41,087 nucleotides of DNA, from NCBI GenBank assembly GCA_001275005.1, contig JWZX01002711.1, positions 1 to 41,087 on the forward strand. Direction: 5' to 3'. The notes below the pieces were generated by a model. That model did not search any database and was not told the DNA's origin. It worked only from the letters and a program-made list of their open reading frames with translations. The translations under genes were made by a program, and so were the position numbers. Source of the DNA: Chrysochromulina tobinii. Lineage: Eukaryota > Haptophyta > Prymnesiales > Chrysochromulinaceae. Below are positions 1 to 41,087 of the stretch, piece after piece (position 1 is the stretch's first letter; each line of letters opens with the position of its first letter).

Positions 1-347
1 AGGGTCGAAAATTTACGGCATGGGGCTCGCACCACGACGGCCGGGACGAGAGAGGGCAGTACAATAACTGTGACGGCCTCCCCGCACCGTAGCAGACACT
101 GAATTTGGCCGTTACGTATTCCCCCAAAGTCTTTCCGAAGTTCGCAAATGTAACGGTTGCGCTTGTTTAGATACTTGTGTTGTTTCGACTAATTAGCTTG
201 CTTGCTTGTAACGGAGGTTGCCAACAGAGTGTTCCAATCTCCTCAATGAGAAACTGGCGTCCCACGAACATGACACACGAACGATCGATCGCTCCGAGGT
301 AAGAGGACGGCCATTAAGAGAGGAACATACATGTAACATGGTGCCGC
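1..347. other. intergenic, no gene seen
   Basis: No open frame here looks coding in codon use or similarity. It lies 3' of the phosphatase gene, so part is probably its 3' UTR. A TACATGTA octamer occurs near position 329. Confidence 0.5.
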
Positions 348-1295
348 TCAGGACGTCAGGAGGCGATCCGCGGGGCTATCCGCCCAGCATCCTTCCATCC
401 ACCCGTTCTGTGAGCAGCGGCGTCGCACTCGGCGGGGCAGCGCGTAGCCTGTCACGTCGAGCGGCACCCCGTCCTTTGGCATTGCACAAAGGAAATCGGC
501 CAGATGGTCGAGCACAACATCGTCCTCGGCTCCCGTGTAGGAGGGCACGGGCAGCGCGTTTGACGGATTGCGCCGGTAGGTCGCTGGCGTGTCGTCGACG
601 ATCAGGCAGCGGCTGAGCGGCCGTCCGCAGTGTGTGGCCAGCCTCTGCAAGCTCTTCGTCACCGTGGTGCGGCCTGCCTCGCAGGTGATGATCGCCTCGT
701 CGCGCGAGAAGACGCAGCAGAGCGCGTCGCTGAAGCCAGGCTCCACGGCGTTGATGCCTTCGATCATCGTCATCGCGTAGCTATACGAGGCAGCCGTGAA
801 TACTGCGAGGTCAAAGTCTTTGCGAACAGCCTCGAGGAAGTCGGCCAGGCCCGGTCGTAGGCGCGTCTCGGTCGCAGGCGCGTCTCGGCCGAGAGAGGTG
901 GTGAACGAGGGCTTTCCTCGACGAATTCCGGACGGAGCAGTGTCGAGAAGCGTGCCATCGAGGTCAAGCACGAGCAGCGGCTTCACACTGTACGGACTTG
1001 GAGTTGGCGTGCGAAAGCAGGCAGCAAGAACGGCTGCTTCGCCTTTGCGCTGCCGCCGTTCAGCGGCCAGCTGGCTGAGCAAGGAGTTATCCTGGCTCCG
1101 CCAGTGTGCTGGACAATCGATGCTCGTGGTGGGTGCCGTGATCATCTTGCCGAGCTCGGGCGACATGCTCAAGACGGAAGCGAACGCCGCGAAGCACGCC
1201 TTTCGTGCCGACTTCTGTGTGCGCGCTTTCGAAAGGTTGTTTTGAAATTGAATCAGGCTCAAGTATGTCAGCAATGTTGTCGGGGGCACGACCAT
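348..1295 (-). CDS. FCP1/SCP-like (NLI-interacting factor type) HAD phosphatase
   Basis: A 315-residue protein with a C-terminal FCP1-homology domain of the HAD superfamily, the family of CTD small phosphatases that remove phosphate from serine/threonine in partner proteins. Seen: the catalytic motif DLDGTLLDT (nucleophile D111, acid/base D113), RPGLADFLE, the FTAASYSYA segment (the family's TA-S-YA motif) and a late VDDTPATY motif near residue 233, corresponding to the VDNSP-x-Y motif of SCPs. The final NALPVPSYTG...DDVVLDHLADFL matches the usual SCP ending. The first 100 residues are basic and low in conservation; whether they target an organelle is unclear. The start is the first in-frame ATG; M44 or M51 are possible alternatives. 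One exon. A TACATGTACATGTA palindrome lies about 93 bp upstream. The substrate cannot be told from sequence. Confidence 0.85.
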   Translation of the reverse strand: MVVPPTTLLTYLSLIQFQNNLSKARTQKSARKACFAAFASVLSMSPELGKMITAPTTSIDCPAHWRSQDNSLLSQLAAERRQRKGEAAVLAACFRTPTPSPYSVKPLLVLDLDGTLLDTAPSGIRRGKPSFTTSLGRDAPATETRLRPGLADFLEAVRKDFDLAVFTAASYSYAMTMIEGINAVEPGFSDALCCVFSRDEAIITCEAGRTTVTKSLQRLATHCGRPLSRCLIVDDTPATYRRNPSNALPVPSYTGAEDDVVLDHLADFLCAMPKDGVPLDVTGYALPRRVRRRCSQNGWMEGCWADSPADRLLTS

Positions 1296-2480
1296 CCCGC
1301 TGTAAACTTCCGCTGTAAACTTGGTCGCGTACAGGTTGGTGATATCAAACTACAGACCGTCAGAGACCAAGAAGTGTCAGAGACTCTACATGTACATGTA
1401 CACAAAAGGCAGCCTGGCGGGAGCGGCGGCTCATCACGACAAGCGCCGCGGGACCCCGAGCCGCGTAGGAATCCTAACTGTTGGGCGTCACGCGCGGCAT
1501 TCTTGTTACAGATGCACACAGGTGGCGGGGGCTCGAAACGACAAAACGCATACAAAACGGCGGCTACAACTACTCAACTAGGGAGCCCGGCTACATGTAA
1601 GCTGAGGTCTTTCCGTGGTTTCTATGGTTTCCGAGAAGATATTCGCGAGGCGCGCGCGCTCCGCGAAATTGACCGGTCAGTCGTCAGTGCCGCGATCCGA
1701 GTTTCAAGTGTACAAAACATCGTAAAAGCTAAAACGTAACATGAAGGTAAACTCTTATGCAATATGGCAGGCGCCGAAAACAGGCCGCAACTTCGAAGCG
1801 GCCGTTTAGGAGGGGACGGCGTCGGTACGCCAAGTCGTGCTCTTGAGCACGCCCACTCGTTTTCCAGAACGCGAGCACATCCTCAAAAAAAAGCCGAGCC
1901 CCTCGTGTCACATGCGGAGCTACCACCAAGTGCGAGAACGCCAATCACGCGCACGCCGTGGGCGCGCCGACTACATGACAAACAAGAGCCGGCGATCGAT
2001 TTCAGAACGTGCAGTCGATCATCGCGACGTGCAGAGAGGCCGATTTGCCGCGCGTCTTCAAGCCTTGGGCTACTTTTGAGTGAGTAGAGGGTGAAAGGAG
2101 AGAAAGGAGAGCGGAGTGCAGGTGGATGAAGTCATGGGAACGGGCAACGTGTTCGTCGCGCCCTCGAGATGGTACCGCGGTTCGGTGTGACGCGTACAGC
2201 CGAGCCTTAAAGCGTGTAGGACCGTGGGGGGACGTCGTCGTCGAAGAAACTAGAAAGCGAACGCGGAGAACCGGAGTGTAATAGTGCTCTGAGTGAAGGC
2301 GGTGCGTATCCGCGGTATCCTGGCCTAACCCTAACTGTTTTCTCTAGATACAGCGAATCTTCCGACGCGAGACAGCGGCCAGACACTGGAAACCATTGGA
2401 AACATCGATGTCATGTCGCACAACGGAAATCAGCGGCTTCCTCCAGCTCCACGGAGTGGCGATGATTATAGGCGATGAGA
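1296..2480. other. intergenic, no gene seen
   Basis: Several short open frames exist but none has a recognisable domain. The left end should hold the promoter of the phosphatase gene, and the right end the 3' UTR of the glutaredoxin gene. It contains TACATGTA-type palindromes at about 1388-1401 and 1592, and purine-rich runs near 2090-2115. Confidence 0.5.
1388..1401. promoter_or_regulatory. TACATGTACATGTA palindrome upstream of the phosphatase gene
   Basis: A perfect 14-bp palindrome about 93 bp upstream of the phosphatase ATG. The same octamer recurs upstream of other genes here (see findings). A regulatory role is inferred from position only. Confidence 0.35.
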
Positions 2481-3140
2481 CTACTTCCCAAGATCGAGGC
2501 TGTTTGTGGCGACGCGGCGAAGGGCGGCCTTCTGTAGAGCAGGACCAAGGCGGCCGCTGGCGATGAGGGGTCGGAGTCCGGGAGCGGCCTCGTCGACGCC
2601 GTCATTGAACCCACCAATGTATTGACCGCCGACCCAAATGTGAGGAATCGATGTGCGGCCTGTCATGGCGCCAAGCTCGGCAACGAGAGCAGAGCCATCC
2701 TCGCGCGTGTTCCACTCGACGGCCCGAAAGGGCACGCCCTCGCCTTCGAGCGTCTTCTTCGCGGCAAGACTGAAGGGGCAGTACGTGGCTGAAAAGATGA
2801 CGACATCGTCCCCAGCGAGGATGGCATCTAGCGTGGTCCGAGTTTTGGCCCGGTCGTAGTCTCCTGCAGCTTTGGTGGTCACCCAGCGCTTGACGGGATT
2901 GTTCACCATCCACATTGGCGCCGGGTGCTCTGTGAGCCATTTGCCCACGCCGTTGTACATCGCGCCAAAGAATCCCGGGTCCTTTTCCTGCAGATCGACC
3001 GCGCGTGCTCTCTGCGACGTGGCTGGCAGCATGACCGCCACCGTCTGGATGGCGGTTCGACGGCTTATGTGGCGAAGAGCCAGCGCACACGTCGATGGCA
3101 TGGCCAAGAGCACGAGCAAGCTCGCCAGAGAACGCGCCAT
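2481..3140 (-). CDS. glutaredoxin-domain protein with plastid/thylakoid-lumen type presequence
   Basis: A 219-residue thiol oxidoreductase. The glutaredoxin fold covers about residues 110-205: strand VVIFSATYCPFS with active site CPFS (C121), the cis-Pro loop TSIPHIWV, and the glutathione-site GG in YIGGFND. CPxS is the monothiol-type arrangement. The N-terminus looks multi-part: a hydrophobic signal-like stretch (SLASLLVLLAMPSTCALA), then SRRTAIQTVAVMLPATSQ ending in ARA, which reads like a twin-arginine thylakoid-lumen signal. This fits delivery into a complex plastid and possibly the lumen. The start is the ATG at 3140: the frame runs further upstream, but the signal-like stretch begins at this Met. 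A 20-bp perfect palindrome lies 90 bp upstream. Glutaredoxin identity is firm; lumen location is inferred. Confidence 0.85.
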   Translation of the reverse strand: MARSLASLLVLLAMPSTCALALRHISRRTAIQTVAVMLPATSQRARAVDLQEKDPGFFGAMYNGVGKWLTEHPAPMWMVNNPVKRWVTTKAAGDYDRAKTRTTLDAILAGDDVVIFSATYCPFSLAAKKTLEGEGVPFRAVEWNTREDGSALVAELGAMTGRTSIPHIWVGGQYIGGFNDGVDEAAPGLRPLIASGRLGPALQKAALRRVATNSLDLGK

Positions 3141-4397
3141 CTCTGCGCCGTCTTGAGCACACTGATGGCCTTGAGATTGCTGGAGGGTTTTCCGCCATTC
3201 CGCAGGTCTGTGAACGTTCGCGAGACGTAGTACAGTACATGTACTGTACACGTGTGTGTTTGTCAACGAGGCGACGCGACCCTGTGTCCCCGTGGCCTCG
3301 CCGCCCCGCCGCGGCTGCCGCGCGACTATGAGGTGCCATCTTCGACGACTAGGCCGATGAACCCGGCAACTGATGAACGTGCTGTCTACACCTTCGCCAC
3401 CCCCTCCCTCCCCGCCCCCGCCTCAATGCCTCAACGCACACCAGCTGTCGGCAACGCCCACTTAATCACAAGTGCCCGCAAGCATGGAAGAGGCCCATGT
3501 AGGTGCGACGCCCTGGCGACCATCGAACTCTGCTGCGCTGCTGCTGTGCTCTGCAGCTGCCGCCGTGCCGGACACGCTATGAGGAAACTCCATCTTCCGT
3601 AGATAGGGACAGATGACGCCTTATGGCGAATGATTCTGAAACTTCACTTGGCTGTGGTACTGAGCATTGTCCGCGCGCTTTCCGCTGGCCGCGGGCCTAG
3701 CTACAGAACTGGCCGCGAGCCTGGCTGCGGTTGCCGTCCCTTTGTGGCGCCCTGTGTGACGTCCCTGGGTGGCACCGCTCTGTGCACTACCAACAGCCTG
3801 TCCGCTGTTGGCGATTTCTATGTGAGCTTCGATCGAGAGGCCTGACCCTCCTCTGAACCTCATCGAGAGGGCGGAGCCACCGGCGCGTGCATACCTCGCC
3901 CGGCAGCTGCGTTGAGTGGCGGGTGGCGCTAGTGCCCTGATGAGCGTCGCACCTGCGACCACCTTCAGACTAGAGTATCCGAATCGCCCGTGTGCGAGAC
4001 TGAGGACCTCTGAGACCCTCTGAGCTTCGCGCCATCCCACCTGGCTGCTCGGCCTTGTGTGCTCTGCCCTGGCTGGCCTGGCCTGCACCCCATCTGCACG
4101 CTATCATCAACCTGGGCGGAGAGTCTTCATCCTCTGCTACGGGCTAAACCGGCTGTGCCACATTCACACCCCACGAAGCGCTTGCCATCGGCGAACCTCC
4201 AATGTCCCGCCGGTCTTCCTTTGCGCCCCGACATTTGTCTCACCGAACCCTCGTCCCTCGTCCCTTGGCCTCACTGTGTGCAGGCGACGGTCGTCGTTGC
4301 CGGCGGTGTCGCTTTGGCGGTGGCAGCAGGGGCGGCGGTGGAGATCAAGAGGTCGAGAACCACCGCTCACGAGGGCGCAATCTACAGCTGTACGAGG
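3141..4397. other. intergenic, no convincing gene
   Basis: Many short overlapping open frames on both strands, none with a recognisable domain or consistent codon bias. Apart from the palindrome at 3230-3249 no structure stands out. A small unrecognised gene cannot be excluded. Confidence 0.4.
3230..3249. promoter_or_regulatory. 20-bp perfect palindrome upstream of the glutaredoxin gene
   Basis: GTACAGTACATGTACTGTAC equals its own reverse complement. It sits 90 bp upstream of the glutaredoxin ATG and contains the TACATGTA octamer seen near other gene starts. It could bind a dimeric factor or be a promoter element; function is inferred from position. Confidence 0.4.
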
Positions 4398-4728
4398 CGA
4401 GGTGCCCGAGGCGACTCCCTTCTCGCTTGAGCTGCGGCATGAGAGGTTTCGGCAAGGGGCTGGGAGGTTTCGGGCGTTGCTGTGCGACCTGCGCCGCAAG
4501 ACGGATGCGCTCATCGAGTGGCACGTGCCGCGCGGCCCGTAATATGACGGCAGCTACCACCACTTGTTCGACGAGCGGGAGTACGAGCTCCCAGGCGCGG
4601 AGGAGCACAACACCTCGGCATTAACGACCTTCGAAGCTCTTCTGGTGGATGCTGCGCAGCCCGGTGTTGTCGCACAACGCGAGCCTGGGCATGGTGGTGA
4701 GCGGTTCTCTGCTTTGAGTGAGGTCTAG
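4398..4728 (+). pseudogene. gene-like stretch interrupted by an in-frame TAA
   Basis: One frame reads as plausible protein across about 110 codons with G/C-rich third positions, except for TAA at 4540-4542. Before the stop: a charged segment with FRALLCDLRRKTDALIEWHV. After it, in the same frame: YDGSYHHLFDEREYELPGAE and NTSALTTFEALLVDAAQ, up to a TAG at 4726-4728. I do not recognise the family. It may be a decayed gene fragment, a sequencing error at the TAA, or part of a spliced gene where the stop lies in an unseen intron. No start codon is assigned. Confidence 0.35.
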
Positions 4729-5176
4729 CGATTCCGTAGTGCGTAGAAAGCTTTATTAGAGTTCAAGCTAGGCGCGTCTGAGGATGACAATCATGTGTGC
4801 TGACAACGGCTTCGTCCGGCGGGAGGGCATGCGGGAGGGACACACTACCGTACTACAATTGTAATACCGTACTACGGGTAACCAGCCACGAAGCGTTCAG
4901 GGTCGTCACGAACGGCTAACGTAAACCTAAATAGCACACTTTTCGGTATCAAGTTCAAGAGCAAGTGCACTTCGCAGGCCTTTTCGTTTCCCCACAGAGC
5001 AGGGGGCCTACCTGCCGCGAGCTGCGCTGCGCTGCGCACACCCTGGATGGCGCCCTTGATGAGGAATGTAATTGGGCCTTGCGCCTTGTGCTCTCGACGA
5101 TGGTAAACGCTGCCGCCGAATACCGTGCTTCCGCCCCCCGCTGACTGATGGACGTGATTCGGCACTCGTTTCGCAG
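4729..5176. other. intergenic or 5' region of the Lys-rich gene
   Basis: No confident coding frame. The first exon of the small Lys-rich gene must lie here or further upstream, because its first recognised exon (5177) is preceded by an acceptor-like TTTCGCAG and has no in-frame ATG. One candidate is ATG at 5047 with a donor at AAT|GTAATT, but this is weak. Confidence 0.35.
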
Positions 5177-5442
5177 CCGACCGGCGCGGGTGGTGGCTCC
5201 AACAAGGCCCAGAAGGCCGTCGTGAATAAGAAGGCCAAGGGCAAGAAGGATGAAGATGAGGACGACGACGAGGTGACTTGCGCTGCGATCATCTGCACTC
5301 GGCCTCGCTTGGCCTCGCTCGGCCTCGCTGACATGGGTTGGCATGCTTGTGTGCGCAGGGTTCGGTGGCCCAGAAGGAGCAGCTGAAGGCTCGCAAGGCG
5401 GCTGAGGAGGCCATGCGTAAAAAGCTGGCGGGTGGGAAGTAG
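5177..5442 (+). CDS. small Lys-rich, acidic-centre protein (5' incomplete); possibly TMA7-like
   Basis: Two exons are visible: 5177-5272 and 5359-5442, joined in phase 0 across an 86-nt GT-AG intron. Together they encode 59 residues: a Gly-rich start (PTGAGGGSNK), a Lys-rich stretch, a run DEDEDDDE, then a charged helix (QKEQLKARKAAEEAMRKKLA) and a GGK end. Size and composition recall TMA7 (translation machinery-associated protein 7), a small ribosome-associated protein, but the likeness is weak and could be composition only. The start exon is missing: an acceptor precedes 5177. The intron carries about three copies of a 10-bp repeat. It is convergent with CFAP57. Confidence 0.5.
5273..5358 (+). 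repeat. intron with 10-bp tandem repeat (TGGCCTCGCT-type)
   Basis: An 86-nt intron (donor GTGACT, acceptor GTGCGCAG) holding about three near-identical 10-bp units reading CGGCCTCGCT / TGGCCTCGCT on the sense strand. Confidence 0.6.
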
Positions 5443-5860
5443 GGCCTCGCAGCCGTCCATGATGGCGCTGCTGTGTTCGCTGTCTTCGAGCGTGGAGAGC
5501 TTGACGTGTGCGTAGGGGTCAATGCAGACTCGCACACACGGTATCGGCCACGCGCCTCTGCTCCATGCACCATGGCCATTTGGCGTGCGGCATGCGGCCC
5601 CATGCAGTCGCAATTCAGTAATGGGTTTAGAGCCGCCCCGTCCGGGGCGTCGAGGCCTCGCCCTGCGCGCAAGAAAACCCCCCTTTAAACCACCCACACG
5701 GTCTCACACGAGAGAGTGTAGAAGAGAGAGCTTACTACCGGAGACATGCGCTCATGGGACATGGCGCGCTCAGCACACAAGGACACCCGGCCACGCCTCG
5801 CTCCATCTCCAACTCGCACGGCAGCTACGGCAGCTACGTCCATCCGAAGCGGAGGCTCTC
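5443..5860. other. convergent 3' intergenic region
   Basis: It lies between the ends of the Lys-rich gene (+) and CFAP57 (-). No gene or strong repeat seen; presumably the two 3' UTRs. Confidence 0.5.
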
Positions 5861-8800
5861 TCAGTCCATGGAGGAGGCTGCACGCGGCGGCCGTTGGACG
5901 GGCGTGTGCGCCATCGGCCTGTCCTGGCTGCTCTGCGGCCGTTGGTCGCTCGCCGGCTCACCCTCGACAGCGCCCCGATCGCCTGCGCCCGTGAGCGAGT
6001 GGATATGCTCCCGAAGGCGAAGGATCTCGGCGCGCTGTACGGCCATCTCGCGCATATTGGACTCGAGCGACATGAGGACCTCCGCCGTGCGCGCGCGCTC
6101 GCGTCCCATCGCGCCCGCTGGACCCTTGAGGAGACGACCATGCGATCCCGAGGCGGAGGCAGCGCCGCCTCCGATAGTCATGGGCGGCGGCAGCGATGAG
6201 GAACCCTCGGCCGTCGACGGGCGCAGCAGACCACTGGGTGTGCCAGGACGGCGCGGCAGCCCACCGGCCGATGACGCGCCCGCGCGCCCCTTCTTCGCAT
6301 CGGCGTTCTGCAGGTTCTGCAGCTCCATCTGCGCCTTGGCGAGCTCTCCGCGCACCTCGCGCACCTCGCGGCGCAGAGAGTTGCACTCAACGATGAGCTT
6401 CTCGTTCTCAGCAACCTTCTTGGCCGAGTCGCCCTGTTTCTGGCCCTCAGCGCGGTTGAGACGCCCGCGTAGCGACTCGAGCGCGCGCTCCATGTAGAGG
6501 CGCTGGCTCGCAAACTCCTGAGCGACGCCCTCGTCCTCCTCGTTCGCACCCGAGCCGGCACCCTCGCCCATCTCCCGGTACAGCACCTTGACGCCCTCCT
6601 TGATCGCGTTCGGGTCGGTCAGGTTGGCGAGCTTCTGCACGTCGCGAGCGAGAAACTGGAGTGCCCTCTCCTTTGACAGCACCTCGCGTCTCACCTTCTT
6701 GAGCTCGCCTTGGAGGGACTCAATCTTGGCCTGGCGCTCGGCGAGGCCGTGCTCGAGGCCCACCGAGGTCTTATAATCTCGCTGCAGCTCGTCGTCGAGC
6801 TCGCGGATCGTCTCGCGCATCTGCATGATCTGCTCGTCGCGAGGCTCGATCTCCTTGGCGAGCTCGCGCAGCTTGTAATCGAGTACGAACTTGAACTTCT
6901 CGAGCTCCTTGTTCTTGGCCTTGAGCTCGGATAGCCGGCGCTCCTTATCCGCGATGGACTCCTCGCGCTCTTGCACGTCCTTCTTGAGCAGCGCGATGAC
7001 CTTCTCACGATCAGCCACGTCGTGACGAAGCCCCTTGATCGTGCTCTCGCGCTCATCCAGCTGTGACTTGAGCTTCGCCATGTCCTGCTGGAAGTTGGCG
7101 AACTTTTTGCGCATGATCGCCTGCTCGCCCTTGATCGTCTGCTTCTCCTCGCGCTCGTGCGTGAGCAGCTTGAACGCCGCCTCCTCCTGCCTCTCGATGA
7201 CGGTGTCGTTGTCTCGCTCCTCCTGGGAGAGCATCTCCTCGTACTTGTGGGCGAGGGCCGCCTGCTGCTCCTCGCTCGCAACCAGCTTCTGATTGGCGGC
7301 CGCCTTGATCTCTTCGCGCTCGAGCTTGAGTCGCTCCTCGCGCTCCTGGCCCGCGACGACGAGCGCGTAGATGCGCTCCTCGAGCTCGCACTGCATGTCC
7401 TCCTTGTCCCTTGCGGAGGGCCTCCCCAGCGCGCCGCCTCGGCAGCCAGCTTGCGCTCATACAGGTGCTCCAGCTCCTCGGCTGCGCGCATGTGAGCCCC
7501 CTCCATACTCTGGGCCGCCTCGGCCGCCTCGCGCTCGGCCGCCTCGAGGAAGCGCTCGAGCCCCTTGTACCGCTCCGCCGCCTCGTGCAGGGCCTCCTCG
7601 CGTGCCTGGCGCTCGAGGCGGAGCTGCTCCTGGAAGGTCTGCTCGGCTAAATGGGACTGGTACTCGGACTGCAGCTGGATCTCTTTGACCTTCTGCTCGA
7701 GCTCCTCCGCGACAGCCACGCGCTCAAGCAGCTCCGCCTTGGACACAAGCACCGTGTTGTTCTCGGGCGAGGGCCCGTCGCCTCCTTCCTTCCCCGCGCC
7801 ACTCCGAAGTGCTCGCTCTCGGAGTGCGGCACCTTCCCCGAGCATCTCCCACATCAGGATGGTGCCGTCCTCGGATGCGGTGAACAGGTGCGCCTCGTCA
7901 TGGCTCAAGCGCAGCTGCACGATCGGCGCCAAATGGAGCATCGCGTCATCGGACGGCTCCGACTCGGCGGTGAGGGGCAGCTCATACGTGCGAACGACGC
8001 CCGCCTGAGAACCGCAGAGGAGCACGTTATCCGATTTGGAAATGTCGAGCGCCATCAGCTTGCCCAATTCGGTGCGCTTCTCGCAGAGCAGCGAGCCGCC
8101 CGCCAGGCACTTGAGCGCGCCGTCTTGGGCGGCCGTGAAACTGACGAGGGAGGCAATCAGAGGCGGTCAGAGGCGGAACAGAGGCACTCGGAGCGCCGTC
8201 CCGGGCGGTCGCGTACAGTGTCGTCACCCCTTTCACGCGAGCGCCGCACTTGACAGCTTCGTTCTTGGCCACCTTGATGACGTAGTCGGAGCTCTGCAGC
8301 CGCTCCATGATTGGGGCATCCGGCCCCCATTCCCACTCATATACGGCACCGTCCACGCCCGTCGAAGCGAGACCTCGATCACCCTCGCGCCACGAGATCG
8401 AGCGCACGGCCCCCGAATGCCCCTTGAGCGTGCACAGCTGCTCGGCCGTGTACCTGATGAGTGAGGCACTCAAGCTCAATGAGAGGCAATCAAGAGGCAC
8501 TCAAGAGGCACTCACGAGGCACTCACGAGGCACTCACGAGGCACTCACGAGGCACTCAAGAGGCACTCAAGAGGCACTCAGAGGGCGTGAGTGGCCACTC
8601 GGCGGCGCACGTGGAAAAGATGAAGATGTGAGGGCCCGAGACGGCGGCAAAGTACTGGCCGCCTCGCGCGAAGGAGACACATCGGCAGCCCTTGACCGCG
8701 AAGTCGGCGACCAATTGTAGGTCATTCATCAGGATGTTGAAGAGGCGGAGCTTATCAGAGAAGCCGACGAGGATCTGCGAGGGAGGGGATGAGGGAGGAG

Positions 8801-10168
8801 ATGAGGGCGGCTACAGAGAGGCGAGCAGGGATGCGAGCAGAGGGGTGATCATGGAGGCCCAGCACGCACTTGGTTGCCCGTCGGGTGCAGAGAGCACCCG
8901 AGCGGCTCGTCCGCAAAGTGCTTCACATGCTCGCAGATGCGCCGCGTGTAGTTCCATACCCGGACAGTTCGGTCGGCGCCGCACGTGACCAGCAAAGGCT
9001 TCTGCACGCAGGTGTCGAGGCCGGTCACCGTGCCGTGATGGAATCCTCCGCCGGCGAGCAGCGTGAAATGGCACTCGTCCGACCCGGACGAGAGGATGTC
9101 GATGTTGGCGATCGGGAAGGTGGCCAGTTGCGAGTTCGCACAGGAGCAGATCAGCATCTCCTCGCTTGGGGAGATCGCGAGGGCGGTGATGTCGAGGGGC
9201 TGTCGGCCGGAGGAGGCGGAGGAGGAGCTCAGGGGCGACGAGGGCGCCCAGCAAACGAACGTGTGCGAGAGCTGGTAAGGGACACGCTCCTCGTCCTTGG
9301 GCCCTTCGAAGATGCAAATGAGGCCAGCCGCCCCCGCGGTGATGAATCCGCGCGCGAACGCGACCACGCACGAGAGCGAGGCGGCACCGGCCTCACGCGC
9401 CGAGGTGATCGTATGCTTCACCTCGCCGCGCTCGAGAAGCTGCACCTCGCCCATGTCAGTGCAGCCGACGACGCGGTCATCACCAGGCAGCCACGCGTGG
9501 TCAGTGTATACCGGCGGCTCCTTCTTGATCGCAAGGCCAGAGCCTGGCGCTGGCTTGAGCTGGCCGTCGGCGAGGCGCCAGAGCCGGAAGAACTTGGCGC
9601 CAGTCGTGCAGATCGTCGCGCCCTGGGCGTGCTCGCGTGGGTCGAAGCTAATGCGGCTGATCGCGTATGGCACCGAACTCTTCTGGAACGCGAGCTGCCG
9701 CCCCTTGTCCCACAGCCAGAGTACGAGCTCGCCATTGCCGGTGGCGGCGGCGAGTAGCTTGCTGTCCGACGAGAATGCGGCCGTGATGAACCGGTCCGCC
9801 GTCGAGTCAGCCAGCGGCCCGCCCTGTGGCAGCACCTTGGTCTTCTTCTGCGAAGAGACGTGGTAGATCGAGATCTGCGCCGTCTCGTTACGCTCGCAGA
9901 CGGCAAGGTACTTTTTGGAGGGCGAGAGGGCGAGCGCGGTCACATCGCCCTTCTCGCTCGTTCCGTCGCGCACGAAGGCCATCTTGCGCGACTCGAGGTT
10001 GTACAGCGCGATCGCGCGGCCGACGGGATGCAGGATTGTCGCCTCGTCCACGGCGAGCACGTTGTTCTGCACGTCGTTCGAAAGGCCGAAGGCGTGCAGT
10101 GGCGCGAGCACCGGTGCAGCCGGGTTATGGCTCATCGCAGCCGCTGCGGGCGCCGGAGGCTCGGACAT
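5861..10168 (-). CDS. CFAP57: cilia- and flagella-associated protein 57 (WD40 + coiled coil)
   Basis: Four exons: 10168-8870, 8774-8611, 8453-8217 and 8140-5861, about 1,325 residues. In known species CFAP57 (FAP57/WDR65) is an axonemal adaptor that helps dock a subset of inner dynein arms. Seen: an N-terminal WD40 region starting HAFGLSNDVQNNV and NLESRKMAFVRDG, the blade LVGFSDKLRLFNILMNDLQL, a further WD block (LKGHSGAVRSISW; LFTASEDGTILMWEM), then a long coiled coil with heptads (for example ELEQKVKEIQLQSEYQSHL and LREHIHSL) and a low-complexity tail. The start is the ATG at 10168 (MSEPPAP...), as the family begins close to this point. Introns 2 and 3 carry short tandem repeats. The last exon needs two one-base corrections near 7408-7427 to keep one frame. 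Product identity is firm. Confidence 0.9.
7406..7428 (-). other. two apparent 1-base G-run insertions in CFAP57 exon 4
   Basis: On the sense strand the frame ending ...KLAAEAARW jumps first to a frame reading EALRKG and then to one reading DKEDMQCELEER. The jumps fall at a GGGG run (complement of 7424-7427) and a GGG run (complement of 7408-7410). Dropping one G from each restores a continuous coiled coil. Sequencing or assembly error at homopolymers is the simplest reading. Confidence 0.75.
8141..8216 (-). repeat. CFAP57 intron 3 with CCTCTGATTGCC-like units
   Basis: A 76-nt intron (donor GTACGC, acceptor CGTCAG). The sense strand reads as degenerate 10-12-bp units: GAGTGCCTCTGT, CCGCCTCTGA, CCGCCTCTGA, TTGCCTCCC. 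It links CT|T to give TTLFTAAQDGALK. Confidence 0.6.
8454..8610 (-). repeat. CFAP57 intron 2 with 11-bp tandem minisatellite
   Basis: A 157-nt intron (donor GTGCGC, acceptor CATCAG) whose acceptor half is about nine units of an 11-bp repeat, TGAGTGCCTCG/T on the sense strand, with a TGATTGCCTC variant near the acceptor end. Confidence 0.85.
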
Positions 10169-10937
10169 GTAGGACTGATAACTCTTCTGAACCTGTCGCG
10201 GGCCGGCAAACCGCTCGAAGTGACCAACCCCTACCAACCCGGGGAAAACAATTCACGCTGACCATTCACAAAGGACGGGGAGGTTTCGCTACTCTCGTTC
10301 AGCCGAACGCCCGAATACGGACGTTTAACGTTTTCCGTTTACATGTAGACCGGCGCCCGCGACGGCGGCCGCACCGCGTCGTACACTTGTAGTAAGCGTT
10401 GTAACGTCCGACGACACGATAAAACACTAAACACGGCGGTTCGGCGCCGTCCTCGTCTTCGTAGTTTTTCAAGCAGAGGAGGGCGCATCTCTTCAAAACT
10501 CCACAATAGATAGTGATTAGACCCTCAGACCCGGGTTCCTCGCGACGGATATGCTCCGACCATCAATTGCCGACCATCTGCATTCATCTCTATGGGCGAG
10601 TCGGGACTCGGGTCTCGCTCTCGGGATGCTCATCGGATTCGAACATTCGATATCATGGGTAATTCATCTGCGAGACACACGTCTCAGCACATGTTCGGAT
10701 CGTTAAGGATCGTTCCCGCCAGTGCCGCGAAGTCTTCGTGATGAACCAAAACCCAACACTGAGTCAGAGTCTCTATCTCGGCAACACTGCTAGCGACTTG
10801 TAGTCAACATTTGCTCATATGAGCCGTTGGCCGCGTTTGGCAGTGTCAGCGTCATTTGTCTCTCATCCCGTGCGTGGCCGTGGCCGTGCTGACATCGTTT
10901 CCACCATGGGTTCAAGCGTGTGGCGATGGCATGGCAC
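10169..10937. other. CFAP57 upstream region and SelU 3' UTR
   Basis: No convincing gene. The left part should hold the CFAP57 promoter; TACATGTA occurs at about 10341-10349. The right part follows the SelU stop codon and must contain a SECIS element if the UGA is decoded as selenocysteine. Confidence 0.5.
10777..10818 (-). promoter_or_regulatory. candidate SECIS-like hairpin in SelU 3' UTR (weak)
   Basis: On the sense strand, about 120 nt after the stop, ATGA is followed by a hand-folded stem of about 12 pairs with two bulged A's (GCAAATGTTGACTA against TAGCAGTGTTGC), an 8-nt apical loop CAAGTCGC holding an AA near its 5' side, and then CGAG. This resembles the SECIS layout (AUGA, AA in the loop, GA on the return strand). 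It deviates by an extra C before GA, a slightly long AUGA-AA distance and several G-U pairs. It needs a covariance-model search. Confidence 0.25.
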
Positions 10938-11525
10938 TCAGGATCGGGCAAAGGAGGACAGCGCTGTCTTGAGCTCCTCCAGACGCGCGCCATGCACCGT
11001 GTCGCCCCAGCAACCCTCCTTGTGCTCATACGCGATAGCTCCTTCTGGTGAGAGAGCCCAGACGCCTCCGAGCTTGAAGCCCTCACCTTTCAGATTGCCA
11101 CTCACGCCCTTGGCGTTGGCACGCTCCAGATTTGTGGCCACGGCACCGCCCAACGAGTAAGAAAGGACGCCGCTCAACAAGCCTTGCTTCCCGGAGCCCA
11201 TCGTGTTGAACAAGCCCGTCTTTCCGAGGTCGAAGAACAGCTCACCTTTCCAATATTGGCCGTCCGTCTGCCAGTCTTGGTGGCCCAGGTGCTCGCCCGC
11301 CACCGCGATCAACCTCACAGGTGGCACACGGGAGTCGAGGAAGGTCTTGAGCGACGAGAGCTCCAAGGCCTCCTCCCGGCACAATTGTCAGCCTAGCCTC
11401 CTCACGAGCATGACGACCGCACCGCCGCCCTGGTAGAGCGACGAGAAGGCAATCGAAGCTCCGCTCAAATCGCTGACTGTCGCGCTGGCAATCTCAGCCA
11501 GCTTGTCTCGCACGTGCGTCGGCAT
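10938..11525 (-). CDS. SELENOU: selenoprotein U / peroxiredoxin-like 2 (PRXL2) with in-frame UGA
   Basis: A 195-residue thioredoxin-fold redox protein in one exon, if TGA at 11388-11390 is read as selenocysteine 46. Around it: AVVMLVRRLG-U-QLCREEALELSSL. Animal PRXL2A has VRRPGCFLCREEA at this place and fish SelU has Sec for that first Cys, so the UGA falls exactly on the redox-active residue of a U-x-x-C motif. The frame is open on both sides and the downstream half is typical for the family: YWKGELFFD, then GVSGNLKGEGFKLGGVW, then IAYEHKEGCWGD. The start is the ATG at 11525. The true stop is the TGA at 10938. A weak SECIS candidate follows in the 3' UTR. A pseudogene or sequencing error is possible but unlikely given intact flanking sequence. 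PRXL2 proteins are thought to act in thiol redox control. Confidence 0.9.
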
Positions 11526-12305
11526 GACTCCCCTTGAGTTCTGTAGCCAGTGACGAATGGTCACCAAATGGCACTCAAGGGTCAAGGCGACCCTGGCGGC
11601 GACATGTGGGGAAATGGGTGAGAGACTGATTTCATTCCAGCATTCCCCCGCAACCACCGCACAGCTCATATGACTTATATGACTTCATAACGATACAATT
11701 GTAGAGCGTAGGTCACCTCGCCGCGGGGCGGATCAAGGCGGATCACCGCGCTCGAGGCGGCGGCGGCCGAGCGGACGCGCGGCATTTTCCGGCGCGCACG
11801 CCCACGCCCCCTCTCGAGTCGCTCGCGAGTCGCGCTACTTTGGTCGAGCCCGTGCGTGCTCGGCCGGTCGCGCGGCATAGAGCTCGATTTTACCGACGCA
11901 TACATAAAGTAGCGAAGCCGACATGACTCAAGCCGCATGCGCCCGCGAGCGGCGACCGGACGCCCCCGGTCGCCCCCGGACCCGTCGCCGGCTTCGGTGA
12001 TGGTCCACCTCGGGCGGGGAACGTCTCTTTTCAGTCACCGCGGTTGTCCGCGCCGTATCCGCGCCGCCCCTTGCGGCGCCCCCCGTTTTTGACGCCTGAC
12101 GTTGAGGCCCGGTTGCCCCACTGTGATTATAAGGACCCTAAGCAGGCCCGGACCCGAGACGATGCAGCACACACACATACAATGCACCCCCCACAGACTC
12201 TCACATAGACTCTCACATCCTCTGCAACGATGGCCCACCCCGCATGCGCCCCGTGCGACAGTACTGCTGGTGCTGCTACTGCGCGCGCCGATCACGCTCA
12301 CTCGC
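11526..12305. other. intergenic, no gene seen
   Basis: Very GC-rich in places (11940-12100). No coding frame supported. It should contain the SelU promoter and the 3' UTR of the EF-hand-like gene. Confidence 0.5.
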
Positions 12306-12884
12306 TCAGCCCCACCGCTTGTCGCCCATCAGGCTGCGGTGCTTGTTGATGCTGTCGTCGACCTTCCCGTCAGCCGAGCCATCCATCATGTCAAGCATCA
12401 TCGCGATATTCGACAAAGGCATCTTCGTGAGCATCAGCGGCGGCGCCTCCGACTCAGGCATGAAAGAGCCATCCGTCTTGCCAATATCCTCCACAAAGTC
12501 CATCCACGCGATGGACTCGAACGCGCCCGGGCGGTGCCGGTCCTCGGCACCCGTGCCGTACGCGTTGTCGAGTGCGAGCAGGTCCTCCTCCGAGAAGATG
12601 AGGTCCTTCTCGAATAGAATGACGATCGTCGAGTTCCAGCGCTGCGTATTCATGGTGCCGTACCGCGTGCCACCCTGCTGGGTCATGACGCTGGTCAGAT
12701 CGAGGTTGCGCAGGTCCACCTGGCGCCTGATCTTTTTTAGCAGCGGCTTGAGCGACTCTGGAGGGTCGCGCACGCGGTCGATGGTGCCGTCCGAATCGCG
12801 GTTGTTGCCCTGCATCATATTCTTTGGGCCCTTCTTTAGCAGATCGTAGTTGTTCATCAGCGCGAGCATCTCTTGCGCCGACAT
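12306..12884 (-). CDS. hypothetical protein, degenerate EF-hand-like
   Basis: A 192-residue soluble protein in one exon, starting at ATG 12884 (MSAQEMLALMNNYDLL). I do not recognise a named family. The spacing of hydrophobic and acidic residues in the middle (for example NSTIVILFEKDLIFSEEDLLALDNAY in parts, then SIAWMDFVEDIGK) recalls a worn EF-hand pair, but no loop has a full calcium-binding DxDxDG set; the DSDGTID near residue 32 is the closest. The C-terminus is Met-rich (IAMMLDMMDG). Codon use matches neighbouring genes and the frame is unbroken, so it is probably real. No signal peptide or membrane segment. Confidence 0.6.
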   Translation of the reverse strand: MSAQEMLALMNNYDLLKKGPKNMMQGNNRDSDGTIDRVRDPPESLKPLLKKIRRQVDLRNLDLTSVMTQQGGTRYGTMNTQRWNSTIVILFEKDLIFSEEDLLALDNAYGTGAEDRHRPGAFESIAWMDFVEDIGKTDGSFMPESEAPPLMLTKMPLSNIAMMLDMMDGSADGKVDDSINKHRSLMGDKRWG

Positions 12885-13238
12885 GGCTGCTGCTGCTGTT
12901 TGCGGCTGATGTGGGTGCACGTCCTGGTGCTGGGCTGCTAGCGCCTAAGCAGAAGAGGCCGTCACTGCCAATGTCCACGCCAAAGTTTGACAGCCAAAGT
13001 TTGGTTTCGTTTCGAAACTACAAGGAAGTCTCCCCCGAACCCCTTTGATGCAAATGACTGTCCAGTGTTCTCAAAAAATACGTTGCGACTACAAAAGGGG
13101 TCACTCTCGCCGTCGCGCAGCTAGGAGGATGGAGCTCAACCAGCCTGAGTGTCCCTATGCAGTTTTCAGATGGGATGAAACTGCAAACTCCTTGCCTTCC
13201 TAGATTTTTCGTCCGCGTTCAGGCAAGAACCATCGAGC
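12885..13238. other. intergenic, no gene seen
   Basis: A short region between two minus-strand genes: the promoter of the EF-hand-like gene and the 3' UTR of GFM2. AT-richer than its surroundings around 13000-13090; no specific motif. Confidence 0.5.
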
Positions 13239-13751
13239 TCAGCCATCGTGATCAGTGCTCGGCCGGTATCGTGAAAACTCCATCGTGAGTGCGACCTCTC
13301 CTTGCGTGAGAGAGCGAAGCGCGTTCGCGTAGCCGACAAGCGCCGAGAGGGGCACCTCAGCATGCACCACGTGGCGCTCGTCGGCGCTCTGGCCGCACTC
13401 AGCTGGCGAGATGAGCTCGAGCACGTCACCGCGCCGCTTGCCTGTGAGCTCGCGGAGCACCGCCCCAACATGCTTCTCCGGCGCACGAAGCTCCACAGCC
13501 ATCAGCGGCTCGAGCAGCACGGGCGCCGCCTGCTCGGCGGCGGCCGGCAGCGCCTCCGCGCAGGCCTTGCGCAGCGCATCGGGTGCCGTGCCCTTGGGCC
13601 GTCGTATCGAGAGGAGCGTTGCGCGCACGCCGTGAAGGGGATAGCCACGGACAGGCCCATATTGGGCAGCTGCCTGAAGGCCTTCGAAGGCCGCGTCAAG
13701 CTCTCGACGGGTGAGGAATTCTCGCACTCCCTGCGTCGCAGCGCACTGAAA

Positions 13752-13791
<40 letters not shown>

Positions 13792-16197
13792 GCCCCGCCG
13801 CCGCCAGACCCTCCGCCGCCGCCAGCCCCTCCGCTGCCAGCCCCTACAGCAGCGATGCCTTCGGGGTTGGCAACCCAGGCGGCGGCGGCGGAAGTGGGGC
13901 GGAGGGAGAGGCGTACGTGGATCTCTTTCTCGGCGCCGGGGGTGGCCGCGTGAGAGCTCTCATGCACCAGCGCCTCAGCCAGTCCCTCACGATAAGCTAC
14001 CTGCCCACGTGGCCATAAGGAGGTGAAGGGCGAGGGTCAGAGTGAGGGGAAGGGCGAGGGGAAGGGCGAGGGGAAGGGCGAGGGGAAGGGCGAGGGGAAG
14101 GCGAGTGGAAGGGCGAGGGCTCGGATGAGGGCTCGAGTGGAAGGCTCGGGTGCAAGGTGCGATGTGATCTGGACGCGCCACCTGCATGGGACCCGTGTAG
14201 AGCTCGAGCTTGTGCTCGCGCCGGATCCGCTCAGCGACCACCTCGAGATGCAGCTCGCCCATCCCGCCGAGCAGCTGCTGCCCAGTAGTAGGGTCGAGCC
14301 GCACCACGAGTGAAGGGTCCTGTGAGGAGATCGTGCGGAGATCGTGCGGAGATCGTGCGGAGATCGTGAGGAGATCGTGATGAAGAGCGCAATCAGCGGC
14401 AACAAGGGCATCAAGGGCAATCAAGGGAGAGCGCACCTCGAGGCAGAGTGCCTCGAGCGCCGCGTCGAGCGCGGGCTGCTGTACCGCAGAGCCCACTTCG
14501 ACAGCTGTGAAGAAGACGGGCGTGGGGACCCGCAACACAGGCTGCAGAGCGATCTCCGCCCACTCGGCCGCTGGGCGCACCACCAGTGTGTCGCCCGTGC
14601 GCGTGTGGCGCAGGCCCACGGCGGCGCAGATGGCGCCCGGCCCGACGCTCTGCAGATCCACCGTCTCCTCCCCATGCATCTGTACCAAACGGGTTGGCCT
14701 CTCCTCGAGGCCGTTACGGCCGTTGAACATCGTGACGCCCGGAGCGAGCTCGCCAGCGTATGTGCGCAGCCACACGAAGGGTTTCTTCGAGCGCCGATCA
14801 TACACGACCTTAAAGGCGAGCGCCACCGCGGCTCCCGCCGCATCCAGTGGCACCGCCACCGCCGCCATACTGCTTCCGTCAACGCCGCCACCGCCGCCCC
14901 CACCGCCGCCCCCGCCCCCGCCACCACCACCACCGCCGGCCCCACTGCCCCCACCACCGCTACCCCCACTCCCAGCCCGCCTGCCCGCCTCAGTGCTGGC
15001 GTTGGAATTGGCGGCCACGGCCAAGAGCGTCGGCATGGCTCGGTCGAGGGGAGACGGCAAGTAATGGCAGATGGCATCCAGGAGTGCTTCCACGCCCACG
15101 CCGTGAAGTGAGGCGCCGCACAGTGCGGGGACTGCAGCGCCCGCCAATGTGAGCCGACGCACCTGCGGACAGAGAGGCAATCGCACCGGCAGCCCACGGG
15201 GCATAAAGAAATCAGATCAAGAGGCAATCAAAGGCAATCAAAGGCAATCAAGCGGTCCTCACAGGCAATCACACAGGCTCTGGAGGCATACCGCCGCACG
15301 CAGCTGTGCAGATGTCACGTTGGACTCTTCGAGGTACATCGCCGCCACGTCGCCCTCGGGCTCCAGCTCTGCTACAGCCTCGACGAGGGCACGCCGCGCG
15401 CCGGCCGCCGCCTCCAGCACCTCCGCCGGCAGCGTCGCCGCGGGCACCAATGCCGCGGCAACCGCCCCGTCGCAACCGTCGATCGTGAGAGGCAGTCTCA
15501 CGAGGGTGAGAGCGGCGCCGCGCTGTGCGCGGCCGCCCTGCTTCGCCTCCGACGGCCGGTATACGAGCGCCTCCATCTCGATCAGGTCCACCGCGCCGCC
15601 CACGATGCCCTCGGCCGTGGTGAGAGGCAGCTGCACAGCCAAGGGCATGATGTTGAGCCGCTGGCGTAGCGACGCAAGCGCAGCATCGAAGCGCGCGCCC
15701 TCGCGGTCCATTTTGTTGATGAAGGCGACGGCGGGCACGCCGTGCGAGCGTGCCTGTCGCCACACCGTCTCCGTCTGCGCTTGCGCACCCGCCACCGCGT
15801 CCACGATCAGAACCGCGCCGTCGAGCACCCGCGTCGTGCGCTCCACCTCGATCGTGAAGTCGACGTGGCCGGGCGTGTCGATGAGGCAGATGCCGAAGCG
15901 CGTGGCCGCCGCGGCCGCCGTCCAGTCGAAGCGGGTCGCAGCCGCCTGGATTGTGATGCCGCGCTCGCGCTCCTGCTCCATGAAGTCCATGACGGTGTCG
16001 CCAGTGTCCACGCCGCCGGCAGAGCGCGTCATGCCCGCCAGAAGCAGCATGCGCTCCGTGGTGGTGGTCTTGCCCGCGTCTATATGCGCGATGATACCCA
16101 CGTTACGCGTGGTGGCCAAGCCTGACAGCTCGCGGCGGAGGAGCTGACAGCTCGCGGCGCGGCGGATGAGCAGCCCCGCCGAGCACGGGTGACGCAT
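13239..16197 (-). CDS. GFM2: mitochondrial elongation factor G2 (ribosome recycling GTPase)
   Basis: Four exons: 16197-15292, 15162-14437, 14319-14182 and 14000-13239, all phase 0, giving 843 residues. mEF-G2 works with the recycling factor to split mitochondrial ribosomes after termination. Seen: a basic N-terminal presequence, GTPase motifs [39 protein letters not shown] and [14 protein letters not shown], then [20 protein letters not shown], domain [23 protein letters not shown] with GELHLEV, and domain IV/V to [39 protein letters not shown] is closer to GFM2 than GFM1. Two poly-Gly insertions interrupt it: about 14883-14973 (domain I/II side) and 13750-13845 (domain IV). The introns carry tandem repeats. 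A copy of the 112-bp dispersed repeat begins 40 bp upstream of the ATG. GFM2 versus GFM1 is fairly sure, not certain. Confidence 0.9.
13750..13845 (-). repeat. GGC/GCC trinucleotide repeat encoding poly-Gly in GFM2
   Basis: A nearly pure GCC/GCCGCC run on the + strand coding for about 30 Gly with a few Ser/Ala, inserted in domain IV of the EF-G2 protein. Confidence 0.8.
14001..14181 (-). repeat. GFM2 intron 3 with 12-bp tandem repeat
   Basis: A 181-nt intron (donor GTGGCG, acceptor GGGCAG). It holds about five units of GGGGAAGGGCGA on the + strand (TCGCCCTTCCCC sense). Confidence 0.8.
14320..14436 (-). repeat. GFM2 intron 2 with 11-bp tandem repeat, open reading frame preserved
   Basis: A 117-nt intron (donor GTGCGC, acceptor CTCACAG) with about five 11-bp CTCCGCACGAT-type sense units plus TTGATTGCC/TTGATGCCC units near the donor. 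Its length is a multiple of three and it has no in-frame stop. Confidence 0.8.
14883..14973 (-). repeat. GGN repeat encoding poly-Gly in GFM2
   Basis: A CCNCC-rich run on the + strand that encodes about 25 Gly with a few Ser/Ala just before the domain II segment of EF-G2. Confidence 0.75.
15163..15291 (-). repeat. GFM2 intron 1 with TTTGATTGCC tandem units
   Basis: A 129-nt intron (donor GTATGC, acceptor TCCGCAG). The sense strand carries GTGATTGCC, CTTGATTGCC, TTTGATTGCC, TTTGATTGCC and GCGATTGCC units: the same motif as introns in CFAP57 and the last gene of the window. Confidence 0.85.
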
Positions 16198-16236
16198 CGA
16201 AAAACTTTACGAAGTGTGAATCAAAGTGTGAAACAT

Positions 16237-16348
16237 ATTCTTCCCCACCCCCGTTGGAACACCGGGAGGGAAGCCTCTGAGATTAACCGCCCGCGTGAAA
16301 ATAGCGCGCGCGCGACCCGATAGGTTTTGGCCGGCGGACCCTTTTTTT
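16237..16348. repeat. dispersed repeat, copy A (112 bp)
   Basis: Nearly identical to 26986-27100 over its whole length and in the same orientation: ATTCTTCCCCACCCCCGTTG ... GATAGGTTTTGGCCGGCG ... CCTTTTTTT. Differences are the number of GC steps in a GCGCGCGCG tract, one base near the end and the T-run length. Copy A begins 40 bp upstream of the GFM2 start codon. Confidence 0.9.
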
Positions 16349-16411
16349 GTGTGTCTGTGTGTGTGTCTGTGTGTCTGTGTGTCGGCCAGTCTGTCGTCCC
16401 AAATTTGGATT

Positions 16412-17050
16412 CAACAGCCTACCGGTTTGAGAGAAAAGAGATTGTCCGATTTCCACCTTATCCATTTTGCTCGTCTGCCTCGCGGAGCCTCGCGGAGCCT
16501 CGCGCGCCCAGTTCTCGACAAAGTAGACCCGTGGTCGAGCCACAGCTCATAGAAGATGTGTTCGTATGTTGCACCCGCTTCCTAAGAATGTATATTCATT
16601 GCGTCTCGTCGCGACATTGGCCATCACTCTTCATGCAACAAAATGCTGGTCCTGATCGGGCAAGGCTTGTCGCCGTCAAGCTCGCCAATGGCAAAGAGCC
16701 GAAAGATTCCCGGCTTCCTGCGACCTATAATCGCTATCGCAATGGCGTACCCCTACCTGGCATCTTTTGGCTCTTTGCCATTGGCGAGCTTGACGGCGAC
16801 AAGCATTGCGCGATCATGGACCAGCATTTTGGCGCTTGAGTGGTGATGGCCAATGTCGCTACGAGACGCAATGAATATACATTCTTAGGAAGCGGGTGCA
16901 ACTCTGCAACACACGAACACATCTTCTATGAGCTGCGGCTCGACCACGAGTCTATTTTATCGAGATCTGGGCGCGCGAGGCTCCGCGGGGCTGACGAGCA
17001 AAATGGATAGGACTGAACTCGGACGGTGAGGGCTAAAACCGGTAGGCTGC
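16412..17050. mobile_element. foldback (long inverted repeat) element
   Basis: The left arm 16412-16707 and right arm 16761-17050 are imperfect reverse complements, about 290 bp each, separated by about 53 bp. Landmarks are CAGCCTACCGGTTT at the outer left and AAACCGGTAGGCTG at the outer right; CTAAGAATGTATATTCATTG and its complement; GCTCGCCAATGGCAAAGAGCC and its complement at the inner ends. No transposase frame is visible. It could be a foldback transposon or MITE-like element, or an inverted gene-fragment duplication. No clear target-site duplication was found by eye. Confidence 0.75.
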
Positions 17051-17337
17051 TTTTGGAAACCTTTTTTCCTGATTGATGCAGAAAAGATTCGGTCTGAACG
17101 ACTAAGGGAAAAACCTGTAACCACGGTCGCTGCTCTGGGGCAGGGAAATGCAAGGACAGATCGGGCACCATTGCATGCTTACGGACTCGCACACCCGTCA
17201 TGAGCGTGCGTGCGTCAAGAGCTCGCTAGGGGCCCTGACCCTTACACAGGGACTGTGAACCGCTCGGCCACTTGCGAGAGTCTTGCGAGGGACTGTGAAC
17301 GAGTATCTGTATTTTTCAGATGTGGAACGACACACGC

Positions 17338-18588
17338 TCAGTCCGTCTTTTTCGTCGCTGCTGGCCGGAGCGTGGCGGACGTACTCGCGACTTGAGCCAC
17401 GCACGCGCCGACGAATGCAAAGCCAGCTGAGAGACATGCTGGTGCGACAGGCCCCACGTGCTCGTACGCGGGCCCGCCGAGGAGCGGTGCGGCGACACCA
17501 CACCCCTTTTCCACCGATCCGAGCAGCCCAATCATCAGGCCGAGTCGGTCTTGGCTTGCGAGATTGGCCGTGAGAGATTTGAGAAGGGTATGGGTGAGCC
17601 CCTGCCCGAGGTTGAGCACCGCATAGCTCGCGAGGATCGTGAGCGTTGGCGGAAGCACCGACGCGGCCGCAATCCCGAGTCTGCCAACGGCCGTGCATGC
17701 ATACGCGAGGGTGAGCAGCCTCGCCGCGTTACTGCCACGGCCTGTGATGCGGGGGATCACCGCCAGATTGAAGAAGGAGAAGACCCAGCCCGCGTAGCCG
17801 AGGAGAAAGCCGCGCTCGGCCGCGCTGTAGCCGAGGGCATCCATCATGTACAGCGCGGAAGTCGCGTCATACACTTGGAAGGAGGAGGCCGCAATGGCTT
17901 GGAGCAGTAACAGCAGCCGCATGTTGCGCTCGCTCAGAGCGTCGCGCAGTGCGGACCACCAGCGCACGCGACTGGGCGTGTGGCTCGTGCTGCTTACGGG
18001 CGTTGGGCCTGCATTCGCTGGCTTTGCCCTCGACGGCAGTCGCAAGGTGCAAAGCACCGACAAGACGCTCATCGTGCCAATGAGTGTCAGGTTGGCGCTC
18101 GGTCCGCCCCTGCTTACAAGAAAGCCTCCAAAGCCGCTTCCCGTCGCGTAGCCGAAGCCACACGTCGCCATCGTGCGCGATACCCGGCTAGAGGTGTCGG
18201 CCTCGTCTTCCACCAGCAGCGCGATGAGCGGTCCGTTAAGTGCGGCCCGGCCGACCCCGCTGAGGACGCGGCCAATTGACGGCAGCCACAGCCGCGCCAC
18301 CGTGAAGCGAGGGTTCCCATCGAGTGCGAAGCCAGCTATGTAGCACCCATACCCTATGAGAGTGCACAGCGTGCTCGCGATGAGTGCGGCGCGCCGGCCG
18401 TGAACATCAGAGAGGCGGCCAAAGAGAGTGCTTGCAACCAGAGCGGCAGCATTTGCAGTGGACTGCAGCACAGCGAAGAGCGTGGCTCCCAATACGTCAC
18501 CCTGCACGAGCTGTGGGTAGATCGGGTTGACGAGCCCGACAGTGAACGTGTCGAGGAAGGTGATGGCGAAGGCTAGGTGGTCGGCCAT
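17338..18588 (-). CDS. major facilitator superfamily transporter
   Basis: A 416-residue integral membrane protein in one exon with about 12 predicted hydrophobic helices. The MFS signature between helices 2 and 3 is seen as GRLSDVHGRRAALIAS (family pattern G-x-x-x-D-x-x-G-R-R). A second-half counterpart is weaker, around IPRITGRGSNAARLL. A hydrophilic central loop (about residues 190-220, PSRAKPANAGPTPVSS) splits two six-helix halves. The overall character is TetA/drug-H+ antiporter-like, but the substrate cannot be told. The start is the ATG at 18588, directly before the first helix; the Ser/Thr-rich tail ends KKTD. It is divergent from the light-harvesting gene, sharing a 400-bp upstream region. 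Confidence 0.85.
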   Translation of the reverse strand: MADHLAFAITFLDTFTVGLVNPIYPQLVQGDVLGATLFAVLQSTANAAALVASTLFGRLSDVHGRRAALIASTLCTLIGYGCYIAGFALDGNPRFTVARLWLPSIGRVLSGVGRAALNGPLIALLVEDEADTSSRVSRTMATCGFGYATGSGFGGFLVSRGGPSANLTLIGTMSVLSVLCTLRLPSRAKPANAGPTPVSSTSHTPSRVRWWSALRDALSERNMRLLLLLQAIAASSFQVYDATSALYMMDALGYSAAERGFLLGYAGWVFSFFNLAVIPRITGRGSNAARLLTLAYACTAVGRLGIAAASVLPPTLTILASYAVLNLGQGLTHTLLKSLTANLASQDRLGLMIGLLGSVEKGCGVAAPLLGGPAYEHVGPVAPACLSAGFAFVGACVAQVASTSATLRPAATKKTD

Positions 18589-18989
18589 TCCTCGGTAGGA
18601 AACGCCGCGGCGTTAAAAAGCCGGTCGATTGCATAAGGATCCGTCCATCGTACTTGCTCACGGAGAACGCAGCGCAGGGAAGCGCGTAGTGTGTGGTGAA
18701 AAACTTGCTGTGAAAACTTACTGTGATGAAAGGCGCAAATTGACTCGGAGCTCCATCCAGCTCACACAGGTTTGCGATGCCGCCGCGGACCGGCCTTCTC
18801 CTGCGACGGCGCGCGTCACGCTCCGTGGCCCATGGTCCGCGCCTGACGCGCATCGCGCCCTCGCGGCGACTACTCTGCCACTCTGCGACAGCAATCGATA
18901 CGTGACGCTTCGGAAGCGCCAACAAAGAAGTGCTCCACCGTGACCTTTGCTGCGCTCGTCTCTCTGTTGGCAGACCTACCGCCGTCAAA
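18589..18989. promoter_or_regulatory. shared upstream region of MFS (-) and light-harvesting (+) genes
   Basis: A divergent intergenic region of 401 bp without a supported gene. It must contain both promoters. No TACATGTA element occurs here. CAAAATGA at the light-harvesting start is a good initiation context. Confidence 0.5.
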
Positions 18990-19610
18990 ATGATTGCCGC
19001 TCTCGCCCTCCAGACCACCGCCTTCCAGATGCCGGCCCTCAAGGCCCCGACGCGCGCCATGGGCGCCTCCATGGGCTTCAAGGAGGGCGACATTGGCGTC
19101 CTCCCGCCGCTGGGCGTCTTTGACCCGCTGGGCCTCATCTCGTCGCGCGACATGCAGCGCTACGAGATTATGGAGATCAAGCACGGCCGCGCGGCCATGA
19201 TGGGCTTCCTCCATGTCATCCTGGTCCAGGGCGGCGCGCGCTTCCCGGGCTACCTGTCCACGTCGGCGGGCCTCAAGTTCGCCGATGTCCCCAGCGGCTG
19301 CTTCGAGTCGCTCGAGGCGCTCCCCACGGCGGCCTGGCTGCAGATCATGACGGTCACTTGCATGATGGAGTCGGGCTACTTCCTCTTCGAGGCGCAGGAC
19401 CCCAAGGGCGAGCCCGGCAACATTGGCGGCGAGGCCTGGGTGCGCTACGACGACCCTGCGACGAAGGCTTTCAAGCTTAACATTGAGCGCCAGAACGGCC
19501 GCGCGGCGATGATGGGCATCACCGGCTGCCTGGTCCACGAGCTCCTCGGTGTCAACGCCCTTTACCCGACGGGTGGCCTGGGCGGCGCGGCCCCGCCCAC
19601 CATTTTCTAA
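18990..19610 (+). CDS. fucoxanthin-chlorophyll a/c-binding light-harvesting protein
   Basis: A 206-residue plastid antenna protein in one exon that binds chlorophylls and fucoxanthin-type carotenoids in the thylakoid membrane. Helix 1 has EIMEIKHGRAAMMGFLHVIL (E and H ligands with the GRAAM core), helix 2 is WLQIMTVTCMMESGYFLFEA, and helix 3 has NIERQNGRAAMMGITGCLVH. The C-terminus GGLGGAAPPTIF is typical of the family. The N-terminus MIAALALQTTAFQMPALKAP is a signal-plus-transit type presequence with an AF motif near the expected signal cleavage site, as in secondary red-lineage plastids. The start is the ATG at 18990, whose CAAAATG context is good; upstream in-frame sequence does not resemble the family. 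Strong codon bias suggests high expression. Confidence 0.95.
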   Translation: MIAALALQTTAFQMPALKAPTRAMGASMGFKEGDIGVLPPLGVFDPLGLISSRDMQRYEIMEIKHGRAAMMGFLHVILVQGGARFPGYLSTSAGLKFADVPSGCFESLEALPTAAWLQIMTVTCMMESGYFLFEAQDPKGEPGNIGGEAWVRYDDPATKAFKLNIERQNGRAAMMGITGCLVHELLGVNALYPTGGLGGAAPPTIF

Positions 19611-20077
19611 GCGGCGATGGAACGCGATCGATAGGATCGCGCGTGCGTCAACACGCGCGCTAGTGGCTCGAGAGTGATGAGTCCCACGACTGTGTGTACC
19701 AGAGGAGGCGGACCGGAGTGGCGAGTACGTTTGTGCTTGGTCCATCGCGCATGCACTCATATTCATATTCAAAGTCCATTTTTCACGCCGATCATCCCCT
19801 CAGGTCCCGATCGGGAGTCGGAACTTTGGTCCGGAACGTTACGTACTGAAAACGGTGACCCACTGACCCTGAGCCTGAGGGCAGACCACGGCGCTTTACG
19901 GTGACGCTACGTGTGCTGTGGGGCCCAGAGTAAGAGTCCGATTGAACTTCCGAGAACGTCCTCCGGCGTAGGTCCTCGCCACTAGTCTCTAGTGGCTGGC
20001 GGTCCCTGACCTGAGCTGGAGCCGTAGCAGCATATTGCTCTGAGCGGGATGCTTGGCAGGCAGTGTACTGCCCCTAC
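19611..20077. other. convergent 3' intergenic region
   Basis: It lies between the light-harvesting gene (+) and the methyltransferase-like gene (-). No gene or notable repeat. Confidence 0.5.
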
Positions 20078-21208
20078 TCAGTGGACCTCTACCGCTGGGC
20101 TCGACTCCAGCGCTGTATCGAGCGGAGCAGGCGAGGGAGGCGGCGGGACGGGAGTGCTGCTCGAGTGGCCGACTGTCGCGACGGCGCTCACAGCAGCACG
20201 CAGCATGGGCGGGAGCGTCTCGGCTCCAGGGCGCAAGCACCAGGTGCGATCAAACTGGCCCTCCCAGTTCGGAACATCTTGGAAGCCCTCGACTACCTCG
20301 GATAGCAGCGCGGGGCGCCACGGGCCCGCCCAAAAGGAGGTCGACCCCGTAACCCCGCCACGGCTCTCGCCTACGAAGAGGATGGGCAGGCCGCGCTCAA
20401 TGCAATGCTCGGCGACCAGCCGATCCTCGCCGTGTGCCATCGATGTGGCTGCGGCGGCGGCCGCGGCCGCCGCCGCTCGTGCAGACTCCGATTCGGATAC
20501 ACATTGCGCCGGCACCTCGGCGCAGAGCGCCGGCGGTGCTGTTGTCGCCGCGGCCGCGGCCATGGGCGTGGCGCCCTCTGACCACCACGACCAGAAGACG
20601 GCGCTCGGCTCCAGTTTCCGCACCGCGTCAAGCGCGGCAAGCTCGAGCGGCTGCGACACCGCCGTCTCGCGCAAGGTGACGTCCGTCGCCACCCACTGCG
20701 CATTCCACCAAGGACGAGCGAGGGAGGGACGCGCGGAGGTGAGTGTGGCGTACTGAAACGAGGGCGCGGTTCAAAGGCAGCCGCGCACATCAAACCCACG
20801 TGCACGCATCGGTGCAGCGAGCGTATTCTCGCCCGCACACACCTCAAGCACGCGCTTGCCTTGCAGCCCAAGGGTCGTCAGAAAGGCAGCGACTCCGTCT
20901 ATCCACTCGGTGGTGAAGACGGCCCATGAGACCTTGCTCGTGAAGAGGAACCGCAGGATGGATGGCAACTTCTTTTTTGAGGACAGGGCGCGTACGACCT
21001 CCGACTCAGCGTCACCCACGATGGCACCCGAGAGGAGGCGCATTGCCATTGCGTGGCTCAGCTGCCCTCTGCGGGCGAGATCAAGGAGGGGCTCGCAAAG
21101 CTCCTGCAAGAGTTCACCGCGCGTCGGTTCGCCCTTCGTAATCGCACGCTTTCTCAACGCCTGCAGTCCGACGAGCGACAGCACCATTGCGGTAGCAGAC
21201 TCAGCCAT
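20078..21208 (-). CDS. SAM-dependent methyltransferase-like protein
   Basis: Two exons, 21208-20789 and 20695-20078, phase 0, 345 residues. The join gives GKRVLEVCAGENTLAAPMRA then RGFDWVATDVTLR: a Rossmann motif I (LEVCAGxxxLA) followed by the acidic end of strand 2 (ATD), typical of class I methyltransferases. Further on: KLEPSAVFWSWWS, an Ala-rich low-complexity stretch, ERGLPILFVGESRGGVTGS and DVPNWEGQFDRTWCLRP. An N-terminal helical region of about 100 residues precedes the fold. The intron is 93 nt (donor GTGCGC, acceptor GCGCAG). The start is the ATG at 21208. No target can be assigned. The C-terminal Pro/Ser tail is likely unstructured. It is divergent from the NHL gene. Confidence 0.7.
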
Positions 21209-21481
21209 TGTTCGGCAGTCGGAGGGCAAGGAGACTACAATGAGTCGGGAGTCGTCGGAAGGCCGCGAAAGTTACGCCGGCGTCTGCATGAAACGGTGCT
21301 GGATCGCAACCAGAACCTCGCTTGGTCCCCCTCGAAGACTCTTGTTTTTTTCAGAAAACGACCTAAGTTAGAACCGCGGCATTTTGGGACATCGGCCGTC
21401 TCTATCATTAGTGGGCCTCAAAGCCCTCTGGTCATTTTCGCGGGTGAGAGGAGAGCCGGCTGAGCAGATCCAGAGGGCGGG

Positions 21482-23092
21482 ATGGCTGACCCATTGGACA
21501 ATACGGATCCGCTGGACAGCTCGTCGCCAGCGCCAGCTCCTTCCAAAAAGACGGTCGGAAAAAGGGAAGGAAAAGGCTTCTTGCTCTCATCGCGCAAAGC
21601 TCCAACGGACGAGGCGGAGGCGGAGGATGAGTGGACGAGGGTGCCGTCGCCGGAACTCATGGGCGAGGAGGAGGCGGATGGTGCCGATGAGCCCTCGACG
21701 CCAAAGGGCAAGCTGAAGGCGAAGAAGAAGGTGGGGAAAAAGGAGAAGAAAAGCAAGGGATCAGCGACGACGCCAAAGGCAAAGAAGGGCAGCAGTGAGT
21801 TAGGCGAGGCGTCGCCGGAGACGACGCCGCCGAAGAAGGGCGTACCTTCAGGCGCAGAAGGTATGATCAGCCGCCGGCCGGGCGGCCTCAACCACTTTTT
21901 CGACGACGACGAGGAGGAGGAGGTCGAGCTGCCAGACGAGCCAGAGGCCGCTGGCAGTCCTGCTCGCAAGGTATCGTCTCCAAGTCCGGCTACGCCGGAG
22001 CCGGAGGCGATCCCGAGGACGTGGGGATCACTGAAAGAGCGCCTGCCCCCCGCGAGCATGGCGCCCGTCGAGGTCAAGCGAAGGCCGGCCTCTCGCCTCG
22101 TGCGCGCGCTCACGCGATCGAGAAAGGCAGAGCCGTTGATCTTCGAGCCGAGGGCAAAGCTCGCGTACTACGGCTCGATTGGCGGCGGGTTCGGCACGCC
22201 GCGCATTGGCTTCGCGCCAGGCCAGTTCAATACGCCCACCTGGATGGCCACGCAGGACTCTGGCACGCTCGTGGTCTCATCTACTTTTGCGCATGAGGTG
22301 CAGGTCCTCACTCCACGTGGCGCGCCGTACGCTGTGATCACCGAGTTCATGGGCGTGAGCTTGCACGACCCTCAGGGTATCGCGATCCACCACGATCAGA
22401 TGTTCATCGCCGATGGCGGCAACGGGCGCATTCTCAAGTACCAGCGCGACACGCGAGGCATTTTTCAACCCATCCTCGCGACACAGACCGGTCTGATGGA
22501 CCTTCCACAAGGCCTGGCGTACGACGATGCGGGCAAGAACTCGCTGCTGTTCGTCGTGTGCGGCCGCATGAACCGCGTGCACGTGCTCGACGCGGGCTCG
22601 CTGCGCCGCCTCTTCAGCTTCGGCGGCGAGACCGAGCCGGACCCACGAGCTGGCAAGAAACTGCCGGTGAGTTGCCTGAACGACCCGACGTGCATCGCTA
22701 TCTACAACCCGCCTGAGATGGCGCTCGACGCGCCGGGCGTCTTTGGTGGGCGGGCGCGCAAGCTCGCGTACGTGACGGACACGGAAAACGACCGGCTCGC
22801 CGTCTTCTCGATGGACGGCGACTTTGTCGCCGCCGTGGGCAGGAACGGGCGCATGCCTGGTGAGTTCGTCGAGCCGCTCGGCCTTTGCATCCGCGACCAG
22901 CAGCTGTTCGTAGCCGAGGGTGGCCGCGGCATCGGCGGCCGGCTGCAGGTGCTGCAACCTGACGGCACGCCGCTGCTAGTGCTGCCCGCGCCGACGGGAG
23001 GCCGGCTCGTTGGCGTGCACTGGCATGAGTCGCGCCTTTACGTGAGCGAGATCGAGGCACACAGGTTGCATTCCTTCAAAATCGTCGCCTGA
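21482..23092 (+). CDS. NHL-repeat beta-propeller protein with disordered Lys-rich N-terminus
   Basis: A 536-residue protein in one exon. Residues 1-210 are charged and disordered: Ser/Pro, Lys-rich blocks (KAKKKVGKKEKKSKG) and an acidic DDDEEEEVELPDEPE run. Residues 225-536 form repeated NHL-type blades, seen as HDPQGIAIHHDQMFIADGGN with GRILKY, LPQGLAYDDAGKNSLLFV with RVHVLD, YVTDTENDRLAVFSMDG, and EPLGLCIRDQQLFVAEGG. NHL propellers usually bind proteins or RNA. No RING, B-box or other catalytic domain is fused. The Lys-rich tail may be a nuclear or nucleolar signal. The start is the first ATG, preceded by a gene-free 270-bp region shared with the divergent methyltransferase-like gene. Confidence 0.8.
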   Translation: MADPLDNTDPLDSSSPAPAPSKKTVGKREGKGFLLSSRKAPTDEAEAEDEWTRVPSPELMGEEEADGADEPSTPKGKLKAKKKVGKKEKKSKGSATTPKAKKGSSELGEASPETTPPKKGVPSGAEGMISRRPGGLNHFFDDDEEEEVELPDEPEAAGSPARKVSSPSPATPEPEAIPRTWGSLKERLPPASMAPVEVKRRPASRLVRALTRSRKAEPLIFEPRAKLAYYGSIGGGFGTPRIGFAPGQFNTPTWMATQDSGTLVVSSTFAHEVQVLTPRGAPYAVITEFMGVSLHDPQGIAIHHDQMFIADGGNGRILKYQRDTRGIFQPILATQTGLMDLPQGLAYDDAGKNSLLFVVCGRMNRVHVLDAGSLRRLFSFGGETEPDPRAGKKLPVSCLNDPTCIAIYNPPEMALDAPGVFGGRARKLAYVTDTENDRLAVFSMDGDFVAAVGRNGRMPGEFVEPLGLCIRDQQLFVAEGGRGIGGRLQVLQPDGTPLLVLPAPTGGRLVGVHWHESRLYVSEIEAHRLHSFKIVA

Positions 23093-23966
23093 GCCGCCAC
23101 CTGCCACCTGCCGGAGCGCGACGCCGGGACGCTCGTGCGCGCGCCCAGACACTCATACATCCGCACGCTCCCGGCGGGTCTGGGCGTCATGCCGTGTGAC
23201 GCGTGCGCGTGTGCATGTCCTGTGGGGTCCTGTGGAAGCCGTGCCAAAACGGTCTGCGCTTTTGCGCTTCTGAGTTCTCCGGCACGTCGTCCTAGGTGGC
23301 GCCACGGGACGGCTCAGACGGGAGGCGGAGGGGTTTCATTCGCGGTGTCCACACGGAGTGTCAGCTGATATTTCAGATTCGCGCACACCCGAACCCGACC
23401 TCCGACTGCTTTGTGCTTAGTGGCGCTTACGGTGCTTTCACGCGCATTGATTCAACCCCCGCGCCCCGGGCCCGGCCTCATGCCCGGCCTACACCCGCCG
23501 ACGCGCAAGCCCAAGCGCGGAACGATACCCGACCGGCCGGATCGTCGATCGAGGCATCTGGCATCGAGCCCAGCCGGCGTGCCGCGCCCGATGTCGATCC
23601 GATGTGGCAACTGGCATGTGCGATTAATGGGTCCCCTAACGCGAGTTTTCGCACCGTGGCACCGAGCCGCGCTACCCGACCGAGCCGTCCCCGGACGGCG
23701 GCTCGGCAGCCGGGCTAAAGCCGGGCACGGCACGAGGACGAGCCACGACGCTTCGTAGGTTCGTTGTCGCTTCCTACGCCCGGTATGGACTATGGTGGTT
23801 GGTGCGTTGCGCTATGCGCTAAAATGGGCGCATGGCGCGCACATGATGGCGCACCTCCTGTGGCTGCCTTCGGTTACACTCTAACAACTTAAAGTTATAC
23901 TTTTCAACGGTTCACGGACCAACGCGCCGCAACCGCGCCTAAGTTTTCATCATTGCGCGATCGTGT
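23093..23966. other. convergent intergenic region
   Basis: About 870 bp between the 3' ends of the NHL (+) and DUF2252 (-) genes. Short overlapping open frames only; no domain, RNA gene or strong repeat recognised. Confidence 0.5.
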
Positions 23967-25721
23967 TCATGGCACGGGGGGCTGGGGCTGCGGAACCACG
24001 GTTTGTTCCGAGCAATCCCTTTTCGCGCCTTGCGCCGGCAGCGCGCCATTTTCCATTTTCAAGTCGAAGCTGTCGGCCTCGTTGAAGGCGGAGAGCGGGG
24101 AGCCCTTGTCGACCCAATCCTTGAAGCACTCAAAGTCGAGGAGCACCTGCTTTCGGTAGGCGGCCGCTGTGCGCGCCACCGCCGCACCCCACTGTGCGCG
24201 TGCTTCGGTTGAGGAGAGCGCGGCGCCGATGACGTCTTTGAACCGCACGGGCGCGTTGCCGACCGTGGCACGCACGTGGGAGGTGGCGGTGACGCCCGCG
24301 ACCTCGCGCACCGTCGCCTCGTAATTGGCCGGATCGAGGGTGCCGAAGTCGAGGCTGGCCTTCCAGGGCGAGCGCTGTCGCACCGAGTGCACCGCGCCGC
24401 GGATGGTCACGTAGCCGGTGTACGGGTCGGTGTAGCTGGTCAGACGGCGCTGCGCCTCGATGACGCGCGATCCTTCGTTGACGAAGAGGGTCTCATACCA
24501 GGGCCAGTCCTGCTCGGAGAGGACCGCTCGCACCGCGGGCGTGGGGACGAATTTCACGTCGAGGATCACGCCGTCGATCGGATCAGTCTTGAGGACCTGG
24601 TTGACGAGGGTATCCGTGCCGGCGATCAGCACGTAGTAGCGGCTGACGCCAAAAGAACCGTCACCCGAGCCGACGCGCTTCGCCACGTCAAGCACCTTGA
24701 AGTCGTCATCGTTCCACTCCTTCGCCATCCATCCTATCTTCTGGAGTGTCGCGCCGTACATGCGCTTCCCCATGGCGCGCTCGATCTCCTGGCGGAGATC
24801 GGGCGAGACCTTCTCAAGTTTCGTTGACTCATCAATAAAGAAGTGACGCTTTCCGTCATCGCCTTTGATGGTGAACTTGTTCAGCTGCTTGTGCACCGAC
24901 TCCTGGCTCATCACGTCCTCAAGGAACTGCTTCAACTCGACCGCCTGCTTGCCCACATTCGCCGCTGTCAGCTCGTGCAGCAGCGCGTCCTCGTTGTTCA
25001 AGTATCCCTTGACCTTCCCCACATACTCGTCGGTGAACGCGACGACGGCCTTCGCGGCATCCTCATAGCTGAGCCCGTTGGTGATCGCGTGGTCGAAGAT
25101 CGAGACAGCCACGCGCCAAATGTCGATTTGGAAGTCGTAGATCACTGCTTCGTCGAAGTCGTTGACGCTGAAGACGACCTCGCCGTGCCGATTCTTCCAT
25201 GCACCAAAGTTGGAGAGGTGCTGGTCCCCTGTGATCCACGTCCACGTGCTCGTGCGGCTGAGCGGCGAGCCATCGGCGAGTCGCGCCGAAGGTACTATCT
25301 TTGTCAAGTTGAACTCACCCCAGCCCTTGGTCACAAAGTCTTCCCAGAAGAGGTAGGCGACGCCACGGTAATAGTAGTTGGCATCTGTGGACTGCAGCGC
25401 GAACTGCTCCTGGAGCGTCTTCAGCGACTTTCCAAAATTTCTCGTGATGGTGCGCTCGATGACGTGCTCGCAGCGCTTCTGCGCTTGGGGCTTCTGGGGA
25501 TCAATTTTGGCGTCATCGTCGAGAATCTGGGTGAGGCCATAAGCATAGACTGACAATTGAGGTGGCTGTGACGTCAAGGTGCGAACCAGAAGCGCGCCCG
25601 AGCCAAAGACGAGGAACCCCACCGTAGCCAGTGCCACCATCCTGAGACTCCTCGACCGACCGCCGCCGCCGCCATCTAGCAGCGACGTGCGCGCTTCTTC
25701 CGGATCTGCGTAGCCCAGCAT
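23967..25721 (-). CDS. DUF2252-family protein, single-pass membrane anchored
   Basis: A 584-residue protein in one exon. After a short N-terminus with a poly-Gly patch, a hydrophobic helix (MVALATVGFLVFGSGALLV, about residues 28-46) should anchor it, with the bulk beyond the membrane. The core shows DUF2252 hallmarks: YYYRGVAYLFWEDF, ITGDQHLSNFGAWKNRHGE (GDxHxxNFG at about 165-173) and VNDFDEAVIYDFQIDIWRVA. GDxHxxN plus a following Asp resembles the catalytic loop of kinase-like aminoglycoside phosphotransferases, so a phosphotransferase role is possible but unproven. Later motifs include VGSGDGSFGVSRYYVLIAG and ILDVKFVP. The start is the ATG at 25721; the in-frame region before it begins with a non-ATG codon. 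The family is best known from bacteria. Confidence 0.85.
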   Translation of the reverse strand: MLGYADPEEARTSLLDGGGGGRSRSLRMVALATVGFLVFGSGALLVRTLTSQPPQLSVYAYGLTQILDDDAKIDPQKPQAQKRCEHVIERTITRNFGKSLKTLQEQFALQSTDANYYYRGVAYLFWEDFVTKGWGEFNLTKIVPSARLADGSPLSRTSTWTWITGDQHLSNFGAWKNRHGEVVFSVNDFDEAVIYDFQIDIWRVAVSIFDHAITNGLSYEDAAKAVVAFTDEYVGKVKGYLNNEDALLHELTAANVGKQAVELKQFLEDVMSQESVHKQLNKFTIKGDDGKRHFFIDESTKLEKVSPDLRQEIERAMGKRMYGATLQKIGWMAKEWNDDDFKVLDVAKRVGSGDGSFGVSRYYVLIAGTDTLVNQVLKTDPIDGVILDVKFVPTPAVRAVLSEQDWPWYETLFVNEGSRVIEAQRRLTSYTDPYTGYVTIRGAVHSVRQRSPWKASLDFGTLDPANYEATVREVAGVTATSHVRATVGNAPVRFKDVIGAALSSTEARAQWGAAVARTAAAYRKQVLLDFECFKDWVDKGSPLSAFNEADSFDLKMENGALPAQGAKRDCSEQTVVPQPQPPVP

Positions 25722-26077
25722 CCCAATGCTGGAATTTTTGGTCCTGCCTGCCTCTCTCACTGCACGCACCCAGTGACACCAGTGGTCCAGCGTTAGGGGC
25801 GGGCGGGCAGAGCGGCGGCACCCGGACCGATATCAAAGTTCGTCAACGAGTTTGAACGAGTTCCTGATAACAGTGTGGAGTCGCGCGGTCCAAGGAGACA
25901 AACATGTTTGCCGAATGGGCGCGTAGCGGACGCGCGGCGCGGTCGTGCATCGTCGGACGTCGCGCACAGCGCCCTCACAGGGACAGCCTGTCAGGGTGAG
26001 GGTCGCGGCAGTACGCTGGCCCCTGGTCGGGTGAAGAAGATCCGATTTTTAACGTAAATGATGCATGCTCGCACTTG
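25722..26077. other. intergenic, no gene seen
   Basis: Upstream of the DUF2252 gene and downstream of the CFAP97-like gene. It contains a 12-bp palindrome CAAACATGTTTG near 25901. No gene supported. Confidence 0.45.
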
Positions 26078-26632
26078 CTACTTGTCACCGTCCTCCTCAA
26101 CCTCATCCTGATCCTGCCCAGCACCACCACTCGCTTTAGCTTTGCGCCCGCCTGCAATCAACGCGATCTCAGAGGGTGAGGCCAATTTTGGCTTAGCCGT
26201 TCGGATGTGGCGGCGTAGGACCACGTTCTCCTTTTCAATATTCGCCTGGATTCGTCGCCGTGCGGCCGCAGTTCCCAGGGCAGCTCGCCCGGCACTCTGC
26301 GCAAGCTCGCGATGCTTCGCCAACTTCCTGGAAGTGCCCCGCATCAGATCATGCATGCGTTGAGCGTGGGATAGCTGCTCGAGCCGAACCTCCACGGCTA
26401 CTCCGGCCGATCCTCCACGGCTGTAAAGAGTGGCTCGGGGCCCGTGCGTAGGAGCACGGGGCGCCGGCTTTGGAAGGGAAGGCGCCTTCCACGGTGCCGC
26501 GGAGGCTGCTGCGCTCATCGGCCTCTGTGTAATGCTTGCGTAGTGCTTCCCTTGCGTAATACTCTTCAAGCGCTCGAGATGTAACTCGCGCTCGCGGGCC
26601 CGGGCGGCAGCCTCAATGTGGCGGAGCGGCAT
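26078..26632 (-). CDS. CFAP97-domain-like protein (possible)
   Basis: A 184-residue, very basic, helical protein in one exon. Near the C-terminus RRRIQANIEKENVVLRRHI then RTAKPKLASPSE matches the pattern of the CFAP97/Hemingway domain (I-x-x-E-N-x-x-L-x-x-R-I/L ... K-P), found in sperm and ciliary proteins. An earlier R-rich helix (HLERLKSITQGKHYASITQ) precedes a Pro/Ala linker. The acidic tail is DQDEVEEDGDK. The start is the ATG at 26632 (MPLRHIEAAARARERE); the frame continues upstream only from a GTG. The likeness is one short motif, so this is a suggestion. A second ciliary gene (CFAP57) in the window makes a flagellate host consistent. Confidence 0.5.
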   Translation of the reverse strand: MPLRHIEAAARARERELHLERLKSITQGKHYASITQRPMSAAASAAPWKAPSLPKPAPRAPTHGPRATLYSRGGSAGVAVEVRLEQLSHAQRMHDLMRGTSRKLAKHRELAQSAGRAALGTAAARRRIQANIEKENVVLRRHIRTAKPKLASPSEIALIAGGRKAKASGGAGQDQDEVEEDGDK

Positions 26633-26985
26633 GGCGGCGGCCGACACCGCCGGATGCAGGACACCACACGACACAACGTAACAGGAATTGCGAGCACGCC
26701 CAAGGTGTGAACGAGTGCCTCAGTGGCAACAATTCGAGACGTCATGAGCACCGATCTCGCTCGGGCACTTTCCGTGGAATTCGTGGACTATGAATTAGTG
26801 GTTCCCTCAAACACGAGCCTTTTACATGGCCTCTTACCGGTACCTTAACCGGTACCTCAACGCTCAAGCCGCAGACTTGCCAAGACATCATCCGCCGCTC
26901 CCGGGGTTCCTTTAAGAGATTGAGTACCATGATCACATGTAGTATTTTGGCGCTGGCCGGTGTACATACATTCTACATTGTGAGA

Positions 26986-27100
26986 ATTCTTCCCCACCCC
27001 CGTTGGAACACCGGGAGGGAAGCCTCTGAGATTAACCGCCCGCGTGAAAATAGCGCGCGCGCGCGACCCGATAGGTTTTGGCCGGCGTACCCTTTTTTTT
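26986..27100. repeat. dispersed repeat, copy B (115 bp)
   Basis: The same element and orientation as 16237-16348, with two more bases in the GC tract, a changed base near the 3' end and one more T. No gene start lies directly beside it; the nearest is the CFAP97-like ATG 354 bp to the left. Confidence 0.9.
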
Positions 27101-28528
27101 GCGGATACCTTTGTTATTAGACCACCACAGATTGCCTCCTCCCCGTTCACACCGTCTATCGCGTACTCAGCATTCAGCGGCATCCACTCAGACTCACACT
27201 CGGAATCAACTCACGCCTTCGCACCACCGAGAGGGGTAGCAACACGGAGATTTCGGCAACCAATAGCAGATATAGGACGTGTGAAGGGGTGGCTCCACTG
27301 GCGTCTCCTCGGCGCGCTCATTACAGGAGACGCGCGGGCTGCCTACAGCCGGAGAATAGTGGCCCCTTCGTCCTCGCTACGGCCCCTATTTTTCTCGACC
27401 CGTGCAGCCCCGGCTCCTCTCTGTTGTGCTTGGGCAATCGAATCCCATCCAATCACCAATCAATCACTCGCTCATCAGCCCTGTCCCTCCGTACCGGTCC
27501 ACCACGTCCTCTCGTCCACCTCGCAACGGTCTCGCCGCGCTCCGCAAAAGAAAATGGGTCTGGAGGTTAGAGACATGCGACGGTGCCCTTTTGTCTTGGC
27601 ACCGCCCCACTCGGCTGCCGGTCTGAGTGTGGACCAGCTGCAAACGCTCGAGGCTACGCTAAGGCCGACTCTTGTCCTCCCCCTGCAGCTATTGACTGTG
27701 CTGCCCGTTACCGGCGCGGCAACGCTGTGCTGCCATTGACTGTGCAGCCAGTGACTGTCCATGTAGTAGAGCGTCCCGAGCCCGCCTACACACGTAGCCA
27801 CGTGGCGAAGCTGCGGCAAGGGTGATGACGGCCTTGGCTTTTTTGCTTGTCCGTGCGGCAGATATGCTGGCGATGGAGGCGGTAGAGATGGCGATGGCGG
27901 CGGCAGAGATGGCGAAGGCGGAGATGGGTTTGGTCGATGGTGGAGGTGGGCTTGGTCGATGGCAGATCCACCGGTGCAGAGCTTCGCAGAGGCTCTGCGT
28001 GCCCGCCCTGACTCTCGGAGTCAAGCGAGCACAGCAGACGCTGCGGTCGCCTGTCCACAAGCCGCAGCCGCTGCGCGCGGATGTCCACGGTCGCGTGCGA
28101 CGGTGCCGGCGTGAGGGAGGCCGACTCCATTGCAACATTCAAACTGACCTTTTTTTTGCGTCCGCGCGATGCGCGCGTCCTCCGCCCCGCTGCGGCCGGC
28201 TCCATCCAGGCGCGTCGGAGGACGGCGCCGCCTCCAACCATCTCTCCATTTGCCATCGACCTGCCCGCCCCTTTCGCCGCGCGCCTTGACGCGCGCTCGC
28301 TACGGAGGAGCTGCGCTCGGACTCCCAAGTCGGGCCAGCTCGTGCCCACGCAGCACGGATCGATGCGGCTGAGCGCGCGCGCGTGCTGTGCAGGTGCGGC
28401 GGCGAAGGCGCCGACGCAGCGCGTTGCGCGGGAGCGCGGCGCAACCGGCGCCGAATGTGGTGCCTCGGCCTGCGGCTTGACGCCCACGGAGGCAGCGGCG
28501 GCGGCTGCGGCGATGGAAGCCACTTGTG

Positions 28529-28559
28529 CTCGACACCGTCGTATTGCGACGGTGTCGAG
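28529..28559. repeat. perfect 13-bp stem hairpin
   Basis: CTCGACACCGTCG at 28529-28541 pairs perfectly with CGACGGTGTCGAG at 28547-28559 around a 5-nt loop TATTG. Not explained by any gene seen here. Confidence 0.8.
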
Positions 28560-28718
28560 TGCGTCTTTGCGTTCCCCAGCGGGGGCCCGCGCCATCGGGC
28601 GCGTCGGTGCACGCAGGTTCGATGCCGCCGGCGTCTCCAACGCCGCCCCGACGGGCACGGTAGCAAGGAAGCGCTGGCGCATGGCAAGGCGATGTTGGAC
28701 GGCATCCGAGCAGAATCG

Positions 28719-28806
28719 GGGGAGGCGACGATGGCGCGATTGTCTCCACGCGCCGCGCCCCGTCGTCTAGTCTCCACGCGCCGCGCCCCGCAATCGTCGC
28801 CTCCCC
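28719..28806. repeat. inverted repeat enclosing a 20-bp direct repeat
   Basis: The outer arms GGGAGGCGACGAT...TTG and CAATCGTCGCCTCCC are reverse complements (the left arm with a 7-bp insertion). Between them TCTCCACGCGCCGCGCCCCG occurs twice, at 28743-28762 and 28771-28790. Confidence 0.75.
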
Positions 28807-29181
28807 GCCTGGTGCGTGTGTGCGTAACCCACAGAGGCTGCTGCCTCGCACCGATGCCGGCGCGGCTGCGCGTGCGCCGCAGGCCTGCGCCCGCCGCCGA
28901 CCCGCCCGGCTGCGTGGGAGGCGTCCGTAGGTGGCGTCCGCGGTTTCCGCTGACCGGGACTGGGTGCAAGTTTTTGAGAAGGGAGACGAAAATAAAAGCG
29001 GGTCCCCAGCCCTCGCCCCCTGGGCCCATGTTAAAATGATAACCTAATGTGGGAAATAAAACTCTTTTAGATAGTTGTCCTTTTCCTTTTCCTTCGCTTT
29101 TTTCTTTAAATACCGGTAGGCGTCCTCGCTGAATTGTGCTCGCTTTTAGATTCCTTCGATCGAAGGAAATCGGCGATCAGA

Positions 29182-31740
29182 ATGGACGACATGGGACGAG
29201 ATGGCCCCAAGGTGGCCCCATCCACGGAGGGTGTGGAGAGAAATTCGCTCGCTCGCACGACCAGCACTGCGGAGTCTCCGGGCCTGGCGGGTATCGAACC
29301 GCCACCCTCGCACCGCGACGCTCCGGGCGCGAAGGGGCCGGAGGCCATCCGGCCTCGAGTTTCCGGCGGGAACATGTGCAAAATAATGAATCCGTCGGAC
29401 AGCGCAGATAATCCATCTCTTCTAATCGCCCTCTCTTACGTTGTCCAATTAGTGCTGCTAGTCGCCATCGCCGCGCCCATCGCCAGTCCCATTTGGCTTC
29501 CGTATGTTCCGACTGTCCATCTGTTCGGGGTGCACGTCTACTTGCATGGCTTGCTCGCGATGCCCCTCGCGGTCCACTTGTGCATCCTGCCCATGACCCT
29601 GATTATGTGCACAGTGATGAGCATCGTCCTTTGCGTCGAGAGCCTCTACCTTCCACTCTCGCTGTTGTGCCTCACCGTCGGCATCAGGCTGTGCTCCTGC
29701 CGTGGCATTATTCCCTCACAGCGGGATTCCCCCCTGTCACCCTCACATCCGAGAGGTACGAGCCCTGCCGTCTCCTTCGAAGAAGCGCAGATGGCTGCAC
29801 AGCGGTACCTCGGACACGACGAGGTCTGGGCAGCGCTCGAACACGTCACAGAACAAGGCGAGCGGCCGGTGCGCCTGGTGCGCCTGTCGTGGCTGCTCGC
29901 GCTCGGCCAGCCAGGTAGCAGCGTGCACAGGAAATACGGCGGCGTGCTGCCTCGGCGGCAGGAGCTGCTTGATGAGGCTGCCTTCATCGACGTCGAAGAG
30001 CTGCGTCAGATTTCATGGCAGGCAAAGCGCGGCGTGGACTGGTACCTGCTCTTCGAGACGATATTTGCCGTACAAAGTGGTGGCGGTAATCAGTTCAAGC
30101 GCGTGTTGCGCTTGATATCTGACGTCTGCTCGTGCAAGTTTGTCAGGCGCAACATCGATGAACTGGTCCCTATCATCGCAGTCTCATAGTAGGCGTTCGG
30201 GCGAGCCGAACGCCCATGCCCCCTCGTTGTGTCGTAATTCCCCTCGTTGCCGGCGCCCACCTCACGGCCCGCGTGCCCCGCGTGTACTCGCAGCTGCTGG
30301 CTGGAAGCGAGTCACCCGGACTTCGAGGGCGAGCAGCTGCGGCTGCTGTGCACACGGCTGAAGGCCCTCTTCCCAAGTCTCGGCGTGCTGCGCCGCTCTG
30401 GGCTGCTCGGCGTGTGCCAAGCCTACGGCTTTCGCGACATGGGCGTCTTCTTGGACTGGGCCTCCCTCTTTCAGAAGGACCCGAGGCTGTGGACTCCGGC
30501 CGAGTTTGTCCCGGAGGAGGAGCGCACCGAGGACCAGCGGCGCGCGGCCGAGCTCTACCGCGACAGCCGAACGCAGGCGCAGGGTCAGGCGTCGAAATTC
30601 GCACTGGACAAAACGATGGACTTGTGGTACGCGCACTCGAAGACGACGGTCCTTCTGCTCACCGAGCTGCCCGAAAAGCTGCCGGAATCGTTCGATAAAA
30701 AGCGCATATACAAAAGCCGCGGCTGGACGATGTTCGAACGGTGCTCTGCGGAGCTCGGCAAGACGTTCCACCTTCAGCAGGCGGGTTGGACCCTCGTCAT
30801 CGATCTGGGCGAGCAGCGTGCAGCACTTCGCAGGCTGCCGACGACGCCCGAGCGGATGGAGGTGCTCATGCAGGAGTGCAGTTTCACAAACGGCGCCGAC
30901 CGGGCGCAGGTGCTTGAACTGTACAAGAAGACAGCACGCGCCGTCCTCGGTGGCGTCAAGGAGCTCTCTTTCTTTGGCATGCGCCTCGACCCTAAGGACC
31001 CGTGGCGCTCGCCGGAGCGACTCGGCCAGGCGCTCAACTTTTGCGTCAACCTAAAGAAGCTCGACCTCATCTTTACCGGCCTCACCGACGAGCATCTCGC
31101 CTCCGTCAGCGGCGTCCTCTCCTCCAGCGCGCTGCCCCAGCTCGAGAAGCTCTTCCTCGGGTTCAACCACCTCGGCCCACGCGGCATCGAGGCCCTCGGC
31201 AGCGCGCTGGTCAGCGGCGTCGCGCCCGGCCTCAAGGTGATGTTCCTCTCTGCCAACGACTTTGGCGACGCGGGCCTGCAATCCTTCGCGGCCATCATCG
31301 CCATGGGTATGGCGCGCGAGCTGCAGCTGGTCGAGCTGAGCGGCAACGACTTTGGCGATGTGGGCGCCTTCGCCCTTGCAGATGCGCTGCGGCCGCGGCT
31401 GGCGAGCGGCGAGTACAAAGTCGGAACCACGATCAACTTTGTTTACACTTTCAACCACGTGGGCAGTCGCGGTCGCCTGGCGCTCTCTGCTGCGCTAGAG
31501 GCGAAGAACATTGCGCCGGATTTCTTGAAGTTCTGGATTTCCAACATTACGAACGCCCTCTATCCGCGCCACTACAAGGTGGTCTTCATGCGCACCTTTA
31601 AGCACGAAATGTACTCGTACCTCCACGAGGAGTACCGTGCTACCGCCGCACGAGGCAAGCGCGACCTTTCGTTTCAAGTGCTGGAAGTGCGCAGCGCAGC
31701 GCATGCACATGCCCATGGGGCAGTCAGCTGCGAAGCCTAA
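29182..31740 (+). CDS. membrane protein with HET-like domain and leucine-rich repeats
   Basis: Two exons, 29182-30188 and 30294-31740, 817 residues. Splicing joins TA|C so that VPIIAVS continues into YCWLEASHPDFEGEQLRLL. Residues about 75-185 hold several hydrophobic helices (SLLIALSYVVQLVLLVAIAA; LTLIMCTVMSIVLCVES-like segments). Then come RRQELLDEAAFIDVEELR, AVSYCWLEASHPD (about 333-345), MGVFLDWASLFQKDP (about 385-399), MDLWYAH plus TTVLLLTELPE, and YKSRGWTMFERCSAEL. The order SYCW ... LD-x-x-S-L-x-Q ... RGW-x-x-x-E parallels the fungal HET domain (LSYCWG ... WID-x-x-C-I-x-Q ... R-x-W-x-x-Q-E). LRR_RI-type repeats fill about 565-700 (LPQLEKLFLGFNHLGPRGIE; LQLVELSGNDFGDVGAFALA). The start is ATG 29182; M65 is an alternative. 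The 3' end may differ: GTGCGC at 31684 is a donor-like site. Confidence 0.75.
30189..30293 (+). other. intron of the HET-like/LRR gene with donor-proximal hairpin
   Basis: A 105-nt intron, donor GTAGGC and acceptor TACTCGCAG. Three bases after the donor GT lies a perfect 9-bp stem, GGCGTTCGG (30192-30200) with CCGAACGCC (30206-30214), loop GCGAG. Without splicing, two stops (TAG TAG) end the first open frame. Confidence 0.75.
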
Positions 31741-32298
31741 GGCCCGCGCGCGAGCGACGCCGCGTTGGACGGTCAGGCTTGCGCCGAGTCCGCCGCCTGG
31801 GATGAGCTCCATCGTGGAGGCCGCCGGGGACCTCCTGACTGAGCTGAACGAGGAAGAGGAGGAGAGGACGAGGACGACGAGGAGGAATTCGACAATGCAG
31901 CGCTGGAAGCCGCCGTGGATGTGGCTTTGGAGCTCTCCATAACGGCAGCGCACACGTGGCGAGGGGGGTACCCACTACCCAGTCGAACTACCCAGGCATA
32001 CCGAAGCGAAGCGCGGCCGCGTGGGCGTGAGACCGCGGAAACACACGCACTCCCGATCGCGCGCACACGCGCACCATGGAGTAGGTTACATTTCACGCGC
32101 GTGACACGCGCGCGCGGGCGTAAGTCGTGCAGTCGTTTTGCACGTTCGTGGGCACGGCCGAGACCGCGTATGGAACGTCTTTCGATCTAAATTGTATAAT
32201 GATTATCGCATTACCGTTTACACGGTTTTCGTTACATCAGCCCGAAACGCCGTTGTCAGGGGGTGTCACGCTCACGGCCGCGCGCGCGCGAAGCTATA
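31741..32298. other. convergent intergenic region with a coding-looking acidic stretch
   Basis: It lies between the HET-like/LRR gene (+) and the M23 gene (-). At 31801-31940 (+) one frame reads MSSIVEAAGDLLTELNEEEE and the next frame continues with EDDEEEFDNAALEAAVDV. This may be an acidic C-terminal exon or a decayed frame with a one-base shift. The rest (31950-32298) shows nothing. Confidence 0.35.
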
Positions 32299-33594
32299 TT
32301 AATGTATGAAGACCGCTCCGTCAGTTGCGATTCGCGATCCCGCTTGCTGCACCACTTTGGGGGGGCGCTGGCCCGCGCGCGGCAGGTAGGACTCGCTGTG
32401 CCCAGGCCACTGGAAGCGCACTGGCTGGGTAAGCGGCACGAACTCGCTCACTTCCTTAAGACTCGGCTGCGCTGCCGTGGGATTGCCCGCCGCGGCAGCC
32501 GCCTTCGCCACCGCCAGCGCGTTGTCATCGACGGTGCTGATCTTCGTGCTCGGCCGCGGCCGGAAAAAGGGAGAGCGTTGGAGCACGAGCGTGGGTCCGG
32601 GCGCATGCGCCGCGTGCGCCGCGTGCGCCGCCGCCTCGCCCTCGCCGCCGAGCGCCCGGCGGCTGGCGTCATCCATGGCCTCCCTGATGACCGCTCCAAC
32701 AGCATGCGTCACCATGAGTGCCGGGATGCCCACTCGACGTACAGTCTCTTTCTTGGGCATACCCATAGTGAACGGCGCGGCAACCCCGAGGTCGCCAACC
32801 ACGATGACCGCCACGGCACCTGCCGCCTCGGCCCGGCGCGCCTTATCAATGAAGTCAACGTCCGGGCAGCGCATGATCAGCACGATCGCGCCCGCCGCCT
32901 CCGCCGCGTTGCGCAGTGATGGGTCGGATGCCGTCGGCGGGTCCGCCCACACGGGTCGCGCCCGCAAGGGCGCCTGCTGCAGCGGCAGCGCGGCCGAAAA
33001 GGACGCCGCGGCGCACTCCAGAGGGCGCGCGGGCGCTCCTTCGATCTCGAGTGCGAGCGTTGCCGTCTCGGTGGCCAGCACGTCCACGGCGTCAAAGTGC
33101 AGGTGAGGGCCGCCCGAGAAGCCGGTGTTGCCGGAAAGCCCTATCTGCATGCCCCTGTGCACGCGCTCGCCCACGTTGACGCACACACCTTTGTGGCACA
33201 GGTGGTAGTAGCGCGTGTACATGCCGCAATCATGTCGCAGCGCGACGTAGTTGGCCTTGATGCGCATCTCCTTTGTACCCCGGTCGCCCGCACGGTGGCA
33301 GTCGACCGTGGCGACCACGATGCCGTCGGCCGCGGCAAGAATGGGCGTACCGACCGGAAGGCTGAAATCGAAGGCGTACCGCAGCTCGTCGATGTGCGTG
33401 TCGCCGCCATCGTTGCCTTGGACGCACGTCCCATCAAAATTGAGCATCCAAGATCGAGGCCAGATCGAACAGCACTTGGCCTTTCGGCTGTAGAGATCAA
33501 AGGGCAGCGTCCAGACAGTGAGAGTCTGCGGCGCGCCGGCGTCGTCCGCCGGCGGCTCATCGTTGGGCGCTCGCATGAGTCTCGCATGGGGCAT
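32299..33594 (-). CDS. M23/LytM-type metallopeptidase with PA domain
   Basis: A 431-residue protein in one exon. The M23 domain has THIDELRYAFDFSLPVGTPI (zinc ligands H67 and D76 by analogy), YYHLCHKG and GFSGGPHLHFD (HxH at 164-166), the full set expected of an active zinc endopeptidase of the lysostaphin/LytM fold. In bacteria such enzymes cut peptidoglycan cross-bridges. It is followed by a PA domain (AGAIVLIMRCPDVDFIDKAR ... AAGAVAVIVVGDLG ... VGIPALMV), which often contacts substrates or acts in sorting. An Ala/His repeat (AAHAAHAAHAPG) and a Pro-rich tail end the protein. No signal peptide is evident from the ATG at 33594. Its start is only 70 bp from the divergent NIPA gene. Substrate in an alga is unknown: bacterial prey wall, symbiont or other glycine-rich peptides. 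Confidence 0.85.
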   Translation of the reverse strand: MPHARLMRAPNDEPPADDAGAPQTLTVWTLPFDLYSRKAKCCSIWPRSWMLNFDGTCVQGNDGGDTHIDELRYAFDFSLPVGTPILAAADGIVVATVDCHRAGDRGTKEMRIKANYVALRHDCGMYTRYYHLCHKGVCVNVGERVHRGMQIGLSGNTGFSGGPHLHFDAVDVLATETATLALEIEGAPARPLECAAASFSAALPLQQAPLRARPVWADPPTASDPSLRNAAEAAGAIVLIMRCPDVDFIDKARRAEAAGAVAVIVVGDLGVAAPFTMGMPKKETVRRVGIPALMVTHAVGAVIREAMDDASRRALGGEGEAAAHAAHAAHAPGPTLVLQRSPFFRPRPSTKISTVDDNALAVAKAAAAAGNPTAAQPSLKEVSEFVPLTQPVRFQWPGHSESYLPRAGQRPPKVVQQAGSRIATDGAVFIH

Positions 33595-33664
33595 TTTTTT
33601 ACGTGTCAAAGTCTCGTTAAAAAAGTTGGCTCCAAAACACGTGCACTAAACAACCTACCGGTAC
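33595..33664. promoter_or_regulatory. 70-bp divergent promoter region with ACCGGTACATG
   Basis: The start codons of the M23 gene (-) and NIPA gene (+) are 70 bp apart. CTACCGGTACATGTGG overlaps the NIPA start and combines the ACCGGT and ACATGT palindromes that recur in this window. Confidence 0.4.
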
Positions 33665-35346
33665 ATGTGGAACTTCGGACTTGGTTATGAACGATTCGCC
33701 GTCGGACCCCCCTCGAGAAATGTGTACGTCCCCGCGGAGCAACAGGCGGAGTCTCCTGGCCGCACAGACTCGGCACAGCCCCACACAGGAATGGGGTTCC
33801 CAGACATGAGCATAGACATAGAAATGAACAACAGCATGCAGATGTTCCTCGTCGGCGTGAGCATGGCGATCGTGGGCAACACACTCATCGCTTGTTCACT
33901 CACGCTCCAAAAGTGGTGCCACATGCGTGAGGCTTCTGGAGGCCTGAAGGCCTCGTCGACGCCGCTCTTTTGGTTGGCACTCGCTGGCTTGATCGGCGGC
34001 GAGGTGGGCAACTTTGCTGCATTTGGCTTCGCCTCTCAAACGGTGGTCTCGCCCCTCGGCGCAGTCTCGGTGATCGTTAATACCGTCCTAGCAGCCATCT
34101 TCTTGGGCGAACCCATCTACCGCCTCAAGCTGCTCGGGATCGCGCTGGTCCTCGTCGGCTCGGTGTGCGTCGTGCTCTTCTCGCCTCCGGCGCTTGGGGC
34201 CCTCACGACAAACGACTTTGTCGAGCTGCTCAGCAGCCCCTATGCGTACGGCTACTTGATTTTCGTGGCCGTGGCCATCGGCGCGCTCGCGGCCGTGCAG
34301 CCGCGCTGCGGCCACCGCTACGTGCTGGTTAATGTGATGCTTTGCTCGCTGCTAGGCTCGGTCACCGTCATCTGCTCGACGGCGCTATCCAAGTTCATTC
34401 GGAACGCGATCGACGATCTCGACGGCTCGTACAATGCCAGTGAGGCCGGCTCGGGCAGCGAGGACCTCGAAAGCACCGCCGCGTCACCGGTGCCGTACCT
34501 GCTCGTGCCTACGCTCGTCACGACGGCGGTACTGCAGCTGCGCTTCCTAAATAAGGCCATGGAGAGCTTCCACAGCGCCATCGTCGTGCCCACCTACTAC
34601 GTCACCTTCACGCTCTGGTGAGTGCGCCAGATTGCGCCAGATTCCGCCAGATCACGCCGGATTCCGCCTCGGATTGCCGCTGAGTGCCTCTCACGCCCAT
34701 CTGCTGCGCCACCTCCGCGCCCAGCTCGATCACCGGCGGTATATGGGTCTTCGATGAGAACTGGCGACAATATGGGGGCGTGCCCATCCCGGCAGCAGAG
34801 TTCAACTTTTGCATCGGCTGCGCGCTGTGCTTCTTGGGAGTGTACCTGATCGCCATGCGTCCAGCCGATCGTGACGCCTCCGAGCGTGCCGCCGCCGAGC
34901 GCGCCGCCGACATCCCGGGCCCAGCCGAAGGCAGATCCACGGACATGGAGAACTTGTACAGGCGGAGGACCGCCGACGTAATCGCGGGACCTCAACCTCA
35001 ACTGGTGAGCGTGGCGGCGGCGCTTCCGGACGACGGCGAGGCGGCTAACCTGGGCGGCGCAGGGAGTCGCTCCTCGCGCGCGTCGTGGATGGGCGCCGAG
35101 TTGGGCGCAGTGGACCAGCAGACGCAGCTGCCGCTCGCACTCCTGGATCGACTTCTGTCGCAGCCTACCGATCTGCGCGGGAGCATTAGCGTCGTCACCG
35201 GCGTGGGCACACTCCAGCACCTGCACAGCGCCTTCAAGAGCTGGCGATCGGAGTCCTCCGCTGCGCAGGCGGTCAGACGGTCGACGTCGGCTTCGATGCT
35301 CTATGAAAGCAGCTTGCTATCTCCCGAGCAGCGACGGAGTATATAG
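33665..35346 (+). CDS. NIPA-family magnesium/cation transporter-like membrane protein
   Basis: Two exons, 33665-34617 and 34725-35346, 524 residues; the join TG|C gives TFTLCSITGGIWVFDE. A 9-TM NIPA/EamA-like fold is seen: FLVGVSMAIVGNTLIACSLT with LQKWCH, FWLALAGLIGGEVGNFAAFG with FASQTVVSPLGAVSVIVNTV (family core), FLGEPIYRLKLLGIALVLVG, VMLCSLLGSVTVICSTALSK, LLVPTLVTTAVLQLRFLNKA and FHSAIVVPTYYVTFT. NIPA proteins move Mg2+ or related cations in plasma or endosomal membranes. The cytosolic tail of about 170 residues is long and Ser/Ala/Gln-rich. The intron (107 nt, donor GTGAGT) has 10-bp CGCCAGATT-type repeats. The start is the first ATG; M43 is an alternative. Confidence 0.88.
34618..34724 (+). 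repeat. NIPA intron with 10-bp tandem repeat
   Basis: A 107-nt intron with about four GCGCCAGATT / CCGCCAGATC units next to GGATTGCCGC and TGAGTGCCTC, the latter identical to the CFAP57 intron 2 unit, on the sense strand. Confidence 0.8.
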
Positions 35347-35682
35347 CGAACCTACGATACAAACGCGCGCGGAAGGTAAGGTAGCCCGGAACCGCGGGCG
35401 CGCGACGAGGAGACAGTGCGGAGGGGTGTGGCTGGCGTTGGTGGGTGAACTTGCTAAAATGTTAGTCATTGCAAGCTGTAATGCTGTATACGATACCACC
35501 GACACAAAAGTGCGGGTGGGAGGAGCACTCAGACTCTCTCTCTCTGGCTGAGTGCGCGGACCTCGCGTGGACCAACGCAGCCCCCGACACCTCCCACGCC
35601 AGCAGCACCGCCCGCGGAGGCACGCCGCACGGCACATCACAAAATGTATGCGATGTGTGCCAACGTCCGCACCGCGCTGACA
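35347..35682. other. convergent intergenic region
   Basis: 336 bp between the 3' ends of the NIPA (+) and UTP3 (-) genes. A short CT repeat near 35530; no gene supported. Confidence 0.5.
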
Positions 35683-38001
35683 CTACGCAAAGCGCTTGCT
35701 GTGGCTGACGTTCTTCTTGATGCCCGTCGCCTCGCCACCGTACGGCCCGTCGGACTGCGTCTGCACAGCACGCACCTGGCCATTTCGCCGGATGACCGCC
35801 TTTCGGAACTTTTCGCGGTTCTTGACGCGCACGTTGCCGTCAATCTTCTTGCGCTGGCGTGTCAGGCCACGGTTCTTTTCAATGTCGCGACCCACCTTTC
35901 GCGCCTCATCGGGCGCTGCCTCAGCAAGCTCCGTTGACGCAAAGGCCGCGGCCGCCTCTGCCGCCTCTGCCACCCTGCGCACCGCCTTGGCCGCCTTCTT
36001 GTTCTGACTCTGCTCGGCCACCTCCTTGTAGTAGGGATCCACTGCGGGAAGCTCATCCAGGCTGCTGCGCCTGCGCTTGCGCCCGGCCGCGCCGCTGTTG
36101 TCGTAGCCGTCCTCGTCGGCGCCCTCGTCCTCGTCCTGGAGTGCGGCCTTGGCGGCACGCTTCGCCTCCTTCTCGGCGCGCTTCTCGGAGCGACCCTCGA
36201 GTGTGCGGCTGGGCGCGTCCTCCTCGGCGGAGCGGCCCGGCTTGCGCGCGTTTTGGCCGCCGCGCTGCTCGAGCGAGTTCATGTACTGCTTGAGCGCGCG
36301 CACCCTCTCGGCGCGGGGATCGACCGCCTGCGTCGTCGCCACCTCGTACAGGTGTGAAAAGTCATCGAAGGCGGCCAGCTCATCGACGGCGACGCCCGTG
36401 GCGGCCGCTTGGCGCCGCTTGAGCGCGATCTTCTCGGCCTTGGTCGGGTTGAGCCGGCGGAAGTTGGATTCCTCGTACGCGCGCCGCTCCTCCTCATCCT
36501 TTCGGAAGCGCGCGACGGCGGAGGAGTCCGCATCGATCGCTCGACCGAAGTCGTCGGCGTGCACGGGCTGAGGAGCCTCGGAGAGCTCCGCGCGCAGCTC
36601 CCGCACCATACGCGAGGCCGATGCGCGCTCGACGGCGCGCTCCTGCTGCCGCCGCCGCTTGGCGCCGCCGGGCTCGTCGTCGTAGTGCACCGCCGCGAGC
36701 TTGGGTGGCCGGTAAAGCCCATCGTCCGGCTCAGCGTCCTCGTCGTCCTCGTCGCCTTTGGCCGCTGCTGCGCGCGCGCCACCACCCTTGGCGAGCAGTG
36801 CCTCGGGATTAGGCCGCTCGCTCAGGTCTTGCTGCGCGTCGGTGAGGCCGCGCGCGTCGCCGGGCGCGTCCGCCGCCGCCGCGAGCTGCAACAGTTTCGT
36901 CAAACGGTAGTGCAGCTTGGTCTCCAGAGGGCGCATGCGCTCGAGCAGCAGGCGGTGCCGCAGCAGCGCGTCGATGACCGGGTGCGTGCGCACGGCGCGC
37001 CCCTGCGACTTGAGCATCAGGTAGAAGGCAAGGTTGATGCAGTACGAGAGCAGCAGCTGCAGCTTCAGCTCGAGGAGCCGTACGCCTCCGTCATTGGTGA
37101 GCTGCCGCTTGCGCGCGACCTCAAGCACCGGCTCGAGTCGTTCCTTGGCTTCCTTGAGGCTCTCCTGGAACTCGGCGAGGAGCGCCTGCAGCTCAGGCGC
37201 ATCGGCTTCGACGATGCGCAGCCGCTCTGCTTCGCTCAACCCACTCCCATCTCGCGCCACCGTCTCCATCTGCGCGCCGCCGCCCGCGCGCGCCTGCGCA
37301 CGCAGCGCCGGCGGCATCTCGGCAAGCTCTTGCTCGAGGCTCTGCTGCTCGCGCGCGCTGTGGGTACGCTTGGAAGGCGCGGCGGCGGCCTTCGCGGGCA
37401 GCAGCTCGTCAAAGTCCTCGGCGCGCAGCCGCGCCGCGTGCGCCTGCTGCAGCTTGAGGGCTTCGGCCTCCTCGAGCTTGTCAGCGCGCTCGCGCTCGTC
37501 AAGCTCGAGCTCGTCCTCGTCGTCCTCGTCATCGTCGTGACCGCCGTAGAGGTCGCGCTTTCTACTCCCCCAGCCGAGTGCAGTCACGCCCGTACCACCC
37601 TCCTCGGCCTCCGAATCCTCACCGTCCTCCTCCTCGTCCTCCTCGTCCTCCTCCTCGTCCTCCTCGTCCTCGTCGTCCTCGTCGTCCTCGTCGTCCTCGT
37701 CGTCCTCGTCTTCGTCGTCCTCCTCCTCGTCATCGTCCTCATCGTCATGCATGCTGGCTCTCGCCGTGAGCGGCATCACATCCTCTTCCTCTTCTTCGTC
37801 ACCTGAGCCCTCAGCCTCGAGGAGTCCAAGAGCACGATCGCTGTCCCTATCGCGCCGGTGCACGAACGCATCGAGACCATCATCATCGTCGTCGTAGTCG
37901 TCTGCAGGCGGAGGTGCGGAGCGGGCAGGGCGTGCCACCACGGCCTTGGGCGCGCGGCTCTTGGCTTTGGGGCGCTTTACGGTGGGGCCGGTCTTCGGCA
38001 T
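35683..38001 (-). CDS. UTP3: UTP3/SAS10 small-subunit processome protein
   Basis: A 772-residue nucleolar protein in one exon; UTP3/SAS10 helps 18S rRNA maturation in the U3 snoRNP processome. Seen: a basic N-terminus (MPKTGPTVKRPKAKSRAPKA), a long Asp/Glu tract at about residues 85-130 (the GAC/GAG repeat around 37617-37740), a Sas10/Utp3/C1D domain at about 270-375 (LELKLQLLLSYCINLAFYLM ... HPVIDALLRHRLLLERMRPL), and the conserved C-terminal domain at about 690-772 (IEKNRGLTRQRKKIDGNVRV, KNREKFRKAVIRRNGQVRAV, YGGEATGIKKNVSHSKRF). The ATG at 38001 is chosen because the family begins with a short basic segment; an in-frame ATG at 38202 would add 67 unconserved residues. It is divergent from the PDZ-like gene. 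Confidence 0.92.
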   Translation of the reverse strand: MPKTGPTVKRPKAKSRAPKAVVARPARSAPPPADDYDDDDDGLDAFVHRRDRDSDRALGLLEAEGSGDEEEEEDVMPLTARASMHDDEDDDEEEDDEDEDDEDDEDDEDDEDEEDEEEDEEDEEEDGEDSEAEEGGTGVTALGWGSRKRDLYGGHDDDEDDEDELELDERERADKLEEAEALKLQQAHAARLRAEDFDELLPAKAAAAPSKRTHSAREQQSLEQELAEMPPALRAQARAGGGAQMETVARDGSGLSEAERLRIVEADAPELQALLAEFQESLKEAKERLEPVLEVARKRQLTNDGGVRLLELKLQLLLSYCINLAFYLMLKSQGRAVRTHPVIDALLRHRLLLERMRPLETKLHYRLTKLLQLAAAADAPGDARGLTDAQQDLSERPNPEALLAKGGGARAAAAKGDEDDEDAEPDDGLYRPPKLAAVHYDDEPGGAKRRRQQERAVERASASRMVRELRAELSEAPQPVHADDFGRAIDADSSAVARFRKDEEERRAYEESNFRRLNPTKAEKIALKRRQAAATGVAVDELAAFDDFSHLYEVATTQAVDPRAERVRALKQYMNSLEQRGGQNARKPGRSAEEDAPSRTLEGRSEKRAEKEAKRAAKAALQDEDEGADEDGYDNSGAAGRKRRRSSLDELPAVDPYYKEVAEQSQNKKAAKAVRRVAEAAEAAAAFASTELAEAAPDEARKVGRDIEKNRGLTRQRKKIDGNVRVKNREKFRKAVIRRNGQVRAVQTQSDGPYGGEATGIKKNVSHSKRFA
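37617..37740 (-). repeat. Asp/Glu-coding GAN/GAG repeat inside UTP3
   Basis: A TCCTCGTCC-type repeat on the + strand encoding an uninterrupted Asp/Glu tract of about 40 residues. Confidence 0.8.
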
Positions 38002-38286
38002 ATCGTGTGCCTCGTCGCCGCTGACCACCACACGCACAAAATTTCGCAAAGACTTTTCTCCGAAAACGGAGCTATTCCTCTTCCCAGCGTGAGCACACGT
38101 CACGGCGACTTGAGCACTCAGTAATTCACAGAGGCGAAGTTCCGTGACGTGTGAAAACTTGGCCGACACAGCGGGAGCGCATCGGGTATCGGTGGTCCTC
38201 ATTTTGTCGGTGGTCGCCCTGCGCCGCTCAATCGGTCAGCTCAATTGGCTAAAAAGCCGACCGACACGCGAGTATCGGTCGCGCGC

Positions 38287-41087: not shown

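Follow-up and report, generated by a model that had tools for sequence, protein, structure and literature searches.

The 41,087-nt window analyzed here (contig JWZX01002711.1 of Chrysochromulina tobinii assembly GCA_001275005.1; C1554 among the 2253 contigs of the 53 Mb assembly) carries two open frames on its minus strand that are parted only by a TGA codon. The question raised by this locus is whether that codon ends a protein, marks a damaged gene, or is read through within a single protein of the PRXL2/SelU family. Our answer, held with high confidence, is that this is one PRXL2/SelU gene whose in-frame UGA at 11388-11390 is predicted to be decoded as selenocysteine (Sec), likely by way of a predicted SECIS at 10855-10778, to give a predicted 195-residue selenoprotein. 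The features discussed below are as follows.

11526..11669, minus strand: upstream extension of the N-terminal open frame, most likely 5' untranslated given its poor conservation
10938..11525, minus strand: PRXL2/SelU coding sequence, 195 codons plus a TGA stop, with one in-frame TGA; assigned from the frame, the Pfam match, the PDB match and a conservation-based start
11388..11390, minus strand: TGA inside the frame at codon 46, where the (C/U)xxC motif begins (RRLG-U-QLC) and selenocysteine is predicted
11379..11381, minus strand: TGC encoding Cys49, second and likely resolving residue of UxxC, invariant in the six family members of the genome
10938..10940, minus strand: terminal TGA of the protein, from the translation
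10778..10855, minus strand: predicted SECIS, from a shape-based finder; Rfam SECIS_1 silent

Translation of the window gave one frame from 11525 to 10938 on the minus strand, with 195 residues and exactly one in-frame TGA. ORF calling with table 11 broke the gene in two, a frame of 93 aa at 11388-11669 and one of 148 aa at 10938-11384 that starts with TTG. The protein matched Pfam AhpC-TSA_2 (8.3e-13), and with phmmer an unbroken alignment over residues 19-163 was obtained to human prostamide/PGF synthase (9us9, 3.9e-17). There was no gap at codon 46 in this alignment, which placed U46 on C44 and C49 on C47. The single internal TGA and the ungapped homology across codon 46 agree with the initial annotation, which had joined the two open frames into one PRXL2 protein and had put the TGA at the first residue of the CxxC redox motif.

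The same alignments bear on the suggestion that a short intron removes the TGA, which the initial annotation had named as an outcome that would count against selenocysteine. A donor-like GTGAGG string does lie just upstream of the TGA. Homology to the human enzyme and to the paralogues was continuous through codon 46, so that an intron there would delete the active site, and we assign this explanation next to no probability.

A structure model was built with 22 sequences, from an alignment without P0005, P0021, P0022 and the N-terminal pieces; its mean pLDDT was 72.7, with residues 1-31 below 50. The best Foldseek matches of the model were the human synthase structures (9usa, 5.8e-11, and 9us9), of which 9usa is a C44S/C47S mutant according to the entry title, followed by PrxQ, other Prx and thioredoxin-like proteins such as ResA. 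Residue 46 was placed between a predicted strand (36-41) and a predicted helix (47-57). The human enzyme, PRXL2B, is the closest solved protein in both sequence and fold; it differs in having Cys where the algal protein has a Sec-type UGA, and structural alignments gave 24-30% identity.

Public protein records showed the effect of the TGA on annotation. A search with the N-terminal open frame found nine public proteins, all of which (9/9) terminate in ...VVMLVRRLG, directly ahead of codon 46. Over the 45 residues from Met 11525, 40-45 of 45 were kept in each of the nine. Over the 30 positions upstream of that Met, compared with no gaps allowed, only 2-17 of 30 matched in eight of them, and 29 of 30 matched in the near-identical ninth. 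This drop, which extends to the 48 codons upstream of ATG 11525 in the first open frame, makes 11525 the most likely start of the protein, and selection seems to begin there and to continue to the stop. With the full protein as query, 24 relatives were found, 21 of which start after codon 46. Five of these (P0003 and P0023-P0026) start no more than two codons from codon 46, and the remainder start later; for many of the 21, contig ends or introns could be other causes of a late start. P0012 has Cys at the codon-46 site, and the N-termini of P0005 and P0021 could not be aligned. P0003, a JGI 'hypothetical protein' with 33 member sequences, is identical to the window protein save for the last residue. 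It corresponds to the 148-aa C-terminal piece, and the initial annotation had been right to expect that an ordinary gene caller would split the gene or cut it down to this part. No relative of P0003 was confirmed among viral contigs. The paralogue L005 gave a similar picture among its 11 relatives: the six N-terminal pieces all stop at RRMG, and the remaining five begin beyond the site. Since relatives end or start at codon 46 with both flanks conserved, the stop is present in other public sequences too, which are known as protein records from which the identity of the stop codon is not readable. The initial annotation had also named re-sequencing or transcripts with TGT/TGC in place of TGA as evidence against selenocysteine, and to this the other public sequences cut at codon 46 give an indirect answer.

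These records can also be read to mean that the TGA is a genuine stop, and that a second protein, lacking the catalytic residue, is made from the downstream frame by initiation at TTG 11384 or at an ATG further on. ORF calling does return such a frame, and P0003 stands in the public protein set as such a fragment. A separate C-terminal protein would, in the predicted model, lose the first strand of the fold along with the catalytic residue. It would also leave unexplained the strong conservation, in 9/9 relatives, of the 45 residues before the stop, and the retention of R42, position 46 (U or C) and C49 in six family members. We regard this reading as very unlikely.

The assembly was found to hold six PF13911 loci, the window gene included, and five of the six have TGA at the catalytic column. 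The motifs around this column are listed here.

Window gene (contig C1554): LGUQLC
L001 (C1802): FGUMFC
L004 (C544): FGUVFC
L005 (C850): MGUPLC
L006 (C740): GAUIAC
L003, the sixth locus, Cys-type: FGCRFC

Identity of the other five members to the window protein is 16-25%, and the invariant columns in the alignment of the six were R42, position 46 (U or C), C49, D99, G153 and G154. The NCBIfam model NF040769 (SelL-related redox protein) matched all six at 31.1-94.1 bits, in each case below the cut-off of 120; the score of the window protein was 31.1 bits. A further difference from SelL is the motif, which is UxxC in the window protein and UxxU in SelL.

The position of the TGA on the catalytic column, its presence there in four of the five other family loci, and the truncation of public relatives at that codon are together more than chance would give. 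They bear directly on the proposal that the locus is a decaying pseudogene or contains a sequencing error, the TGA being a nonsense change in a once Cys-type PRXL2 gene. The family is Cys-type in many organisms, and Cys stands at this site in the relative P0012 and the paralogue L003, as this proposal would have it. The stop is a lone one with no accompanying frameshift. Four diverged paralogues also have TGA in this column, and the truncation of public relatives falls at this codon with both flanks conserved. Decay or error is therefore extremely improbable, and Sec decoding remains the preferred reading.

The initial annotation had reasoned that the gene implies a working selenocysteine system in the host, and the assembly upheld this: tRNA-Sec, SepSecS and SelD were found, together with many other selenoprotein genes interrupted by TGA. 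The Rfam tRNA-Sec model scored 70.7 bits on C2181 (gathering score 47), and passed its cut-off in 5 of 14 control genomes. ARAGORN gave this tRNA the anticodon TCA and drew two mismatches in the acceptor stem; it found no tRNA in the window itself. SepSecS was found on C322 (4.7e-170; over cut-off in 1/14 control genomes) and SelD on C157 (4.7e-86; 2/14). The presence of tRNA-Sec(UCA), SepSecS and SelD makes recoding of UGA likely. No eEFSec was found in the assembly with two Pfam models, a SelB model and a sequence motif, a search that could miss spliced genes; the two Pfam models also gave no match in any control genome. The SelB model had 16 matches, and the 12 that were fetched and read were rejected as eEFSec because they look like other translational GTPases, presumably of the EF-Tu, IF2, LepA, EF-G/EF-2 and eIF2-gamma types to judge from their motifs.

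The selenophosphate synthetase on C157 (L018) shares a single long open frame with a preceding part that, as assigned by eye, resembles pyridine-nucleotide oxidoreductases. The synthetase has Cys (MRCGGCGAKVG) at the site where other SPS2 proteins carry Sec.

TGA was found inside all six SelW/T-type (Rdx) matches, two of which have the same open frames, and inside nine of the 13 GPx matches. Where the frame was read, these TGAs lie at CxxU and NVAxxU, the known Sec sites of the Rdx and GPx families, respectively. The two matching Rdx loci, L021 on C253 and L022 on C1490, share one SelT-like Sec open frame and may be haplotypes or a recent duplication. The Sec-type GPx set is a large one and comprises L026, L027, L029, L030 and L032-L036.

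In-frame TGA in many genes is also what would be seen if the nuclear code read UGA as an ordinary amino acid throughout. Against such a reassignment, the codons fall, where read, at known Sec positions (NVAxxU, CxxU and UxxC), and the gene itself ends in TGA. TGA also ends 9 of the 12 open frames with an end in the fetched locus, which were picked by length and cannot alone show that internal TGA is absent. With tRNA-Sec, SepSecS and SelD also present, a reassigned code has a negligible probability. On the points given against each, all four rivals (code reassignment, pseudogene, intron and separate C-terminal protein) were rejected in favor of Sec decoding.

The 3' region was searched for a SECIS with a finder that looks for an ATGA quartet, a helix with 8 or more pairs (9 or more in the shuffle test), an AA lying 10-14 nt beyond the quartet, and a GA. 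On its coding strand the window's 3' region passed all four criteria, and on the opposite strand it did not pass. The candidate lies in the likely 3' UTR, beginning 82 nt beyond the stop codon, and consists of ATGA at 10855-10852, a 10-bp helix II, an apical CAAAC at 10839-10835, a long apical stem and GA at 10779-10778. The finder scanned 740 nt downstream of each gene, and its thresholds were set after candidates, including that of the window, had been seen.

The finder was run on 16 other Sec genes (L022, which has the same open frames as L021, L023 and L034 were excluded), on their antisense strands, on 104 other segments of the window, and on 100 segments from loci that had brought in no tested Sec gene, part of which are AT-rich and organelle-like. 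At an energy of -14 kcal/mol or below, candidates were found in 13/16 Sec genes, 0/16 antisense, 5/104 window segments and 2/100 other-locus segments; at a helix energy of -8.7 or below, the counts were 13/16, 0/16, 0/104 and 1/100. At the energy of the window candidate itself, 6/16 Sec genes passed, with none antisense, 1/104 window segments and 0/100 from other loci, and at its own helix energy 10/16 passed, with none antisense, 0/104 and 0/100. Three of the 16 (L006, L021 and L026) had no passing candidate. Among the paralogues, SECIS-like hairpins were seen downstream of L001, L004 and L005, and none downstream of L006.

When the 740-nt region was shuffled 2000 times by dinucleotides, a candidate of any kind appeared in 185 of the shuffles; the energy of the window candidate was reached in 15 and its helix energy in 10. 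Folded without constraints, the SECIS stretch was only mildly stable (z = -1.75), with 10 of 200 shuffles as good. Rfam found no SECIS in the 3' region (E up to 10) or in the whole window (gathering thresholds), and across the whole genome SECIS_1 gave none over cut-off and a single match of 20.3 bits against 35. A loose SECIS consensus pattern, with 124 matches against 86 expected, was of no use alone, and in a MAFFT alignment of 13 SECIS candidates the 3' side looked too badly aligned to support a covariance model. A lack of any SECIS in the 3' UTR had been named at the outset as evidence against the gene; the shape-based search offers a candidate at 10855-10778, and Rfam gives no call.

The predicted 195-residue selenoprotein would be a thiol-dependent peroxide reductase or oxidoreductase. 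UGA 46 is predicted to be read by an eEFSec/SBP2 complex with the help of the 3' hairpin. By analogy with the family, U46 would sit as a selenolate where the first helix of the thioredoxin fold begins and would reduce a (lipid) peroxide, Cys49 would resolve U46 as a selenenylsulfide, and thioredoxin or a similar reductant may recycle the active site.

The window gene resembles the SelU/SELENOU genes of fish, birds and algae in its AhpC-TSA_2 domain, its UxxC at the catalytic CxxC and its UGA codon. In the parts of the literature consulted, Sec-containing SELENOU is reported from over half of 36 algal genomes and counted among the most widespread algal selenoproteins, and Emiliania huxleyi is listed with 96 selenoprotein genes and one cluster of two SELENOU genes (PMC7539508). 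One SelU gene each is given for Ostreococcus tauri and O. lucimarinus and two for Thalassiosira pseudonana, along with five GPx selenoproteins in Ostreococcus (PMC2375036); Sec-type SelU of vertebrates is placed entirely in the SelU1 group (PMC3316567). As Sec-containing SELENOU is already described in print as widespread in algae, the window gene adds one case to the known algal Sec-type SelU and is a further example, not a new type.

The less usual and notable part, and the difference from SelU elsewhere, is the finding of five deeply diverged Sec-type PRXL2-family genes in one genome. No description of such a five-gene set was found in the parts of the literature consulted. Five of six members have a Sec-type codon at the same column despite identities to the window protein of 16-25% and motifs as unlike as FGUMFC and GAUIAC. 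On this pattern it is possible, if rather doubtful, that in this algal lineage the PRXL2 superfamily as a whole began with Sec as its catalytic residue and that Cys in animal SelU2/SelU3 and in plant relatives is derived. The five genes can be used to ask which Sec/Cys state is ancestral. The window gene adds a Sec-type PRXL2 to a selenium-rich algal genome in which five such genes were found, and the genome is a usable system for studying what advantage Sec gives to these proteins. The locus also shows how automatic annotation loses a catalytic residue, with the public set holding fragments that end just before the active-site codon and one that starts just after it.

Two other genes in the window were noted. 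At 18930-19607 on the plus strand there is a chlorophyll-binding antenna protein (Pfam, 8.3e-29), with 35 solved matches at 1e-20; these are light-harvesting proteins, mostly fucoxanthin chlorophyll a/c or chlorophyll a-chlorophyll c-peridinin proteins, and from these matches the host is likely a chlorophyll a/c alga. At 2484-3266 on the minus strand there is a glutaredoxin (Pfam, 6.2e-12) that is extended at its N-terminus and has the motif CPFS.
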